DNA of 64,000 nucleotides, taken from Sinomonas atrocyanea (GTDB lineage: Bacteria; Actinomycetota; Actinomycetes; Actinomycetales; Micrococcaceae). The stretch lies in contig NZ_JAUSRH010000004.1 in the NCBI RefSeq assembly GCF_030811715.1, forward strand, positions 62,001 through 126,000, written 5' to 3'. The notes beneath the pieces are model-generated. The model was not told the origin of the DNA. It did not search any database and was given only the letters and a program-made list of their open reading frames with translations. Below are positions 1 to 64,000 of the stretch, one piece after another (within the stretch, counting starts at the first letter, position 1; every line of letters begins with the position of its first letter). Both the position numbers and the translations under genes were made by a program.

Positions 1-791
1 AACGTGCCGTAGATCGAGACCCACAGGGCGCCGCCGCCGAGGATGTGCAGCCACATGTCGCCGCCCGAGAGGTCCTTGCCGGTGCTCCACGCGATGGAGA
101 AGCCGGCCTTGGCGAACATCCAGACCGCGAGGGCGAGCATGGTGGCGAGGATGATGGGACCGGCGAAGGCCTCGTACTTGCGGATCATCTCCATGCCGTA
201 GGAGACGATGACGACCTGGACGATCCACAGGAAGACGAAGGCCATCCAGCCGAGCGGGGACAGGCCGAGGATCGAGCCGCCGTCGAGCGGCTTGAGGCCG
301 GGGAAGACCGCGATCACGAGGACGCGCAGCACCACCGAGGCTAGGTACGTCTGGATGCCGAACCAGGCGACGGCCACCCCGCCGCGGGTGAGGGCCGCGA
401 TCTGGGCGCCGTGGATGCCGAAGGCGATGCGGCTCATGACGGGGAACGGGACGCCGGTCTTCTGGCCCATGAAGCCCGAGAGGTTCAGGAGGGCGAAGAG
501 GAGGACCGCGCCGACGCCGAGGGCCGCGAGCACCTGCCAGCCGCCGAGGCCGAGGGCAAAGAGCCCGATGGCGAAGGCGTAGTTGCCGAGGCTGTGCACG
601 TCGTTGGCCCACAGGGTGAAGATGCTGTAGGCGGTCCAGCTGCGCCCCTTGCGCTGGGTGGGGGCGAGGTCGGTGTTGTAGAGCCGCGGGCTCAGGCCCG
701 CCGGAAGGGTGGCGGTGGTGTGGCCCATTGGTGCCTCCGCTTCGCCTTCGATGTTCAGCTGCTGGACGGCGGTGTCCGGGATGCTGGTCAT
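1..791 (-). CDS. NCS1-family nucleobase/allantoin-type permease (partial)
   Basis: Only the N-terminal ~263 residues are in the window; the gene runs off the left edge. The ATG at 791 opens a protein with a soluble head, then several hydrophobic segments. The stretch SPRLYNTDLAPT followed by WTAYSIFTLWANDVHSLGNY is the typical entry of the nucleobase:cation symporter-1 family (uracil, allantoin, hydantoin, cytosine importers), and GVPFPVMSRIAFGIHGA matches the conserved TM3 region. It should sit in the cytoplasmic membrane and import a purine/pyrimidine-type compound with H+ or Na+; the substrate cannot be read from this half. A palindrome about 80 bases upstream suggests control by a GntR/FCD repressor not encoded next to it on this side. 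Confidence 0.88.
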   Translation of the reverse strand, partial: MTSIPDTAVQQLNIEGEAEAPMGHTTATLPAGLSPRLYNTDLAPTQRKGRSWTAYSIFTLWANDVHSLGNYAFAIGLFALGLGGWQVLAALGVGAVLLFALLNLSGFMGQKTGVPFPVMSRIAFGIHGAQIAALTRGGVAVAWFGIQTYLASVVLRVLVIAVFPGLKPLDGGSILGLSPLGWMAFVFLWIVQVVIVSYGMEMIRKYEAFAGPIILATMLALAVWMFAKAGFSIAWSTGKDLSGGDMWLHILGGGALWVSIYGT

Positions 792-872
792 GGGGGAACT
801 CTCTGGTCTGGGATGGGGGTTTGCGCTCGAGGGTGCGATCGCTTGTCCGGTACGGGGTGTGATCCCGATCTC

Positions 873-884
873 TTGGTATACCAA
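873..884. promoter_or_regulatory. Palindromic operator TTGGTATACCAA
   Basis: A perfect 12-bp palindrome lies 82 bases upstream of the NCS1 permease start. TnGTnTnAC-type dyads of this kind are the usual targets of FCD-subfamily GntR regulators. Assignment to a particular regulator is inference; the nearest GntR gene in the window (9830-10633) has a different dyad at its own promoter. Confidence 0.5.
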
Positions 885-949
885 AGATAGAGCCCAGTGA
901 GCTGTTCCACAAGGGGGTTTTTTATTTTCGCATCGCGGAAGTCTGAAGT

Positions 950-1585
950 CTAGTCCTCCTCCCGGACGACGAGGTCTGCGAGCGGCCTGCCTGCCCTCAC
1001 GAGGAGGGCGTTCGCCTCGTCGGACCGGATCACCCACTCCCGCGCACGGTCGGGGTCCTTGCCGAACTCAATGTGCCGGCGGACGAGCCGGTCCACGCGG
1101 GTGGCCGGGTCGGCGTCGAGGTACCAGACCTCGGTCAGGCAGGCCCGGGCAGCGGCCCACGGCGCGTCCCCGAGGAGGAGGTAGTTGCCCTCGGTGATGA
1201 CGAGGCGCGCTTCCGGCAGGACCGCGATGGCGGCGGCGAGGGGCTGCTCGAGCCGGCGCTCGAACCCCGGAGCGTAGACCACGGACCCGGTATCCGAGGC
1301 GATCCTGGCCAGGAGGGCGGCGTACCCGTCGGGGTCGAAGGTCTCCGGTGCGCCCTTGCGGTCCGCGAGCCCGAGGCGCGCGAGCTGTACGTCGGCGAGG
1401 TGGAATCCGTCCATCGGCACGTGGGCCGCCCAGTCTCTGCCATGGGAAGAGCGCAGCCGCTCGAGGAGCTGCTCAGCGAGCGTCGTCTTGCCCGCACCGG
1501 GCTCGCCGCAGATGCCGAGGATGGCCCGGCCGCCATCCTCGGGGACGAGGGCGGCGGCGCGGCGGGCGAGTGCGTCGACGTTCAT
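950..1585 (-). CDS. Nucleoside/nucleotide kinase family P-loop protein
   Basis: A 211-residue cytoplasmic kinase of the uridine kinase/pantothenate kinase-like P-loop group. Walker A is GICGEPGAGKTT near residue 25, followed by HVPMDGFHLAD, the conserved phosphoacceptor-site motif of this group, and later ITEGNYLLL, which matches the Walker B/lid-side segment. Substrate is unknown; relatives phosphorylate nucleosides, sugars such as fructose, or pantothenate. I chose ATG 1585 (MNVDALARR); an in-frame TTG at 1636 would add 17 unconvincing residues. It sits alone, 48 bases before a small plus-strand frame and 100 bases from the phosphopantetheinyl transferase end, so a link with the polymer locus is possible but not shown. 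Confidence 0.8.
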   Translation of the reverse strand: MNVDALARRAAALVPEDGGRAILGICGEPGAGKTTLAEQLLERLRSSHGRDWAAHVPMDGFHLADVQLARLGLADRKGAPETFDPDGYAALLARIASDTGSVVYAPGFERRLEQPLAAAIAVLPEARLVITEGNYLLLGDAPWAAARACLTEVWYLDADPATRVDRLVRRHIEFGKDPDRAREWVIRSDEANALLVRAGRPLADLVVREED

Positions 1586-1685
1586 GCGTGGTTCGCCACC
1601 TGAGCGGGGTCGGACTCGAGCTGGTCCATGGGCCAACCCTAGCCGCCCCGACCGCGTGCCTCGGCCGAAACGGGCCCGCGGACCT

Positions 1686-2465
1686 CTACGGTCTTGGAGT
1701 GGCCACGGATGAGGAACTCGAAGGCCAGACGTCCATCGAGGAGGCGCTGGCGGACCTCGGCGAGCCGTGGACCGCCGAGTCGGAGACCGACGAGGACCCC
1801 ACGCCCACCCTCTTCTGACCGACAGGGACGACCACCGACGTCGCGAGCAGCCCGCGCGCGGCCGTCCACTGCCCGGCGAGCTCCGTCACCTCGACGCCGG
1901 CCACGACGGGACCGGCCACGAGGAGCCGGGCCCGGAACCGGCCGCCCTGCCGGAACTCGATGCGGACATCCTCGAACCCGAGCCACCGCCCCGTCAGGGG
2001 GTACCAGGCCTTGTAGACGGCCTCCTTCGCGCTGAAGAGGAGCCGGTCTGCCGCGACAGCGTCCCGCGCTCCCGGCCAGATCCCTGCCCGTTCCCCCGCA
2101 CACGCCACGAGGTCCAGGACTCCGGGGGGCAGCGGCGCGTTCGGCTCAGCGTCGATGCCGACGCTCGCCACGGCCCCAGCCCGGGCCACCGCGGCGGCCC
2201 GGTAGTGCGGGCAGTGCGTCATGCTCCCGACCACCCCGGCCGGCCACACCGGCGCGCCATCGGCCCCCGGCACGAGGGGCGCCGGTGCCACGCCGAGCTC
2301 CGCGAGGGCCTCCCGGGCGCAGGCGCGCACGGCCTCGAAGTCCGCCCTCCTCGCCGCTGTGCTGCCCGCGACCGTCGCGAGCTCCTCCGGGAAGAGCACG
2401 ACGCCGGCCCCGTCGCCGAAGCGCTCTTCGGCGCGGACCGCCGCCGGCAGGATGGCCCGGAGCAT
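1686..2465 (-). CDS. 4'-phosphopantetheinyl transferase, EntD/Sfp-like
   Basis: Transfers phosphopantetheine from CoA to the carrier-protein serine of an NRPS. The Mg-binding/catalytic signatures are present: GSMTHC near residue 79, VGIDAEPNAPLP near 103 and FSAKEAVYKAW near 148, all in EntD-type order. The ATG at 2465 overlaps the NRPS stop as TGATG, so translation is coupled and the obvious client is Ser589 of that NRPS. The family usually ends soon after the VVVP strand, about residue 215; this frame continues ~45 further residues rich in Ser, Val and Pro to 1686, over a small plus-strand frame. That tail may be a lost-stop extension. Confidence 0.9.
   Translation of the reverse strand: MLRAILPAAVRAEERFGDGAGVVLFPEELATVAGSTAARRADFEAVRACAREALAELGVAPAPLVPGADGAPVWPAGVVGSMTHCPHYRAAAVARAGAVASVGIDAEPNAPLPPGVLDLVACAGERAGIWPGARDAVAADRLLFSAKEAVYKAWYPLTGRWLGFEDVRIEFRQGGRFRARLLVAGPVVAGVEVTELAGQWTAARGLLATSVVVPVGQKRVGVGSSSVSDSAVHGSPRSASASSMDVWPSSSSSVATPRP
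1699..1818 (+). CDS. Possible small acidic protein antisense to the PPTase tail
   Basis: A GTG-started frame of 39 residues, ending at 1818, with a very acidic composition (EELEGQTSIEEALADLGEP). Codon choice looks coding-like, and the opposite strand here encodes only the low-complexity tail of the phosphopantetheinyl transferase. No recognisable family and no clear ribosome binding site. Either this short protein is real and the PPTase reads through it, or it is chance; I rate it low. Confidence 0.3.
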   Translation: MATDEELEGQTSIEEALADLGEPWTAESETDEDPTPTLF

Positions 2466-5400
2466 CAGGACCACCGTCCCCCGTCCGCCCCCGATCGGAG
2501 CGGCTGCGGCAGGGCCGGGAGCTGCTGGGCGGGGTTCCCGCCGAACCTCATCCCGGCAGGGACCTCCTCGCCCTTCATGACGAAGGAGTCCGGCTCGACC
2601 GCCGTCCCGTCGCCGAGGTTCACGCCGTAGTGCACGAACGCCTTGACGCCGAGGGTGCAGCCGGAACCGATGACCGTATCCGCCAGCTTGAAGGTTCCGT
2701 CCTCCATCGAGTGGCACTGGATGACGCACCGGGCGTTGAGCATGCAGTCGTCGCCGATCGTGACAGTCGTCTTCTCGGGGATGCCGGCGCCGTCGTCGAA
2801 CAGGCGGCGGCCGACGTTCAGGCCGCGCGTCCTCCACAGGAAGCCCTTGAACGGAGTGCCGTTCAGCAGTGCCGCGTAGGGATCGTTGCTGAGCTTCCAG
2901 AAGCGTTCGTGCCGCCAGAACGGGCGCTGGTAGATCGAGCAGAACTTCGGGACCAACCTGCGGAAGCCCCGCGCGGCGCATTCGATGACGGTGTAGTAGC
3001 AGGTGGTGAAGAGGAACAGCGCCAGGACGGCCCCGGTCGCCGTGAGGACTGCTTGGGCGGGGTCGATGGTCAGGGCGAAGGTGCCGATCAGCAGGGTCGC
3101 GAAGGTGAAGCCTTCCCGGGCCAGCAAGAAGAGCAGGATGGTCACGGCGTTGTGCCGGTTCTTCGCCCTCAGCGCGGACTTGAACGCCGGGCCGCTCTTG
3201 AGCTCATCAAAGGCTGCGTCGGACTGGACGCTCCGGGGGATCTCGAAGCTCGGAGAGCCGAGGAGGCCGACGTCCTCCCGGACGGCCCCGTCCAGCGGGA
3301 CCATAGCCTTCGTGGCGATGAGGCAGTTCTCCCCCGTCCTGGCATCCGGCGGGTACAGGATGCCGTTCCCCAGGAAGCTGCGCCTGCCGATGGACACCGG
3401 GGTGATCTGGAAGGAGCTGCTCGAGAACTGCGCGCTCATGACGGACAGCCCATCCGCAACCATGGTGCCGCTCCCCACCGTGCACGCAAAGGGGCTCTCG
3501 TGCTTGACCTCCATTCCGAAGTTCGAGCCTGTCTGCACCAGCTCGGGCATCCTGTAGCCGATGAGCCGCAGGTAGTGCGGGATGAGTGAGCTGTCGCCGG
3601 TGAGCTGGATCAGGAACTTCAGGTTCGTCAGGCGGCCGATGGTCCGGTGGAGCCCGTAGTGGAACCCGTACAGCGGGTACACCCTGCCGGGCCTGAGCAG
3701 CAGGTTGAGGGCCCGCGGGATCAGCGTGATGCCCAGGAGGAGGACGACGATGAGGGCCCCGAGCACGGTGGCGGCAATGCCGGCGAGGCGCAGGTAGTAG
3801 GCCGCATTCCCGGTGTCGACTCCGGCGGCCGCGACGACCAGGGGGACCAGGCCCGCGAAGACGCTCGTCCCGAACGGGATGACCAGGAGCACAGTAAACA
3901 GGAGGTTCCAGACGCCGTAGAAGAACCTCCGGCCCGTGCCGCAGGGCGCCGGCGGCGCACCGCTGTAGTCGACGGCGCACGGCTGGGCCGGGGACCCGTG
4001 CCACGACTGACGGTCGGGGATGGCCTGCCCGGCGTAGAGCGCGGACGCGTGGCCGAGCTGGGCGCGGTCCCCGACGCGGGCGCCGATGTCCAGCACGGTG
4101 GCCTCGCTGATCACCGCGCCCTCCCCGACCGTGACGGCGCCCGTCTGGATCATCCCCCCGAGCGCGCGGTAGCAGCTGAGGCTCGCGTCCTTGCGGACCA
4201 CGGTCCCTGCCCCGACGCTCAGGAGGTCGGTGCACACCGGCACCTCGGTGGTGAAGACCGTGGCGCCGCGGCCGATCCGGGCCCCGAGCGCCCGCAAGTA
4301 CAGCACGTACAGCGGCGAGCCCGCGAGCAGCCTCATCGGGCTGGTGCGGAGGACGGCGCGGACCAGCCAGAACCGGAAGTAGCGCAGGGACCACACGGGG
4401 AACTCCGTGGGCCGCCACCGCCCGACCACCAGCCACTTCACCGCCACGGGCAGCACGCACAGGCCGGCGTACACCACCGCCCCGAACAGCGTGGCGCGCA
4501 GCCACCCATCCAGCGGGTCCGTCGCGGCACCGAGGTACTGGAAGCCGGTGGCCATCGCGAAGCCGGCCAGGAAGGCTCCGAGGACATAGGTCAGCGCCTG
4601 GAGGGCGCCGCAGAGCACGTACTGGAAGGTGGAGGCGCGTTCCGGCGTCGTCGGCTTCTCCGAGGTGACCGCCGCGGCGGCCGGGGGTGCGGCGGGCGCC
4701 GCGGCGGCGAGCGAGCGGATCGTCGGGTGCAGGTAGGTGTCCTTCATCGACACGGGAACGAGGTCTGGGTCCTTCCTGACGATCGCGCAGAAGTGCGCCA
4801 TAGTGATCGAGCTCGCGCCGAGGTCGGCGAAGAAGTCGGCCTCCACGGAGACCGCCGGCTCTCCCAGGGCCTCGGCGAGCGCGCGGGCCAGCTTCGCCTC
4901 CCGATCGGTCGCCGGGGGCGCGGGCGCGGTGGCGGCGTCGTCGCCGCCCCGCCGGCCTGGCGCGGGCAGCCGGCGGCGGTCCACCTTGTCGCTGGGCAGC
5001 AGCGGGAAGGCCTCCAGCTCCTGCAGGAAGGCCGGGCGCATGTAGGCGGGCAGCGCCCGCCGGAGGTGTTCGCGCACGACGGCGCGCTCGACCCCGCCGC
5101 CGTCGCGTCGCCTGCTGTAGTAGGCCGCCAGCTCCACGACACCGGGGCTCGGCTCGTGGGTGACGACGGCGGCCTGGGCGACGCCGGGGATCTGGAGGAT
5201 GACGGATTCGATCTCGGCGAGCTCGATCCGGTAGCCGTGGACCTTGACCTGGGAGTCGATCCGGCCGTGGTACTCGATCTCGCCATCCGCGTTGATGCGG
5301 CCCAGATCGCCGGTCCGGTAGATCCGGTGGCTCGGATTGTCGGGCAGGTCCAGGAAGTCCGGGATGAACGCCTTCTGGGTCAGGTCCGGGCGGTTGACGT

Positions 5401-6574
5401 AGCCGCGCGCGAGGCCGATCCCGGCGAGCCCGATCTCGCCGAGCTCGCCGGCACCCACGGTGCTGTCGTTCTCGACGTCGAGGATCACCGCAGCATAGGT
5501 GGGAAGCGGTGTGCCCAGGGTCGGCGGGCGGTGGGGGTCCACCACCGACCACGTGGCGGTGACGGTGGCCTCGGTGGGCCCGTACACGTTGAGGAACCTG
5601 CGCTCGGGCCGGTGCCAGCGCTCCACGAGATCGGGCGGGCATGCCTCCCCGGACACGAGCAGGAACCGCAGGCCCGGGACGTCGTCCTCGAGGGTGGACA
5701 GGAGCGTCGGCACGCAGCAGAGGGCGGTGACGGCGCGCCGCTGCAGGAATTCGGCCAGCTCGATCCCCACCAGGCTCGTGCTGCCGTCCTTCGGCACGAG
5801 GGTGGCGCCGCTCATCCACGGGACCCAGATCTCCTCGACCGAGAAGTCGAAGGCGGTGGTCATGCCCTGGTAGACCCGGTCGTCCGGCCGGATGCCGTAG
5901 ACGCCCGCGGCCACTCGGACGAAGTTGCAGATGCTCGCGTGCTCGACAGCGACTCCCTTGGGCCTGCCCGTCGAGCCGGAGGTGTAGATGATGTACGCCA
6001 GCTGGTCCTGCTCCGGGCCGCGCTCGTCGGCGCTGAGGCGCAGCGGCGACTCGGAGCCGAGCGTCGCCTCCTCGTCGTCGAGGTACAGGGCCCGGGCGGT
6101 CCCGTCCGGCACCACGTCGCGAAGGTGGGACAGTGAGAGCAAGGTGGCCACGCCGGCGTCGTCCATGATGTAGGAGATCCGCTCGGGCGGGAACGCAACG
6201 TCCAGCGGCACATAGGCGGCATGCGCCTTGAGCACGGCCAGCATGGCCGCGTACGTGAAGACGGGCTGGTCGAACAGCAGCGCGAGCCGGTCCCCCGCCC
6301 GGACGCCCCGGGCGCGGAGGCGGCGCGCGAGCCGGTTGGTCCAGGCGTCGAGCTCGTCGTAGGTGAGGGTGAACCCTCCGGCATCGACTGCCAGCCTGTC
6401 GCCGTGCCCCGCGTCGCGGAGGCGGTCGCAGGCCTCTTCGAACAGCGTCTCCAGCCGCTCCCCCGGGTGCCACCGGATGCCGTCGTCGCCCGAGGCGGCG
6501 AGGAGGGAGTCCGGACGGCCGTTTTCGGAGGCGGGGCGGCTGGGCGCCTCCCGGGTCGCGAGGTGCTTGGGCAT
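2465..6574 (-). CDS. Pls/PosA-family single-module NRPS (poly-amino acid synthetase)
   Basis: A 1369-residue membrane NRPS. Residues ~40-535 are an adenylation domain: A3 YIIYTSGSTGRPKG, A5 NVYGPTEATVTATW, A7 YRTGDLGRI, A10 Lys530 in PSDKVDRR. A carrier domain follows, with Ser589 in DLGASSI. From ~660 on, six hydrophobic segments alternate with three soluble blocks of hexapeptide-like repeats (e.g. GARIGRGATVFTTE, VSIGRRSFLGNG, VTIGDDCMLNARC). No canonical HHxxxDG condensation domain and no thioesterase. This is the layout of epsilon-poly-L-lysine synthetase, which polymerises one cationic amino acid through its side-chain amine and sets chain length itself. Aligning A4-A5 to GrsA by eye gives a pocket of D-F-E-C-L-S-V-V-T-K. 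The coupled diaminobutyrate aminotransferase 10 bases upstream suggests a Dab substrate. RBS AGGAGG at 6581-6586 overlaps the upstream stop. Confidence 0.92.
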   Translation of the reverse strand: MPKHLATREAPSRPASENGRPDSLLAASGDDGIRWHPGERLETLFEEACDRLRDAGHGDRLAVDAGGFTLTYDELDAWTNRLARRLRARGVRAGDRLALLFDQPVFTYAAMLAVLKAHAAYVPLDVAFPPERISYIMDDAGVATLLSLSHLRDVVPDGTARALYLDDEEATLGSESPLRLSADERGPEQDQLAYIIYTSGSTGRPKGVAVEHASICNFVRVAAGVYGIRPDDRVYQGMTTAFDFSVEEIWVPWMSGATLVPKDGSTSLVGIELAEFLQRRAVTALCCVPTLLSTLEDDVPGLRFLLVSGEACPPDLVERWHRPERRFLNVYGPTEATVTATWSVVDPHRPPTLGTPLPTYAAVILDVENDSTVGAGELGEIGLAGIGLARGYVNRPDLTQKAFIPDFLDLPDNPSHRIYRTGDLGRINADGEIEYHGRIDSQVKVHGYRIELAEIESVILQIPGVAQAAVVTHEPSPGVVELAAYYSRRRDGGGVERAVVREHLRRALPAYMRPAFLQELEAFPLLPSDKVDRRRLPAPGRRGGDDAATAPAPPATDREAKLARALAEALGEPAVSVEADFFADLGASSITMAHFCAIVRKDPDLVPVSMKDTYLHPTIRSLAAAAPAAPPAAAAVTSEKPTTPERASTFQYVLCGALQALTYVLGAFLAGFAMATGFQYLGAATDPLDGWLRATLFGAVVYAGLCVLPVAVKWLVVGRWRPTEFPVWSLRYFRFWLVRAVLRTSPMRLLAGSPLYVLYLRALGARIGRGATVFTTEVPVCTDLLSVGAGTVVRKDASLSCYRALGGMIQTGAVTVGEGAVISEATVLDIGARVGDRAQLGHASALYAGQAIPDRQSWHGSPAQPCAVDYSGAPPAPCGTGRRFFYGVWNLLFTVLLVIPFGTSVFAGLVPLVVAAAGVDTGNAAYYLRLAGIAATVLGALIVVLLLGITLIPRALNLLLRPGRVYPLYGFHYGLHRTIGRLTNLKFLIQLTGDSSLIPHYLRLIGYRMPELVQTGSNFGMEVKHESPFACTVGSGTMVADGLSVMSAQFSSSSFQITPVSIGRRSFLGNGILYPPDARTGENCLIATKAMVPLDGAVREDVGLLGSPSFEIPRSVQSDAAFDELKSGPAFKSALRAKNRHNAVTILLFLLAREGFTFATLLIGTFALTIDPAQAVLTATGAVLALFLFTTCYYTVIECAARGFRRLVPKFCSIYQRPFWRHERFWKLSNDPYAALLNGTPFKGFLWRTRGLNVGRRLFDDGAGIPEKTTVTIGDDCMLNARCVIQCHSMEDGTFKLADTVIGSGCTLGVKAFVHYGVNLGDGTAVEPDSFVMKGEEVPAGMRFGGNPAQQLPALPQPLRSGADGGRWS

Positions 6575-6584
6575 GGCGGGCCTC

Positions 6585-7964
<1,380 letters not shown>

Positions 7965-8030
7965 GGACAGCGGCTCGTTTCTCTCGTGGCGGCGGAAAGG
8001 CGGACTGTGCGAGCGGGCGCGGGGGCGCCC

Positions 8031-8678
8031 TCAGGCGGTGCGGCGGCCCAGGTGTAGCCCCGCGTCGAGGGCGTCGATCGCCTCGGTGACCCGTGCGGCC
8101 GGGATCACCACGGCCAGGCAGTAGTCCGAGACTGAGATCGGGCCGGTCGGGATGCCGGCGGCGGAGAGGGTGGCGACGAAGTCGGGCACGATCGTCGGGG
8201 TGGACCGCAGCCCGATCCCCTTCAGCGACAGCTTGGCGGCGTCGTCCCGGTAGCGCAGCCCGCTGAACCCGATGGACGTCCTCCGGCGGCGCAGCGCTTC
8301 CATGGCCCGGGGCCGGTCACGCACGGGCGAGGTGAACATGATGTCCCGCATCCCGTCCCCGGGCATCGGGCCGCTCTCCGAGAACATGTCCACGCCCGTT
8401 CCGGCCTCGGCGAGGGCCAGCAGGACGGCCGCGACGCGGTCGGCGCCGCCCGGGCTGCCGGCCACGGTGATCTCGGCGACGGGGCCGTCCACGCTCAGGC
8501 CGGAGATCTCCGCCTCCTCCTTGAACGGCTTCCGCCGGACCGGCTCCGTCAGCAGGCCGATGGAAGGGATCACCGCGCCCTCCGGCTCGGCAGCGGCGCT
8601 CGGGCGGGTCCGGGAGTAGCTCCCCCGGGGTACCAAGAACAGTCTTGCGGCGCGGAAAAGCGTCGATAACGTGACCAT
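8031..8678 (-). CDS. Stand-alone double-ACT protein, aspartokinase beta-subunit-like
   Basis: 215 residues that align, by eye, with the regulatory half of LysC-type aspartokinase: VPRGSYSRTRPS matches the linker strand before the ACT pair, then ACT1 (~55-130, AEITVAGSPGGADR, SIGFSGLRY) and ACT2 (~135-205, AKLSLKGIGLRS). The kinase domain is absent. In LysC the second ACT usually reads MISTSEIRIS at the Lys/Thr effector site; here it is PISVSDYCLA, so effector binding is probably altered. Start ATG 8678 has AGGAGG seven bases upstream; a GTG at 8693 is alternative. It lies 66 bases before dat, which suggests it tunes flux from aspartate to semialdehyde, perhaps by pairing with the housekeeping kinase. 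That role is inference. Confidence 0.72.
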   Translation of the reverse strand: MVTLSTLFRAARLFLVPRGSYSRTRPSAAAEPEGAVIPSIGLLTEPVRRKPFKEEAEISGLSVDGPVAEITVAGSPGGADRVAAVLLALAEAGTGVDMFSESGPMPGDGMRDIMFTSPVRDRPRAMEALRRRRTSIGFSGLRYRDDAAKLSLKGIGLRSTPTIVPDFVATLSAAGIPTGPISVSDYCLAVVIPAARVTEAIDALDAGLHLGRRTA

Positions 8679-8774
8679 GCCGGGCCTCCTCACAGTGCGC
8701 CCTACCGGTCTGAGTTCCCCCTTGCCCCAGTCGCTGCGGCTCTCTGCTACAAGAGTGGAAGCATTGCTCGGGAC

Positions 8775-8806
8775 GCTGGAGGGGAAAAGGTCCTGTCCCT
8801 TCCAGC
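8775..8806. terminator. Imperfect hairpin between homoserine-dehydrogenase-like and ACT genes
   Basis: GCTGGA and TCCAGC arms extended by GGG/CCC with one mismatch, in the 138-base gap between the two minus-strand genes. There is no T-run, so it may be a processing or attenuation hairpin instead of a terminator. Confidence 0.35.
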
Positions 8807-8816
8807 GGCCCGGATG

Positions 8817-9833
8817 TTACTGGTGGGGCACGTGGCGCGCGGCCAGCAGGTGCTCGAAGTCCTTCAGTGCCGCCGCCGCGGTGGCCCGCGGATGGGACGC
8901 CCCTCCGGTCACCGTCAGCGTGCCCATCTCCTCGGTGACCGCGCGGAGGCCCTTCATGCTCCCGCGCAGCTGGGCGAACGGGTGGTCCTCCCCGTAGAGG
9001 CGAAGCTCGACGCCGGCCCGGAACCCGCCGCCGTCGTGCTCGGCGACGCCGACGAGCCGCGGGGTGAGGCCCGCGGACTTCCACTGCGCGACGTGTCCGG
9101 GCGTCACCGCGCCGATTCCCTCCCGCGGCAGCCCGTCGAGGCGCAGGTCCGCGTCGAAGACGGCGTTGGCGATGATGACCAGCTTGGCCGCGGTGTCCCA
9201 GCCGTCGATGTCGAAGCTGGGGTCCGGCTCGGCGATGCCCTGCGCCTGTGCGAGGGCCACGGCGTCCGAGAGCCCGAGGCCGGCGGCGGCCATCTGGTCG
9301 AGGACGAAGGCCGCGGTGCCGGTCAGCACCGCTTCGAACCCCTGGAGCGTGGCGCCGGCCAGGCTGTGCGAGAGCAGGTCCACCGTGGGCAGCGCCGAGG
9401 CGGCGGCACCGCTGAAGCGCAGGCTCCCGCCGTGCTCCGCGGCCAGCCGCAGGAGCCCGCGGAGGTCGACGACGAGGGCGCCCTTCGACACCGCGATGGC
9501 GTCCAGGCCGCGGGCGAGGGCCCAGCGCAGGTGGCCGAGCGCCGCTCCGCCGGTGGCGTAGTCGCTGGGCCCGGCCTCGATGAGCACGTCGGCGCGGACG
9601 GCCTCGAGGAAGGCCTCGCCGGTGAGCCCGTGCACGAAGCCGCTGCGGTCCGCGAGCCGTTCGGGCGCGAGGCCCGCGGGATCGACGAGGCCCGCGGTCG
9701 AACCGCAGACCCCCGTGATCCGTACCTGGACGCCGTGGCGCGCACGGTACGCCGCGGCGCGGGCCTCGAGCATCGAAGTGATCTCGCGGGCTATCCGGCC
9801 GTAGCCGGTGACCGCCACGTCGACGGTCCTCAC
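8817..9833 (-). CDS. Homoserine-dehydrogenase-like oxidoreductase
   Basis: 338 residues with an N-terminal NAD(P) fold (VTGYGRIAREI), VSKGALV, and the homoserine-dehydrogenase active-site segment SFDIDGWDTAAKL near 215-227, which supplies the conserved Asp and Lys. There is no C-terminal ACT domain, so it is the short form. The family interconverts aspartate 4-semialdehyde and homoserine. Starts with GTG at 9833, overlapping the GntR stop by four bases (GTGA), so it is translated with the regulator. In a locus that spends aspartate semialdehyde on diaminobutyrate, a second homoserine dehydrogenase is surprising; it may act on a related semialdehyde or serve as a branch-point valve. Function assignment is by motif, substrate uncertain. 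Confidence 0.75.
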   Translation of the reverse strand: MRTVDVAVTGYGRIAREITSMLEARAAAYRARHGVQVRITGVCGSTAGLVDPAGLAPERLADRSGFVHGLTGEAFLEAVRADVLIEAGPSDYATGGAALGHLRWALARGLDAIAVSKGALVVDLRGLLRLAAEHGGSLRFSGAAASALPTVDLLSHSLAGATLQGFEAVLTGTAAFVLDQMAAAGLGLSDAVALAQAQGIAEPDPSFDIDGWDTAAKLVIIANAVFDADLRLDGLPREGIGAVTPGHVAQWKSAGLTPRLVGVAEHDGGGFRAGVELRLYGEDHPFAQLRGSMKGLRAVTEEMGTLTVTGGASHPRATAAAALKDFEHLLAARHVPHQ

Positions 9834-10633
9834 CCTGGCAGGCCGCCGTGGGACGCGGCGCCGCCGTGGGACGCGGCGCCGCCCGGGGAGGGCGCGACGC
9901 CGGACGAGTGGAGCTCGCTGAGCTCAGCCATGGTGCGCGTCATGATGGCTCGCATGGCGGCGTGGGCGGCGTCTGGATCCGAGCGCTGGATCGCCGCGGC
10001 CACGTCCATGTGGAGCTGGAGCGCGTCGGGGTGGGGGCGGGAGGGCATGAGGCCGAAGTGGGTGCGGCCCGCGAGGACCTCGGCGACGCTGGGGTGCAGC
10101 GCTGCGAACATCTCGTTGCCTGATGCGGCGAGGATGAAACGGTGGAACTCGGTGTCCACCCGCAGGAAGCGCTCGGCGTCCGCGCTCTGGCCCGCGGCCC
10201 AGAGCTCGCCGGCCAGTTCGAGGAGCTCCGCGGTCTCGCGCTCGTTGGCGCGCACGGCGGCCAGGCGCGCCGCTTCGGGCTCGACGGCGCCGCGCAGCTC
10301 CGTCAGCGATCGCAGCTGGGCGAAGCGGCCCGCCGAGGCGAGCCGCCACTGGATGACCTGGGGCGCGAAGACGTTCCACTCGCTGGCCGGGAGGATCTGG
10401 ATGCCCAGCCGGCGGCGGATCGCCACGAGGCCCATCGCGGCCAGCACGCGGAGCGCCTCGCGGACCACCGAGCGGGAGACGGCGTAGCGCTCCTCGAGCT
10501 CCTCGATCTGGATCACGCTGCCCTCGGGCAGGGACCCCTCGGCGATGGCCGATCCGAGGCTCTCGACGAGCTTGGTGTGGAGTCCGCCCGGTTCGGAGGA
10601 TCCCGCCGGACGCGGCGAACCGGCCTGGGCCAT
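9830..10633 (-). CDS. GntR-family (FadR/FCD) transcriptional regulator
   Basis: 267 residues: winged-helix DNA-binding domain ~20-85 (LEERYAVSRSVVREALRVLAAMGLV) and an all-helical FCD ligand domain to ~240 with the metal/ligand residues in DTEFHRFILAASGN. ATG 10633 has GGAGG just upstream. The C-terminus carries a perfect 18-bp tandem duplication at 9841-9878 (repeating A-S-H-G-G), outside the fold. It is divergent from a gluconate-type transporter-gluconokinase pair and overlaps the homoserine-dehydrogenase-like gene. A gluconate-responsive repressor is the simplest reading; the overlap means the polymer-precursor genes may share its control. Confidence 0.88.
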   Translation of the reverse strand: MAQAGSPRPAGSSEPGGLHTKLVESLGSAIAEGSLPEGSVIQIEELEERYAVSRSVVREALRVLAAMGLVAIRRRLGIQILPASEWNVFAPQVIQWRLASAGRFAQLRSLTELRGAVEPEAARLAAVRANERETAELLELAGELWAAGQSADAERFLRVDTEFHRFILAASGNEMFAALHPSVAEVLAGRTHFGLMPSRPHPDALQLHMDVAAAIQRSDPDAAHAAMRAIMTRTMAELSELHSSGVAPSPGGAASHGGAASHGGLPG

Positions 10634-10687
10634 GGGGGCCTCCTTCCGCGTCCTGATCCCTCCCCTGAGACTCCCACATCATAGCTG

Positions 10688-10720
10688 TTGCACGGATCAC
10701 CTCTTTAGATATGATCTAAA
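10688..10720 (+). promoter_or_regulatory. Promoter with operator dyad for the gluconate-type pair
   Basis: TTGCAC at 10688-10693 and TATGAT at 10710-10715 are separated by 16 bases. A perfect dyad TTTAGAT-ATG-ATCTAAA spans 10704-10720 and covers the -10 box. This is a natural place for repression by the adjacent GntR protein. Confidence 0.62.
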
Positions 10721-10833
10721 CCTTGCCAGAGGGGCAAAGAACAGATGTAAGAACCATCGGGAGTGACTATGGCGTCAGCTCATTCGGCCGCGCTGGCCGG
10801 TGCCGCGCACCGGGACTCCCAGCGAGGGAGGCC

Positions 10834-12255
10834 ATGATGGACCAGGCGACAATCCGGCGATTGTCTGACGAGGCAACCGACGTCCTGCTCAACAAGGACG
10901 GCACGTCATCCAGCCGCCGCGGCGGCTGGATGATGATCGCGACCATCCTCATCGAGGCGTGGGACCTCTACGCGATCTCCTTCGTCCTCGTCTTCATCAC
11001 CGCCGAGTACCACCCCACGGCCGCCCAGCTCGGCCTCGTCACGGCCGGCGTCCAGGGCGGCGCGCTGATCGGGGCCCTCCTCGGCGGGTACGTCGCGGAC
11101 AGGCTCGGGCGCAAGCGGGTCTTCATCATCACGATGGTGCTGTTCATCGTGCTCGCGATCGCCCAGGGCTTCTCGCAGAACGTGTGGGACCTGATCATCC
11201 TGCGGATCCTCATCGGGATCCCGCTCGGCTCGGACATCTCCAACGGCTACGCGTACATCATGGAGTCGATGTCCAAGGGCTCCCGCGAGGTCATGGGCAG
11301 CCGCTGGCAGTTCATGTTCGGCCTCGGCGAGGTCTTCTCGATCGTGGTCATCACGGTCATGTACATGACCGGCATGGACCACGCGGTCCTGTGGCGCGTG
11401 GCCCTCGCGATCGGCGCGGTCCCCGCGTTCATCCTCCTGCTGGCCCGGCTCGACCTGCCCGAGACACCACTCTCGCTCATCCAGCGGGGCAAGTTCGCCA
11501 AGGCCAAGGAAGTCTCGCTGCGCCTCTTCGACGAGCCGCTGGACATGCTCCCCGACCGCGACGTCGAGATCGAGCGGCCCAAGGTCGGCGACTTCCTCCG
11601 GGTCACGTGGGCCGACCGGACGCGCCGCCGCGCCACGGTCTTCGGGTGGATCTCCAACGCCTGCCAGGGCGCGGAGTTCACGGCCTTCGGCTTCTACCTG
11701 CCGGTCATCCTCGTCAGCGCCGGCGTCGGCGTGGTGGGCGGGGGCGCCGCGGCGAACATCACGGGGACGAACTTCGTCACGGCCGGCATCTACGTGCTCG
11801 CGACCATCTCGGGCCTCGTGGCGCCGATCATGATCACCAAGATCGGCCACCGCGGCGTGTCCATGTGGGGCTTCGGCCTCGCGTTCGTCGGCCTCCTGAT
11901 CGGTGCCGCCGCGCTGGGCGCGAACATCCAGTGGCTCATCGTCCTGGGCGCGTGCGTGCTCATGTGGGGCCACTACTGGGCCGCCTCGAACGGCATGACG
12001 ATCGTCTCCATGGTCGCGCCCTCCCGGTTCCGGGCCACCGCCTCGGGCTTCGGCTACGTGTTCGTGAAGGCCGCCTCGTTCTTCGGCGCGTTCGTCTTCC
12101 CGATCATGACCGCCTCCTGGGGCAAGGTCGGCGCCACGGTCGCGGTGTCCGTGCTCTCGCTCATCGGCCTCCTCTCCGCGAAGTTCATCCTTCCCGAGCT
12201 CTACGGCTACGTGGACCGCGAAGGTGGGCTCGAGGCCTCCGAGCTCAAGGCCTGA
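10834..12255 (+). CDS. MFS transporter, gluconate/sugar-acid type
   Basis: 473 residues with 12 predicted membrane spans. The MFS loop signature GGYVADRLGRKRVF is near residue 88, and its second-half counterpart near ITKIGHRGVS. RIPIGSDI-like helix 4/5 region reads LRILIGIPLGSDISNGYAY, a sugar-porter-like feature. Start ATG 10834 has GGGAGG five bases upstream; the preceding in-frame codons from 10723 look non-coding and contain the leader. It is followed after one base by gluconokinase, so gluconate or a similar sugar acid is the likely cargo. Regulated by the divergent GntR through the dyad on its promoter. Confidence 0.87.
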   Translation: MMDQATIRRLSDEATDVLLNKDGTSSSRRGGWMMIATILIEAWDLYAISFVLVFITAEYHPTAAQLGLVTAGVQGGALIGALLGGYVADRLGRKRVFIITMVLFIVLAIAQGFSQNVWDLIILRILIGIPLGSDISNGYAYIMESMSKGSREVMGSRWQFMFGLGEVFSIVVITVMYMTGMDHAVLWRVALAIGAVPAFILLLARLDLPETPLSLIQRGKFAKAKEVSLRLFDEPLDMLPDRDVEIERPKVGDFLRVTWADRTRRRATVFGWISNACQGAEFTAFGFYLPVILVSAGVGVVGGGAAANITGTNFVTAGIYVLATISGLVAPIMITKIGHRGVSMWGFGLAFVGLLIGAAALGANIQWLIVLGACVLMWGHYWAASNGMTIVSMVAPSRFRATASGFGYVFVKAASFFGAFVFPIMTASWGKVGATVAVSVLSLIGLLSAKFILPELYGYVDREGGLEASELKA

Positions 12256-12256
12256 C

Positions 12257-12790
12257 GTGGAGCTTCCCCCCGGACCCGGCCTCTGGGTCGTCATGGGCGT
12301 CTCGGGTGCCGGCAAGACCACGGCGGGCCAGGCCCTGGCGGCCCACCTCGGCGTCCCGTTCGGCGATGCGGACGATCTGCACCCCGCCGCGAACGTGGCG
12401 AAGATGCAGTCCGGGGTGGCGCTGGACGACGCCGACCGCGCACCCTGGCTCGCCGCCGTCGGGGCGTGGCTGGCCGAGCGCAGGGACGGAGCGGTGATGA
12501 GCTGCTCCGCCCTGCGCCGGGCCTACCGGGACGCCCTCCGCGAGCACGCGGGGCCGGTCAGGTTCCTGCACCTGGCCGGGGCCGCCGAGGTGGTCCGCGC
12601 CCGGGTCGAGGCCCGGGAGGGCCACTACATGCCGGCCTCGCTCGTGGAGAGCCAATATGCCGCGCTCGAGCCCCTCGGGGACGAGGAGGAGGGGCTCACG
12701 GTGGGCTTCGACGAGCCGATCGGGGCGATCGTGGCGCGCGCCGCGGCCGCGGCCCTGCCGGCCACCGCGGGCCGAGTGCACGTGGCCTGA
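12257..12790 (+). CDS. gntK: Gluconokinase
   Basis: 177 residues, shikimate-kinase-like P-loop fold. Walker A is GVSGAGKTT near residue 14, then the gluconate-specific DADDLHPAANVAKM and the lid segment SCSALRRAYRD; GHYMPASLVESQ closes the active site. Phosphorylates D-gluconate to 6-phosphogluconate. GTG start at 12257 lies directly after the transporter stop, so expression depends on the upstream gene. A second gluconokinase is at 24554. Confidence 0.93.
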   Translation: MELPPGPGLWVVMGVSGAGKTTAGQALAAHLGVPFGDADDLHPAANVAKMQSGVALDDADRAPWLAAVGAWLAERRDGAVMSCSALRRAYRDALREHAGPVRFLHLAGAAEVVRARVEAREGHYMPASLVESQYAALEPLGDEEEGLTVGFDEPIGAIVARAAAAALPATAGRVHVA

Positions 12791-12828
12791 CCTGCCGTCC
12801 TCCGGGGCCGGGGACTATGATCCGCCTG

Positions 12829-13302
12829 ATGCAGACGTTCATGCCGTACCCGGATTTCGCCCGCACCGCCGGGGTGCTCGACCAGAAGCGCCTCGGCAAG
12901 CAGCGGGTGGAGTGCATCCAGGTCATCAGGGCGCTCACCGTCCCCGGCTACGGCTGGGGGCGCCACCCGGCGGCGCGGATGTGGTGCGGCTGGCTCGAGG
13001 CGCTCGGCTCCTACTCCCTGGCCGTCTGCGAGGAATGGCAGGGCCGGGGCTTCTCGGACACCTGCGCGGCGACCATCCGCGCCGACCTGCTCGCCACCGG
13101 CCTGCGCGAGGTCAGGACGCAGCGAGAGCTCGCCGCCGCGGACGAGCTGCCCACCTGGCTCGGCGAGGAGGCCTTCCACCGCAGCCACCGCTCGGCCCTG
13201 CTGACCAAGGACCCGCTGTTCTACGGCGAGGTCTTCGGCGGCGAGGAGGAGGGCCAGCCGTACGTGTGGCCGGCGGGGCGGCCGGGCTCGGTCTGCCCCT
13301 GA
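12829..13302 (+). CDS. MSMEG_6728 family protein
   Basis: 157 residues starting MQTFMPYPDFARTAGVLD, with QKRLGKQRVE directly after; this N-terminus is typical of the MSMEG_6728 family, distantly related to pyrimidine-dimer DNA glycosylases. WGRHPAARMWCGW and HRSHRSALLTKDP are the other conserved blocks. The family includes probable DNA-repair enzymes but the reaction is not established. I chose ATG 12829 because relatives start with MQTF; ATG 12817 is in frame and would add four residues. It lies 38 bases after gntK but is probably unrelated to it. Confidence 0.82.
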   Translation: MQTFMPYPDFARTAGVLDQKRLGKQRVECIQVIRALTVPGYGWGRHPAARMWCGWLEALGSYSLAVCEEWQGRGFSDTCAATIRADLLATGLREVRTQRELAAADELPTWLGEEAFHRSHRSALLTKDPLFYGEVFGGEEEGQPYVWPAGRPGSVCP

Positions 13303-13303
13303 C

Positions 13304-13387
13304 CGCGCGACGTCACCCCCGGGACGCGCGAGGTCACCCCCGGGACGCGCGACGTCACCCCCGGGGCGCGCGAGGTCACCCCGTGGG
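13304..13387. repeat. Four tandem 21-bp repeats (unit GCGCGACGTCACCCCCGGGA-like)
   Basis: Four head-to-tail copies of a 21-base unit directly after the MSMEG_6728 stop. The core alternates between GACGTCAC and GAGGTCAC from copy to copy. The same unit, in the opposite orientation, recurs at 13525-13585 and inside the dipZ-like gene at 13816-13899. Confidence 0.85.
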
Positions 13388-13524
13388 AGTCGCCGGCGGT
13401 ACTCGGAAGCGGCGCTCCCAGCCATCGGTGAGTGAGACAGCCGTTGATCGATTCTGGCGCCCCTTCTTGGGGGAGGGCACCCGGCGCCGGTCCCGCCTTG
13501 AGCACGACGGCGGTGCGCGCGGCA

Positions 13525-13585
13525 TGCGGGTTACCTCGCCGGCCAGCGGGGTGACCTCGCGCGTACACGGGGTGACCTCGGCGGC
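13525..13585. repeat. Three degenerate inverted copies of the 21-bp repeat
   Basis: GGGGTGACCTCGCGCG-type units spaced 21 bases apart, reverse-complementary to the array at 13304. The rest of the 364-base gap between the two genes (13303-13666) shows no gene that I can support. Confidence 0.7.
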
Positions 13586-13666
13586 TGAAGGGGCCCCGGC
13601 AGGCCGGCCCGGCCCCGATCGGCTCGCCCCCCAATCCACACCCCGGCCCCGCCCCGAACAGGGGGC

Positions 13667-15517
13667 ATGGGCGAGAACATACTCATCGGCTTCCTCGGCG
13701 GTCTCATCACGGGCATCTCGCCCTGCATCCTCCCGGTCCTGCCGGTGATCTTCTTCTCCGGCGGCCTCGACAGCGCGCGGAAGGACGCGCCGTCGTCCGT
13801 CTCCGCCGCGGCAGGCGCACGGGGCGACCTCGGCGGCCCACGGGGTGACGTCGGCGGCACACGGGGCGACCTCGGGGGCGCACGGGGTGACGTCGGCGGA
13901 GGGGCGCGGCGGGCGTCCCGCTGGCGTCCGTTCCAGGTCATCGGCGGGCTGGTCCTGAGCTTCAGCCTCGTGACGCTTCTCGGCTCGCTCGCGCTCTCGG
14001 CACTCGGGCTGCCGCAGGACGTGCTGCGCTGGGCGGGCATCGCTGTGCTCGCGGCGGTGGGGCTCGGGCTCATGGTCCCGCGGATCGAGGAGTGGCTCGA
14101 GAAGCCGTTCTCGTGGATCCCGCAGCGGCGCGTCGACGCCCGCCGGGGCGGGTTCGGGCTGGGGCTCGCGCTCGGGGCGGTGTTCGTCCCGTGCGCCGGG
14201 CCGGTGCTCGCGGCCATCACCGTCTCGGGCGCCACCGGCCACATCGGCCCGGAGACGGTGGCCCTCACCCTCGCGTTCGCGGTGGGGGTCTCGGTGCCGC
14301 TGCTGTTCTTCGCCCTCGCCGGCCGCGGCCTCGCGGAGCGGCTCAAGGCCTTCCGCAGGCGCCAGCGCGGCATCCGCCTCACGGCCGGGGCTCTCATGAT
14401 CGCCCTCGCCGCGGGCCTCGCGTTCGACCTCCCGGCCACCCTCCAGCGACTCATCCCCGACTACACGGCGTCCCTCCAAGACCAGCTGCGCCCCTCCGCC
14501 GGCACGCCCCTGGACCTCGGCGGCCTCGTCACCGACGAGAACCGCGCCCTGGCCAACTGCACCCAGGGCGCCACCTCCCTCCAGGACTGCGGCCCGGCGC
14601 CGGCCCTGCGCGGCGAGACCGCGTGGATCGGCTCGCAGCCGCTGGACCTAAAGAGCCTGCACGGCAAGGTGGTCCTCATCGACTTCTGGGCCTACTCGTG
14701 CATCAACTGCCAGCGCTCCCTGCCGCACATCGTCCAGCTCAACGACGCCTACAAGTCCTCCGGGCTCGAGGTCATCGGCGTCCACACCCCCGAGTACGCC
14801 TTCGAGCGCGAGCAGCGCAACGTCGAGGCCGGGGTCAAGGAGCACGGCATCGACTACCCCGTGGCGATGGACAACTCCTACGCGACCTGGACCGCGTACC
14901 GGAACCGCTTCTGGCCGGCCCAGTACCTCATCGACGCCAACGGCACCGTCCGGCACATTCAGCAGGGCGAGGGCGGCTACCAGACCACGGAGGCCCTCGT
15001 GCGGCAGCTGCTCTCCGACGCCCACCCCGGGGTTGCGCTGCCGAAGCCCGTCGAGTCGGCGGCCACCGCCGTCGCCGCCGGCACCACCCCGGAGACCTTC
15101 CTCGGCGTCGCCAAGCAGACCGCCTACGCCGGCTCCGGCGCCTACCGCGCGGGCCCCGGCACGTTCTCGTTCCCCGCCCAGCAGCGCCCCAACTCGTTCG
15201 CGCTCTCCGGGGCGTGGACGCTGGACTCGCAGCGGATCACCGCGGGCCCCGCGCACGACGCCGGCTCCTCCCCCGCCGCTGCCGGCTCGCCGTCTGCTCC
15301 CTCTTCGGTGCGGCTGAACTTCACCGCGAAGCAGGTCCAGGCCGTGGTGGGCGGGACCGGGAAGCTCACGGTCAAGGGCCCGGACGGCGAGCGCACGGTC
15401 GAGGTGGGCGGGACCCCGCGCTCGTACGTCCTCCTCGACGGGGACCAGCAGCGTTCCGGGACCCTCGAGGTCGAGGCGAGCGCCGGCGTCGAGCTCTACT
15501 CGTTCACGTTCGGGTAG
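13667..15517 (+). CDS. DipZ-type CcdA-thioredoxin fusion protein
   Basis: 616 residues. The N-terminal ~260 residues form a CcdA/DsbD-beta membrane domain with the paired cysteines in SPCILPVLPVIFF (~20) and VPCAGPVLA (~176), which carry electrons across the membrane. A redoxin domain follows with CINC at ~345-348 in WAYSCINCQRSLP and the cis-Pro region HTPEYAFERE. The last ~130 residues are a beta-rich domain usual in DipZ proteins. Role: extracytoplasmic thiol reduction or cytochrome c maturation. Residues ~50-78 are a glycine/arginine-rich loop made of four in-frame 21-bp repeats (ARGDLGG, PRGDVGG, TRGDLGG, ARGDVGG). ATG 13667 follows GGGGGC only, so the RBS is weak. Confidence 0.92.
   Translation: MGENILIGFLGGLITGISPCILPVLPVIFFSGGLDSARKDAPSSVSAAAGARGDLGGPRGDVGGTRGDLGGARGDVGGGARRASRWRPFQVIGGLVLSFSLVTLLGSLALSALGLPQDVLRWAGIAVLAAVGLGLMVPRIEEWLEKPFSWIPQRRVDARRGGFGLGLALGAVFVPCAGPVLAAITVSGATGHIGPETVALTLAFAVGVSVPLLFFALAGRGLAERLKAFRRRQRGIRLTAGALMIALAAGLAFDLPATLQRLIPDYTASLQDQLRPSAGTPLDLGGLVTDENRALANCTQGATSLQDCGPAPALRGETAWIGSQPLDLKSLHGKVVLIDFWAYSCINCQRSLPHIVQLNDAYKSSGLEVIGVHTPEYAFEREQRNVEAGVKEHGIDYPVAMDNSYATWTAYRNRFWPAQYLIDANGTVRHIQQGEGGYQTTEALVRQLLSDAHPGVALPKPVESAATAVAAGTTPETFLGVAKQTAYAGSGAYRAGPGTFSFPAQQRPNSFALSGAWTLDSQRITAGPAHDAGSSPAAAGSPSAPSSVRLNFTAKQVQAVVGGTGKLTVKGPDGERTVEVGGTPRSYVLLDGDQQRSGTLEVEASAGVELYSFTFG
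13816..13899. repeat. In-frame 21-bp repeat array inside the dipZ-like gene
   Basis: Four tandem 21-base units, seven codons each, translate to a hydrophilic loop between membrane spans 1 and 2 of the CcdA domain. Their cores (GGGGTGACGTCGG / GGGGCGACCTCGG) are those of the intergenic arrays at 13304 and 13525. Confidence 0.85.
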
Positions 15518-15605
15518 GCGGGGCGGCTTACTTGGCGCGGGCGGAACGGCGGTGCCAGATTGACAGTGCCCGAGGGCGGAACGTGGCCACGTGGTCGGTG
15601 GTGCA

Positions 15606-16742
15606 TCACCGACCACCGAATCGGGAGGCAGCACTCGATTCGGCCTGCTGGGCGGACCGCGTCGGAGCGTCCCGGGGCTGGGATGCCTCTACGTCTGTTC
15701 CGCTGAAGCTGAGCAGGACTTTGCCCGATGTGGACGCATCGCTGGCTACGTGAAACGCCTCGAGGGCCCTGTCGACGTCGAACACATGGGTGACCACAGC
15801 GGAGGGATCGATCTCGCCGGCGCTCAGGGCCGCGATCACCTCGTCGATCTCATCGTTGAACCGGAACGATCCGACGAGTTCGAGCTCACGAGCGATCGCC
15901 ATCGAGATCAGGACCGGCTGGTCTCCCGGCGGGAGGAGGCCGAGCATGACCACGCGGCCGCCGCGGGTGGCCGCCCGGATCGCGGTGCGCAGGCCGGGCA
16001 CGCTCCCGGAGGACTCGATGACCACGTCGGCATCGAGGCTGTCGAGCAGGTCCCCCTCCGAGGCAGGCACAGTCCGGTGCGCGCCGAGCCCGACGGCGCG
16101 CTGGAGGGGCGCCTCGAACAGGTCCGTGGCGATGACCTCCCCTGCGCCGTGGTGCCTCAGGGTCGCCACAACGAGGGCGCCGATCGGACCGGCCCCGATG
16201 ACGAGGACTCGCTTGCCGGCCACGTCGCCTGCCCGCCGGACCGCATGCCAGGCGACGCTCAGCGGCTCGATGAGCGCGGCGGCCCGAGGGTCCAGCGTGT
16301 CCGGTATCGGCCGCAGCATCCGCGCCGGGAGGGCAACGAGGTCGGCGAACGCCCCATCGCGGTGCGGGTGCGTGGCGGCGCTGCCGAGATAGGTGCCGCC
16401 GGGTGAGAGGTTCGGACGGTCCGCCGGGAACCTGGGTCCGCCCGCCGGGCCGGCGGTCGCAGGGTGGACGGCCACGCGCGTCCCTTCCCCCGGCCCTGTG
16501 CCGTCCCCGGCCGGACGCACCACCCGGCCGATGACCTCGTGGCCCAGCACGAGGGGATCCCGCAGGATCGATTCCCCCGCCGCTCCGTGAAGCCAGTAGT
16601 GGAGGTCGGAGCCGCAGATGCCTCCGAGCTCTATCGCCACGAGGGCCTCGTCCGGCCCCAGCGCCGGTTCCGCGAGGAGGTCCACTCGGAGATCGCCGCT
16701 TCCATGGGCGACGACGGCGCGGACGCCTGCTGCTGTCTGCAT
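15606..16742 (-). CDS. L-idonate 5-dehydrogenase-like zinc alcohol dehydrogenase
   Basis: 378-residue MDR enzyme. Catalytic zinc ligands are visible in GGICGSDLHY (Cys) and LGHEVIG (His-Glu); the Rossmann motif is VIGAGPIGALV. GGTYLGSAATHPHRDGAFAD is diagnostic of the idonate dehydrogenase branch, which oxidises L-idonate to 5-ketogluconate. The structural-zinc loop that normally holds four cysteines (about residues 95-110) here reads HPATAGPAGGPRFPADRP with none. ATG 16742; divergent from the aminotransferase across a 216-base regulatory region. 5-Ketogluconate would feed the gluconate 5-dehydrogenase-type SDR (25111) and gluconokinase (24554). Confidence 0.83.
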   Translation of the reverse strand: MQTAAGVRAVVAHGSGDLRVDLLAEPALGPDEALVAIELGGICGSDLHYWLHGAAGESILRDPLVLGHEVIGRVVRPAGDGTGPGEGTRVAVHPATAGPAGGPRFPADRPNLSPGGTYLGSAATHPHRDGAFADLVALPARMLRPIPDTLDPRAAALIEPLSVAWHAVRRAGDVAGKRVLVIGAGPIGALVVATLRHHGAGEVIATDLFEAPLQRAVGLGAHRTVPASEGDLLDSLDADVVIESSGSVPGLRTAIRAATRGGRVVMLGLLPPGDQPVLISMAIARELELVGSFRFNDEIDEVIAALSAGEIDPSAVVTHVFDVDRALEAFHVASDASTSGKVLLSFSGTDVEASQPRDAPTRSAQQAESSAASRFGGR

Positions 16743-16821
16743 TCTCTGTTTCCCTTGGTTGGCATAGTGGCCCGGGCTGGCTCGTGGAAATGCCCGGGAA
16801 ATGTGGAGACGATGGGAAACA

Positions 16822-16891
16822 GGATAAGCGCATCCACCCGAATTCCGGTCATAAGAGGTGCTTATCCGCCCATCGAATATAGGTCTTATCC
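16822..16891. promoter_or_regulatory. Divergent control region with LysR-type motifs
   Basis: Between the idonate-type dehydrogenase and aminotransferase genes. Contains the dyad ATAAG-AGGTG-CTTAT (16851-16865) and TAGGTCTTAT (16880-16889). The latter 10-mer recurs exactly, on the other strand, at 19281-19290. Confidence 0.5.
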
Positions 16892-16958
16892 ACGCCGCGG
16901 CCCGCTCTATAAGGTCGAAAGAAGACCTCGGATTCCCGCACACTCACTTGGAGGAGAC

Positions 16959-18167
16959 ATGCCCGACTATCAGCCGGCTTCGCGGGTGACCCGCATCAAG
17001 GAATCAGCGAGTGTGCAGGCCGCCGCCCGCGTCCGTGAGCTCAAGGCGGAGGGGCGCTCGATCATCGACCTCACGGTAGGCGAGCCCGACTTCGACACCC
17101 CCGAGCATGTGAAGCAGGCCGCAGTGGCAGCGATCGCCGCGGGCGAGACGAAGTACACCTCGGTCACCGGGACACCCCAGCTGCGCTCGGCCATCCTCGA
17201 CCACGTCGAGCGGCGCACCGGCCTCCGCTACAGCCCCTCGGAACTCACGATCGCGGGCGGGGCAAAGCAGGTCATCTTCACTGCCTTCATGGCCTCTCTC
17301 GACGAGGGCGACGAGGTCATCGTCCCGGCGCCCTACTGGGTCTCCTACCCGGACATGGTGCTGGCCAACGGGGGCACCCCGGTGATCGTGCCGTGCGGCG
17401 ACGAGGTCGGGTTCAAGCTGACTCCCGGGGCTCTGGCCGCCGCCATCACCCCCGCGACCACGTGGCTCATCCTCAACACGCCCTCGAACCCGACCGGTGT
17501 CGTCTACTCCCGCGATGAGCTTGAGGCGCTCGCGGCGGTCCTGGCCGAGCACCCCGGCGTGTACGTCTTGACCGACGAGATCTACGACGAGATCTTTTAC
17601 GGCAACGGCCGAATCAGCAGCTTCGTGGCGGCCGCCCCCGAACTGCGCGACCGCGTGCTCGTGGTGAACGGTGTCTCGAAGGCGTACGCGATGACGGGCT
17701 GGCGGCTCGGCTACGCCGTGGGCCCCGCCGCGCTCGTTGCCTCGATCAACAAGCTCCAGTCCCAGATCTCCTCCTGCCCCTCCTCGATCAGCCAGGCAGC
17801 GGCCGCAGCCGCGCTCGACGGCGACCAGTCCTTCGTGGCCGAATGCGTCGAGGCCTACCGAGAACGGCGCGACGCAGCCGTCGCCGGGCTGAACGCCGTC
17901 GACGGCCTCTCATGTGAGACTCCCCAGGGCGCCTTCTACGCCTACGTGAACTGTCGGGGCGCCATCGGAAAGACTACGCCGGACGGCGCCACGATCAACA
18001 ACGACCAGGACTTTGTCCTGTACCTTCTCGATGCGGCGTCGGTGGCCGTCATTCCGGGTTCCGCCTATGGTCTCGGACCGTATTTCCGCATTTCTTTCGC
18101 GACGTCCCTGGAAACGATCAACGCAGGCGTTGAAGCCATCGACAAGGCGATGCGCGCGCTCAGCTAA
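16959..18167 (+). CDS. Class I/II aminotransferase (AspC/AlaA-like)
   Basis: 402 residues, fold type I PLP enzyme. IDLTVGEPDFDTPEH near residue 32, TPSNPTGVVYS, DEIYDEIFY, and the PLP lysine Lys241 in VNGVSKAYAMTGWRLGY; PYFRISFATS carries the substrate-carboxylate arginine. This is the aspartate/aromatic aminotransferase subgroup Ib; the amino donor cannot be told. GGAGGAG sits just before ATG 16959. It is followed after 28 bases by an RraA-type aldolase, so the pair may turn a branched or hydroxylated amino acid such as 4-hydroxyglutamate-type compounds into a 2-oxo acid that the aldolase then splits; this is inference. Confidence 0.85.
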   Translation: MPDYQPASRVTRIKESASVQAAARVRELKAEGRSIIDLTVGEPDFDTPEHVKQAAVAAIAAGETKYTSVTGTPQLRSAILDHVERRTGLRYSPSELTIAGGAKQVIFTAFMASLDEGDEVIVPAPYWVSYPDMVLANGGTPVIVPCGDEVGFKLTPGALAAAITPATTWLILNTPSNPTGVVYSRDELEALAAVLAEHPGVYVLTDEIYDEIFYGNGRISSFVAAAPELRDRVLVVNGVSKAYAMTGWRLGYAVGPAALVASINKLQSQISSCPSSISQAAAAAALDGDQSFVAECVEAYRERRDAAVAGLNAVDGLSCETPQGAFYAYVNCRGAIGKTTPDGATINNDQDFVLYLLDAASVAVIPGSAYGLGPYFRISFATSLETINAGVEAIDKAMRALS

Positions 18168-18195
18168 TTTCAGCCAATCCATTCAAGAGAGAGCC

Positions 18196-18879
18196 ATGGA
18201 ACAGATGATCCACGTCAAGACACGATTCGATCGCCCGGACGCGGACGTCGTCGAACGCCTCGCAGCCTTCTCCTCCGCGACGATCCACGAAGCCCAGGGC
18301 CGCAGGGGCGCACTCAGCTCGCGCATCAAGCCGATCGACCGGTCCATGTCCTTCTGCGGGCCGGCCGTCACGGTGCGCTGCGCGCCCCGGGACAACCTCA
18401 TGCTCCAGGTCGCAATCCACTACGCCCGCAAGGGCGATGTGGTGCTCGTGGGCGCGGGCGAATTCAGCGAGGCAGGCACGTTCGGGGACGTCCTCGGCAA
18501 CGCCATGAAGGCCAAGGGCATCGCGGCCATGGTCACGGACTCAGGTGTCCGCGACACCGCGGACCTGATCGAACTCGGGCTGCCCGTCTTCTCCGGCAGC
18601 ATCTCCATCAAGGGGACAGTGAAGGAGACGCTCGGCCCGATCAACCATCCCCTCGTCTTCGGCGACGAGGTCGTCTACCCCGGCGACATCCTCCGTGGAG
18701 ACGCCGACGGCGTCGTCGTCGTGCGGCGCGATGAGGCCGAAGAGGTCATCGCGCTGTCCCAGGCGCGCGTGGACGCGGAGAACGAACTGATCAAGGCGTA
18801 CCACGCGGGCGGCACCACGATCGAACTGTGCAAGCTCACGGACGTGCTCAAGGCCAAGGGGCTCCTCGTCGAGGACTGA
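18196..18879 (+). CDS. RraA-family aldolase (HMG/CHA aldolase type)
   Basis: 227 residues. The RraA fold with the aldolase residues: GEFSEAGTFGDVLGNAMKAKG forms the oxyanion/pyruvate pocket and VRD (Arg119-Asp120) is the arginine plus metal-binding aspartate needed for retro-aldol cleavage. Such enzymes split 4-hydroxy-4-methyl-2-oxoglutarate or 4-carboxy-4-hydroxy-2-oxoadipate to pyruvate plus pyruvate/oxaloacetate, and often decarboxylate oxaloacetate. There are no protocatechuate 4,5-cleavage genes around, so another 4-hydroxy-2-oxo acid is possible. Co-transcribed with the upstream aminotransferase and closed by a strong terminator. Confidence 0.85.
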   Translation: MEQMIHVKTRFDRPDADVVERLAAFSSATIHEAQGRRGALSSRIKPIDRSMSFCGPAVTVRCAPRDNLMLQVAIHYARKGDVVLVGAGEFSEAGTFGDVLGNAMKAKGIAAMVTDSGVRDTADLIELGLPVFSGSISIKGTVKETLGPINHPLVFGDEVVYPGDILRGDADGVVVVRRDEAEEVIALSQARVDAENELIKAYHAGGTTIELCKLTDVLKAKGLLVED

Positions 18880-18887
18880 GCCAGTGC

Positions 18888-18930
18888 AAAGAGGGAGGCG
18901 CCCCGTCTTCACGGGGCGCCTTCCCTCTTT
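18888..18930 (+). terminator. Strong terminator hairpin after the RraA gene
   Basis: AAAGAGGGA-GGCGCCCCGT pairs with ACGGGGCGCC-T-TCCCTCTTT around a CTTC tetraloop, with one bulged base. The A/T tracts at both ends allow termination in both directions. Confidence 0.88.
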
Positions 18931-18968
18931 GGCTGTCCTCCGGGCCCGCAATGCCTGCGGCGGTGCTG

Positions 18969-19193
18969 CTACAGCACCAGATCGGCCCTCCTGCGGTGGA
19001 CCTGGACGAGCTGCCACTCCACGCTTGCTCCCGCGAGGGTCGGCATGACGCTTCCCTCGAAGACGAACACCGGATCGGCCGGGGACCCGAGGGGTTCCCA
19101 GAGGCCGTTCACCGGGCAATGCACCCCGGTGGGAGCGATCGTCGGAATCGCCGGGTTCTTCGAATTCCAGCGGACGTTGCTGATCTTCTTCAT
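18969..19193 (-). CDS. Small hypothetical protein, 74 aa
   Basis: ATG 19193 with AGGAAG eight bases upstream, reading MKKISNVRWNSKNPAIP. The protein has one hydrophobic patch, no signal peptide and a WEPLGSPADPVFVFEG segment that looks like a small beta fold. I do not recognise the family. Codon use is GC-biased and the frame is closed on both sides by the RraA terminator and the LysR gene, so it is probably real; function unknown. Confidence 0.5.
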   Translation of the reverse strand: MKKISNVRWNSKNPAIPTIAPTGVHCPVNGLWEPLGSPADPVFVFEGSVMPTLAGASVEWQLVQVHRRRADLVL

Positions 19194-19315
19194 TTCAGGC
19201 TTCCTTGCGCTTCGGAGACTGGGCCGCAGGGTTGCGGATTCAGCTGCTGAAACCATCGTAGGAACTTCCGGGGAGCCTGAATAAGACCTAAGTCGGGTGC
19301 CGCGATAAGGCGGGG

Positions 19316-20266
19316 CTATGGATGGGGAACCAAAGTCTGGTCCCCATTCATACCGTACCGGGTGAGCATCTGGGCCTTGATAATTTCACGCAGGAGAATG
19401 AGCACGGCCGCAGCGGCCTCGGACATCGGCTCGTGGTCCGCCGTGCACAGGCCGAGCTTCACCTGGAGGACGGGGTCGAGAATCCGCAGCACCGTGAAGC
19501 CCTGGTCCGGGAAGAGGGCATCGGCGGCGGACCTCGGAAGGACCGTCGCACCGAGGTTGGCCTGGAGCAGCCGGTACAGCGAGGGGACCGACTCGACCTC
19601 GCCCGCAAGGCGCAGGGCGAGGCCCTGGTCCGCACAGGCCTTGTCGACGAGCCTCCGAATGGTGTGGTTGTCCTCCGGAAGGAACAGCGGCAGCTGCAAA
19701 GCCTCCCGCAGGGTCACGCTCCCCTTCCCCTCCGGATCCGCGCCGGCCTCGGCGTTCGCCACGAGGTACAGGTCCTCGACGATCATGGGAGTGAACCTGA
19801 TGCCGCGGTTCTCCCGGGGCTCGTAGATCAGCGCCATGTCGAGCCTGCCGTTCTTGATGGCCTCGCTCAGCACGCCACCGAAGATCTCGGTCAGATGCAG
19901 CGTGATGTCGGGGTACCGCTGCCCTACCTCCCGCACAATGGTCGGCGCGAGGCTCGACGCCATGCAGTAGGGCGCCATGGCGATGGATACCCGGCCGGCC
20001 GGGGCGTCGCCCGAGGTCGCCACGTCCTGCCTCGCCTCGTCGACCAGCCGGAGGATGGTCTGGGCGTGCCGGTACAGCGCCGTGCCGGCCGCGGTCGGCT
20101 CGACGCCCTGCTTGCTCCGGACCAGGAGCCGCTGCTTGAGGTCCTTCTCGAGCGCGGAGACCTGCTGGCTGAGCGCGGGCTGGGCGACGTGCAGTGCCGA
20201 GGCGGCCCTCGTGATGCTGCCCGCATCCACGATCCTCACGAAGTACTCGAGCTTCCGTGTGTCCAC
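19316..20266 (-). CDS. LysR-family transcriptional regulator (CynR/Nac-like)
   Basis: 316 residues. The helix-turn-helix covers residues 1-60 (DTRKLEYFVRIVDAGSITRAASALHV, split here by the usual AQPALSQQVSALE recognition helix), followed by a two-lobed effector domain. GTG start at 20266 with GGGAGG upstream. It is divergent from pxpABC and its intergenic region holds a GACCTAT-N13-ATAGGTC dyad. The TAGGTCTT core of that dyad also occurs before the aminotransferase and MFS genes, so this regulator may command the whole 16-30 kb island. Its N-terminus resembles that of the LysR at 51684. Confidence 0.9.
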   Translation of the reverse strand: MDTRKLEYFVRIVDAGSITRAASALHVAQPALSQQVSALEKDLKQRLLVRSKQGVEPTAAGTALYRHAQTILRLVDEARQDVATSGDAPAGRVSIAMAPYCMASSLAPTIVREVGQRYPDITLHLTEIFGGVLSEAIKNGRLDMALIYEPRENRGIRFTPMIVEDLYLVANAEAGADPEGKGSVTLREALQLPLFLPEDNHTIRRLVDKACADQGLALRLAGEVESVPSLYRLLQANLGATVLPRSAADALFPDQGFTVLRILDPVLQVKLGLCTADHEPMSEAAAAVLILLREIIKAQMLTRYGMNGDQTLVPHP

Positions 20267-20374
20267 GTGTCCTGCCTCCCTAGCAGTTCCCTGTCCGAGC
20301 GTGCCTCCGGCGCTCGGCCCATGACAGAAGGCTATGTCGGCGCCGGAGGCCTGTCGTCGTGCGAGTGCGGTCCT

Positions 20375-20417
20375 AGGTCATAACGCAGACCTATCCCGTG
20401 ATAGCCGATAGGTCTTT
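20375..20417. promoter_or_regulatory. LysR operator region between lysR and pxpA
   Basis: GACCTAT (20388-20394) and ATAGGTC (20408-20414) form a perfect 7-bp dyad with a 13-base spacer, as LysR tetramers prefer. AGGTC at 20375 forms a second, overlapping inverted pair with GACCT at 20388. Confidence 0.6.
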
Positions 20418-20529
20418 GTCCCGCCGGTTCGCACAGTGAGACGATCCCATAGGAGAAGCACGGGGATCCCGAATCTGAAATCCCTTCCCCTCCCGAAAGA
20501 GCAGTCCAGAACCGCGAAAAGAGCAGCAC

Positions 20530-21318
20530 GTGAATCCCATGATCGATCTCGTGGCCGACCTCGGCGAAGGATTCGGCGCGTACCGGCTCGGAAACGATGC
20601 GGAGCTGCTGGACATTGTCTCGAGCGCGAATATCGCCTGCGGATTCCATGCCGGAGACCCGGACATCATGAATTCGACGGTCGCGGAATGCGTGAGCCGA
20701 GGCGTGGGCATCGGCGCCCATCCGAGCTTCCCGGACCTGCGCGGCTTCGGTCGTCGCGCCATGGACCTCAGCGAGGACGAAGTCCGCAACGATGTCCTCT
20801 ACCAGCTCGGCGCACTCTCGGCCTTCGCGGCGGCGCACGGCCGCCGCGTGGCGCACCTCGCCCCCCACGGCCGTCTGGGGAACCTCGTGGCCGTGCGCCC
20901 GGACTACGCCTCGGCCGTCGCCGACGCGGCCTCCCGCTTCGACGAGGACCTCATCGTCGTCGCCCAGGAGGGCGAACTGGCCACCGCAGCGCGCGCCCGG
21001 GGGCTGCGCGTCGCCGTCGTCGGCATCGTCGACCGCGCCTATCAGGAGGACGGCACGCTCGTGCCGCGCGGCACCGAGGGGGCCGTGCTGCACGATGCCC
21101 GCGCCATCGTGGACCGCACCGTGCGCATGGTCTGCGAGGGGAAGGTCCGCACCGTCACCGGCGTCGACATCGACGTCGAGGCCGATACGGTCCTGCTGCA
21201 CGGCGACAACGAGGGCGCCGTCGAACTCGCGCGGCTCATCCGCTCTGAACTGACCTCCGCCGGCGTCCGCATCGCCCCGCTCGGCGATGTGCTCGCCGCG
21301 AAGCACCCGGTGGCCTGA
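20530..21318 (+). CDS. pxpA: 5-oxoprolinase subunit PxpA (LamB/YcsF family)
   Basis: 262 residues. The family entry IDLVADLGEGFGAYRLGND is followed by IACGFHAGDPDIM and IGAHPSFPDLRGFGRR, the metal/amide-hydrolase-like TIM barrel motifs, and HLAPHGRLGN. PxpA takes phosphorylated 5-oxoproline from PxpBC and opens it to glutamate. The first conserved strand has Val where most members have Asn (DLNADLG), which is slightly unusual. Start GTG 20530 or ATG 20539; neither has a strong RBS. First gene of a pxpA-B-C operon, one base from pxpB. Confidence 0.9.
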   Translation: MNPMIDLVADLGEGFGAYRLGNDAELLDIVSSANIACGFHAGDPDIMNSTVAECVSRGVGIGAHPSFPDLRGFGRRAMDLSEDEVRNDVLYQLGALSAFAAAHGRRVAHLAPHGRLGNLVAVRPDYASAVADAASRFDEDLIVVAQEGELATAARARGLRVAVVGIVDRAYQEDGTLVPRGTEGAVLHDARAIVDRTVRMVCEGKVRTVTGVDIDVEADTVLLHGDNEGAVELARLIRSELTSAGVRIAPLGDVLAAKHPVA

Positions 21319-21319
21319 C

Positions 21320-22039
21320 ATGGGCGTGCTCGTCCCTTCCCCCGTGGAAGTCCTCGAATCAGGCGATGCGGCGCTGCGTGTCGTGGCCACCTCCGGCGAC
21401 GCGGAGCGCGACTGGACCACGGTGCACAGGCTCGCCGGATGGCTCGAGGCGTGCGGCGCCGAAGGCCTCCACGGGGCAGTCCCCACCTACGACTCCGTCC
21501 TGGTGGAATTCGATGTGCTCGTCGTCTCTGCCGCCCAGATGCGGGCCTTCGTCGGGCTGGGGATGCGGCAGCTCGCGCTCTCTCCCGACGGCGAGGGCCC
21601 CCGCACCTTCGACGTCCCCGTCGTGTACGGGGGCGACTACGGGCCGGACCTGGACGACGTCGCCGAGCAGCAGGGGATCACGGCCGAAGAAGTGGTGCGC
21701 CTCCACTCCTCGAAGACCTACACCGTCCGCTGCCTCGGCGCACCGGCAGGGTCCCCCATGATGGACGGTCCAGACTTCCCCCACCCCGTGCCCCGCCTCA
21801 AGGACCCCCGCCTGAGCGTGCCCGCTGGCGCCGTCTCGGTCGCCGGCCGCCAGGCGGTCATCGCGCCAGCCGTGGCTCCGGGAGGATGGCGCGTCATCGG
21901 ACAGACCCCCCTCACGCTGCTCGACGTCGGGCGGGACCCCCTCGTCCCCTACCGTCCGGGTGACACGATCCGCTTCCGGCCCGTCGCCGAACGCGACTTC
22001 GAAGCGCTGGCCGGCACGCTCATGGAAGCCCAGCCATGA
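21320..22039 (+). CDS. pxpB: 5-oxoprolinase subunit PxpB (KipI-like)
   Basis: 239 residues of the carboxyltransferase subdomain C/D (allophanate hydrolase subunit 1, KipI) family. Motifs: VPVVYGGDYGPDLDDVAE, VVRLHSSKTYTV and PLTLLD near the end. With PxpC it forms the ATP-dependent half of 5-oxoprolinase. ATG 21320 is one base after the pxpA stop; its own stop overlaps the pxpC start (ATGA), so the three subunits are made together. Confidence 0.9.
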   Translation: MGVLVPSPVEVLESGDAALRVVATSGDAERDWTTVHRLAGWLEACGAEGLHGAVPTYDSVLVEFDVLVVSAAQMRAFVGLGMRQLALSPDGEGPRTFDVPVVYGGDYGPDLDDVAEQQGITAEEVVRLHSSKTYTVRCLGAPAGSPMMDGPDFPHPVPRLKDPRLSVPAGAVSVAGRQAVIAPAVAPGGWRVIGQTPLTLLDVGRDPLVPYRPGDTIRFRPVAERDFEALAGTLMEAQP

Positions 22040-23049
22040 GCAACGAGCTCGTCGTCCAGCAGCCGGGGAACTCGGTGGTCACCGACCTCGGAAGGTTCCG
22101 CGGCCCGCGCTTCGGGCTCCCCGTGAACGGCGCCCTCGACCAGTACTCGGCTCGGGCAGCGAACATCCTCGCGGGCAACGAGGACGACGCACCGCTCATC
22201 GAGCTCACTGCGCTGGACTTCAGGATGACGACCACGGCAGACCTCCTCATCTCGGTCACGGGCGCACCGGCGGACCTGACCGTGGGCGGGCGCACGTACC
22301 CGCAGTGGGAACCCGTCTCCGTCGCGGCTGGCGAAACCGTCGCGGTGCGGGGCATCCACGACGGCCTGCGCGCCTACCTTGCAGTCCACGGTTCCGTGGA
22401 TGTGCCACGCCTCCTCGGAAGCTGCGCCCCGGACAGCGTCGTCGGCTTCGGCGTGCGGCTCGCGAAGGGGACGGCCCTGAAGGTGCAGCGCCCCGTGGCC
22501 CCGATCCGGCAGCCATACTTCGACCTACCGCTCTTCCGCCTCGGCGTGGAGCGCCCCCGCGCGGGACGGGAGGTGCTCGTCGACGTCACCGACGGGCCCG
22601 ACATCGCCGAATTCGGCGCCTCGGCGGACCTGCTGTTCAACTCCGAGTACACCGTGAGCCCGAGAAGCAACCACATCGGCCTGCGATTGGGCGGAAGGCT
22701 GCCGGAGAGGATCTCCTCGGGCGAGGTGCTCTCGCGCGGGGTCCCCGTCGGCGCGATCGAGGTGCCCTCGCGCGAGGAACTCCTCGTGCTCCACCGAGGC
22801 CGCGGAGTGACAGCAGGCTACCCAGTGCTCGCCGTCGCCACGAGCCTCGGGCTCGACGTCCTGGCCCAAGCCCGGCCCGGCGACAGGGTCCGCTTCAGAC
22901 CGACGACGGTGGCCGACGCAACGGCGGCCTACCGGCGCTCGATGCTCCAACTAGAAACCCTTCGGCACTCCGTCAACACCGTCTTCGGCCTCCTGGGCCT
23001 CCACGGCCCGGCCGGCTGGCACGATCTGCCGGCAGCCGCCTGCGGCTGA
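22036..23049 (+). CDS. pxpC: 5-oxoprolinase subunit PxpC (KipA-like)
   Basis: 337 residues of the allophanate hydrolase subunit 2 / KipA family. VVTDLGRFRGPRFGLPVNGALDQ-type opening (written here in part), NEDDAPLIELT, and SNHIGLRLGGRLPE with the GVPVGAIEVPS segment are conserved. It completes the PxpABC enzyme that hydrolyses 5-oxoproline (pyroglutamate) to glutamate with ATP. Together with the flanking sugar-acid enzymes the locus may handle a lactam derived from an amino sugar acid; that extension is speculation. Confidence 0.9.
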   Translation: MSNELVVQQPGNSVVTDLGRFRGPRFGLPVNGALDQYSARAANILAGNEDDAPLIELTALDFRMTTTADLLISVTGAPADLTVGGRTYPQWEPVSVAAGETVAVRGIHDGLRAYLAVHGSVDVPRLLGSCAPDSVVGFGVRLAKGTALKVQRPVAPIRQPYFDLPLFRLGVERPRAGREVLVDVTDGPDIAEFGASADLLFNSEYTVSPRSNHIGLRLGGRLPERISSGEVLSRGVPVGAIEVPSREELLVLHRGRGVTAGYPVLAVATSLGLDVLAQARPGDRVRFRPTTVADATAAYRRSMLQLETLRHSVNTVFGLLGLHGPAGWHDLPAAACG

Positions 23050-23128
23050 ACCAGTGCCATCCACCCCGAAAATCGCAACGCCCGACCAGCTCCGCCGCCC
23101 GAAGTGCCCCACCCGGGACGCTGCCTCA

Positions 23129-23891
23129 TCCTTCCCAGGAGATTCCATGACCTTCGCCGACTACAAAACAGCCCTCGTCACGGGAGCCTCCACCGGCATG
23201 GGGGCAGCCATCACCGAACTCCTCACCAAGCGCGGCCTCGAGGTCCACGCGACCGCCCGCAACGAAGAGCGCCTCAAAGAACTCGCAGACCGCACCCGCG
23301 CCGTCCCCCACGTCCTCGACCTCACCGACACCGCAGCCATGGCCCACGAACTCGGCGGCCTCGAGATCGACGTCCTCATCAACTGCGCCGGCGTCTCACG
23401 GCCGGGCAACATCCTCGACTCCTCCCAGGAGGACCTCGACGAGATCATCGACGTCAACCTCCGCGGCCTGCTCCAGCTCACCCGCCTGATCCTCCCCGGC
23501 ATGGTCGAGCGCGACCGGGGCCACATCGTCAACATCAGCTCGATCGCCGGCGTCTACAACTTCTACGGGCACACCGCCTACCACGCGACCAAGGCCGCCG
23601 TGCACCAGATCTCCCGGCAGCTGCGCAACGACACCGTCGGCAAGCGGATCCGCGTCACCGAAATCTGCCCCGGACGCGTGGAAACCGAGATCTTCGGCCG
23701 GAACATGGGCGGATCCCCCGAAGCCATGGAAGAAGCATGGAAGACCTACTACGAGGGCTACGAATCCCTCACGACCGACGACATCGTCAACGCCATCGAC
23801 TACGCCCTCGACACCCCGCGCCACGTCAACATCGGCATGCTCGAGATCACGCCGACCTTCCAGGTCCCCGGCGGCCTCACCTTCGACCGCC
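23129..23891 (+). repeat. Direct repeat copy 1 (SDR gene), ~763 bp
   Basis: From TCCTTCCCAGGAGATTCC through the penultimate base of the last sense codon this segment reads identically to 29557-30319, 6428 bases downstream. Beyond the stop codon weaker similarity continues (CCCAACCAGGCGCCACCCCC in both). Confidence 0.9.
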
Positions 23892-23896
23892 GCTGA
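23147..23896 (+). CDS. Short-chain dehydrogenase/reductase, copy 1
   Basis: 249 residues, classical SDR. Cofactor motif VTGASTGMGAAI near residue 8, INCAGVSRPG (NAG site), catalytic Ser in ISSIAGVYNF and YHATKAAV as the YxxxK pair. The C-terminus fits the serine/3-hydroxy-acid dehydrogenase (YdfG-like) group, so a 3-hydroxy acid or sugar acid is a plausible substrate. RBS AGGAGA. It differs from copy 2 at 29575 only in the last residue (Arg here, His there). It lies 97 bases after pxpC and reads in the same direction as the following sugar-acid genes. Confidence 0.9.
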   Translation: MTFADYKTALVTGASTGMGAAITELLTKRGLEVHATARNEERLKELADRTRAVPHVLDLTDTAAMAHELGGLEIDVLINCAGVSRPGNILDSSQEDLDEIIDVNLRGLLQLTRLILPGMVERDRGHIVNISSIAGVYNFYGHTAYHATKAAVHQISRQLRNDTVGKRIRVTEICPGRVETEIFGRNMGGSPEAMEEAWKTYYEGYESLTTDDIVNAIDYALDTPRHVNIGMLEITPTFQVPGGLTFDRR

Positions 23897-23958
23897 CCGC
23901 ACCCAACCAGGCGCCACCCCCACACACACGACCAACCGAGGACGGAAGGTGCGGCACC

Positions 23959-24498
23959 ATGCACGAGAGGACTGAGGCGCCCCGCCTCCGCAACACTCTC
24001 GAGAATGCCGCCAGGTACCGCTACCGGAACCGGCCCGCCCAACCGGGTCAGGGCCGGAGCAGCGCGCCGACTGAGCAGGTCCTCCAGTCTCTCGCTGCCC
24101 ACAAGCAGCGCCTCGGGCACGTCCGCGCACAGGTCCGTGCACTGACGGCCCAGAGGAACGTGTCACTCGCCCAGGCCGTCGGGAGCGGCCTACGGATCTC
24201 CGCCGCAGCAGGCATCCTCGGCGAGACCGTTCCGGGCACCCGCCGGATAGCCCTCGCCGTTGACGATCCGCCCCCGGCCGCGCTGTCGCGCGACGAGCAC
24301 GTCCACGCGCTCCAAACCGTGCGTACCGAGCTCGAAGCAGCGGCCACTGCGAAGGAGACCCTCGAACGCGAACTCCGCCTCCTCGTCGCCCAGGCGTATG
24401 CCCTCGGGTTCACCGACGAGGCTCAGCTCGCTGCCCTGGCCGGCCTTCCCGCCGAGAGTGTCCGCCGCAGCCTGCCGTGCCGGCGCCGCGCAGGGTGA
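23959..24498 (+). CDS. Hypothetical helical protein with coiled coil and HTH-like tail
   Basis: 179 residues starting at ATG 23959 (GGAAGG 13 bases upstream). Arg-rich N-terminus, a helical block around residues 35-75 (QVLQSLAAHKQRLGHVRAQV), a Pro-rich hinge, then a predicted coiled coil (~110-150, LEAAATAKETLEREL) and a sigma-like helix-turn-helix end (FTDEAQLAALAGLPAESV). No family recognised. Its position between the SDR and gluconokinase genes and the HTH-like tail suggest a local regulatory or adaptor role; unproven. Confidence 0.6.
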   Translation: MHERTEAPRLRNTLENAARYRYRNRPAQPGQGRSSAPTEQVLQSLAAHKQRLGHVRAQVRALTAQRNVSLAQAVGSGLRISAAAGILGETVPGTRRIALAVDDPPPAALSRDEHVHALQTVRTELEAAATAKETLERELRLLVAQAYALGFTDEAQLAALAGLPAESVRRSLPCRRRAG

Positions 24499-24553
24499 TG
24501 ACATGGCCTCGGACGGTCCACAAGGTGCCCTCAGACTTAGGACAGGAAGAATC

Positions 24554-25111
24554 ATGATCCACTCCTCGCTGCCCATCGTCGTGATGGGCGTCTCCGGCAG
24601 CGGGAAGAGTACCGTCGGCAGGCTCCTCGCCCACACCGTCGGCGGCCGGTTCATCGACGGCGATGAACTCCATCCCGAATCCAACGTGGCCAAGATGGCA
24701 GCCGGGACCGCGTTGACCGACCGCGATCGGGAACCGTGGCTGCACGAGGTCGGCCAGCGCCTCCGTTCCTCGGACGGGCCGCTGGTGATCGCGTGCAGTG
24801 CGCTCAGGCGGACCTACCGCGACATCATCAGGGCTGCTGTCCCGCGCACGCGCTTCGTGCACCTCGAAGGCACACGCGATCTGCTGGCAGAGCGCATGTC
24901 GGCACGCCCCGGGCACTTCATGCCGCGATCCCTCCTCGAGTCCCAGATTGAGACCCTTGAGCCCTTGGAGCCCGACGAACTCGGCATCGTGCTCGACATC
25001 GCCGAGCCGCCCACGGTCCTGGCAGCAGAAGCCTCAAGGTGGGTGTCGGCGGACTCCACCGCACCGGGCTCCGCATACCCTGCCGACGTCCAGCAGAAAG
25101 TGAGATCTTGA
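24554..25111 (+). CDS. gntK: Gluconokinase, second copy
   Basis: 185 residues. Walker A GVSGSGKST near residue 12, DGDELHPESNVAKM, SALRRTYRDI and GHFMPRSLLESQ are all in place. RBS CAGGAAGA before ATG 24554. The TGA overlaps the next start as TGATG, coupling it to a gluconate 5-dehydrogenase-type SDR; together they reduce 5-ketogluconate to gluconate and phosphorylate it, the classical end of L-idonate catabolism. It is clearly diverged from the gluconokinase at 12257 (about half of residues alike by eye), so this is not a recent duplicate. Confidence 0.92.
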   Translation: MIHSSLPIVVMGVSGSGKSTVGRLLAHTVGGRFIDGDELHPESNVAKMAAGTALTDRDREPWLHEVGQRLRSSDGPLVIACSALRRTYRDIIRAAVPRTRFVHLEGTRDLLAERMSARPGHFMPRSLLESQIETLEPLEPDELGIVLDIAEPPTVLAAEASRWVSADSTAPGSAYPADVQQKVRS

Positions 25112-25884
25112 TGAGCACCTCCCCCTTCGACCTGACCGGCGCCCTCGCGCTGGTCACCGGCTCGAGCCGCGGCATCGGCAATGCCCTCGCCGCGGGCCTG
25201 GCCCAGGCCGGAGCCAGAGTGGTCCTGCACGGCCGGGACCCGGACGCGTTGGAGGCCCAGAGGGAGGACTTCGCGGCCCGCTTCGGCCAGGACAAGGTTC
25301 AGGCCGTCGCCTTCGAAATCACCGACGAGTCCGCCGTCGTGGACGCCATGGACTCCATCGAATCCGGAATCGGGCCGCTGGACATCCTGGTGAACAACGC
25401 CGGTGTCCAGCACCGCGTCCCGCTCGTGGACCTCGCCCTCGAGGACTGGAACCGCGTGCTGGCAACCAATCTGACCGCGGCGTTCCTCGTGGGCCGCGAG
25501 GCCGCCAGGCACATGGTGCAGCGCGGACGCGGCAAGATCGTCAACATCGGCTCCGTCCAGTGCGATCTCGCCAGGCCGACCATCGGCGCGTACACAGCTG
25601 CCAAGGGAGGCCTGCGGAACCTGACCCGGGCGATGGCCGCCGAATGGGCCCGGCACGGGCTGCAGGTCAACGCCGTTGCCCCGGGCTACATCCACACCGA
25701 GATGACCCAGCCGCTCGTCGACGATGAGACGTTCAACGCCTGGATCTGCGGCAGGACCCCCGCCGCCCGATGGGGGACCGTCGAGGACCTCACCGGGCCC
25801 GTCACCTGGCTCGCCTCCAGCGCCTCCGCCTTCGTCAACGGCCAGACCATCTTCGTCGACGGCGGCATGACGGCCGTGGTCTGA
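25111..25884 (+). CDS. Gluconate 5-dehydrogenase-like SDR
   Basis: 257 residues, classical SDR: VTGSSRGIGNALA, DILVNNAGVQHR, catalytic Ser in NIGSVQCDLARPT and YTAAKGG. VNAVAPGYIHTEMTQPL and RTPAARWGTVEDL are usual in IdnO/gluconate 5-dehydrogenase proteins. Reaction: 5-keto-D-gluconate to D-gluconate with NAD(P)H. It is translationally coupled to gluconokinase. The idonate-type dehydrogenase at 15606 would deliver its substrate, so these three genes form a split idonate pathway. Confidence 0.85.
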   Translation: MSTSPFDLTGALALVTGSSRGIGNALAAGLAQAGARVVLHGRDPDALEAQREDFAARFGQDKVQAVAFEITDESAVVDAMDSIESGIGPLDILVNNAGVQHRVPLVDLALEDWNRVLATNLTAAFLVGREAARHMVQRGRGKIVNIGSVQCDLARPTIGAYTAAKGGLRNLTRAMAAEWARHGLQVNAVAPGYIHTEMTQPLVDDETFNAWICGRTPAARWGTVEDLTGPVTWLASSASAFVNGQTIFVDGGMTAVV

Positions 25885-25954
25885 GGACACAGCGGGACAA
25901 CCCGCAGCAGAAGAAGTACAACGCTGACCCCACCACCGAAGAACGAGGCCATCC

Positions 25955-26896
25955 ATGCAGATCGTCCGCACCGTCTCCTTCCCCGACCAGGAGCTCCTGT
26001 CCGACCTCTCGCCCCTCCCGCCCCAGCTCGAAGGGGTCGTCTGGGACATGCGCTCCGCACCGGCCTCCGGCAGCCTCGACGACGTCGACGCCGTCATCCT
26101 CCCCTACCTCAACGCGGGCGAGGTGCTCCCCGAGCTCTCCAAGGTCCCACGGCTGAAATTCGTCCAGTCCCAGTCCACAGGATTCGACGGAATCCGCGAG
26201 GCCGCCGGACCCGCCGCAGGGGTCGCGAACGCCTCCGGCGTCCACGCCGCAGCGACCGCGGAGATCGCACTCGGGCTCATCCTCGCTAAGCTCCGCGGCA
26301 TCGACGACGCCGTCCGCGCCCAGCAGGAGCGGATCTGGCGGCCCAGCCGCCGTTCGTCCCTCGCAGACCGGCGCGTCCTCCTCATCGGGGTGGGGGGCAT
26401 CGGGACCGAGATCGCCCGGAGGCTCAAGCCCTTCGAGGTAGAACTCACCCGGATCGGCAGCGCGCCCCGGAAGGACGCCCTGGGGAATGTGCACGGCATC
26501 GCGGAACTGCCTTCGCTGGCGCCGCACCACGACGTCGTCATCGCGGTCACCCCGCTGAGCGAGGCCACCCGGCACCTCATCGACGCCGCAGTCCTCGCAG
26601 CCCTGCCGGACGGAGCCCTCGTGGTGAACGTCGGCCGCGGACCGGTCGTGGACACCGACGCGCTCACCGCCGAGGTCCTCTCGGGCCGGCTGCACTGCGC
26701 CCTCGATGTGGTCGACCCCGAACCACTGCCCCGTGACCACCCGCTCTGGGGCGCACCGAACGCCCTCATCACACCGCACGTGGGCGGGAACGCCTCCGCC
26801 TTCGAACCGCGCATCCGCCGGCTCCTCTCGAGCCAGCTCGCAGCTCTGGCCGAGGGGAGAACCCCCGCCAACCTCGTCCAGCAGGGCCCCTTCTGA
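25955..26896 (+). CDS. D-isomer-specific 2-hydroxyacid dehydrogenase
   Basis: 313 residues. NAD-binding GVGGIGTEIAR near residue 145; catalytic Arg in VNVGRGPVVD, Glu in DPEPLPRDHPL and His in TPHVGG. The fold is that of GhrB/phosphonate/2-ketogluconate reductases, reducing glyoxylate, hydroxypyruvate or ketogluconates. In this island reduction of 2-keto-gluconate is attractive. A short scar resembling its C-terminal NALITPHVGGN region follows the second SDR copy at 30386. Confidence 0.88.
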   Translation: MQIVRTVSFPDQELLSDLSPLPPQLEGVVWDMRSAPASGSLDDVDAVILPYLNAGEVLPELSKVPRLKFVQSQSTGFDGIREAAGPAAGVANASGVHAAATAEIALGLILAKLRGIDDAVRAQQERIWRPSRRSSLADRRVLLIGVGGIGTEIARRLKPFEVELTRIGSAPRKDALGNVHGIAELPSLAPHHDVVIAVTPLSEATRHLIDAAVLAALPDGALVVNVGRGPVVDTDALTAEVLSGRLHCALDVVDPEPLPRDHPLWGAPNALITPHVGGNASAFEPRIRRLLSSQLAALAEGRTPANLVQQGPF

Positions 26897-27854
26897 CCAA
26901 AGGACCCATTCAAGCCCGATTCACCGAGAACACCGCTGCCGGCGCTCCCGCCACGGCATTCGCTCGCAGCCTCTGCCAATAGGCCCTACTGACGGCCTCC
27001 GCAGATGCGCCATCCCAGACCTGACCGGCGGGGATTGCATATCTGCCGCCTCGAAGACGCGAGAATTCCAATAAGCAGTTGGAATTGTTAGTTCCAGAGA
27101 AGAAGCCTTCCTTTGGGGTGCAGCCCAAAGAAGAACATATGCACCTCATTTCCGCGGGAGCGCACGTCATGTTCTATTCGCTCATGCGGTGAGTCGGCGG
27201 ATTACACGTGCCCAGCGGGAAACCGAAGCATGGGGCGCGAGGTTCATGGAATCATGCCTGCTTCCGCGGTCAGCCAGCGGCGACCGAGAGTGGGCACGAT
27301 ACCCAGCCGTCCGGCGGCCGGCGATGGTGACGTCGTCAGCGGAGGCGGGAGCGGTGGCGCGATCACGTGTCCTGGCCAAACCTCGAAGGCCCTGGTCGGT
27401 GGCATCGACGACGAAGCGCCTGTCACGGCCACGGGAGGCGAGCCACAAGGCTGGGCGGCAGGCGGCCTTCCATACGGTGTCGGTGAACCCGGCGTCCAGC
27501 AATATCCCGCCCAGGAGACCATAACCGTATCGTATGCAGGGATAGGGATTAGGTCTTGGAGTGATGGGGGTCTCATCGCCTAATCTGGTGTCAGTCGCTT
27601 TAGGGCGACAATTCGAGTGCACTTCAGCCTGAATCCGTTCGAGCTCCAAGAAAGCGCAGCTCACACATGAGGGGTTTTCCGAAAAATGGCATCGCATAGT
27701 TTGCCATGGTCACTGACCCGGCACTCCTCCTCTGTGGATATGGAGCGGCGCCGCCCACATCAGGACCAATCAACTGGTTGTTCCACTCGAGTTCTCTTTC
27801 CGCTGCTCACGTGTGCCGGCAGGCCGCGGTTCACCCATCGCCAATGGAGACGAA
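26897..27854. other. 958-base stretch without a supportable gene
   Basis: The first ~300 bases are less GC-rich than the rest. Several open frames exist (best on the minus strand, 27182-27697) but their translations are Arg/Pro-rich or lack a family signal. It holds TAGGTCTTGG at 27550, matching the LysR-type motif of this island, about 300 bases before the MFS gene, so it is probably leader and regulatory DNA plus decayed sequence. Confidence 0.55.
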
Positions 27855-29249
27855 ATGACTGAAACCATACTTCCCAGGAAGACCCCGGTCAGAGCGGCGG
27901 TCGCGGCCTGGATCGGCACGACGCTCGAGTACTACGACTTCGCGGTGTACGGCACCTCGTCGGCGTTGGTCCTGAACGTCCTCTTCTTCTCGCCCCAGCT
28001 CCCCACGGGCATCAGCGTGCTGCTGTCCCTCATCACCTTCGCAGTCGGCTACGCGGTGCGCCCTATCGGCTCCCTCATCCTGGGCCCGATGGGCGACCGC
28101 TTCGGCCGCAAATTCGTCATGATGCTCACTCTGTTCGGCATCGGCGGCTGCACCTTCCTGGTCGGCTGCCTGCCGACGTTCGCACAGATCGGTTCGCTTG
28201 CTCCGATCCTGCTCGTGACGATCCGCGTCATCCAGGGACTGTGCCTCTCCGGCGAACAGCCGAGCGCGATCACGATGAGCCTGGAGCACTCTTCCGAGCG
28301 CCGGCGCGGGTTCATCACAAGCTTCACCACGCTGGGCTCCGCCAGCGGCACGCTGCTCACGCTGCTGTTCTTCATCCCGATCACCTCGATGCCCTCGGCG
28401 CAGCTGCTGTCCTGGGGCTGGCGGGTTCCCTTCTGGTTCTCCGCCGTCGTGGTGGTCGTCGCCTACCTGATCCGCCGGCACGTCCAAGAGCCGCCGGAGT
28501 TCATCGAGACCCGCGCCACGAAGGTGAATGTCGCCCCGCTCAGGCACGTCCTGCGCTTCCACTGGCGAGCCGTGCTCCGGATCGTCTTCTGCGCGCTCAT
28601 CGCCGGTACGAGCTACATGATGCAGACCTTCTCCGTGGCGTTCGGAACGTCCGGGTACAAGCTGGACAAGCCGACCATGCTCCTGACGACGACTGTCTCG
28701 GCCGTCATCGCCCTGGCCATCACACCCCTGGCAGGGTTCCTGGTGGACAAGATCGGCCGCAAGACGATGTTCCTCATCGGAACGATCGGCGTCGGCATCA
28801 CGATGGCGCCCTACCTCTGGTCGATCACGACCGGCAACTGGGCCCTGATCTTCCTGTTCGGCATCATCAACTACTCCTTCTTCTACTCGATGGTGAACGC
28901 GTCCTGGCCGGCGTTCTTCGCAGAGATGTTCCCCGGCCGGCTGCGCGTCTCCGGGCTCGCCCTCGGCACCCAGATCGGCTTCGCCATCTCCGGCGTGATC
29001 GGCCCAGTTCTCGCGACAGCACTCGCGGGCGCCAACCTCAAGGATTGGGTCGGCCCCTCCATGGTCGCAATCGGGTTCATGGTCTTCGCCGGGGTCTCGG
29101 CTCTCACCGCCAAGGAGACCGGCAAGTACACACTGAAGGAGCTCGACGAGGTGCAGCAGAGCGAACGGGAAAAGGACGTCATCACCGCCGCCATCCACCT
29201 CCCGAACACCACCACACCCCGCCTCGCCGCCAGGCCCGGCCTCGAGTGA
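27855..29249 (+). CDS. MFS metabolite:H+ symporter (MHS family)
   Basis: 464 residues, 12 membrane spans. TLEYYDFAVYGTSSA at the first helix and GPMGDRFGRKFVM plus VDKIGRKTMF in the paired cytoplasmic loops are hallmarks of the MHS family (shikimate, proline/betaine, ketoglutarate, citrate importers). RVIQGLCLSGEQPS is the helix-5 signature. GGAGA before ATG 27855. As the only carrier inside the 16-30 kb island it is the best candidate for uptake of the acid degraded there. Confidence 0.87.
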   Translation: MTETILPRKTPVRAAVAAWIGTTLEYYDFAVYGTSSALVLNVLFFSPQLPTGISVLLSLITFAVGYAVRPIGSLILGPMGDRFGRKFVMMLTLFGIGGCTFLVGCLPTFAQIGSLAPILLVTIRVIQGLCLSGEQPSAITMSLEHSSERRRGFITSFTTLGSASGTLLTLLFFIPITSMPSAQLLSWGWRVPFWFSAVVVVVAYLIRRHVQEPPEFIETRATKVNVAPLRHVLRFHWRAVLRIVFCALIAGTSYMMQTFSVAFGTSGYKLDKPTMLLTTTVSAVIALAITPLAGFLVDKIGRKTMFLIGTIGVGITMAPYLWSITTGNWALIFLFGIINYSFFYSMVNASWPAFFAEMFPGRLRVSGLALGTQIGFAISGVIGPVLATALAGANLKDWVGPSMVAIGFMVFAGVSALTAKETGKYTLKELDEVQQSEREKDVITAAIHLPNTTTPRLAARPGLE

Positions 29250-29307
29250 CAGCCGGCCATCGGCCCACACCTCGGCACCCCACCAGTGCAGCTGACGGGT
29301 CGTCGCC

Positions 29308-29398
29308 GACCCCTCAGCCATCCTGATTCCCATCGAGCTCGACGTGGTGGTCATCGTGGCGCAGGTCAAGGGGCTGCGAAAGGCACTCCTGAACTGAG
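29308..29398 (+). pseudogene. Possible C-terminal gene scar
   Basis: A closed ~26-codon frame ending in TGA reads ILIPIELDVVVIVAQVKGLR near its end, protein-like in hydrophobic pattern but with no upstream gene in frame. It may be the leftover end of a deleted gene next to the SDR duplicate. Short, so weakly supported. Confidence 0.25.
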
Positions 29399-29424
29399 TT
29401 CAACCCCACACACCATCTGCAGGG

Positions 29425-29453
29425 TCGACGTCGGCGTCTCGAGCCGACGTCGA
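29425..29453 (+). terminator. 11-bp perfect hairpin after the MFS gene
   Basis: TCGACGTCGGC and GCCGACGTCGA around a 7-base loop, 176 bases after the transporter stop and upstream of SDR copy 2. No T-run. Confidence 0.5.
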
Positions 29454-29556
29454 TCCTGCGCGTTTCCCAGACGCTCTTGCTGCACGGCGACGCCCAATCC
29501 GGTTCCACCACTGACCACACCAACCCGCATAGCCGTGCTGTCAGCGCGCTGCCCCG

Positions 29557-30319
29557 TCCTTCCCAGGAGATTCCATGACCTTCGCCGACTACAAAACAGC
29601 CCTCGTCACGGGAGCCTCCACCGGCATGGGGGCAGCCATCACCGAACTCCTCACCAAGCGCGGCCTCGAGGTCCACGCGACCGCCCGCAACGAAGAGCGC
29701 CTCAAAGAACTCGCAGACCGCACCCGCGCCGTCCCCCACGTCCTCGACCTCACCGACACCGCAGCCATGGCCCACGAACTCGGCGGCCTCGAGATCGACG
29801 TCCTCATCAACTGCGCCGGCGTCTCACGGCCGGGCAACATCCTCGACTCCTCCCAGGAGGACCTCGACGAGATCATCGACGTCAACCTCCGCGGCCTGCT
29901 CCAGCTCACCCGCCTGATCCTCCCCGGCATGGTCGAGCGCGACCGGGGCCACATCGTCAACATCAGCTCGATCGCCGGCGTCTACAACTTCTACGGGCAC
30001 ACCGCCTACCACGCGACCAAGGCCGCCGTGCACCAGATCTCCCGGCAGCTGCGCAACGACACCGTCGGCAAGCGGATCCGCGTCACCGAAATCTGCCCCG
30101 GACGCGTGGAAACCGAGATCTTCGGCCGGAACATGGGCGGATCCCCCGAAGCCATGGAAGAAGCATGGAAGACCTACTACGAGGGCTACGAATCCCTCAC
30201 GACCGACGACATCGTCAACGCCATCGACTACGCCCTCGACACCCCGCGCCACGTCAACATCGGCATGCTCGAGATCACGCCGACCTTCCAGGTCCCCGGC
30301 GGCCTCACCTTCGACCGCC
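29557..30319 (+). repeat. Direct repeat copy 2 (SDR gene), ~763 bp
   Basis: Matches 23129-23891 base for base as far as I can read, including the RBS. Translations in other frames of the two segments are also identical, which supports nucleotide identity. Confidence 0.9.
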
Positions 30320-30324
30320 ACTGA
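29575..30324 (+). CDS. Short-chain dehydrogenase/reductase, copy 2
   Basis: 249 residues, the same as the SDR at 23147 except for a final His instead of Arg. It keeps the same AGGAGA RBS, so both should be translated equally. The upstream DNA differs: here it follows the MFS terminator, so it needs its own promoter or read-through. The near-zero divergence implies recent duplication or ongoing gene conversion. The 6.4 kb between the copies (gluconokinase to MFS) could be deleted or amplified by recombination between them. Confidence 0.9.
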   Translation: MTFADYKTALVTGASTGMGAAITELLTKRGLEVHATARNEERLKELADRTRAVPHVLDLTDTAAMAHELGGLEIDVLINCAGVSRPGNILDSSQEDLDEIIDVNLRGLLQLTRLILPGMVERDRGHIVNISSIAGVYNFYGHTAYHATKAAVHQISRQLRNDTVGKRIRVTEICPGRVETEIFGRNMGGSPEAMEEAWKTYYEGYESLTTDDIVNAIDYALDTPRHVNIGMLEITPTFQVPGGLTFDRH

Positions 30325-30385
30325 CCCCCCGGCACACCGCCCGGCCCACCCACACCCAACCAGGCGCCACCCCCAAACCCACGAC

Positions 30386-30466
30386 CAACGCCCTCAGCAC
30401 CCCGCACGTGGGCGGAAACTGCTTCCGCAACCCGGCATCCGGCGACGGGCGATCAGGCCTCCGCGG
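30386..30466 (+). pseudogene. Scar of a 2-hydroxyacid dehydrogenase gene
   Basis: NALSTPHVGGN is encoded here, against NALITPHVGGN in the dehydrogenase at 25955, with matching DNA (CCGCACGTGGGCGG). Then the similarity ends. This looks like a fragment of a copied dehydrogenase gene left beside SDR copy 2. Confidence 0.45.
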
Positions 30467-31118
30467 ATGACGACAGTACAGCCCTGCCCGCCTCCGTCCC
30501 GGGGTGCCTGTGGGCGTGGAGGAGGAGGCCTATGTAGGTCAGGTCGAGCACCGTGCACAGCAGTCCGATGCCGAGCACGAACCCCCGCCCCTGGAGCAGT
30601 CCGAGCTGGATCGTCGGGGCCAGTGTGCCGAGCCACTTCGCCGCCGCGATGACCATGCTCTGCCCGCGGGCGCCGTGCCGGGAGAGGAACATCGCGACGA
30701 ACAGTCCCGACATGAGCAGGTTCTGCAGGAACGCCGAATACACCTCCCCGTTGCTCCGGCCGAACTCGCCCAGAAACAGCAGCTGGACCGCCACCGAAAC
30801 CCCCAGCAGCCCGACCCCGCCCACGATGAACACGCCGCGACCGATGCGGTCGGAGAACTCCACGTAGCCGAAGCGGAAGAACGTGACGACGATCGCCACG
30901 TCGGCCACCGCCCACACCAGGTTCACATATCCCTGCACACCCGGCGTGCCGGTGAGGTCGAGGAACGCATAGAGCCACTCCCACGCGATGTTCAGCATCA
31001 GCGCCGCCGCCGGAATCGCGTACGTGCGCTGGGTGAAGCCGATCCGAATCGCCTCGGCGTAGACGACCGTCCACGCCACCCCGCTCAAAAGCGTCAGCAC
31101 CGTCCCGATGCCACCCAT
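30453..31118 (-). CDS. Putative transmembrane terpene cyclase (PaxB/DmtA1-like)
   Basis: 221 residues with seven hydrophobic segments and short loops. The acidic residues sit inside membrane helices: Glu in LNIAWEWLYAFLD (~45-57) and Asp in LVWAVADVAIV, as in membrane-bound terpene cyclases of the Pyr4/AtmB/PaxB group and bacterial DmtA1 homologues, which protonate farnesyl- or epoxy-isoprenoid chains. Length matches that family (about 220-245). No prenyltransferase lies nearby, so the substrate would have to come from elsewhere. I chose ATG 31118; upstream codons look non-coding. A generic integral membrane protein is the alternative. Confidence 0.5.
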   Translation of the reverse strand: MGGIGTVLTLLSGVAWTVVYAEAIRIGFTQRTYAIPAAALMLNIAWEWLYAFLDLTGTPGVQGYVNLVWAVADVAIVVTFFRFGYVEFSDRIGRGVFIVGGVGLLGVSVAVQLLFLGEFGRSNGEVYSAFLQNLLMSGLFVAMFLSRHGARGQSMVIAAAKWLGTLAPTIQLGLLQGRGFVLGIGLLCTVLDLTYIGLLLHAHRHPGTEAGRAVLSSSAEA

Positions 31119-32185
31119 ACGCCGAGGGTACGCCCCCCACCAGCCCGGCGATCCAGGGTCCCCAGGAATCATCCCTGACCTCATCGATGTGCTGCTCCAT
31201 GCGGCCCAGCGCGCGCTGCGCCCCGGACCCCGAGCGCAACGACGCCGAGGGACGATCCCGGGCCGACGGTTTCCCACTGCCGTGACCTCGGCCGAGCAGC
31301 GGCGACGGCGTGAGGGCGCCGCCACGTCGCGGAGCAAGGCAGGGCATCTCCGAAACGGGCCTGCTGATCAGGAGGCGCGCGGTGCCGGACCAGGCCGGGA
31401 CGGAAATGCGATCCCCGAGGGGTTCGGCACCGCACGGTCCAGCTCCCCCCCATGAAACAGAGCACCAGCTGGACGATCCCGAAGGTATGGGGGCACGACG
31501 CCCCCAGTCAACGCGGTCGGTCCGACACCGCGTCACAGTGGCTGCCGGCTCCCCGGGTCCGGGCCGGCGGCCGACCATCCCCAGGGAGGAGGCCTCCACC
31601 ATGACGAGCCAGGCCTATAGGAATCCACCCCGGTGTCGCATCAGCGTGGAACCCGAGCTGAACCCTCCAGCCGCGCGGGCCCTGCTGTCTGCTAAGACGA
31701 AGGGAGCCGCGGCCCGAGCGGCTCCGATGAGAGCCGAAGTCCTCTGGGCGGCCGGCGCTCCTCGACCTATCGTCGAACTGTGCCGGCCTGCCGCCTGCGG
31801 GATGGGACGCCGGCATCGGCGCCCCGCCTCGGCGTCCCCCCACGCTGGGCGGGGCGACCGTCGCCGATCGCAGGCCCACCGGCACCCCCAGCCTTCCAGA
31901 GCTCCTTCGGCGACCCAGGGATGAGGGCCTTCATAGGGATCCGTCGGCGCCGACCCAGCCCAGTCCTGAAGTCACCTCCGGAGAGGCAATCGGCTCGCTC
32001 GACCAAATCTGACCGCTCTTGCCGCATCGGACGGCCGAACGGCCCTACCGGGCTGCTCCCCGGGCGCGGATCATCAGGGGAGGCGCTTGGGCCCTCCGCT
32101 GGCGCAGCGGGACCCTGCATGCGGCCAAGTCCTGCATGCCTCAGGGCGCCCCCGACCAGAGAACGACGACGGAGAGGTATCCGAC
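31119..32185. other. ~1.07 kb without a supportable gene
   Basis: Open frames here encode Arg/Pro/Gly-rich sequence. A frame from ATG 31601 has a strong AGGAGG-type leader (MTSQAYRNPPRCRISVEP) but soon turns low-complexity. Two structures stand out: a TGGGGGC/GCCCCCA hairpin at 31488-31506 and a ~105-base segment at 31893-31997 that resembles 43210-43311. Confidence 0.5.
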
Positions 32186-32578
32186 ATGGGCGCTACAGAG
32201 AACGCCGAACTCGTCCGGCGTGGGTACGAGGCCTTCAACGCAGGCGACCTGGCCGCATTGAGCGATTTGTTCGCCGAAGACGCGGTCTGGCACGCCGCCG
32301 GCAGCGGCGTACTGTCCGGGACCAAGCAGGGACGCGACGCCATCCTGGCCTACTTCGGCGAGCTGGGCGCGCGTTCCCAAGGCTCCTTCCAAGCGGCAGT
32401 CCAGGACATCGTCGGCGGCGAGAGCCACACGGTAGGGATCCAGCGAAGCCACGCCGAGAACAACGGAAAGACCATGGACCTGGCCACGGCAATCGTGTTC
32501 GTCCTCCGGGACGGAAAAGTCATCGAAGGCCGTGAGTTCTTCGAGGACACGGCCAAGGCGGACGACTTCTGGAGCTGA
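32186..32578 (+). CDS. SnoaL-like / NTF2-fold protein
   Basis: 130 residues of the SnoaL-like nuclear-transport-factor-2 fold: NAELVRRGYEAFNAGDLAAL, LFAEDAVWHAAGSG and VFVLRDGKVIEGREFFED are the canonical helix and strand blocks. Members are small ketosteroid-isomerase-like enzymes or binding proteins; no reaction can be set. GGAGAGG lies nine bases before ATG 32186. It pairs with the 98-residue gene 50 bases downstream. Confidence 0.85.
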   Translation: MGATENAELVRRGYEAFNAGDLAALSDLFAEDAVWHAAGSGVLSGTKQGRDAILAYFGELGARSQGSFQAAVQDIVGGESHTVGIQRSHAENNGKTMDLATAIVFVLRDGKVIEGREFFEDTAKADDFWS

Positions 32579-32628
32579 GCCCCAGCGGCACAAACACCAC
32601 ACGCATCCGGACCATCCAAGGAGCAGAC

Positions 32629-32925
32629 ATGGGAACCACCCCATACGGAGTCGTGCACTTCTTCCCGGGAGGCACCAAGGAGCAGTACGAGGCCTCGATC
32701 GCCGCTGTCCACCCAGGCGAAGGCCTCCTGCCCGAAGGCCAGACCTTCCACGCCGCAGGGCCCTCGGCCGGAGGGTGGACGATCATGGCCGTCCACGAGT
32801 CGAAGGAGAGCTGGGAGAAATTCCGCGACGGCATCCTCATGCCCCGCATGCAGGCGGGCATCGAAGGCGGATTCACCTCGCCACCCGAGGAGACCGTCAT
32901 CGACCTGTACAAGATCATGCCCTGA
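32629..32925 (+). CDS. Hypothetical ABM-like small protein
   Basis: 98 residues (MGTTPYGVVHFFPGGTKE at the start) with alternating strands and helices and the pattern WTIMAVHESKESWEKFRDG, reminiscent of dimeric alpha-beta-barrel monooxygenase-type folds. No catalytic residues can be named. AAGGAG precedes the ATG. Together with the SnoaL-like gene it forms a two-gene unit of unknown role. Confidence 0.72.
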   Translation: MGTTPYGVVHFFPGGTKEQYEASIAAVHPGEGLLPEGQTFHAAGPSAGGWTIMAVHESKESWEKFRDGILMPRMQAGIEGGFTSPPEETVIDLYKIMP

Positions 32926-32999
32926 CAAATCCGGCCGGGCGCCCGAGCTCTCTCAGACGGGCTCCCGGTCCAGAGCTCCACTGAAACGGGCCTCGAGCG

Positions 33000-33078
33000 C
33001 CCGGCAGTTCCTCGTCCGACCACGGAGGAGGCCCCCAGGGGTTTCCTTGGTTTCCCCAGGACCTCCTCCGCTGCCGGG
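33000..33078. terminator. Nested inverted repeat, possible bidirectional terminator
   Basis: CCCGGCAG (33000) pairs with CTGCCGGG (33071), and inside it GGAGGAGG (33024) pairs with CCTCCTCC (33062). It lies between the convergent 32629 gene and the AAA ATPase gene. The rest of the 325-base gap shows no gene. Confidence 0.5.
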
Positions 33079-33250
33079 TTCGGTCGGCCCGCACAGCCTG
33101 GCCTCACAGCCGCCATGAGCATCTCCATCCTGCTCGAAGACTGGATGGGCCGCCCCTGGCCCCTGCCGAGAATGGGTTCTTCGATGAGGCTCTTGTTCTG
33201 GCTTCTGCCAGAAGATCAACGCCGGTGCGACCGACAGGATCCGGCGTTGG

Positions 33251-34402
33251 CTATTCGTCCCCGAGGTCGCGGATGAACCCGGCGAAACCCGGGATGGTGA
33301 ACTCGAGGGCGCCCCGTCCGACGGCCTGCACGAATCCCTTGTCGATCAGGCGCGCGCGGTGGACCGAGAGGCTCTCGCTGCTCACGCCCAGGGCGGCGGC
33401 GATGGCCGACCGGCGCACCGCCTCGTCGCCGAAGGAGGCCATCGCCGCCATGAAGTCGCGCTCCCCCGCGGTGGCGTTCGCCCAGCGTGCGCGGAAGAGG
33501 GCTTCCATGTCCGCCTCCATCGCCTCGCGCCCGGCCTCGACATCGGCCGCCGTGATGGTCCCGCCCGGATCCGGCCGTCCGGCCTCCGACCAGGCGGCAT
33601 CGCCGATGAGCTGGACCAGGTACGGGTAGCCGCGGGCGATCGCCACCGCCTTCCGGAGCCCCTCGTCCTCCCACGCGACCCCGAGCTCGCGGGCAGGGAC
33701 GGCGAGGGCGAACTCCTCCGCGTCCGGCTCCAGCGGGGGAAGCGGCCGGTAGGCGAACCGCTCGCTGAAGGTCACCGCCGTGGCGATCGCGTCGGAGGCG
33801 TTGGGCAGCCCGGCGGCCAGAACCGCAGCCGGCACGTCCGCGCCCTCGGCCTGCAGGTGCTGCCAGGCATAGGCCAGCGTGCGCAGGCCCTCCGGGTCGG
33901 CGGCCTGGATCTCGTCTACCAGGATGACCAGGCCCGACCGGCCTCCCGCTGTGGCCGCGGAGCGCACGAGGGCCTCGAAGGCCCGGCTGTCGTTCGCCGA
34001 TGCCGCCTGCCCCGTCCGGAACGCCGCGTCCGCCCCGACCACGCCGGGGACCCCGACCCGCACGCTCAGGCTCTCCACCCTTGTACGGATGGCCCGGCGG
34101 GCGTCCTCCCGCCACCCTTCAGCGGCCCTGGCGATCTCCGCGGCGATCTGGGCGACCAGGCCGCCCTCCTCCCCGGCCGTGACCCACACCGCCAGGACCC
34201 CCCGCTCCTCCGCCCGGCGCTGGTACTGGCGCAGCAGGGAGGTCTTCCCGAAACCGCGCGGGGCATGGTCGACCCGGATCCGGCCCACCAGCCGGCCCAG
34301 ATCGACCAGGTACGACAGCCGCTCGTCGAACTCGGCCAGCTGACGGACCCGGCCCGGGACCGTCCGGGCGACCTCGCCTGGGGTGTAGGGACTCGGCTGC
34401 AC
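33251..34402 (-). CDS. AAA-type ATPase with C-terminal winged helix
   Basis: 383 residues. P-loop APRGFGKTSLL near residue 50, Walker B VILVDEIQAAD near ~165, sensor-like VLAAGLPNASD, and a C-terminal winged helix (~310-370, VRRSAIAAALGVSSESLSVHR). This is the ORC/Cdc6-like STAND group common as stand-alone genes in actinobacteria; function is unknown, DNA-linked regulation is likely. GTG start 34402 with GAGGAG five bases upstream. Its 5' end abuts a 44-bp AT-rich dyad, probably its own operator. It faces lsr2. Confidence 0.82.
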   Translation of the reverse strand: MQPSPYTPGEVARTVPGRVRQLAEFDERLSYLVDLGRLVGRIRVDHAPRGFGKTSLLRQYQRRAEERGVLAVWVTAGEEGGLVAQIAAEIARAAEGWREDARRAIRTRVESLSVRVGVPGVVGADAAFRTGQAASANDSRAFEALVRSAATAGGRSGLVILVDEIQAADPEGLRTLAYAWQHLQAEGADVPAAVLAAGLPNASDAIATAVTFSERFAYRPLPPLEPDAEEFALAVPARELGVAWEDEGLRKAVAIARGYPYLVQLIGDAAWSEAGRPDPGGTITAADVEAGREAMEADMEALFRARWANATAGERDFMAAMASFGDEAVRRSAIAAALGVSSESLSVHRARLIDKGFVQAVGRGALEFTIPGFAGFIRDLGDE

Positions 34403-34413
34403 AGCAACTCCTC

Positions 34414-34457
34414 GTTATCGTCCTTTATAGAACCGCGTATCTATAACAGACGATAAC
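34414..34457. promoter_or_regulatory. 44-bp nested dyad before the ATPase gene
   Basis: GTTATCGTC (34414) pairs with GACGATAAC (34449), and within it TTATAGA (34425) pairs with TCTATAA (34440). It ends 12 bases from the ATPase start and contains TATAAA/TATAGA -10-like boxes. Very AT-rich for this genome. Confidence 0.75.
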
Positions 34458-34550
34458 CGACGGGCCACCGGAGGACGTGCGCGTGGCGGCAGCGGGGGGC
34501 CCGGCTCGGCTTCCCGCCGCTGCGGGCCTTGGCCGGGTACTTTCGAGCGC

Positions 34551-34871
34551 ATGGCAAGAACCGTGATCATCACCCTCGTCGACGACCTCGACGGGAGCGA
34601 GGCCGACCAGACTGTCTCCTTCTCCCTCGACGGGCGGCACTACGAAATCGATCTGAACGCCGACAACGCCGCGCAGCTGCGCGAGTCCCTCGCCGGCTTC
34701 GTGCAGGCCGCACGCAGGCGCGGCCCGCAGAGGGCGACGCCCCGGCGCGCCGCCGGCCAGCCACCGCAGCGCGCGGTCCGAGACTGGGCGGACGCCAATG
34801 GCATCGAGGTCAGCAGCCGCGGCCGCATCCCCCAGAGCATCCTCGACCAGTACACGGCCGCCCAGAACTGA
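34551..34871 (+). CDS. lsr2: Lsr2-family nucleoid protein
   Basis: 106 residues. N-terminal dimerisation domain starts MARTVIITLVDDLDGSEADQ and includes VSFSLDGRHYEIDL; the C-terminal DNA-binding domain ends RDWADANGIEVSSRGRIP, where RGR enters the AT-rich minor groove. Lsr2 silences horizontally acquired AT-rich DNA in actinobacteria. The AT-rich dyad lying just upstream is a possible target for it. Closed by a long terminator. Confidence 0.95.
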   Translation: MARTVIITLVDDLDGSEADQTVSFSLDGRHYEIDLNADNAAQLRESLAGFVQAARRRGPQRATPRRAAGQPPQRAVRDWADANGIEVSSRGRIPQSILDQYTAAQN

Positions 34872-34950
34872 CATCCCACCCTCCCGCCCGGACGGCCCGG
34901 CCCACCCCGGGGACCAGGACAGCTGCCGCCCGCTTTGTGGCGGCACGCAA

Positions 34951-34994
34951 GGAGGGCCCGGTTCCGCCCCTCGTGGGGCGGGACCGGGCCCTCC
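34951..34994. terminator. Long GC-rich terminator between lsr2 and DUF805 gene
   Basis: A perfect 20-bp stem (GGAGGGCCCGGTTCCGCCCC versus its complement, allowing one T/G pair) around TCGT. Placed between convergent genes, so it serves both. Confidence 0.88.
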
Positions 34995-35010
34995 TCTGTG
35001 CCGGGTCGGG

Positions 35011-35535
35011 TCAGTGGCCGTAGGCGGGTGCTGTGGGCTGGTCGAAGCGCTGGCCCTCGGGCTTGGGCGGGAGCAGGGTGAAGACGAGCACGATGATGCC
35101 GCCGACGAACGGGATGAGCCCCAGGAGGATCATCCAGCCGCTCATGTTCACGTCGTGGAGCCGGCGCACGGTCAGGGCAAGGCTCGGGACGACGACGGCC
35201 AGGCCCCAGACCACCGCGAGGATGACGCCGATGATCGAGACGGGCCCCAGGGTGGGGGCCGAGTAGGCGTAGCCCGAGTAGGTGCTCGTCGAGGTGACCA
35301 TCCCGGCGGAGATGATGATGTTGAGCACGACGCCGACGACGGCGCCCACGAGCGCCCACCACCAGTACTCGGCGCGGCTGGCTCTGCCGGTGAATGTCGC
35401 GTACTTCTTGAAGACCCGCTGCACGGCCTCCTTGAACGGGGCCCCGTAGTAGGGCGCCCACAGCGGCGGGGCGGCGGCGAAGCCTCCCGGGGCCTGGGAC
35501 GGGTACTGCGGCTTCGGGTACTGCGGTGCGGTCAT
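35011..35535 (-). CDS. DUF805 membrane protein
   Basis: 174 residues. A Pro/Tyr-rich cytoplasmic head (PKPQYPSQAPGG) precedes FTGRASRAEYWWWAL, the DUF805 signature, and three to four membrane helices; LTVRRLHDVNMSGWMILL is the second conserved block. Function unknown; the family includes YhaH-like inner-membrane proteins. Its upstream region holds an ACATGTACAA motif that is repeated in opposite orientation before the XRE-TPR gene. Confidence 0.9.
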   Translation of the reverse strand: MTAPQYPKPQYPSQAPGGFAAAPPLWAPYYGAPFKEAVQRVFKKYATFTGRASRAEYWWWALVGAVVGVVLNIIISAGMVTSTSTYSGYAYSAPTLGPVSIIGVILAVVWGLAVVVPSLALTVRRLHDVNMSGWMILLGLIPFVGGIIVLVFTLLPPKPEGQRFDQPTAPAYGH

Positions 35536-35594
35536 GGTTACCCCTGATTTGGATGCTCATGGTGCGGTGACGAGCCGATCGTACGGGTCATCGC

Positions 35595-35604
35595 ACATGT
35601 ACAA
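35595..35604. promoter_or_regulatory. ACATGTACAA motif (site 1)
   Basis: Reverse complement of site 2 at 35846-35855 (TTGTACATGT). It lies 60 bases upstream of the DUF805 start. The 526-base region 35536-36061 holds no gene. Confidence 0.4.
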
Positions 35605-35845
35605 CCAGATCTCGCGTACAGCCGACGCCATATGAAGGAAGGGGGCGGCCCCGACGACGGGGCCCCGGCCCCGGGCGTCACTCCCAGAGCCCCGGAGCCA
35701 CCGGGTGCGCCCTGGCGGCCCACATCGCCGGGACGTGGAGCCACTCGGAGACCCGGATACCGGGGCAACGGGCGCGCCCCCGGCGCCGATGCCCCGGACG
35801 GGCAGCCTGCCGTCATCCACCCGCCGCATCCCGCACCTTCACTTG

Positions 35846-35855
35846 TTGTACATGT
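35846..35855. promoter_or_regulatory. TTGTACATGT motif (site 2)
   Basis: Opposite in orientation to site 1, in the only AT-rich patch before the XRE-TPR gene, which starts ~205 bases downstream. May be the regulator's own operator. Confidence 0.4.
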
Positions 35856-36061
35856 AAAATTCTTCTAGTCCGGCGGATCCCGGAGGTCGCGGCAGCAGTC
35901 GCGGGAGCCGGGACCCGCGCCCGGAGGCGGATGGCTGTGCGGTGGTCCCCCGGCTCGAGCACCCAGCGGCAGATGCCGGCAGCGGGCTCCGGGGTTTCCG
36001 GCCGGTGTCATACCGTCCGGGGCCGCGTTCCGCCGCCGAATCTGGAAGGGATCTGGTCGAC

Positions 36062-37293
36062 ATGGGAAGCGAGTTCGGCGCCCACCTGCGGTCCGAGCGG
36101 ACCTCCCGCGGGCTCTCGCAGGCCGAGCTGGCCGGACCAGGGTATTCGCCCAGCTACATCTCGCTCCTCGAGACCGGGCGCCGCAGGCCCACTCCCGGGT
36201 GATCGCCGACCTTGCCGGGCGCCTCGGACTCGCTCCGGAGGTCCTCGAAGGCTGGGACCTCGGGGTCGAGCCGGGAGAGGCCGAGTGGGTCCAGTCCGGC
36301 TTGGCTGCACGGCAGGCCTGGGAGCTGCGCGACTATGCCGGCGCCGCCTCCTGCGCAGAGGCCGCCGCCCAGGCGGCGCTGGCCGCGGGCAGGCAGGGCA
36401 TCTGGTGGACGATGGCCTACATGCGGGCCGAATGCCTTATGAAGCAGGGCCAGCTCGCCGAGTGCCGGCGGATCGTCCAGCAGCTCCTCGAGCACCGCAT
36501 CGTCACCGAGTCCGCCGGCCTCGCCGTCCGCGCCCGCCAGATGCTCGCCGCCGTCTGCCACGGCCTCGGGCTGCTCTCCACCGCCGTCGAGCACGCCCGC
36601 GAGGCCGTGCGCCTGGGCGCCCGGCTCCCTGCGGGGGCCACGGTCTACATCGGCGCCCTGCGGGCCCTGATCGCCGCCCTCGCCGAGAGCGGGCGCCTCG
36701 AGGAGGCCTGGGACCACTGCCGCACCCTCGGCCCCCTCGTCGACGAGGAGACCACGCGGCAGCTGTGCGGCGAAGCCGAATGGGTCATCGGCAACGTCGC
36801 CTTCCTGCGCGGAGACCACCAGGAGGGCCTCGGACACCACGAACGCGCCCGGGAGCTCCTCTCCCCCACCGCCGACATCGAGCTCTGGGCCCCGTTCAAC
36901 AAGGCCACCGCCGCCGTCCGCCTCACGGCCGGGATCCTCGGGCCCGAGACCCTCGCCGCAGTCGAACGCGCCGAGCTCGCCCTCTCGATCGTCGGCGGCC
37001 CCCGCAGGGAACATCTCGAGGTCGCCCTCATCCGCGCCCGCTGGCTCCACCTCACTGGCCAGGCCGCCGAGGCGGCCGACAGGCTCAAGACGATCCATGC
37101 GGAGAGGAGCCTGCTGGGCCGCCACACCGCCGGCGAGGTCGCCCTGCTGTACGGGCGCGCGCTCAAGGCACTCGGACGCAACGACGAGGCGGTCGAGCTC
37201 CTCGACACCGCCCTGGCCGACTTCAGCGCCACAGGCCTCCCCCACCGGATAGGCGCAGCCGCCGAAACCACCCCCACCGTCGCCGGCGACTGA
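36062..37293 (+). pseudogene. XRE-TPR regulator split by a frameshift
   Basis: Frame 1 (36062-36202) encodes the HTH: FGAHLRSERTSRGLSQAELA and YSPSYISLLETGRRRPTP, then Gly-stop. Frame 2 (from GTG 36199) continues RVIADLAGRLGLAP-like and then ~340 residues of tetratricopeptide repeats (e.g. QLAECRRIVQQLLEHR, LGRNDEAVELLDTAL). One missing C in the CCCGGGTGA run at ~36196 would restore the single protein seen in actinobacterial XRE-TPR regulators. The halves overlap as GTGA, so separate translation of the TPR part cannot be excluded. Possibilities: a sequencing error, a true mutation, or a natural split. Confidence 0.72.
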
Positions 37294-37376
37294 CCCACGC
37301 CCCGCTGGCCCGCCAGCTCGTCAGGGCATCCCCACCGGCAGGGGCCCTCATTGATCCCGGAACGGCACCCGGTCCG

Positions 37377-37583
37377 TCACACCCCGGCGCCCCCGGTGAG
37401 CTGTGGGCGGAGCCTGGCACGCAGGGCTCGGGCGTCGGTGAGAAGGCGGTGGTTGGTGTGCCAGAGCGTCTCGCCGATCTCGGATCGGGACTCAGCGTCC
37501 CGGACGGTCGCGGTCCGCTCGAGGTCCTCCAGAGGAGGTCGGGCCTGCTCTGCCCCCGGCCGGGTGTGCGCGGGGTTCCTCAC
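37377..37583 (-). CDS. Possible small helical protein
   Basis: From GTG 37583 (AGGAG almost abutting), 68 residues with a charged helical stretch (ESRSEIGETLWHTNHRLLTD) that looks protein-like; the upstream part of the open frame does not. No family recognised. The remainder of 37294-37728 holds nothing I can identify. Confidence 0.3.
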   Translation of the reverse strand: MRNPAHTRPGAEQARPPLEDLERTATVRDAESRSEIGETLWHTNHRLLTDARALRARLRPQLTGGAGV

Positions 37584-37728
37584 GCTCCTGCACGGGCGTA
37601 GCGTTGTGGGGCGTGGCCTGACACAAGATGCTCTGCGGGAGTTCCTGCTGCATCGGGCCACTGCAGCCGAGAAGCGAGCTGCGAGCTATCAGCCGGCGCC
37701 GGTCCGGCTTCCCTGGAGGTTCAGCACC

Positions 37729-38109
37729 ATGTCTTCCGAGCACGACGAGGGTCCCGACAGCCGTACTCCTGACCACCTTTCCTGGCCAGAGGACCGACCT
37801 CGACAGCCCCGCGACGGCCGCCAGAGCATGCCTCGGACGCAGCGCCATCCGATCCCGGTCGAGACAGACCCGGACAGGCAGCAGGACGCCCTGGCATCGG
37901 CCTTCGCGGCGTCAGGACTCACCCTGGGCGAGCTGTGGACCCGCTACCTCGGAGTCGGCGGCAACGCGTACGAGCACCGGCTCGAGTCCTTCCTCGACGG
38001 ACTCACCGGCCTTCCCAGCTTCGAAAGGGACCTGATCGCACAGGCACTCAACGAGAACCTGGATGACCTGGGGCTGCCACGCTCGGTCCCCTACAGCTTC
38101 GCCACCTGA
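37729..38109 (+). CDS. Hypothetical protein, 126 aa
   Basis: ATG 37729 after CTGGAGG. A Pro/Arg/Asp-rich first half is followed by a compact helical block: TLGELWTRYLGVGGNAYEHR, then LESFLDGLTGLPSFERD and IAQALNENLDDLGLPRSVP. The second half resembles small conserved proteins of Arthrobacter-type genomes that I know only as hypothetical. Its first half is low-complexity and may be disordered. No operon partner. Confidence 0.65.
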   Translation: MSSEHDEGPDSRTPDHLSWPEDRPRQPRDGRQSMPRTQRHPIPVETDPDRQQDALASAFAASGLTLGELWTRYLGVGGNAYEHRLESFLDGLTGLPSFERDLIAQALNENLDDLGLPRSVPYSFAT

Positions 38110-38133
38110 GGCGGATCCGGTCGGCTGGCTGCT

Positions 38134-38482
38134 TCAGGCGGCGAGAGGGACCGGAATCGGCGGAGCATACGCGGATCTGTCGCGGAGCATAGCCCACGAG
38201 ACGTTCACGCGGCGGCGGGCCAGGCAGGGGATCGCCTGGATGTGGGTCTTGCCCTCGGTTGCCGGTGATCCTGCCCGAATCCCGCAGGACCGGGGCGGGG
38301 CCGGGGACGGCGCGAGCCGGTCCGCGTTCTCAGACATCCCCAGCGCGCCCCCCGGTCGCGGCGAGGAACTCCGCGGCCAGCAGCCGGCAGAAACCGGGCA
38401 TGCTCGTGATGAGCTCGGTATGCCTGTGCTCGGCGCCCCGCCCGGCGATACAGCCATCGAGGTCGGCGATCTCGTCCTGGAC
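38134..38482 (-). pseudogene. IS110-family transposase relic (C-terminal part)
   Basis: Reading the minus strand in several frames gives IS110 transposase blocks in order: HTELITSMPGF-LLAAEFLAATGG, then DRLA, then PAPVLRDSGRITGN, and finally GKTHIQAIPCLARRRVNVSW and AMLRDRSAY to the stop. Stop codons, frameshifts and a deletion of about 40 residues between the last two blocks show it is dead. Only the helix-hairpin-helix half remains; no ends or target sites can be marked. Confidence 0.78.
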
Positions 38483-38500
38483 CCGGGTGTCCCCTCTCGT

Positions 38501-38917
38501 TCAGAGGCGGATGCGTCCATTGCGCCTGCTGATACGGACCCCTGTCCGCTGGGGCAGCATCCAGCCAAGGACCGCGATGACGATCCCGATGCCGCCCACC
38601 ACAGGATGCATCACCGGTTGGAACACCTGCATCCACAGCAGCTGGACGAGGACCCAGCCCACGAGTCCGAGCCCAGAGAGGACCGCCAAGGGCCGCGCGT
38701 AGCGCCAACGAAGCACCACGGCACCGCCGGCCGCCACCTCCCCTGCACCCGGCAGGAGCATCAACGCGATCCCTGGAACCGTCCAGTCCTGGAAGGGGGT
38801 CTTCTGCAGCCAGTCCTGCTCCAGCTCCATCTGTCCCGTCAGCATCAGCCAGCCACCGGCGATAGCGAAGGATCCGACCACAAACTGGAGGACGGCGAGG
38901 AAGGCCCTGATCTTCAC
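38501..38917 (-). CDS. Small integral membrane protein
   Basis: 138 residues from GTG 38917 with GGGAGGGACC directly upstream. Four hydrophobic segments (AFLAVLQFVVGSFAIAGGWL and others) with a DoxX-like spacing and a short basic C-terminus. I cannot name the family. It abuts the IS110 relic at its 3' end, so the original 3' neighbourhood may have been lost. Confidence 0.65.
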   Translation of the reverse strand: MKIRAFLAVLQFVVGSFAIAGGWLMLTGQMELEQDWLQKTPFQDWTVPGIALMLLPGAGEVAAGGAVVLRWRYARPLAVLSGLGLVGWVLVQLLWMQVFQPVMHPVVGGIGIVIAVLGWMLPQRTGVRISRRNGRIRL

Positions 38918-39379
38918 GGTCCCTCCCAGAAGGGGAGCAAGGAGGACGGATATCCGTTCAGGCTCGCAGCCGCGCCCGCTGACCGGCAGTGCCCATGGTC
39001 CCGACCACCGGCAGGCCCTGTTCCGGCTTCTCAACCCGGGGAGGACGGATTCCCGGGCTGCCTGCCCTCACAGGCACGCCGGACCGGTCGCGTGAGCAGC
39101 CAGAGGCAGGACACCAGGCCGGGCCTGCATCAACAATGGCTCCTGGGGTTCGGGCCCGCGGCTTGGACGAGCCCGAGACCCGACCTGCAACTCCTCGGAG
39201 TTCTGCGCTGCGGACCTGACCGCCCGTCCGCCGCCGGGGCCTTGGCGGCCGTGCGGCCGCAGCGAGCGTAGGGACCCCCTTGGCCGCCGCGGGCCCAGCC
39301 TGTCCTCAGCCGGCGCGCCCTCTCGCCGGCCCGTGCGGGCTGCACCGCGGGCATACTGGGAGAGGGAGGGCCGGATGGG
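38918..39379. other. 462-base stretch without a gene
   Basis: Open frames here are Arg/Pro-rich. It contains GC-rich inverted segments around 39290-39345 but no convincing terminator. It supplies the promoter of the SRPBCC gene. Confidence 0.5.
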
Positions 39380-39919
39380 ATGACTGTGGCCACGACCGAC
39401 TACTCGTTCGTGACGGTGTGGCGCGTCGCCGGGACACGGGAAGAGGCCATCCAGGTTCTGGCGCGTGTTGAGGACCTTCCCCGGTGGTGGCCCTCCGTCT
39501 ACCTCCAGGTCGTGCTCCTCGAGCCCGGTGGCCCCGACGGGCTCGGGCGCCGCGCGGCCCTCTTCACCAAGGGCTGGCTTCCGTACGCCCTGCACTGGGA
39601 CCTCGAAGTGACCGAACCGATCACGCCCGAGGGCTTCGCCATCGCAGCGTCCGGCGACCTCAACGGCACCGGCAGGTGGACCCTCTCCCAGGACGGGCCC
39701 GAGACGGTGATCCGCTACGACCGGGATGTCAGCGTCGGAAAGCCCCTCCTGCGCCGGCTGAGCTGGCTGCTTAAGCCCGCCTTCGCCGCGAACCACCGCT
39801 GGGCGATGGCCCGCGGACACGAGAGCCTCGCCCTTGAACTCAGACGGCGCGGGGCACCGGACCGACGCACCAGGGAAGCGGTCCCGCCCGCGCCGGGACC
39901 CACATTCCGCCGGCGGTAG
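39380..39919 (+). CDS. SRPBCC-family (START/polyketide-cyclase-like) protein
   Basis: 179 residues. The helix-grip fold is indicated by YSFVTVWRVAGTREEAIQVL at the start, DLPRWWPSVYLQV, the central strands ALHWDLEVTEP and the long C-terminal helix HRWAMARGHESLALELRRR. Members bind hydrophobic ligands in a deep pocket; no catalytic role can be assigned. Leader GGGAGGG lies about ten bases before ATG 39380. Its Pro/Arg tail is unconserved-looking. Confidence 0.82.
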   Translation: MTVATTDYSFVTVWRVAGTREEAIQVLARVEDLPRWWPSVYLQVVLLEPGGPDGLGRRAALFTKGWLPYALHWDLEVTEPITPEGFAIAASGDLNGTGRWTLSQDGPETVIRYDRDVSVGKPLLRRLSWLLKPAFAANHRWAMARGHESLALELRRRGAPDRRTREAVPPAPGPTFRRR

Positions 39920-40041
39920 CGAAGACGAGCCCTGACCCGAGGGGGCCGCCACCGACGCGCGCCGCCCAGAGGTCGTGGCGGCCCGATTGAAGCGGTGCAG
40001 CCCGGGTACCAGCGGGTGAACGGGATCAAGGAGACGGGACC

Positions 40042-40233
40042 ATGACGCACGAGCCACTTGAACTGGCCTTCTCCTACTACGGAGCGTCCCAGCAGGACGG
40101 CACCAGCTCCGCCGAGACGGCCGGACGCCTCGAACAGGCCCGGACAGCGGCGCTGCTGGGCATCGCCGAGAGCCTCGCCGGCCTCGCATCAGCACTGGAA
40201 GGACCCGACGGCCTTCCCCCTGCCGGCCCCTGA
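40042..40233 (+). CDS. Small hypothetical protein, 63 aa
   Basis: ATG 40042 with AAGGAGACGG upstream, which is among the best ribosome binding sites in this region. The protein is acidic, with one helix (SAETAGRLEQARTAALLGIA) resembling short actinobacterial proteins that accompany phosphotransferases or Lsr2-type genes. Family not recognised. Confidence 0.55.
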   Translation: MTHEPLELAFSYYGASQQDGTSSAETAGRLEQARTAALLGIAESLAGLASALEGPDGLPPAGP

Positions 40234-40404
40234 CAGCCCTGGCGGGGCCGGTTGCGGCCGTCTGAGTGGATGCGGGGGCGACCGGCCCGAGGATCCCTTT
40301 GACCCGGGGGCCCGCAACGGCTCCCGCGCTGGGCCGCGATGCGTCTGCGCCGCCCGGGCCGGGCGGCCTTCCGGGGCACGGTCCCGGGTGCGACGCTTGG
40401 GGGC

Positions 40405-42984
40405 ATGAACGGCTCTGGTCGTCTGGTCATCGGCCTGCGGGATCCTGCGTGCGCGGATGCGGCCGCAGCGGGAGGGAAGGGCGCCAGGCTCAGCGAGCTC
40501 GGCCGCGGCGGGTTCCCCGTGCCCGACGGCTTCGTCCTCACCACGACCGCGTTCCGCGCCGCGGCCCGGCAGGGACGCCCTGACCGGGATACCCCCTCAG
40601 CCGCTGCTGCCGCGATCCGGGAGGCTCCCGTTCCTCCCGCGGTCGCTGGCGCACTGCTGGACGCGTACCACGCGCTGGGACCGGGACCGGTGGCGGTCCG
40701 CTCGTCGGCCACCGCCGAGGACCTGCCGGAGGCGAGCTTCGCCGGGCAGCACGACACCTACCTCGGGATCGTCGGCGACGACGCGCTCCTCGGTGCCGTC
40801 CGCCGGTGCTGGGCCTCCCTATGGTCGGACCGGGCGGTGGCCTACCGGCAGGCGAACGGGATCGAGGGGCAGAGCATCGCCATGGCCGTTGTCGTGCAGA
40901 AGATGGTCGACGCAGCCGCGGCCGGGGTGCTGTTCACCGCAGATCCCGTCACCGGGACACGGCGGCGCGCCGCGGTCGACGCGGTCCCGGGCCTGGGCGA
41001 GGCCCTGGTGTCGGGAGAGGCCACCCCGGACCACTACGTCCTCGACACGGCGACGGGCTCGGTCCTCCAGTCCCGGCCCGCCGGGAGCACGGCCGTGCTC
41101 ACCGAGCCCGAGCTGGTGGAGCTCGCCGTCCTGGGCGACCGTGTCGAGGGGCTCTTCGGTGCACCGCAGGACATCGAGTTCGCGCTCGACGCCGGGCGTC
41201 GGATCTGGCTCGTGCAGTCGAGGGACATCACCACCCTGTACCCAGTGCCGGCCGGGGCGCCCGACCCCGCGGAAGGGCTGCACGTCTACCTCTCGGCGAA
41301 TGTGATCCAGGGCTACTTCGAACCGATCACTCCCATGGGTGTGCAGTTCTTCCGACTGCTCGGCTCGGGCGTGGCCCGGGCGATCAGCGGGCACGACCCG
41401 GCGGCCCGGGGCCCGGGGCCCGATCCCGCGGCTGGGCCGCGGATGCTGGCCGAAGCGGCGATGCGCCTGCACCTCGACGTCACAGCAGCCCTGCAGGACC
41501 CGATCGGGCGCCGGCTGCTCCAGCTCGTGGCCGGCGTCGCCGAATCCCGCAGCGCAGCCGTGCTCTCCCGCCTGGCGGACGACCCGCGGTTCGGCATCGG
41601 GAACGGCTCCCACCTCGCCTCCCTCCGCCGGATCGCAGGGCCACTGCTGCGGCTGGGAGTGCCGCTCCTCGCCCTGCGCACCTTCCTCGCCCCGGCCTCG
41701 GCACCCAGCCGACTCACACGGGAACTCGAGGCAGTCGTGGGGCCCTTCCTGGTGGCCGACGGCGACGCGGACCGTCATCTCGATGCCGTGGAACGGCTGC
41801 TGCTCGAAGCACCGCCCCGCATGTTCCCGCGGCTCGTGGGCCTCCTCGCCCCGGCGATGCTCTCCCTCGGGCTGGCCGGGCGCCTCCTGCGTGGGCGGGC
41901 GACCCCCGATGAGCTCAGGACGGTGACCCGGGGCGCCCCGAGGAACCCGACGACCGAGATGGATCTGGCCCTCTGGCAGGTCAGCGCGGCCGCCCGCCGC
42001 GACCCGGCAGCCAAGCAGGCGCTGACCGGGCGCACGCCCGGCGAACTCGCCGACGCCTACCGCACCGGGTCGCTCCCGGCCACGCTGCAGTCACAGCTCG
42101 CCCGCTTCCTGACGCACTACGGCTTCCGCTGCATCAGCGAAATAGATATCGGCACGCCGCGCTGGTCCGAGGACCCCACCCACCTCCTGGGCGCCCTGGC
42201 CAACTACGTGCGCCTCGGCGACGAAATGCCCGACCCCGACGCCCAGTTCGCCAGCAGCGCCCGCGAGGCAGACGCCATGGTCGGGGAGCTCCTCGGCCGC
42301 GTGCACGGAGCACGGCGCGCCGCCCTCCGCTTCGCGCTGCGCCGCGTCCGGCTGCTCATCGGCTCGAGGGAAGCACCCAAATTCCACCTCGTCCGCCTCC
42401 TCGCCACCCCGGCCCGCGAGCTCCTGAAGCCCGTGGGGACACAGCTCGCGGAAGACCGCCGGATCACCGACCCCGCCGACGTCTACTTCCTCACGCTCCC
42501 CGAGACCCGCCGCGCCCTCGCCGGGGACGACCTGCGCGCCCTCGTCGCCGAGCGGCGCGCAGCCTTCGAGCGCGAACGGAAGCGGAAGCACATCCCGAGG
42601 GTTCTCCTCTCCGACGGGACCGACGCCGAAGCCACGACCGGTGCCCTCCCCGCCCAGGACCTAACCGGCACGCCCGCCTCACCCGGCGTGGCCACCGGCC
42701 CGGCGCGCGTGATCCTCACTCCCGAGGGGGCCCGCCTCGAACCCGGGGAAATCCTCGTCGCCCCCTCCACCAACCCGGGCTGGACCCCCCTCTTCCTCAC
42801 CGCAGCCGGGCTGGTCATGGAGATGGGCGGAGCCATGTCCCACGGCGCCGTCGTCGCCCGCGAATACGGGATCCCCGCAGCAGTCGGCGTCCCCGGGGCC
42901 ACCGAAAGGATCACCACAGGGACGGTCATCACCGTGGACGGATCCCTCGGCACCGTCACCCTCCACCACACGACGGCCCCGTAG
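40405..42984 (+). CDS. Rifampin-phosphotransferase-like PEP-synthase-fold enzyme
   Basis: 859 residues in three blocks. ~1-310: ATP-grasp domain of PPDK/PEP-synthase type (GGKGARLSELGRGGFPVPDG, VRSSATAEDLPEASFAGQHD, GVLFTADPVTG). ~320-740: a long helical domain as in rifampin phosphotransferase. ~755-859: swivelling phosphohistidine domain with His813 in GGAMSHGAVVAREYGIP. Listeria Rph has 867 residues with its catalytic His at 825, so size and order match. Rph transfers the ATP beta-phosphate to rifampin's C21 hydroxyl. I see no rifamycin-associated element upstream, so the substrate is unproven. ATG 40405 after CTTGGGGG. Ends at a hairpin terminator. Confidence 0.8.
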   Translation: MNGSGRLVIGLRDPACADAAAAGGKGARLSELGRGGFPVPDGFVLTTTAFRAAARQGRPDRDTPSAAAAAIREAPVPPAVAGALLDAYHALGPGPVAVRSSATAEDLPEASFAGQHDTYLGIVGDDALLGAVRRCWASLWSDRAVAYRQANGIEGQSIAMAVVVQKMVDAAAAGVLFTADPVTGTRRRAAVDAVPGLGEALVSGEATPDHYVLDTATGSVLQSRPAGSTAVLTEPELVELAVLGDRVEGLFGAPQDIEFALDAGRRIWLVQSRDITTLYPVPAGAPDPAEGLHVYLSANVIQGYFEPITPMGVQFFRLLGSGVARAISGHDPAARGPGPDPAAGPRMLAEAAMRLHLDVTAALQDPIGRRLLQLVAGVAESRSAAVLSRLADDPRFGIGNGSHLASLRRIAGPLLRLGVPLLALRTFLAPASAPSRLTRELEAVVGPFLVADGDADRHLDAVERLLLEAPPRMFPRLVGLLAPAMLSLGLAGRLLRGRATPDELRTVTRGAPRNPTTEMDLALWQVSAAARRDPAAKQALTGRTPGELADAYRTGSLPATLQSQLARFLTHYGFRCISEIDIGTPRWSEDPTHLLGALANYVRLGDEMPDPDAQFASSAREADAMVGELLGRVHGARRAALRFALRRVRLLIGSREAPKFHLVRLLATPARELLKPVGTQLAEDRRITDPADVYFLTLPETRRALAGDDLRALVAERRAAFERERKRKHIPRVLLSDGTDAEATTGALPAQDLTGTPASPGVATGPARVILTPEGARLEPGEILVAPSTNPGWTPLFLTAAGLVMEMGGAMSHGAVVAREYGIPAAVGVPGATERITTGTVITVDGSLGTVTLHHTTAP

Positions 42985-43011
42985 GCCACAGGCGCAGCGG
43001 CCGCACCCCGC

Positions 43012-43037
43012 CAGAGGCAGGGACCGGCCCTGCTCTG
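43012..43037 (+). terminator. Hairpin after the phosphotransferase-like gene
   Basis: CAGAGGCAGGG pairs with CCCTGCTCTG, with one bulged G and a 5-base loop, 28 bases after the stop codon. Confidence 0.6.
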
Positions 43038-43526
43038 GGCCTGCCTTCAGACAGCCACGGGCCGCTCGATGGGAAGTCCCTCGCCCAGCGCGCAGAGAAA
43101 TACCGTCAGATCGCCGAGCGGGGCACGAGTCAGGGAGCCCTCCACCACCGATTCGCGGTCGGCGACGGATTTCGTCCTCGTCGACGACGAATGGGAGCCA
43201 GCAGAGCCCTTCCAGCGTCTTCGGCGGTCCAGGGATGCGGGTCTCGTGGGCTCCGTTGGTGACGACCCCGACATACCGCCGGACGCCACCCTCGGAGAGG
43301 CAATCGGCTCGACCGAGTCGCTCCCGAGGACGCGCGGCCTCCGGTACGGCGTGCAGGCCGCCGGGCCCGACCACTCCGGTCCGGCGCCGCCGGAGCCCCC
43401 GGGGAAAGGTTCTGGCTGCAGCCCGGTTATCCGCTGCCCGCACCTTGTTGTCACCGCGGCAGGACGCCGTCCGTCTGGACCGGCTGCAATCGGGACCTCG
43501 TCTGGACGCTGAGCGCCGGTACGCCT
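43038..43526. other. 489-base stretch without a supportable gene
   Basis: Contains a ~102-base segment (43210-43311) resembling 31893-31997, sharing the exact 19-mer CGGAGAGGCAATCGGCTCG. On the minus strand both copies read RADCLS and IPG-x-PK-x-L in frame, suggesting the relic of one protein family. No intact gene. Confidence 0.45.
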
Positions 43527-43539
43527 TTGCATTATGCAA
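43527..43539. promoter_or_regulatory. MarR-type operator TTGCATTATGCAA
   Basis: A perfect palindrome ending ten bases before the marR start codon. TTGC-N-GCAA dyads are the usual MarR target, so autoregulation of the marR-clc operon is likely. Confidence 0.72.
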
Positions 43540-43549
43540 TAGTTGTCGT

Positions 43550-44005
43550 ATGGCAAATCCTTCGAAGGGCCACGTCGAGGCCCTCCAACGCGCCACGCGG
43601 GACCTGCTGGCCGTCGCGATGCGCAGCGTGGACGAGGCAACCGACCTGTCCATGCCGCAGATGCGCATGCTCTTCGCGCTCCACGACCACGGGACGGTTC
43701 CCAGCGGGGTGCTCGCGCACGTGCTGGAGGTCTCCGGGTCCTCCGTGACGCGCCTGGCCGACCGGCTCGGCGCGGGAGGCTATGTCCAGCGCACGGATTC
43801 GCCGGGCAACCGCAGCCTCGTCCTGCTCTCCTTGACGCACGCGGGCCGTGAAGCCGTGGAGGCAGTGCTCCGCCGGCGCGAGGAGGAATTCCGTGAGGCC
43901 CTCGCCCGCCTCGACCCCGAGCTGCGGGACCAGCTCGCCGCCGGCCTGGCCGCGCTGCACGAGAACCTCTCGGCGACGTCGCTGAGCCGGGCGGTGGTGG
44001 CGTGA
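43550..44005 (+). CDS. MarR-family transcriptional regulator
   Basis: 151 residues. Winged helix ~30-95: MRMLFALHDHG, LAHVLEVSGSSVTRLADRLG as recognition region, and the wing QRTDSPGNRSLVLLSLT. C-terminal helices form the dimer. No extra RBS: the operator and promoter sit so close that the mRNA is nearly leaderless. The stop overlaps the downstream chloride-channel start (GTGA), so it senses and controls something connected with that transporter, possibly an anion or acid stress. Confidence 0.9.
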   Translation: MANPSKGHVEALQRATRDLLAVAMRSVDEATDLSMPQMRMLFALHDHGTVPSGVLAHVLEVSGSSVTRLADRLGAGGYVQRTDSPGNRSLVLLSLTHAGREAVEAVLRRREEEFREALARLDPELRDQLAAGLAALHENLSATSLSRAVVA

Positions 44006-45639
44006 GGACGCACCGCGGCCACCAGCTGGCCGACTTCGCCGTCGACGGGCGCATGGTCCTCGTGGCCGCCCTCGCGATTCCGGTGGGCGCGCTCGGGGCG
44101 ATCGCCGCCTGGGCGCTCCTTGCCCTCATCGGCCTTGCGACGAACCTCTTCTACTTCGGCCGGCTCTCGACAGGCCTCGTCGCCGTCGGCGGCGGGCACC
44201 CGTGGTGGCAGGTGCTCCTGACCCCCGTCGCGGGCGGGCTCGTGATCGGCCTGATGGCGCGCTTCGGCTCGGAGAAGATCCGCGGCCACGGCATGCCCGA
44301 GGCGATCGAGTCGATCCTCATCGGCGGCAGCCGCGTGGACCCGAAGGTCGCCGTGCTCAAGCCGGTCTCGGCCGCCATCAGCATCGGCTCGGGCGGCCCG
44401 TTCGGCGCCGAGGGCCCGATCATCATGACAGGCGGGGCGATCGGCTCGATCCTTGCCCAGCACCTGCACCTCACCGCCGACGAGCGCAAGACCCTGCTGG
44501 TCGCCGGAGCCGCCGCCGGGATGGCGGCGACGTTCAACTCGCCGCTGGCCGCCGTGCTGCTGGCCGTGGAACTGCTCCTGTTCGAATGGCGGCCCCGCAG
44601 CTTCATCCCGGTCGCCGCCGGCGTCGCGGTCTCCACCGTCGTGCGCGGGGCGATCCTGGGCTCGGCCCCGATCTTCCCCGTCCCGACCGAAGGCCTGCAC
44701 CTCACGCCCGGCATCGAGGCCCTCGCCGCGGTCGTGGGCATCTCGGGCGCGCTCGTCGCCGCGGGCGCGACCTGGCTCGTCTACCGCGCAGAGGACGCGT
44801 TCTCCCGGCTCCCGATCCACTGGATGTGGTGGCCGGCGATCGGCGGGCTCATCATCGGCGCCGGCGGCCTCATCGAGCCCCGGGCCCTGGGCGTGGGCTA
44901 CGACGTCATCGACCAGCTCCTCACGGGGCAGGCCACCACCGGGCTCATCGTCGGCATCCTCGTGGTCAAGACCCTCATCTGGTCCCTCTCCCTCGGCAGC
45001 GGGACATCGGGCGGGGTGCTCGCGCCGATCTTCATGATCGGCGGATCCCTCGGCGCCGCGGCCGGCCTCGTCCTGCCCGAGGTCATCCCCGGTTTCTGGG
45101 CCCTGCTCGGGCTCACCGCCGTCGTGGGCGGGGTAATGCGCTCCCCGTTGACCGGGGTGGTCTTCACGCTCGAGCTCACCCACGCGTGGGCCGTCGCGCT
45201 GCCGCTGCTGATCGCCTCCGTCGTGGCCTACGGCGCGTCCGTGCTGGTCCTGCGCCGCTCGGTCCTCACCGAGAAGATCGCACGCCGCGGGCTCCACCTG
45301 ACCCGCGACTACACCACCGATCCGCTCGAGACGTTCTTCTGCGAAGACGTCATGCGCGTCCCGGCCGCGGCCCTGCCCGAGGCCGCGCCCGTGCTCCACC
45401 CGCGGGACACGGTCCGGCATGCCGCGTACGTCCTCGCCAGCTCCGGCGCGCCCGACGCCGCGGTGGTGGACGACGACGGGGCGTTCCTCGGGCTCCTCGG
45501 CCCCGCCGACCTGCTCGCCGCCAGACTGCACGACCTCACCGAGGCCACCGACCGGAACCGCCCGCTGCGCTACCTCACCCCGGCACGCCCCAAACGGAGC
45601 AAGGAAGGCCTCCTGACGGGAAAGGTCTCGACCGAATGA
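44002..45639 (+). CDS. ClC-family chloride channel/antiporter with C-terminal domain
   Basis: 545 residues. ClC selectivity motifs are present: GSGGPFGAEGPIIMTGGAIG carries the gating glutamate of GxEGP, SGGVLAPIF corresponds to the GxFxP site. About 10-11 membrane segments end at ~435; the remaining ~110 residues hold a single CBS-like domain (EDVMRVPAAALPE, AAVVDDDGAFLGLL). The gating Glu suggests coupled Cl-/H+ exchange, though the proton-glutamate could not be placed by eye. GTG start 44002 overlaps marR by four bases. Confidence 0.9.
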   Translation: MRTHRGHQLADFAVDGRMVLVAALAIPVGALGAIAAWALLALIGLATNLFYFGRLSTGLVAVGGGHPWWQVLLTPVAGGLVIGLMARFGSEKIRGHGMPEAIESILIGGSRVDPKVAVLKPVSAAISIGSGGPFGAEGPIIMTGGAIGSILAQHLHLTADERKTLLVAGAAAGMAATFNSPLAAVLLAVELLLFEWRPRSFIPVAAGVAVSTVVRGAILGSAPIFPVPTEGLHLTPGIEALAAVVGISGALVAAGATWLVYRAEDAFSRLPIHWMWWPAIGGLIIGAGGLIEPRALGVGYDVIDQLLTGQATTGLIVGILVVKTLIWSLSLGSGTSGGVLAPIFMIGGSLGAAAGLVLPEVIPGFWALLGLTAVVGGVMRSPLTGVVFTLELTHAWAVALPLLIASVVAYGASVLVLRRSVLTEKIARRGLHLTRDYTTDPLETFFCEDVMRVPAAALPEAAPVLHPRDTVRHAAYVLASSGAPDAAVVDDDGAFLGLLGPADLLAARLHDLTEATDRNRPLRYLTPARPKRSKEGLLTGKVSTE

Positions 45640-46240
45640 CGAGGGCGACCGACCCCCTACAGGTCCACGCCGGTCCGCAACCGGCCCACGTCGGGTCAGC
45701 CATCACGGGCATTGTCGGAACTGGCCAGCCTCCGGCGATCTCGTACTCGAGAAGCCCACGACGGCGCCTGTAGCACCAGCATGCTCTGGCTGAACGGCAT
45801 CGAGGTCTCTCCACGAGCTCGCCTCGCCCGAGAGACCCAATCCTGCAGTTCACCCCGGACCACCGCAGATAGAGCAGTGACTATCTGCGGTGGTTCCCCC
45901 GGCGGCGGATCCTACCGTCACAGGTCCTAGGAACGGTGGCCCGGACACCCATCCGTTGGCTGTTGACAGCGGGAGCGATCGCGCGCACGGGAGCCTCGTG
46001 GGGGCCGATGCCCTCGCGGCCAGATTGCCAGCCGGATGGGTGCCGCCAAGGAGGTCGGAAGTCCCCAGGGACCAGTCCTGCCCCTGCCCCGGTCCAGCTG
46101 CGGTCAACCGAGGGGGACCGTGGCAGTCGCACGCGGCCTACGATTGCTCGAGCCGTCAGGCACGTTGTCGCCTCGGTCGGCGAGGGCGCAGGGCGATGGG
46201 GCTCGTGGTGGACCTCGCCAAGTGCGCCGCCCAGGCTCGG
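45640..46240. other. 601-base stretch, no gene, with a strong hairpin
   Basis: Frames here are Arg/Pro-rich with no family signal. The notable element is the inverted repeat at 45859-45894 reported separately. It separates the convergent clc and TDT-transporter genes. Confidence 0.5.
45859..45894. terminator. 14-bp perfect inverted repeat with 8-base loop
   Basis: ACCACCGCAGATAG and CTATCTGCGGTGGT flank AGCAGTGA. Being between convergent genes it could terminate both, but it lacks a T-run and is ~220 bases from the clc stop and ~350 from the other. Confidence 0.55.
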
Positions 46241-47317
46241 TCAGGAGGGCGATCCCGCCTGCCGGGCGGTCCGCGGCCCGGCGAGCGTGCCCCAGAGGTG
46301 CCAGGCCATTCCCACGAATGTCGCGGCGAACGCCGCAAGGGCTACCCAGAGCCCCGCCTGGCCGATCGCCTGCACGACGGGAAGCCCGTCGGCGCGCCCG
46401 AGGCAGATCCCGGCAACGGCATACATACCCAGCGGGAAGACGAGGCTCCACAGGCCGGGCTCGTAGGCGAGCGGGACGCGCCGGACGAGGTGCCGCCAGA
46501 CGCCCGCGGCGACGAGGGCAGGCAGCAGACATGTGGCCAAGGCCCAGAACACGACCGAGGCCCCGGCGACGAGGCCGCGCGCCGCGTCGGCCACGGGCGC
46601 GTCCGCCATCTCGACGATCCGCGAGCCGGCCAGGACGCTGATGGCCATCGCACCCATCGGCACGAAGTACTGGGGCCGGAGGTCCTCGGGGCGGACCGGG
46701 TACCGCTGGAGGCGCAGGGACACCAGGACGCACAGCGCTGCGCACCCGATGAGCCCCACCGACCAGGACCCTACAGCGAGGTCGGCGAGGCCTGTCTTCC
46801 ACTGGCCGGCGAGCGGCTCGAGCGTCGCGCAGGCCGCGCCAACCGACTGGCTCGCAACGCACCAGGTGAACCACGTCCCGTCCGCCTCCCGGCCCACGGG
46901 CCGTTCCCGGCGGCCGAGCACGGCAGTCCACGGGATGACATAGCCGAGCACGAGCCAGGCAGGGCCCGCGACCGCAAGGAGGAACGCCGCCGCCCACGGG
47001 CCCCCGGCCACCGCCAGGCACACCCCCAGGACGTTGGTGCCGGCGACGAACGTGAAGAACCCGAAGGCCCTGCCGGGGTCCCGGAAGTCGGCCCGCATCG
47101 CGCTGCGGAAGGCGGCCAGCCGCACGGCGTTCAGCACGACGATGACGGCGTAGGCGGCCGCGCACAGCGCGAGCAGTGCCCTGGAAAGCACCTCGAAGCC
47201 CTCGAGCCCGAGCCCGACCGAGACGATGCCGCTGGCCATCACAAGCGCGAAATACCCGGGCGTGAGGGTTGCGACGGCCTCAGAGACGCGGCCGAGGAAC
47301 TCCCGGTGACCAATCAT
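46241..47317 (-). CDS. Tellurite-resistance/C4-dicarboxylate (TDT) family transporter
   Basis: 358 residues with about ten membrane segments. LTPGYFALVMASGIVSVG at the N-terminus is the TehA/Mae1/SLAC1 family opening, and RDPGRAFGFFTFVAGTNVLG follows. The family moves malate, sulfite or other monovalent anions by a channel- or carrier-like mechanism. ATG 47317. No partner gene. SPWL-like gating Phe cannot be verified by eye. It is convergent with the clc gene and both might handle anions. Confidence 0.85.
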   Translation of the reverse strand: MIGHREFLGRVSEAVATLTPGYFALVMASGIVSVGLGLEGFEVLSRALLALCAAAYAVIVVLNAVRLAAFRSAMRADFRDPGRAFGFFTFVAGTNVLGVCLAVAGGPWAAAFLLAVAGPAWLVLGYVIPWTAVLGRRERPVGREADGTWFTWCVASQSVGAACATLEPLAGQWKTGLADLAVGSWSVGLIGCAALCVLVSLRLQRYPVRPEDLRPQYFVPMGAMAISVLAGSRIVEMADAPVADAARGLVAGASVVFWALATCLLPALVAAGVWRHLVRRVPLAYEPGLWSLVFPLGMYAVAGICLGRADGLPVVQAIGQAGLWVALAAFAATFVGMAWHLWGTLAGPRTARQAGSPS

Positions 47318-47646
47318 GGCGCCAGCCTACCGGGGCCAAAAAGCACGGTCAGGAACCCGGGAGCGCAGGCGATGAGCTCGCGGCCGTCCGGAGCGCCCTG
47401 AAGTTGTGGAGGCTGCTGACCTTGGAACAGCTGGTCGGAACCAAATAGCGCGAGCCTCCATCAGACCCAGGGCACTTCACCTGACGTCTCCAACCTGCTC
47501 GCAAATGGATCGACGGTCGTGCCAAGAATGGTTCCTTTGACGAGACAGAGGATCCATGACGCGCCGCGGTAGGTGATCGGCGTCCGGGAGGGCACCGAGA
47601 AGGACCCGCCCGTGGGGTCCTCGGGCAGGTGCTGTGGTCTCCGCTG
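47318..47646. other. 329-base stretch without a gene
   Basis: Contains GGTTCCTTTGACGAGAC at 47530-47546, a motif close to sequences at 52823 and 33175. No protein-like frame recognised. Confidence 0.45.
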
Positions 47647-48828
47647 TCAGGTGTAGCTGGGCTGGAGGAGGGTTGTTCCGATGTCCTTGCCGATTCTGCG
47701 CAGCAGCGAGGCGGAGAGCTCGGGGTCTTTGGATGAGTCCCTGTCGGTGTATTCGGCCAGCGTGACGACGCGGGTCAAGTCCATGTCGGACCACCGTTCC
47801 TTGGGGAGCAGGGAGCGGCCGGCCACGGCGATGATGGGGCGGTTTCCTGAGCGGCGGGCCACCGCTGCGGGCAGTTTCCCGGCGAGGGTCTGTTCGTCGA
47901 TGCTGCCTTCGCCGGTGATGACTACGTCGCAGCTGTCCTTGCGGGCATCGAAGTCCAGCAGGTCGAGGAAGTAGTCGGCCCCGGAGACCTGCTTCGCTCC
48001 CAGCAGCAGGCAGGCGTAGCCGATCCCGCCGGCGCTTCCCGCGCCTTCATGTGCTGCCAGTGCGTCGGCTCCGGGGAGTCCCGCTTCTGCCATCTTGTGC
48101 ACGAAGTGGCCCAGGCCCTCGTCCAGGAACGTGACCTGCTCGGCTGTGGCGCCCTTCTGGGGACCGAATACCGCCGGCGCCCCGTGGGGACCGCGGAGGG
48201 GGTTGTGCACGTCGCTGGCCACGACGAGCTCTGTTCCGGCGAGTTGCGGCAGTGCGGTTCGCCAGACGGATTCTGTCTGTCTGAGGGCTGTTCCGCTTCC
48301 GTGGAGCTGGTTCCCGTCGGCGTCGTAGAAGGTGTAGCCGAGTGCGGTGAGCATCCCCATGCCGCCGTCGGTGCTGGCGCTGCCGCCGAGTGCCAGGACG
48401 ATCCTGGCCGGGTTGAGGGTGAGCGCGAAAAGGATGGCGTCGCCGAATCCGCGGCTGGAGGATGCCAGTGCCTCCAGTCTGCCGTCGGGCAGCAGGGCGA
48501 GGCCGCAGGTGTTGGCGACTTCGACCACGGCGGTGGTGCCGTCGAAGGCGATGCTGGTCTGGACGGGCTCTCCCGTGGGGCCGGCGACGGTGCAGCTGTG
48601 GCGGGCGAAGCCCGCGGCGACGGCGGCGTCGACGCTGCCGTCGCCGCCGTCGGCCAGGGGCAGCAGTTCGCACTGGACCGTCCCGGCTGCGCCGGCTTCG
48701 TCAGCGGCGGAGCGGAGGCCTGCTGCCAGGGCCTGTGCGACCTCGTGGGCGGTGAGGCTGCCCTTGAACTTGTCCGGGGCGATGAGGGTGCGCAGGGTCT
48801 TCGGGGCGGCAGTGCTGGTGCTGGTCAT
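47647..48828 (-). CDS. glxK: Glycerate kinase (GlxK/GarK family)
   Basis: 393 residues of the type-1 glycerate kinase family: LIAPDKFKGSLTAHEVAQAL at the start, PLADGGDGSVDAAV, LALGGSASTDGGMGML and TGEGSIDEQTLAGKLP are the diagnostic blocks. Phosphorylates D-glycerate to 2-phosphoglycerate. Last gene of a minus-strand operon after tartrate dehydrogenase and dctA, where it would process glycerate from tartrate decarboxylation. Lies 29 bases after dctA. Confidence 0.94.
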   Translation of the reverse strand: MTSTSTAAPKTLRTLIAPDKFKGSLTAHEVAQALAAGLRSAADEAGAAGTVQCELLPLADGGDGSVDAAVAAGFARHSCTVAGPTGEPVQTSIAFDGTTAVVEVANTCGLALLPDGRLEALASSSRGFGDAILFALTLNPARIVLALGGSASTDGGMGMLTALGYTFYDADGNQLHGSGTALRQTESVWRTALPQLAGTELVVASDVHNPLRGPHGAPAVFGPQKGATAEQVTFLDEGLGHFVHKMAEAGLPGADALAAHEGAGSAGGIGYACLLLGAKQVSGADYFLDLLDFDARKDSCDVVITGEGSIDEQTLAGKLPAAVARRSGNRPIIAVAGRSLLPKERWSDMDLTRVVTLAEYTDRDSSKDPELSASLLRRIGKDIGTTLLQPSYT

Positions 48829-48857
48829 GTCACTTTTCCGGATAGGCGGGGCTGCGA

Positions 48858-50316
48858 TCAGCGGGACTGGGCAAGGTCGACGTCGTCGGCGGAATGCTTC
48901 GGTGCCGCGTCCGCCGCTGGGTCGAGCTGCTTGGGCGAGTGGTGGCCGTATTCGACAAGATCGTCATCGATGTCTGCGACGTCATCGACGTGGATGGGGT
49001 CCTGGCTGGGCGCCGGTTCGACGGCTTCGCCGGCGAAGACGCGGCGGACGCGGTCGGCGTCGAGGGTGCGGTCCCACCAGGCGATGAACAAGGTGGCGAC
49101 GGCGTTGCCGGTGAAGTTGACCAGGGCCCGGCATTCGGACATGAACTTGTCGATGCCGAAGATCAGCATGATGCCTGCGGCAGGGATGGTGCCGATGGTC
49201 GCCAGGGTGGCGGTGAGGGCGATGAAGCCGCCGCCGGCCACGCCTGCGGCGCCCTTGGAGGTCAAGAGCATGACCGCGAGCAGGCCCAGCTGCTGGCCGA
49301 TGCTCAGGTGCGTGTTCGTGGCCTGGGCGATGTAGAGCGCGGCCAGGGACAGGTAGATGGCGGCGCCGTCCAGGTTGAAGCTGTAGCCGGTGGGGACCAC
49401 CAGGCCCACGGTCTCCTTCTTGACACCGGCGTTCTCGAGCTTGCGCATCAGGCCGGGCAGGGCCGGCTCGGCGGTGGAGGTGCCCAGGATGAGCATGTAC
49501 TCCTCTTTGAAGTGCCGGATCATGCTGAAGATGTTCAGCTTCAGGAAAGCCATCACCGATCCGAGGACCACCACGACGAACACGATGGACGTGGCGTAGA
49601 ACAGCACGATGAGCCCGCCCATGCTGGTCAGCGAGGAGACACCGTACCTGCCCACGGCGAAGGCCATGGCGCCGAACGCGCCCAGGGGCGCGGCCTTCAT
49701 GATGAAGCCCAAGATCTTGAACATCACCCCGGTGAGGCGCTGCACACCGTCCAGGACCGGGGCGCCCACCTTGCCCAGGGCGTTCAGGGCGATGCCGAAG
49801 ACCACCGCGATGAAGATGATCTGGAGGATGTCGCCCACCACGAAGGGCTGGACGATGCTCGTGGGGATGATGTTGGTGATGAACTGCCACCATTCCTCGT
49901 GCTGTCCCGCATCGATCAGCTTCGCGGCCGCGTCAGAGGTCTTGATCGCGCTGGCGTGCGCGTTGACGCCGTCACCGAGGCGGAAGACGTTGATGGCCAC
50001 CAGCCCGATCGCCAGGGCGCAGATGGTGCCGATCTGGAAGTACGTCAGGGCTTTCAGCCCAGTCATGCCGACCTTCTTCAGGTCCGCGACGCTGGCTATG
50101 CCGCCCACGATCGTGAGGAACACGATGGGGCCGATGAGCATCTTCATCGCGTTCACGAAGGTGGTGCCGATCGGCTCCACCGCGATGCCGGTTGCCGGCG
50201 CGAGCCAGCCGACGAGGACGCCGATGAGGATCGCTGTCTACCCAGAAGTAGAGCTGGCGGTACCAGCGGGGCTTGGTGGCGGGCGTCGCCCTGCCGGCTG
50301 TGGTGACGTGGTCCAT
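48858..50316 (-). pseudogene. dctA: C4-dicarboxylate symporter DctA with an early frameshift
   Basis: ATG 50316 (AGGTAGGA upstream) reads RWYRQLYFWV, then near 50234-50243 the frame changes; the next frame continues with ILIGVLVGW and PIGTTFVNAMKMLIGPIVFL, and runs to 48858. The latter covers over 95% of a dicarboxylate/amino acid:cation symporter: SSFQ-like GGIASVADLKKVG, GTSTAEPALPGLM, TGYSFNLDGAAIYLS and IFGIDKFMSECRALVNFTGN. Either one inserted or two deleted bases. A GTG at 50180 could start a shortened protein lacking the first membrane helix. If intact it would import tartrate/C4-dicarboxylates for the flanking enzymes. A sequencing error is possible. Confidence 0.8.
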
Positions 50317-50454
50317 GATTCCTACCTCATTGTGGAATGTCGCTGGAGGATGTTCTGGGAGAAGGTTTGGTGCGGGGCGGGCAGCGGCACTGCTTCACTG
50401 CCCGCCCCGGCGCTGGCACCGGCGACCGCGGTGGGGGCGCCGGGAGACTGGTTG

Positions 50455-51552
50455 CTAGACGGCCGCCGGAGCGAGTGTGAGGGCCTTGATAATGGCCTCG
50501 GTGACGTCCACGGTGTCGGACTGGCCGCCCACATCGCGGGTGAGGTGGCCTGCGCCGGTGGCGGCCTCGATGGCGGCCTCGACCCGGCGTGCTTCCTCGT
50601 GCAGGCCGAAGTTGTCCAGCATCAGGGCCGCGCTGGCGATCGCGCCGATCGGGTTGCTGATGCCCTTCCCGGCGATGTCCGGGGCGGAGCCGTGGACCGG
50701 TTCGAACATCGACGGGAACCGGCGCTCCGGGTTCAGGTTGGCGCTGGCAGCCAGGCCCAGGCTTCCGGCCAGGGCCGAGCCGAGGTCGGAGAGGATGTCG
50801 GCGTTCAGGTTGGAGGCGACGACGACGGATAGCTCCTCGGGCTTGAGGATGAACTTGGCGCTCATCGCGTCCACCAGTACGCTCTCGGTCTGCACGTCCG
50901 GGTAGTCCAGGGCGACGCGGTTGAAGACCTCGTCCCACAGGACCATGCCGTACTGCTGGGCGTTGGACTTGGTCACCGAGGAGACCTTCTTCACCGTCCG
51001 GGTCCGGGCCAGGTCGAAGGCGAAGCGCATGATGCGTTCGCAGCCCTTCTCCGTGAACAGTGCCGTCTGCAGGGCCACCTCGTTGCCCGGGCCGCGGCCG
51101 GAGAGGTTGCGCCCGCCAAGGCCGGCGTACTCGCCCTCGCTGTTCTCGCGGACCACGACCCAGTCAAGCTCGGTGCTGTCGGCCTTGCGCAGCGGGGACT
51201 GCACGCCCGGGAGGAACTTCACCGGGCGGATGTTGGCCCACTGGTCGAAGTTCTGGGTGATGTTCAGGCGCAGGCCCCACAGGCTCACGTGGTCTGGGAC
51301 GTTCTCCCAGCCGACGGCTCCGAAGTAGATGGCGTCGAAGTCCTTCAGGGCGTCCAGGCCCTTGGGATCCATCATCTCTCCGTGCTTCGCGTAGTACTCC
51401 GAGCCCCAGGGGAACTCGGTCCAGTCGAAGGCGAACTTGCCGTTCGAGTTCTCCGCCAGGGCGTCCAGGACCCGCCGGCCTGCTGCGACGACTTCCTTGC
51501 CCACCCCGTCCGCCGGGATGGAGGCGATGCTGAACTTCTGGGTCGTGCTCAT
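50455..51552 (-). CDS. ttuC: Tartrate dehydrogenase / decarboxylase (isopropylmalate-DH family)
   Basis: 365 residues of the beta-decarboxylating dehydrogenase family. SIASIPADGVGKEVVAAG is the tartrate-type opening; GAVGWENVPDHVSLWG, VVRENSEGEYAGLGGR and FEPVHGSAPDIAGKGISNP (substrate and NAD sites) are conserved. Oxidises tartrate or D-malate; tartrate can end as D-glycerate plus CO2, which glycerate kinase two genes downstream uses. ATG 51552 with GAGGAG 13 bases upstream. Lies after the LysR gene and a short inverted repeat at 51673. Confidence 0.9.
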   Translation of the reverse strand: MSTTQKFSIASIPADGVGKEVVAAGRRVLDALAENSNGKFAFDWTEFPWGSEYYAKHGEMMDPKGLDALKDFDAIYFGAVGWENVPDHVSLWGLRLNITQNFDQWANIRPVKFLPGVQSPLRKADSTELDWVVVRENSEGEYAGLGGRNLSGRGPGNEVALQTALFTEKGCERIMRFAFDLARTRTVKKVSSVTKSNAQQYGMVLWDEVFNRVALDYPDVQTESVLVDAMSAKFILKPEELSVVVASNLNADILSDLGSALAGSLGLAASANLNPERRFPSMFEPVHGSAPDIAGKGISNPIGAIASAALMLDNFGLHEEARRVEAAIEAATGAGHLTRDVGGQSDTVDVTEAIIKALTLAPAAV

Positions 51553-51672
51553 GGTGATGTGTCTCCTCGCCGAGTGGGGTGCTCCCCCTGTTAGCGGGGT
51601 CACACCGTCCTTCCTCTTCAAGTAGACGGGGCGCAGCGAGACGGGGTCCAAGACCAAGATTGAATGCGCTAA

Positions 51673-51687
51673 ATAGGTTCGGCCTAT
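51673..51687. promoter_or_regulatory. LysR-type inverted repeat before ttuC
   Basis: ATAGG-TTCGG-CCTAT overlaps the stop codon of the LysR gene, 121 bases before the ttuC start. T-N11-A pattern fits a LysR activation site. Confidence 0.5.
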
Positions 51688-52598
51688 GTGTGCTGGTGGG
51701 GCGGCTCTTCTGGCCGGTTCGCGTGGAGCTCGGCGACCTGCAGGAAGGCCCTTGCTGCCGGGGTGAGGTCCTGCTTGCGGCTGAGGACTGCCACATCCAG
51801 GTCGGACACCGGCTCGATGAGAAGGGTGCGGAGCCCGGACTTGTGCGCCAGCGGTGCCCAGGAGGAAGGCATGACGGCGTGCCCGACGCCGGCCAGGACC
51901 AGCGGCAGGATGGAGGTGCGGTGTGCCGCCTCGACCACGATCTCCAGCTCGACGCCGCGGGCCAGGGCATCATCGACGAGCCAGCGCATCAGCGATCCGC
52001 GCTGGCTCGCGACGAACCGGTGGCCCGCCAGGTCCTCGCGCTGGATTGCGGTCCCCGGCCGGAAGGTGTCGGTGTGGGGGTTCACGATCAGGATCAGCGG
52101 CTGGCGCTCCAGCTCGAGCACCTGGACCCCGGGGACCCGTATGGGATTGGGGGACCCGGCCAGCCCGATCTCCGTGCTGCCGCTGCGCACGGATTCGATG
52201 ACCTCCTCCGGGGTGAACGCAGCTTGAACGTTCAGCCGGACCGAGGGGTGTGATCGGGTGAACCCGGCAATCATGGACGTCAATGGCTCGACCCCCGGGG
52301 ACGGCATCGTGATGATGTCCAGCCGGCCGCTGCGGACTCCCCGAAGAGCCTGGACCGCGGACTGGGCCGTATCAAGGTCCCGCATGACCAGCCGGGCAGG
52401 GCCAACCAGCTCCCGACCGGCCTCACTGAGGACAGCCCGCCTGCCGATCCGATGGAACAGGGGCACCCCCAGATCCTTCTCAAGGCTGGCAATCGTCTGG
52501 GACAACGAAGGCTGCGCTACCAGCAGATGCTCTGCAGCCCGATTGAACCCATCGTGGTCCACGACGGCCAGGAAGTACTTCAGCTTTCGGGTATCCAC
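51684..52598 (-). CDS. LysR-family regulator of the tartrate operon
   Basis: 304 residues. N-terminal HTH DTRKLKYFLAVVDHDGFNRA with AQPSLSQTIASLEKDLG; effector domain follows to the end (LAGSPNPIRVPG, SQRGSLMRWLVDD). GTG start 52598 with AAGGAAAG upstream. It precedes ttuC-dctA-glxK on the same strand, as in many LysR-activated dicarboxylate operons. Its own promoter has TGATAG-N7-CTATCA at 52654. Its first ten residues parallel those of the LysR at 19316. Confidence 0.9.
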   Translation of the reverse strand: MDTRKLKYFLAVVDHDGFNRAAEHLLVAQPSLSQTIASLEKDLGVPLFHRIGRRAVLSEAGRELVGPARLVMRDLDTAQSAVQALRGVRSGRLDIITMPSPGVEPLTSMIAGFTRSHPSVRLNVQAAFTPEEVIESVRSGSTEIGLAGSPNPIRVPGVQVLELERQPLILIVNPHTDTFRPGTAIQREDLAGHRFVASQRGSLMRWLVDDALARGVELEIVVEAAHRTSILPLVLAGVGHAVMPSSWAPLAHKSGLRTLLIEPVSDLDVAVLSRKQDLTPAARAFLQVAELHANRPEEPPHQHT

Positions 52599-52653
52599 GC
52601 GGCTTTCCTTCGCGAAACGAGTGGCAGGAAGGGGCAGGGAGAGCAGGAAACCC

Positions 52654-52672
52654 TGATAGCCCACGCCTATCA
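52654..52672. promoter_or_regulatory. Inverted repeat TGATAG-N7-CTATCA before lysR
   Basis: Sits 56 bases upstream of the LysR start, a usual autoregulatory position. Similar half-sites (ATAGG/CCTAT) lie before ttuC. Confidence 0.45.
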
Positions 52673-52685
52673 CCCATATTGACAC

Positions 52686-53101
52686 CAGGCTCGGTGCTCA
52701 GCGGGCCGAGTTCGGATGCCGCGCAGCAGCGGCGCCGAACGCAGACGACCCAGCGCAGTGCAGGCGCACGGTTCCCACCGCCCCCTTGAGCCACCGAGCG
52801 TCCCGGCTTCTATCCGGTCAAAGGTTCCTTTGATGGGACGGTTGCGGGGGCGGGGCGCCTTTCCCCGCAGAGCAGCGACTCCCCTGAAATCTCAACGAAC
52901 CGCAAGGGTCCTGGATGTCTCAGCAATGCGTCTCACTCCGTGATTCTCAAGATCGATGAGATATGGCCCTTGACTGGACGGTGAGAACGGGATGGCGCAT
53001 CTTGGCAGTGGGTTGTGAGGGACCCTCCGTCTCGCGGTGACTGGAGGCAACAGCTTCGGGAACCGGGGAAACGGGTCGCGCGCAGATCCACGGCCGCCGC
53101 G
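52686..53101. other. 416-base stretch without a gene
   Basis: Has GGTTCCTTTGATGGGAC at 52823 and a paired ATGTCTCA/GCGTCTCA segment near 52913-52935 that recalls ends of some actinobacterial IS elements. No coding frame supported. Confidence 0.45.
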
Positions 53102-53162
53102 ACTGGTCGAAGGATCGGCGAGCATTCCGCATTCTCGAATGCTCGCCGATCCTTCGACCAGT
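53102..53162. repeat. Perfect 26-bp inverted repeat with 9-base loop
   Basis: Arms 53102-53127 and 53137-53162 are exact reverse complements (inner ends GAGCATTC / GAATGCTC; loop CGCATTCTC). It lies 53 bases after the MFS stop on that strand, so a terminator role is possible, but a 26-bp stem without a T-run is unusual. Confidence 0.85.
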
Positions 53163-53215
53163 CCCGTGTCTGCCCCTGTCCAAGGTGCCGCTGGCCAGGG
53201 TCCTTGCTTCAGTTG

Positions 53216-54541
53216 TTATTCCTGGGCGGTGATGATCTTGTTTGCTGTGTCCGGGACGAAGATGCAGCCCAGGAGGCCTAGTATCGCGCCGAATCCGCCC
53301 AGTGCCAGCGCCCATCGCAGATTGCCGCCGGCGAGCGAGAGGGCAAACAGCGGAAACAGTCCCGAACCGAGGCCGCGTGCGACGTAGTAGGTCGCACCGG
53401 ATCCGAATGCCCGGAAGCGGGTGGGGTAGAACTCGGAGATCCAGGTGCCGAGCACTCCGAAACCCGCATACCCGATTGCCGCACCCATGAGGGCGACTGT
53501 GGCTACCGTCGGGGAGCCGCCGCCGAACAGTGCAAAGGCGCCGAAACCGAGGACGCCGAGCACGCATGACCAGAGCGTTGCCATACGGCGGCCGATGCGA
53601 TCCGAGAGGATGCCGAAGACCAGATAGGACGCAATCCCCAGGAGAGTGCCGACCGTGAGGACGATCGTCGAGACGCTGAGGGACACGCCGAGGTTTTGGC
53701 GGAGGAAGGTCGGCGCGAAGGTGATGTAGGAGTAGCTGGCGGCGAAGACACCGGTGGTGCAGACGGTGAGGAAGACTGCGCCGAGCACGATGCGGCGGGG
53801 GCCTGCGCCGGTCTCCAGCGGGGGCTTTGCGGCGCGGGGAGTGTCTTCTTCCCCTCCCTCCCCTCTTTTCTTCGCGTCGCGGGCGGCGCGCCAGAGCTTC
53901 GACTCGGGGAGCCGGAATGCTGCGCCGGCCGCAATGAGCAGGCACATGGCGCCGATCACGAGGAATCCCCAGCGCCACCCGGAGTTCGAGCCGAGGGACG
54001 AAATCGTGATGAAGAGGATGAGCTGGGTCAGGAGCGTTCCTGCGATGAACATGCCCTGCAGAACCGATCCCATGAACCCACGTTTGGGCGACTTCCAGCT
54101 CTCCGAGAACATCGCGAAGATCACCCCGAAGGCGCCGCCCATGGCGAGGCCGGCGAGCACCCGGGTGATGACGAAGATGTCGAAGCTCGTCACCAGGGCG
54201 CCGGCGATGGCGAGGACCGAGTAGGTAGCCGTGAAGGCGACGTAGGTTGGGCGCCTGCCCCAGCGGTCGGCGATCCAGCCGAACAGGAAGCCGCCGGCGA
54301 TGGAGGCGAGGCTCTGGGCGGTGATGGTCGCGACGACGGCCGCATTGGTGACGCGGAAGGACGCCGCAAGATCGCCGAGCGGGTAGCTCAGGAGGTTGAG
54401 CTCCATGCTTTCGATGAGGGCGCCCACGATCGCGAACAGGAGCACGAACCTGCGCTCGGCTGGGGTGTAGGCGGTGGCTGCGGTGAGGGCCGCGGGTCTC
54501 TGCGCCATGGTGGCTGCCTGCGGACTGGTCTGTTTGGTCAT
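53216..54541 (-). CDS. MFS transporter of the aromatic-acid/AAHS-like group
   Basis: 441 residues, 12 spans. LFGWIADRWGRRPTYV near residue 90 and FGILSDRIGRRMATL are the paired MFS loop motifs. ALIESMELNLLSYPLGDLA on helix 1 resembles carriers of aromatic or sugar acids, and the central loop (GEGGEEDTPRAAK) is acidic and long. Last gene of the minus-strand operon 57225-53216 with the FAH-like hydrolase 58 bases upstream; it should import the operon's substrate, which is unknown. Divergent pucR at 57332 probably controls it. Confidence 0.86.
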   Translation of the reverse strand: MTKQTSPQAATMAQRPAALTAATAYTPAERRFVLLFAIVGALIESMELNLLSYPLGDLAASFRVTNAAVVATITAQSLASIAGGFLFGWIADRWGRRPTYVAFTATYSVLAIAGALVTSFDIFVITRVLAGLAMGGAFGVIFAMFSESWKSPKRGFMGSVLQGMFIAGTLLTQLILFITISSLGSNSGWRWGFLVIGAMCLLIAAGAAFRLPESKLWRAARDAKKRGEGGEEDTPRAAKPPLETGAGPRRIVLGAVFLTVCTTGVFAASYSYITFAPTFLRQNLGVSLSVSTIVLTVGTLLGIASYLVFGILSDRIGRRMATLWSCVLGVLGFGAFALFGGGSPTVATVALMGAAIGYAGFGVLGTWISEFYPTRFRAFGSGATYYVARGLGSGLFPLFALSLAGGNLRWALALGGFGAILGLLGCIFVPDTANKIITAQE

Positions 54542-54599
54542 TGGGGTCCCTGCTTCCTTGGAGGGATGCTGCCGGAATGGATGATGATGCGGGTCGGGT

Positions 54600-55436
54600 T
54601 CAGCTTGCGACCATCTCGTGCTGCATGGTCCCGATGCCCTCGATTGTCGTGGTGAGGACCTCCCCCGGGGACAGGTATAGCTGGGGCGAGCGGCCGAGGC
54701 CGACTCCCTCCGGGGTCCCGGTGAAGATGAGGTCTCCGGGCAGCAGCGTGACGATGCCCGAGATGTAGGAGACCAGTTCGGGGATGCTGAAGACCAGGTC
54801 GGAGGTGCGGGAGTCCTGCCTCACCTCGTCGTTGACGAGGGTCGAGACTCGCAGATCATTCGGGTCGTCGAACTCATCGAGCGTGACGAGCATGGGGCCG
54901 ATGGGGGCGAACCCGGGGAAGGACTTGCCCATGCTGAACTGTGCGGGCGAGCCGGTGTTCTGAACGGTGCGGTCCGAGAGGTCCTGGCCGGCGGTGAAGC
55001 CCGCAACGTAGGACCACGCGTCGGCTTCGGAGACGTTGCGCGCAGCTGCCCCGATGACGGCCACGAGCTCGACCTCCCAGTCGACGGTGTCGCCGGAGAG
55101 CTGGATCTGCCCGGTGGGGCCGGTGATCGAGCTCTGGAATTTGGTGAAGATCATTGGCTTGGGCGGCAGGGGGAGGTTGGACTCTTTGGCATGGCGGGCG
55201 TAGTTGAGCCCGATCGCGAAGACCTGGCGTGGGGCCGGGACGGGGGCACCGAGGTCCGCGGTGGCAAAGGGGTGTGCCTCGCCTGTTGCGGTGCGCGCCC
55301 ACTCGGCGAAGGCCTTCCAGTCATCGAACACTGATTCGGGTGCGGGACCGAAACGGCCGTCACTGGCGGCTTGGACGTCGATCGCGCCTTCATCGGTGAT
55401 GATGACGAGTCGGTTGCGGAGATTGGCGATGCGCAT
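54600..55436 (-). CDS. Fumarylacetoacetate hydrolase (FAH) family protein
   Basis: 278 residues. VFAIGLNYARHAKESN-type opening, PMIFTKFQSSITGPTG, DWEVELVAVIG (metal Glu), and FTAGQDLSDR... GKSFPGFAPIGP then IFTGTPEGVG complete the FAH metal-binding pattern. Such enzymes hydrolyse or decarboxylate beta-diketo and oxo acids in ring-cleavage pathways. It lies 30 bases after the EthD-like gene. The substrate is unknown, but the set FAH plus SDR-like plus transporter implies breakdown of a cyclic or diketo acid. Confidence 0.88.
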   Translation of the reverse strand: MRIANLRNRLVIITDEGAIDVQAASDGRFGPAPESVFDDWKAFAEWARTATGEAHPFATADLGAPVPAPRQVFAIGLNYARHAKESNLPLPPKPMIFTKFQSSITGPTGQIQLSGDTVDWEVELVAVIGAAARNVSEADAWSYVAGFTAGQDLSDRTVQNTGSPAQFSMGKSFPGFAPIGPMLVTLDEFDDPNDLRVSTLVNDEVRQDSRTSDLVFSIPELVSYISGIVTLLPGDLIFTGTPEGVGLGRSPQLYLSPGEVLTTTIEGIGTMQHEMVAS

Positions 55437-55466
55437 GGATCCTCCTGGTCTGGCTGGGAATTGGGG

Positions 55467-56204
55467 TCAGCGGGAGCGGAGCTCGAAGAGCAGGTCGAAG
55501 GTCCGCGGCGGCCCGGCTGCACGGGCTGCGCCCTGATCAGCGAGGGTGGCAGTCACGTGTGCCGCCAGCTCCTCGCTGTCGACCCCGGTCTGAAGCTCGA
55601 CCAGCACCAAGAGGGCTTCGGCCTGCTCCTGGGATGAGGACCGGCCCTCCTTCGTGTTGTCCTTGGCCGCGCTGATCTGGGCATCGGGTTCGTAGAGCGA
55701 GCCGCCGTGCATCTGATGGGCTGCGATGGCCGCGGGGAATATCTGGTCGCGCAGGGCGCTGCGGAGGGAGCTGATGTCGCTGGACGGTTCGAGCTCGATG
55801 GCAAGCACCCGTCCTGACGATCCCTCCCCGGCCACGACAGTCGTCGCGCAGACGGCGCGGCGGAACTGTCGGAACAGCGGTACGACGCGGCGAGTGAGGT
55901 CGGTGGGGTTGTCGAGCCGGCGGAGGTACTCCGGTGAGGCGAGCACCGTGGGGTCTTCTGTCTCGTAGACCGTGAGGTAGTCGACGTTTCCGGGGTAGGG
56001 CTGATCGACCGCGACGAACCGCCGGGCACGGAGGAAGCCCGGGGTCGACACCCTCTCGGGGAGGTGCTGGAAGTTGTACCAGTCCTCGTAGATCGGGACG
56101 TCTTCGGAGGCGACAGTGATCCAATTGACCATCGCGCCCTGGCCGAGGACCGACTCGAAGCGGGGGGAAGCAGCTGTCTGCGGCACAGAGGTGGCCGAGC
56201 TCAT
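55467..56204 (-). CDS. EthD/dabb-like hypothetical protein
   Basis: 245 residues forming, by pattern, two ferredoxin-like repeats. The first holds NWITVASEDVPIYEDWYNFQ and HLPERVSTPGFLRARRF, in the manner of EthD/DUF4286 proteins; the second repeat starts near VLAIELEPSSDI. Relatives occur in degradative operons as isomerases or accessory proteins without a fixed reaction. ATG 56204 begins one base before the stop of the upstream dehydrogenase gene, so the two are tightly coupled. Confidence 0.65.
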   Translation of the reverse strand: MSSATSVPQTAASPRFESVLGQGAMVNWITVASEDVPIYEDWYNFQHLPERVSTPGFLRARRFVAVDQPYPGNVDYLTVYETEDPTVLASPEYLRRLDNPTDLTRRVVPLFRQFRRAVCATTVVAGEGSSGRVLAIELEPSSDISSLRSALRDQIFPAAIAAHQMHGGSLYEPDAQISAAKDNTKEGRSSSQEQAEALLVLVELQTGVDSEELAAHVTATLADQGAARAAGPPRTFDLLFELRSR

Positions 56205-56205
56205 C

Positions 56206-57225
56206 TCAGAACGCGCCGTTGCGGATCTGGAACTTGGTCGGCTTGCCGATGCTCGGGCCGGACTGGGCGACCCACTCTGCGACGACGTCGATCATCTCGT
56301 GCAGCGTCGTCGTGGGGAACCCGAACTCGCCCTGCAGCACCGAGCCGTCCAGGACATAGGCCGTCCCGCTCTCGGTGCCCTCGAAGACCGGGGCCTTTCC
56401 GAGCCGCTCTCCGAACCGCTCCGCGAGCCATCGGATCGAGACGATCTCGGGGCCGGTGATGTTGAGCTTGCGCGGCGGGGTGTCGGCAAGGCCGAGGGAC
56501 CGGATCGCGTACGCTGCGACGTCCCGCTGCCAGATGACGCTCGCGTGCCCCATCTCCAGCGGGATCGGCTGCCCGTCCTGGACCGCCTGCGCGATCTCCC
56601 GGAGAACCCCGTAGCGGGTCTCGATCGAGTAGCCGAGCCTGAAGAGCAGCAGGGGCGTGCCGTTCTTGCGGGAAAAGTGCTCGAAGACGCGCTCACGGCC
56701 GAGGCAGGATGCCGCGTACTCCCCGATCGGCCCGGACGGGTCCTCTTCGCGTGAGCCGCCCGTGGCAACGTCGGCGAGCGGGTAGGTGACCAGGGTCGAG
56801 AAAGCGACGATCCGCGAGTCGCGGAAGCGCTGTGCGACCCGTCCCGGGAGGTAGGAGTTCATCATCCAGGTCAGGTGCTCGTTGCCCACGGTGTCGAACT
56901 TCTTGCCGGCCATGAAGATCACATTCGCCGCATCGGGGAGGGCATCGAGCTGAGCATCGTCGGTGAGGTCAGCCGGGACAGTGGTGACCCCGTACTTCTC
57001 GAGCGAGTCCCGGGCAGCCTGGTCGGAGAAGCGCGCGATGCCGTAGACCTTCTTGTCGAGCCCTCCCTCGTCGATCGCCCGCTGGGCCATGATCGCGACG
57101 GACGGTCCGACCTTGCCCCCGACACCGAGTACCGCGATGTCGCCGTCAAGCCGTGCGATGTCCTCGATGAGGCCCGGGGTGGGGGTGGTCAGATCCGCTT
57201 CGATCTTCTCGATGGTGGTCTTCAT
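56206..57225 (-). CDS. NAD-dependent epimerase/dehydratase-family protein
   Basis: 339 residues, extended-SDR fold. VLGVGGKVGPSVAIMA is the glycine-rich NAD loop, VIFMAGKKFDTVG follows the second beta-strand, and YPLADVATGGSREED/IGEYAASCLGRE covers the active site, where YAASCLG stands in place of YxxxK, so the catalytic Lys is missing. It may be a reductase of altered chemistry or a binding protein. First gene of the four-gene operon; ATG 57225 with GGAGC upstream. Confidence 0.75.
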   Translation of the reverse strand: MKTTIEKIEADLTTPTPGLIEDIARLDGDIAVLGVGGKVGPSVAIMAQRAIDEGGLDKKVYGIARFSDQAARDSLEKYGVTTVPADLTDDAQLDALPDAANVIFMAGKKFDTVGNEHLTWMMNSYLPGRVAQRFRDSRIVAFSTLVTYPLADVATGGSREEDPSGPIGEYAASCLGRERVFEHFSRKNGTPLLLFRLGYSIETRYGVLREIAQAVQDGQPIPLEMGHASVIWQRDVAAYAIRSLGLADTPPRKLNITGPEIVSIRWLAERFGERLGKAPVFEGTESGTAYVLDGSVLQGEFGFPTTTLHEMIDVVAEWVAQSGPSIGKPTKFQIRNGAF

Positions 57226-57305
57226 CGTCCGGCTCCTTCGCCTTGGTGTTGCTGGGATGTTCCTCCAGCATGCGCTGTGAAATCCATCAGGAATAGCCGC
57301 ATTTT

Positions 57306-57317
57306 CCCAACGTTGGG
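57306..57317. promoter_or_regulatory. Palindrome CCCAACGTTGGG between the operon and pucR
   Basis: Perfect 12-bp dyad, 15 bases before the pucR ATG and 81 before the divergent operon. A single site could repress pucR and control the operon. Confidence 0.65.
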
Positions 57318-57331
57318 TCTATTCTCATGTG

Positions 57332-58567
57332 ATGGTTTCACAATCGCGGCTTCCGTACGCGCCTGATGTCGATGCACTGACCGATCGTGCCGTCGCGCTG
57401 ATGTGGGCCGTCTATCCGGGCTACTCGCCTGACCGGCTCGAGAAGAGCGAACTCGTTCCGTCGGTCCGGAGCAACATCGAACTCGCCATCGAGGTCGTCC
57501 GACGCGACCAGCCCCCGAGCTATCGTGAACTGGCCCACGCGCGCTCCCTCGGCGTGCGCCGGGCCAGCCAGTCCGTCCCGCTCGAGTCCGTCATCCAGGC
57601 CTACCGCTCCACGGAGCGGGTGATCATTCTGGACCTGTTCTCCGACGCGCGGTCGTGGCCCGCCGATCAGGCGAACCACTATGCGGATCTGGTCATCACG
57701 ATCTTCGACCTGCTCACTGACGAGATGATCAACTCCTACCGTGAAACCTCCACCGCGATCGATGCCGCGAGGCAAAGGGTGGAAAACGAGCTGGTCGGAT
57801 CGGTGGCCTCGGGACTGCCGGTCGAACGCGATCAGATTGCCGGCTGGGCCCGGATCCTGGGCATCAGCCCCTCTTGGCCGTGGTTCGCTGTCGCCCTGCT
57901 GGCGGAGACGGCAGACGAGCCCGCCCAGCTCGACCTGCAACGGTTGCGGCGACGTCTGGCCGCGAAACTCAAGCCCCTCGCTTCGGCGCTGCTCTTCGGC
58001 GACGTCGGGACGATGACTGTGGGCCTGATCTCCCCCCACGGAGGCGCAGACAGGGCAGTCGAGGCACTCTCGGCAGCCATTGCCTCCTTCGATGGGGACT
58101 CGCGAGTCGTCTGCGGTGTCGGGGAGGAAGTGGCTGGGCTGGACCGCGCGGGAGAGTCCTGCCGCCAGGCTGCCGACTCGGCTCGGGCCGCTGTCGTCCG
58201 AGGAGACGGGGCGTCCGTCGTCGAGTACCGGAACGCGCTGCTGGAGGTCATCATCAGCGGCAGACCTGCGGCCGCGGATGCGCTCGTCGCCTCACGCATC
58301 GCGCCGCTGTTCCCCTATCCGCATCTTCTGGAGACGCTCGAAACACTGCTCTACGAGGATCTGTCGCAGTCACGGACAGCGCGTCGAATGTTCGTGCATG
58401 TCAACACCGTCGGCCACCGAGTCAGGAAGATCGCGGAGCTGACAGGCCACGACCCTACCCGCACTCCGGACATCATAGAGATGGCCCTTGCCCTTCGCTG
58501 GGCACAGCTGACGGGAGCAGTTCGAGCTCACCGCGGGCCATCGCCATCCGCGCAGCCGCCGAAGTAG
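57332..58567 (+). CDS. PucR-family transcriptional regulator
   Basis: 411 residues. N-terminal helical sensor ~1-150 with AIQAYRSTER-like helices, a GGDEF-like central region (~180-290), and the C-terminal PucR HTH: LLYEDLSQSRTARRMFVHVN and TVGHRVRKIAELTGHDP. PucR-type proteins activate purine, proline or aromatic catabolic operons on ligand binding. ATG 57332 is chosen; a GTG at 57329 is in frame. Divergent from the FAH operon across a palindrome. Confidence 0.88.
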   Translation: MVSQSRLPYAPDVDALTDRAVALMWAVYPGYSPDRLEKSELVPSVRSNIELAIEVVRRDQPPSYRELAHARSLGVRRASQSVPLESVIQAYRSTERVIILDLFSDARSWPADQANHYADLVITIFDLLTDEMINSYRETSTAIDAARQRVENELVGSVASGLPVERDQIAGWARILGISPSWPWFAVALLAETADEPAQLDLQRLRRRLAAKLKPLASALLFGDVGTMTVGLISPHGGADRAVEALSAAIASFDGDSRVVCGVGEEVAGLDRAGESCRQAADSARAAVVRGDGASVVEYRNALLEVIISGRPAAADALVASRIAPLFPYPHLLETLETLLYEDLSQSRTARRMFVHVNTVGHRVRKIAELTGHDPTRTPDIIEMALALRWAQLTGAVRAHRGPSPSAQPPK

Positions 58568-58579
58568 ACGGAAGACAGA

Positions 58580-58628
58580 TCCCTGCCGCGCCGTGGACTT
58601 CCCGAAAGCGGCCCGCACCGGGCAGGGA
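58580..58628. terminator. Inverted repeat between convergent pucR and lysR
   Basis: TCCCTGCC (58580-58587) and GGCAGGGA (58621-58628) with a 33-base loop, between convergent genes. Confidence 0.35.
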
Positions 58629-58642
58629 ATACCTCGGTCCGG

Positions 58643-59530
58643 TTACGCCGCCCTGAGGTACCCGTGCTCGCGGACCAGCTCGAGGATGGCCGATTCCGCG
58701 GCGCGGGTCCTGGCGAGCCGCTGGTGCTCCGTGGGGACAGCGATCCAGTAGGTGCGCTCTATCCTCGTCCCCTCGATGATCCGCACCAGCCTGTCGTCCT
58801 GTGCGGCGACGAAGTCGGGGAGGGCGGCGACCCCGAGACCGGCCACGGCGGCCATCCACTGCCCGGTCACATTGTTGGTCTGGATCGCCGGGCGCACCCC
58901 GGGAAGTGCGGTGTCGAGGAACCGCAGGGCGGGGATGTCCAGGAGCGAGTCGACGTAGCCGATCACCGGATGCGCGCCCAGATCGGCGAGGCTGGCGGGT
59001 TGTCCGGCGCGGGAGAGGTAGTCGGGGCTCGCGTAGAAGCTCAGCCCGTATCTCGCCAGCACCCTCGATTGCACGCCTCTGGTCGTCGGCTCCTCGAGCG
59101 CGATCCCGATGTCGAACTCGCGGGTGGCCAGCAGATTCAGGCGCGTCGCCGTGACGACCTCGACCGTGAGGTCCGGGTAGGCGGATCGTAGTCCGCCCAG
59201 CCCGGGGGAGAGCACAAACGCGCCGAACCCGTCCGGGGCGGCGATCCGCAGCGTGCCCGACAACCGCCCGCGGGCCGAGCCAAGCTCCTCAGAGGCGGCC
59301 AGGAGCGACGATTCGATCGCCTCTGCGTGGACGACCAGCCGCTGCCCGGCCTCAGTGAGCTCCCAGCCGCTGGGCGTGCGGTCGAACAGGCGCGTCCCCG
59401 CGGCCCGTTCCAGCTGAGTCACCCTCCGGCCCACGGTCGTGTGCTCGACGCCCAGCCCCCTGGCGGCAGCGACCAGCCTCCCCGTACGGGCGACCTCCAG
59501 GAAGAATCGAAGGTCATCTGATTGGATCAC
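58643..59530 (-). CDS. LysR-family transcriptional regulator
   Basis: 295 residues. HTH: DDLRFFLEVARTGRLVAAAR then VEHTTVGRRVTQLERAAGTR, the subgroup with TTVGRR in the recognition helix (often aldehyde/alcohol regulators). Effector domain to the end. ATG 59530. Divergent from the iron-alcohol dehydrogenase/semialdehyde dehydrogenase pair with a TGTGCAT-CC-ATGCACA dyad at 59552, which it likely binds. Confidence 0.9.
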   Translation of the reverse strand: MIQSDDLRFFLEVARTGRLVAAARGLGVEHTTVGRRVTQLERAAGTRLFDRTPSGWELTEAGQRLVVHAEAIESSLLAASEELGSARGRLSGTLRIAAPDGFGAFVLSPGLGGLRSAYPDLTVEVVTATRLNLLATREFDIGIALEEPTTRGVQSRVLARYGLSFYASPDYLSRAGQPASLADLGAHPVIGYVDSLLDIPALRFLDTALPGVRPAIQTNNVTGQWMAAVAGLGVAALPDFVAAQDDRLVRIIEGTRIERTYWIAVPTEHQRLARTRAAESAILELVREHGYLRAA

Positions 59531-59551
59531 GCCCTCAGTCTACGAACCGGT

Positions 59552-59567
59552 GTGCATCCATGCACAG
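59552..59567. promoter_or_regulatory. Dyad TGTGCAT-CC-ATGCACA
   Basis: Perfect 7-bp arms with 2-base spacer, in the divergent region of lysR (58643) and the iron alcohol dehydrogenase; nearby TGTGCC half-sites recur at 59579. Confidence 0.6.
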
Positions 59568-59675
59568 CGATGCGCCAATGTGTGCCTTGCCCAGCATCTC
59601 GTCTGCACAGAGACTGGAAGTCGCTCCCGGCGCCGTGAATTCCCCGCCGGGCCTCACCCCTCACCGGAGGATCCC

Positions 59676-60836
59676 ATGACTTTCCACATTGCTCTGCCGC
59701 GCACCATGAAGATCGGCGCCGGCGCCGTCCGAGAACTCGGCGATGTCATCGCCGAAATCGGCGCGCGCCGCCCACTCATCGTCACCGATCCGTTCATGCA
59801 GAAGTCCGGGACCGCCGACATCGCCCTCCAGGCCCTGCATGAGAACGGCTTCGAGGCCGCGGTCTTCGCCGAGACCGTCCCCGACCCTACGACGGACTCA
59901 CTCGCTGCCGGACTCGCGGCGGTCAGGCAGCACGACGCCGACGTCCTGGTGGGCCTCGGCGGCGGCAGCTCGATCGATACCGCCAAGGCGCTGGGCTTCC
60001 TCTCCAAGCGGGGCGGGCCCATGCGCCAGTACAAGGCGCCAAGGCGGAACACCGGTCCCTCGCTCCCTGTCGTCGCGGTCCCCACGACGGCGGGCAGCGG
60101 GTCCGAGGCGACCCAGTTCTCCATCATCAGCGACTCCGAGACGAACGAGAAGATGCTCTGCGCCGGCCCTGCATTCCTGCCTGTCGCCGCCGTCGTGGAC
60201 TACGAACTCACCCTCTCGATGCCGGCCCGGCTCAGCGCCGACACCGGCATCGACGCGCTCACCCACGCCATCGAGGCCTACGTGAGCCGCAAAGCCAACC
60301 CCTTCTCCGACGGCTTCGCCCTGGCCGCGATCTCCGCTATCGGCGGCAACCTCCGCGAGGTCTACAAGAACGGATCGAACAGGGATGCCCGGGAGGCCAT
60401 GATGCTGGCCGCCACCCAGGCCGGCATCGCGTTCTCCAATTCGAGCGTCGCCCTCGTCCACGGGATGAGCCGCCCTCTTGGCGCCCACTTCCACATCGCC
60501 CATGGGCTCGCCAATGCCATGCTCTTCCCCACCGTCACCGAGTTCTCAATCGCCGGTGCGGAAACCCGATACGCCGACTGCGCCCGCGCCCTCGGAGCCG
60601 CCGGCCCCCAAGACGACGACGAGGCGGCCGCCAAGGCGCTCGTCGCCGAACTCCACGCCCTCAACTCGGACCTGGGCGTCCCCACACCCCAGTCCCACGG
60701 AATCAGCGCGGGCGACTGGCACCGACTGCTCCCCCTCATGGCCCAGCAGGCCCTCGCCTCGGGCTCCCCGGACAACAACCCCGTCGTGCCGGACGCGGCT
60801 GAGATCGAGAAGCTCTACGCCAAGATCTACGCCTGA
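59676..60836 (+). CDS. Iron-containing alcohol dehydrogenase
   Basis: 386 residues of group III ADH. VGLGGGSSIDTAKALG is the NAD(P) site near residue 95, VPTTAGSGSEATQF follows, and the iron ligands are in DALTHAIEAYVS, MSRPLGAHFHIAHGLANA (His residues). Such enzymes oxidise 3-hydroxy acids, lactaldehyde or 1,3-propanediol. Followed after 36 bases by a CoA-acylating semialdehyde dehydrogenase, so a 3-hydroxy acid to semialdehyde step is likely. CGGAGG before ATG 59676. Confidence 0.9.
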   Translation: MTFHIALPRTMKIGAGAVRELGDVIAEIGARRPLIVTDPFMQKSGTADIALQALHENGFEAAVFAETVPDPTTDSLAAGLAAVRQHDADVLVGLGGGSSIDTAKALGFLSKRGGPMRQYKAPRRNTGPSLPVVAVPTTAGSGSEATQFSIISDSETNEKMLCAGPAFLPVAAVVDYELTLSMPARLSADTGIDALTHAIEAYVSRKANPFSDGFALAAISAIGGNLREVYKNGSNRDAREAMMLAATQAGIAFSNSSVALVHGMSRPLGAHFHIAHGLANAMLFPTVTEFSIAGAETRYADCARALGAAGPQDDDEAAAKALVAELHALNSDLGVPTPQSHGISAGDWHRLLPLMAQQALASGSPDNNPVVPDAAEIEKLYAKIYA

Positions 60837-60872
60837 CCCGCCCCCCAAAGATCCACCCAAACAGGAGCAAAA

Positions 60873-62372
60873 ATGACCATCACGACGATTCCGCATTTCC
60901 TCAACGGCGAAGAGACGACCGGCCTCGGCGAGCGGACCCAGCCAGTGTTCAACCCGGCGACCGGCGAACAGACCGGTGCCCTGTGCCTGGCAGACCGTCA
61001 GGACCTGGAGGCCGCGGTCGCCGCCGCAAAGAAGGCCTCCGAATCCTGGGGCGACATCTCCCTGGCCAAGCGCACCGCCGTCCTGTTCCGGTTCCGCGAG
61101 CTCGTCGCGGCCCACACCGATGAGCTGGCCGCGATCATCACATCCGAGCATGGCAAGGTCCTCTCCGACGCCAAAGGCGAGATCGGCCGCGGCCTGGAGG
61201 TGATCGAGTTCGCCTGCGGCATCCCGCAGCTGCTCAAGGGCGACTACTCCGACCAGGCCTCCACCGGCATCGACGTCTTCTCCTACCGCCAGCCCGTCGG
61301 CGTTGTCGCCGGCATCACCCCGTTCAACTTCCCCGTCATGGTCCCGCTGTGGATGGCACCGATGGCGATCGCGACCGGCAACGCCTTCATTCTCAAGCCC
61401 TCGGGCCGCGTCCCGTCTGCGGCCATGCTCCTCGCCGACCTGTGGAAGCAGGCCGGGCTGCCGGACGGCGTGTTCCAGGTCCTCCACGGCGACCGGGAGA
61501 CCATCTCGGGCCTACTCACCCACCCGGACGTCGACGCAATCTCCTTCGTCGGCTCCACCCCGGTGGCCAAGCACATCGTCGAGACCGCCACCGCCCACGG
61601 CAAGCGCGTCCAGGCCCTGGGCGGGGCGAAGAACCACGCCATCGTCCTCCCGGACGCGGACATGGACAACGCCGCCGACCACCTCGCCGCCGCCGCATTC
61701 GGCTCCGCCGGCCAGCGCTGCATGGCGATCTCCGTCGCGGTCGCCGTCAGCGACGCGGCCGACCTGCTGGTGAAGAAGGTCGAGGAGCGCGCCCTCGCGG
61801 TCAAGGTCAAGAACGGCACCGAGCCCGACGCCGACATGGGCCCGGTCATCAGCCCCGAGTCCAAGGCATTCATCATCAAGACCATCGCCGAGGCCGAGCA
61901 CGCCGGAGCCGCAATGGTCGTAGACGGGCGCGACCTCGTCGTCGCCGGCCACGAAGACGGATTCTGGGTCGGCCCGACCGTCATCGACCACGTCCAGACC
62001 GAGATGAGCGCCTACACCGAGGAGATCTTCGGCCCCGTCCTCGTCGTCGTCCGCGTCGAAGACCTCGAGGAAGGCATCCGGCTCATCAACGCCAATCCCT
62101 ACGGCAACGGCACCGCGATCTTCACCACCAATGGCGCCGCCGCCCGCAAGTTCCAGCGTCAGGTCCAAGTCGGCATGGTCGGGGTCAACGTCCCGATCCC
62201 TGTCCCGGTCGCCTACCACTCCTTCGGCGGCTGGAAGAACTCCCTCTTCGGAGACAAGCACATCTACGGCCCCGAAGGCGTGTCCTTCTACACCCGCGGC
62301 AAGGTCATCACCCAGCGCTGGCCCGAGCCAACCCACGCCTCAGGCGCCTCCTACAACTTCCCCTCCAACTAG
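60873..62372 (+). CDS. mmsA: Methylmalonate-semialdehyde dehydrogenase (CoA-acylating) family
   Basis: 499 residues. VVAGITPFNFPVMVPLWM, LGGAKNHAIVLPDAD and the catalytic Cys near residue 284 in GSAGQRCMAIS follow the MmsA/IolA pattern; ISPESKAFI and IHPFTGTV-like C-terminus VPVAYHSFGGWKNSLFGD agree. It turns malonate or methylmalonate semialdehyde plus CoA into acetyl- or propionyl-CoA plus CO2. Upstream iron ADH could make the semialdehyde, e.g. from 3-hydroxypropionate. Divergent LysR at 58643 likely controls both genes. Confidence 0.92.
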   Translation: MTITTIPHFLNGEETTGLGERTQPVFNPATGEQTGALCLADRQDLEAAVAAAKKASESWGDISLAKRTAVLFRFRELVAAHTDELAAIITSEHGKVLSDAKGEIGRGLEVIEFACGIPQLLKGDYSDQASTGIDVFSYRQPVGVVAGITPFNFPVMVPLWMAPMAIATGNAFILKPSGRVPSAAMLLADLWKQAGLPDGVFQVLHGDRETISGLLTHPDVDAISFVGSTPVAKHIVETATAHGKRVQALGGAKNHAIVLPDADMDNAADHLAAAAFGSAGQRCMAISVAVAVSDAADLLVKKVEERALAVKVKNGTEPDADMGPVISPESKAFIIKTIAEAEHAGAAMVVDGRDLVVAGHEDGFWVGPTVIDHVQTEMSAYTEEIFGPVLVVVRVEDLEEGIRLINANPYGNGTAIFTTNGAAARKFQRQVQVGMVGVNVPIPVPVAYHSFGGWKNSLFGDKHIYGPEGVSFYTRGKVITQRWPEPTHASGASYNFPSN

Positions 62373-62557
62373 AAAACGCCCCCGAGCCGACTTCACACAG
62401 GGGGGCATACGAGCTGAGGAAGCAAAGCCCATCTGGCGCGGCGGCCCGTCATCTGTGGAGCCGCCGCGCTTCCTCCGCAGATCTGCAGCCAGTTCCCCGA
62501 TCGCCCCAGCCAGCCGTGTTCGCCCATAACCCATCCGGCCCGGGCACACCCACCGGT

Positions 62558-63142
62558 TCAGAGCCTGGGATGCTGTTTGGAGAGGTGCCGATAGATGGTG
62601 GGGCGGGTGACACCGAACTCTGCGGCAATCTGCGCCACGGTGTGGGCGCGCTTCCCGTCGGGCCCTGTCTCCTCGTACATCTGGCGCGCCAGGCGCACCT
62701 GCCGCGGCCCGAGCTTGGGCTTCTGCCCGCCAGTACGGCCGCGGGCCCTGGCCGCGGCGAGGCCGTCCCGGGTCCGCTCGGACATCAGGGCGTGCTCGAA
62801 CTCGGCAATCGCACCGAGGATGTGGAAGAACATCTTCCCCACCGCGGTCGAGGTGTCGATTCCCTGGTCCAGCACCACGAGGTCCACGCCCTTGGCTTGG
62901 AGCTGCTTCGAGAGTTCGATCAGGTTCTCCAAAGACCGGCCGAGCCGGTCCAGCTTCGTCACCACCAGCTGGTCCCCCGCCCGGTTCGCCGAAAGCAGCG
63001 CCTTCTCCAGCCCTGGCCGAGAAGCGAGCTTCCCGGAGACCGAGTCCACGAAGACCTGCTCGCACCCAACTGCAGCGAGGGCATCACGCTGGGCGTCCAC
63101 ATGCTGGTCCCTCGTCGACACCCTCCCATACCCCACACGCAT
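62558..63142 (-). CDS. Serine recombinase (resolvase/invertase, Pin-like)
   Basis: 194 residues. Catalytic domain: MRVGYGRVSTRDQH with nucleophile Ser9, VVTKLDRLGRSLENLIEL carries the catalytic arginine pair, EFEHALMSERTRDGLAAARARGR is the E helix. C-terminal HTH_7 VAQIAAEFGVTRPTIYRHLS binds the site. Small form like Hin/Pin or Tn3 TnpR. I chose ATG 63142; in-frame starts at 63175 and 63217 add non-conserved residues. No transposase adjoins it, so it is an orphan or a resolvase leftover of a lost transposon. Confidence 0.92.
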   Translation of the reverse strand: MRVGYGRVSTRDQHVDAQRDALAAVGCEQVFVDSVSGKLASRPGLEKALLSANRAGDQLVVTKLDRLGRSLENLIELSKQLQAKGVDLVVLDQGIDTSTAVGKMFFHILGAIAEFEHALMSERTRDGLAAARARGRTGGQKPKLGPRQVRLARQMYEETGPDGKRAHTVAQIAAEFGVTRPTIYRHLSKQHPRL

Positions 63143-63249
63143 GCCGGAGCTGTATCGAATAACTGGGGAAAGCATGGCGTAGGCGCGTACACGATAAGCA
63201 TCACAACCTGAGTCCACGAAATCCGCGGCAGGACGGGAGCAGTCCGGCG

Positions 63250-63297
63250 GTGTCTCATAAACGATCGTTCGCGTACAAGAACGGGTACACGGGCGTT
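63250..63297. promoter_or_regulatory. Possible recombination-site region upstream of the recombinase
   Basis: TGTCTCATAAACGATCGTTC at 63251-63270 includes the palindrome AACGATCGTT; a TGTC-AT-rich half like this resembles Tn3-family res subsites. The AT-rich patch starts 110 bases before the recombinase ATG. Confidence 0.35.
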
Positions 63298-63374
63298 CTC
63301 GAAGATTGGACGAGGACAGAAGCGTCGTCTAACGCCCCGAGCGCCAGGCGAGTTCCGGCGCCCCGAGACCAGCC

Positions 63375-63899
63375 CTAGTCGACCCGGGAATGCGCCCCCA
63401 GCGCATGGAACGCCTGGTCGTGGTACACGAGCGGCGCGCCCGGGCGCCCCTGCGCGAGCACCTCGAGCACGGTCGCGGCCAGCAGGACGGAGGCGCCCAC
63501 GGGCACCCGGTGGGTGATGGCGCAGCGCAGGGCCCAGGGGGCGGCGCGGAGCCAGGGCTCGCCGGTCGGCAGGGCCTCCCAGTCCATCGCGTCGGTGAAG
63601 CGGGGCGAGCCGGGAGTCGCGAACGTGCGGACCAGGTCGACCTGGCCGGCGTCGACGAGGTGCACCAGGACCGTCTCGGCCTCCGCGATGTGCACGGCCG
63701 AGCGGCCGCCGGAGACGGAGAAGGCCAGCGAGGGCGGGTCCACCGCCACGGAGGCGACCGAGGACGCGGTGAGCCCGACCGGCCCCTCGGGGCTCGCGGC
63801 CGTCACGACCGCCACGCCCGCGGGATGGGAGCGGAACGCGTCCCGGAAGAGGGCGGAGTCGGCGCCGGAGACGCTGAGGAAGGTCGGGGTCACAGTCAT
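63375..63899 (-). CDS. Flavin reductase family protein
   Basis: 174 residues. FRDAFRSHPAGVAVVTAASP and VGLTASSVASVAVDPPSLAFS form the FMN-binding split barrel of flavin reductase-like proteins; RFTDAMDWEALPTGEP and LVYHDQAFHALG are the following strands. Supplies reduced flavin to a monooxygenase, of which none is in the window. ATG 63899 (MTVTPTFLSVSG) preferred over an upstream start at 63929. A dyad 54 bases upstream may be its operator. Confidence 0.88.
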   Translation of the reverse strand: MTVTPTFLSVSGADSALFRDAFRSHPAGVAVVTAASPEGPVGLTASSVASVAVDPPSLAFSVSGGRSAVHIAEAETVLVHLVDAGQVDLVRTFATPGSPRFTDAMDWEALPTGEPWLRAAPWALRCAITHRVPVGASVLLAATVLEVLAQGRPGAPLVYHDQAFHALGAHSRVD

Positions 63900-63952
63900 G
63901 CCTGGTCTTTCGTCGGGGCGCCCGAGCACCTCGGGGCCTCCTACGACGCTAG

Positions 63953-63974
63953 GACCTCAACAATCGTTGAGGTC
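63953..63974. promoter_or_regulatory. 22-bp dyad GACCTCAAC-AATC-GTTGAGGTC
   Basis: Nine-base arms around AATC, a MarR-type site. It lies 54 bases before the flavin reductase; the gene beyond the right edge may share it. Confidence 0.65.
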
Positions 63975-64000
63975 AATCGAACGTGACCATTGTCACCCCT

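What the first reader, a model, noticed from the sequence alone, without database searches (positions are those of the whole stretch)
1686..10633. Candidate locus for a poly-cationic homopolymer (poly-diaminobutyrate-like)
A Pls/PosA-type single-module NRPS with three tandem C-terminal hexapeptide-type domains, its PPTase, a diaminobutyrate aminotransferase, an aspartokinase-type ACT protein, a homoserine-dehydrogenase-like protein and a GntR regulator lie head to tail on one strand with coupled starts (TGATG, GTGA). Known Pls systems carry no precursor genes of this sort. The gene order argues that the monomer is 2,4-diaminobutyrate from aspartate semialdehyde. Hand-derived A-domain pocket (D-F-E-C-L-S-V-V-T-K) supports a basic side chain but I cannot match it to a known code.
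Basis: partly seen in the sequence, partly recalled or inferred. Interest (0 to 1): 0.85.

Follow-up and report, generated by a model that had tools for sequence, protein, structure and literature searches.

The report
Poly-diaminobutyrate cluster with kinase-less aspartokinase
An actinobacterium carries a four-gene set that probably makes a positively charged polymer of diaminobutyrate; where relatives have a precursor-supply kinase, it keeps only that enzyme's regulatory half, which is nevertheless under strong selection.

Summary
The NRPS is a complete Pls/PosA-family enzyme with pocket DFECLSVVTK. I compared 35 distinct loci with this pocket: 28 have a Dab aminotransferase in the fetched flanks, of two distinct types.

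(1) Precursor genes beside such a synthetase are not new: the published poly-D-Dab system PddA-PddD has a Dab transaminase and an aspartate kinase. (2) GntR and the homoserine-dehydrogenase-like gene are not part of the conserved cassette: a sister species keeps both but has lost ACT-dat-NRPS-PPTase, leaving a PPTase scar, and neither gene is in the fetched flanks of the other 34 loci.

The real oddity is the "ACT protein". 15 of 35 loci hold an apparently intact aspartate kinase, 2 a full-length kinase with degraded motifs, 16 none found, and 2 (here and one sister species) the regulatory half alone. That half is not decaying (dN/dS 0.084 over the ACT part), folds like aspartokinase beta subunits, and has lost 14 of 15 residues at the Lys/Thr effector site. 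I suggest a stand-alone beta-type subunit that desensitises the housekeeping aspartokinase; this is inferred, not shown. Overall: a new variant of a known kind.

The parts
2465..6574 (-). Pls/PosA-family single-module synthetase, 1369 aa: A domain (core motifs at 197, 329, 419, 437, 527), T domain (FFADLGASSITM at 581), C-terminal module 655-1349; pocket DFECLSVVTK
6585..7964 (-). Diaminobutyrate--2-oxoglutarate aminotransferase (class III; SKALSG motif at 297)
8031..8678 (-). Stand-alone double-ACT protein, equivalent to an aspartokinase beta subunit with a ~50 aa N-terminal part that aligns loosely with the end of the kinase domain; alternative start GTG 8693
1686..2465 (-). 4'-phosphopantetheinyl transferase, start coupled to the NRPS stop (TGATG); its C-terminal tail runs on past the stop position seen in the G003 gene and the G002 remnant
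8769..8812 (-). Hairpin just after the hom stop codon, present also in G003, no T run: possible terminator separating hom from the cassette
8817..9833 (-). Homoserine-dehydrogenase-like gene: neighbour, not part of the conserved cassette
9830..10633 (-). GntR/FCD regulator overlapping hom by GTGA: neighbour; beside hom also in G002 and G003

Best explanation
Window 8678-1686 is a four-gene cassette (ACT protein, Dab aminotransferase, Pls/PosA synthetase, PPTase) for an isopeptide homopolymer of 2,4-diaminobutyrate, most likely gamma-poly-L-Dab. Aspartokinase and aspartate-semialdehyde dehydrogenase of primary metabolism give aspartate semialdehyde (general knowledge; asd was not searched for); the aminotransferase makes L-Dab; the PPTase arms the T domain; the A domain adenylates Dab; the membrane-bound tandem C-terminal repeats join units iteratively. 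Shown here: families, motifs, pocket, conserved neighbourhood, cassette boundaries, selection. Inferred: product, stereochemistry, polymerisation. GntR and hom are neighbours outside the cassette. The ACT protein stands where relatives carry a pathway aspartokinase and is probably what remains of it; most likely (about 0.33, the leading single mechanism) it acts in trans as a substitute beta subunit on the housekeeping aspartokinase and makes it insensitive to Lys/Thr.
For: NRPS above the TIGR02353 cut-off. Same pocket in 35 distinct loci, Dab aminotransferase in the fetched flanks of 28 of 35, of two distinct types: 12 like the window's (69-100%; the window's and L138's pass TIGR00709) and 16 EctB-like (37-41%; 11 of 16 scanned, all over the EctB cut-off). 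Of 11 control Pls-type loci with other pockets or no A domain, one has a match that passes the same 150-bit limit (172 bits), and it is an acetylornithine transaminase. Published precedent of similar gene content, PddA/PddC/PddD; Phe at position 2 for poly-Dap/poly-Dab. A single DapF-type gene in the own genome, on another contig, at E <= 0.001, hence L-Dab preferred. Cassette absent as a block from G002, which keeps the last 15 PPTase codons and stop next to hom. ACT part: dN 0.020, dS 0.24, ratio 0.084, Fisher p 3e-11; sequence and predicted fold match AK beta subunits; 14 of 15 effector-site residues changed. The housekeeping lysC of 15 of 15 genus genomes keeps GAGGGAG-TCGC[CT]-TTG before the beta-equivalent segment, with TTG 2 of 30 Leu and GGA 1 of 39 Gly codons in the own gene: it looks like an alpha/beta enzyme.
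Against: No product, expression or enzyme data. The pocket of the characterised poly-Dab synthetase itself was not seen (supplement not available); poly-Dap synthetases also have Phe at position 2. 7 of 35 loci have no aminotransferase in the fetched flanks (two of these genomes, G169 and G181, have another copy that does), and 16 of 35 no aspartokinase. I did not check whether EctB-type genes sit in ectoine operons. PddB resembles DapF only weakly, so a distant racemase could be missed. Depletion at the effector site is modest (1 of 15 kept versus 55 of 143 elsewhere, p 0.01, not corrected for 17 proteins compared), and 7 of the 15 positions were my choice. Association of the ACT protein with housekeeping AK was not tested.
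Confidence: 0.72

Rival explanations
1. All six genes form one poly-Dab operon; GntR regulates it and the Hom-like enzyme feeds or balances aspartate semialdehyde.
For: Same strand; GntR/hom overlap; hom lies directly before ACT here. G003 keeps the last codons of hom attached upstream of ACT, so adjacency is old in this clade.
Against: G002 keeps GntR-hom without the cassette. G007 and G014 have hom (71-72%) and no NRPS orthologue. GntR and hom appear in the fetched flanks of 0 of the 34 other loci (in G003 they lie beyond 6.2 kb of other genes, outside the stretch searched). 138 bp gap with a hairpin. Homoserine formation would drain the precursor (inference).
Confidence: 0.1
2. The monomer is another small diamino acid such as 2,3-diaminopropionate, the aminotransferase serving something else.
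For: [quoted passage not shown]
Against: Two distinct types of Dab aminotransferase recur beside the same pocket (28 of 35 loci) and aspartokinase-related genes in 19 of 35; no Dap synthesis gene among the genes and close neighbours of the window that were scanned.
Confidence: 0.12
3. The ACT gene is a decaying remnant of the pathway aspartokinase, translated but useless.
For: Kinase half missing; the N-terminal part evolves faster (ratio 0.25); relatives have the full kinase; long stem branch (1.74) in the tree.
Against: Ratio 0.084 for the ACT part and 0.14 for the whole gene, in the range of dat 0.12 and below NRPS 0.18 and PPTase 0.21; Shine-Dalgarno-like GAGGAGG kept in both species; in G174/G185 a full-length pathway AK with degraded kinase motifs keeps its frame.
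Confidence: 0.2
4. The ACT protein is a sensor for another ligand (for example Dab) acting on the aminotransferase, the synthetase or a regulator rather than on aspartokinase.
For: Effector site rewritten (14 of 15 changed) yet constrained: fits a new ligand as well as no ligand.
Against: Fold and extent are those of AK beta subunits, and a plausible AK partner exists in the genome.
Confidence: 0.3

Closest known systems
Poly-D-Dab system PddA-PddD, Streptoalloteichus hindustanus (PMC8225329; passages and the introduction read)
   Same: Single-module membrane NRPS-like synthetase with a Dab transaminase (PddC) and a pathway aspartate kinase (PddD) named as part of the biosynthesis genes.
   Different: Here no DapF-like racemase (PddB), a coupled PPTase, and only the regulatory half of the kinase.
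Pls (epsilon-poly-lysine) and PosA (delta-poly-ornithine) synthetases (PMC10522769; passages and one section read)
   Same: A-T-tandem C-terminal architecture, TIGR02353, Asp and Glu at pocket positions 1 and 3.
   Different: Pocket position 2 is Phe here (Ala in Pls, Met in PosA); precursor genes adjacent.
Poly-L-Dap synthetase PDAPs, Streptomyces albulus PD-1 (PMC4668381; passages read)
   Same: Same architecture; Phe at position 2 according to PMC10522769.
   Different: Its precursor genes are reported as not close to the synthetase; here a Dab aminotransferase is adjacent.
Aspartokinase beta subunit, Corynebacterium glutamicum LysC-beta and Mycobacterium tuberculosis AK-beta (PDB 2dtj, 3s1t)
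   Same: Double-ACT fold; residues 59-216 of the full ORF align with 2-159 of 2dtj; best Foldseek hit 3s1t_B, TM by target 0.91.
   Different: Separate gene in a biosynthetic cassette rather than an internal product of lysC; effector-site residues replaced.

Membership tests
Pls/PosA family synthetase (TIGR02353) | C-terminal domain over the curated cut-off | tested here: met
   669.4 bits versus 423.1, positions 2-695 of 695
Pls/PosA family synthetase (TIGR02353) | Single A and T domain before it, no classical C or TE domain | tested here: met
   Pfam at E <= 0.001 finds AMP-binding, AMP-binding_C and PP-binding only
Cationic homopolymer synthetase | Asp and Glu at pocket positions 1 and 3 | tested here: met
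   D243 and E247; feature from PMC10522769
Cationic homopolymer synthetase | Makes an isopeptide homopolymer | not testable with these tools
   needs enzyme or metabolite work
Poly-Dab (Pdd-type) cluster | Dab transaminase in the cluster | tested here: met
   10 bp upstream of the NRPS; TIGR00709 469.9 versus 401.6 bits
Poly-Dab (Pdd-type) cluster | Pathway aspartate kinase (PddD) in the cluster | tested here: not met
   only the ACT half is present; no kinase motif in the frame
Poly-Dab (Pdd-type) cluster | DapF-like Dab racemase (PddB) coupled to the synthetase | tested here: not met
   none in the cassette; one DapF match in the whole genome, on another contig, at E <= 0.001; a very distant racemase could be missed
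Poly-Dab (Pdd-type) cluster | Pocket identical to PddA | not tested
   PddA sequence and supplement not available; the Amycolatopsis sp. 2-2 locus with AK, NRPS and dat has the same pocket
Aspartokinase beta subunit | Double-ACT fold | tested here: met
   pLDDT block means 85-97 from residue 61 to 200, Foldseek E 1.2e-16
Aspartokinase beta subunit | Lys/Thr effector-site residues | tested here: not met
   1 of 15 kept
Aspartokinase beta subunit | Assembles with an alpha subunit | not testable with these tools
   needs co-purification

The most novel reading that the evidence does not exclude
A natural trans-acting feedback override: a biosynthetic cassette encodes no kinase of its own but a free-standing, effector-blind aspartokinase beta-type subunit that swaps into the housekeeping alpha2beta2 enzyme and frees it from Lys/Thr inhibition when the cationic polymer is made.
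Probability: 0.33. Interest if true: 0.75.

Novelty: new variant of a known kind. Interest (0 to 1): 0.52.

Why it matters
It adds a candidate poly-Dab locus with clear boundaries in a Micrococcaceae genome and shows that a Dab-aminotransferase/synthetase neighbourhood recurs in many actinobacterial and some proteobacterial loci. If the ACT reading holds, a producer has solved precursor supply by replacing a regulatory subunit rather than duplicating the enzyme, a simple part that could deregulate the aspartate pathway in trans in amino-acid producers.

Tried and rejected
Six-gene operon with hom and GntR: rejected on comparative grounds. Insertion of the cassette beside hom as the reason for its absence in G002: rejected, because a PPTase 3' scar shows loss instead. 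ACT as pseudogene: made unlikely by dN/dS. Origin of the ACT protein from the housekeeping or from a pathway kinase: the tree does not decide, its stem is too long; origin is inferred from position. Other stand-alone relatives: at E <= 1e-24 only the own genome in 396 genomes of the order; the sister G003 is not among its hits, so it was not in that sample, and the limit, set above the housekeeping scores of about 1e-22, would miss weaker relatives. Promoter/terminator consensus scan of 8600-8900: nothing. The pocket string was in none of the papers found. Literature searches around aspartokinase regulatory subunits, pathway aspartokinases and feedback resistance gave no paper whose title or abstract start describes such a stand-alone subunit (listings, with passages read in PMC10464499 and PMC8690038). 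I recall, from no call, old C. glutamicum work in which a plasmid-borne mutant beta-coding fragment gave feedback-resistant aspartokinase; not verified. PMC8117764, PMC9606270 and PMC12283262: passages only; they gave no pocket for poly-Dab synthetase.
Full report
WHAT IS THERE. Six minus-strand genes fill 10633-1686 as described. The NRPS (6574-2465, 1369 aa) scores 669 bits on TIGR02353 (cut-off 423) and has one A and one T domain; A3, A5, A7, A8 and A10 motifs and a T-domain Ser motif are in place (motif names recalled). The aminotransferase passes TIGR00709, and the PPTase has its two Pfam domains. The PPTase starts in the NRPS stop codon (TGATG). The genome belongs to the family of Arthrobacter bambusae (G390 is that record: L087 and L135 share their sequence).

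POCKET. PMC10522769 (passages and one section read) reports Asp and Glu at positions 1 and 3 as conserved, and Phe at position 2 in poly-Dap/poly-Dab synthetases, Met in PosA, Ala in Pls. The own genome also has a second Pls-type gene with pocket DAESIGTVVK.

NEIGHBOURHOOD TEST. A search of 395 family genomes gave 40 genomes at E <= 1e-150; I fetched flanks for 40 stretches, and homologues from named or plasmid records. The table has 39 rows. I dropped three rows with other pockets (L065 without aminotransferase, L139 and L140 with one) and one duplicate (L135 = L087), leaving 35 loci, all DFECLSVVTK by selection. A Dab aminotransferase (limit 150 bits) lies in the fetched flanks, about 8 kb a side, of 28 of 35: 12 of the window's type at 69-100% and 16 of a distant type at 37-41%. 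Eleven of those 16 were scanned and all pass the EctB cut-off, so two separate kinds of Dab aminotransferase accompany the same pocket. An aspartate kinase with both kinase motifs lies in 15 of 35, a full-length kinase with both motifs degraded in 2, the ACT half alone in 2 (window and G003), none in 16. The order AK(or ACT)-dat-NRPS on one strand holds in 7 of 35. Of 11 control loci (other pockets or no A domain: L068-L078) one has a match over the same limit (172 bits), and it is an acetylornithine transaminase.

GNTR AND HOM ARE NEIGHBOURS. In the genus, 15 genomes, the NRPS orthologue is present only in the own genome and G003, but hom at 84-85% is in G003 and G002, and at 71-72% in G007 and G014. 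G002 aligns to window -2755..1866 and 8833..12796 with 14 bases between. At that joint G002 keeps the last 15 codons and stop of the PPTase, so it lost the cassette by deletion and kept GntR-hom. In G003, 6.2 kb of other genes (MFS transporter, FAD oxidase-like, DapA-like, aldehyde dehydrogenase) split the hom end from ACT, with the last hom codons still next to ACT. Hom-ACT adjacency is therefore old in this clade, but GntR and hom were found in the fetched flanks of none of the other 34 loci. A hairpin follows the hom stop. The PPTase in the window runs on past the stop position of the G003 gene and the G002 remnant.

THE ACT PROTEIN. It matches only the regulatory part of aspartokinase, best the beta-subunit or regulatory-domain structures. 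Its N-terminal 50 residues align loosely with the end of the kinase domain. A model from 14 sequences gives pLDDT block means of 85-97 from residue 61 to 200 and below 50 for 1-49; Foldseek's first hit is M. tuberculosis AK-beta (3s1t_B, E 1.2e-16, TM by target 0.91), and C. glutamicum beta chains reach 0.88. Between window and G003 the ACT part has 7 nonsynonymous differences in 353 sites and 28 synonymous in 136, ratio 0.084, Fisher p 3e-11; the N-terminal part 0.25, the whole gene 0.14. Other genes: dat 0.12, NRPS 0.18, PPTase 0.21, hom 0.24. At 15 positions of and around the effector site (several are named in the substitution table of PMC10464499; the rest I chose as neighbours, using recalled C. 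glutamicum numbering) the four housekeeping enzymes compared keep 15, the pathway kinases 3-10, the window 1. Against the rest of the ACT region this depletion has p 0.01 for the window and G003, 0.036 for L082, and is not seen in the other 14 pathway kinases, so it is suggestive only. In G174/G185 the pathway kinase is full length but KFGGSS and GRGGSD are gone: probably a second loss of kinase function. The frame is kept there, but the two sequences are too close (dS 0.04) to prove selection on the kinase half (p 0.075).

POSSIBLE PARTNER. The own genome has one other aspartokinase match. In 15 of 15 genus genomes that gene carries GAGGGAG-TCGC[CT]-TTG exactly before the beta-equivalent segment; TTG is 2 of 30 Leu and GGA 1 of 39 Gly codons in the own gene. 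This fits an internal beta start, as in the alpha2beta2 enzymes with in-frame overlapping genes described in PMC8690038 (passages). A free beta-type protein without effector residues could replace the native beta and desensitise the enzyme. This step is inference.

MECHANISM AND STEREOCHEMISTRY. Aspartate semialdehyde to L-Dab by the aminotransferase, activation and loading on the PPTase-armed T domain, iterative isopeptide formation by the C-terminal repeats as proposed for PDAPs (PMC4668381 passages). PddB, the racemase of poly-D-Dab, has no detected counterpart here, so L-Dab is preferred; PddB resembles DapF weakly, so this is not proof.

NOVELTY. The poly-Dab cluster is of a known kind with published precedent (PMC8225329). 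The kinase-less regulatory gene is the new variant, which cover only the held open-access library, listed no paper on such an arrangement.

Noticed in passing
L070:6327-16388; also L068, L069, L077, L078, L056, L058: Pls-family proteins without an A domain: two or more tandem carrier domains (three in L070 by Pfam) followed by the Pls-type C-terminus. A separate A-T protein lies next door in L070 (pocket DIWQSTANHK there and in L077); L070 also has PALP-type and ornithine-cyclodeaminase family genes, the pair I recall from Dap synthesis. Looks like a polymerase loaded in trans.
   Followed up: partly
L221, L222, L223: Similar A-less proteins, 51, 51 and 48% identical to the window NRPS from about residue 544-559 on, in three genomes of one other genus of the class.
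   Followed up: no
L090:13767-15113 and L094:4793-6139: Full-length pathway aspartokinases with degraded kinase motifs (KYSSSS for KFGGSS, GRDGSD for GRGGSD) still kept beside dat and NRPS.
   Followed up: partly
L109-L123 (housekeeping lysC of 15 genomes): Strictly conserved internal Shine-Dalgarno-like sequence and rare TTG codon, a likely internal beta-subunit start.
   Followed up: yes
L060, L061, L062, L081, L082, L086, L089, L091, L137: M28-peptidase-like match within about 3.5 kb of the synthetase (Pfam checked in L061 only), perhaps polymer turnover or self-protection.
   Followed up: no
L071-L075: A further Pls-type group with pocket DFEYLGTVTK and no Dab-aminotransferase match nearby: substrate unknown.
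   Followed up: no
L067 (G273): Synthetase gene of this group split into two pieces.
   Followed up: no
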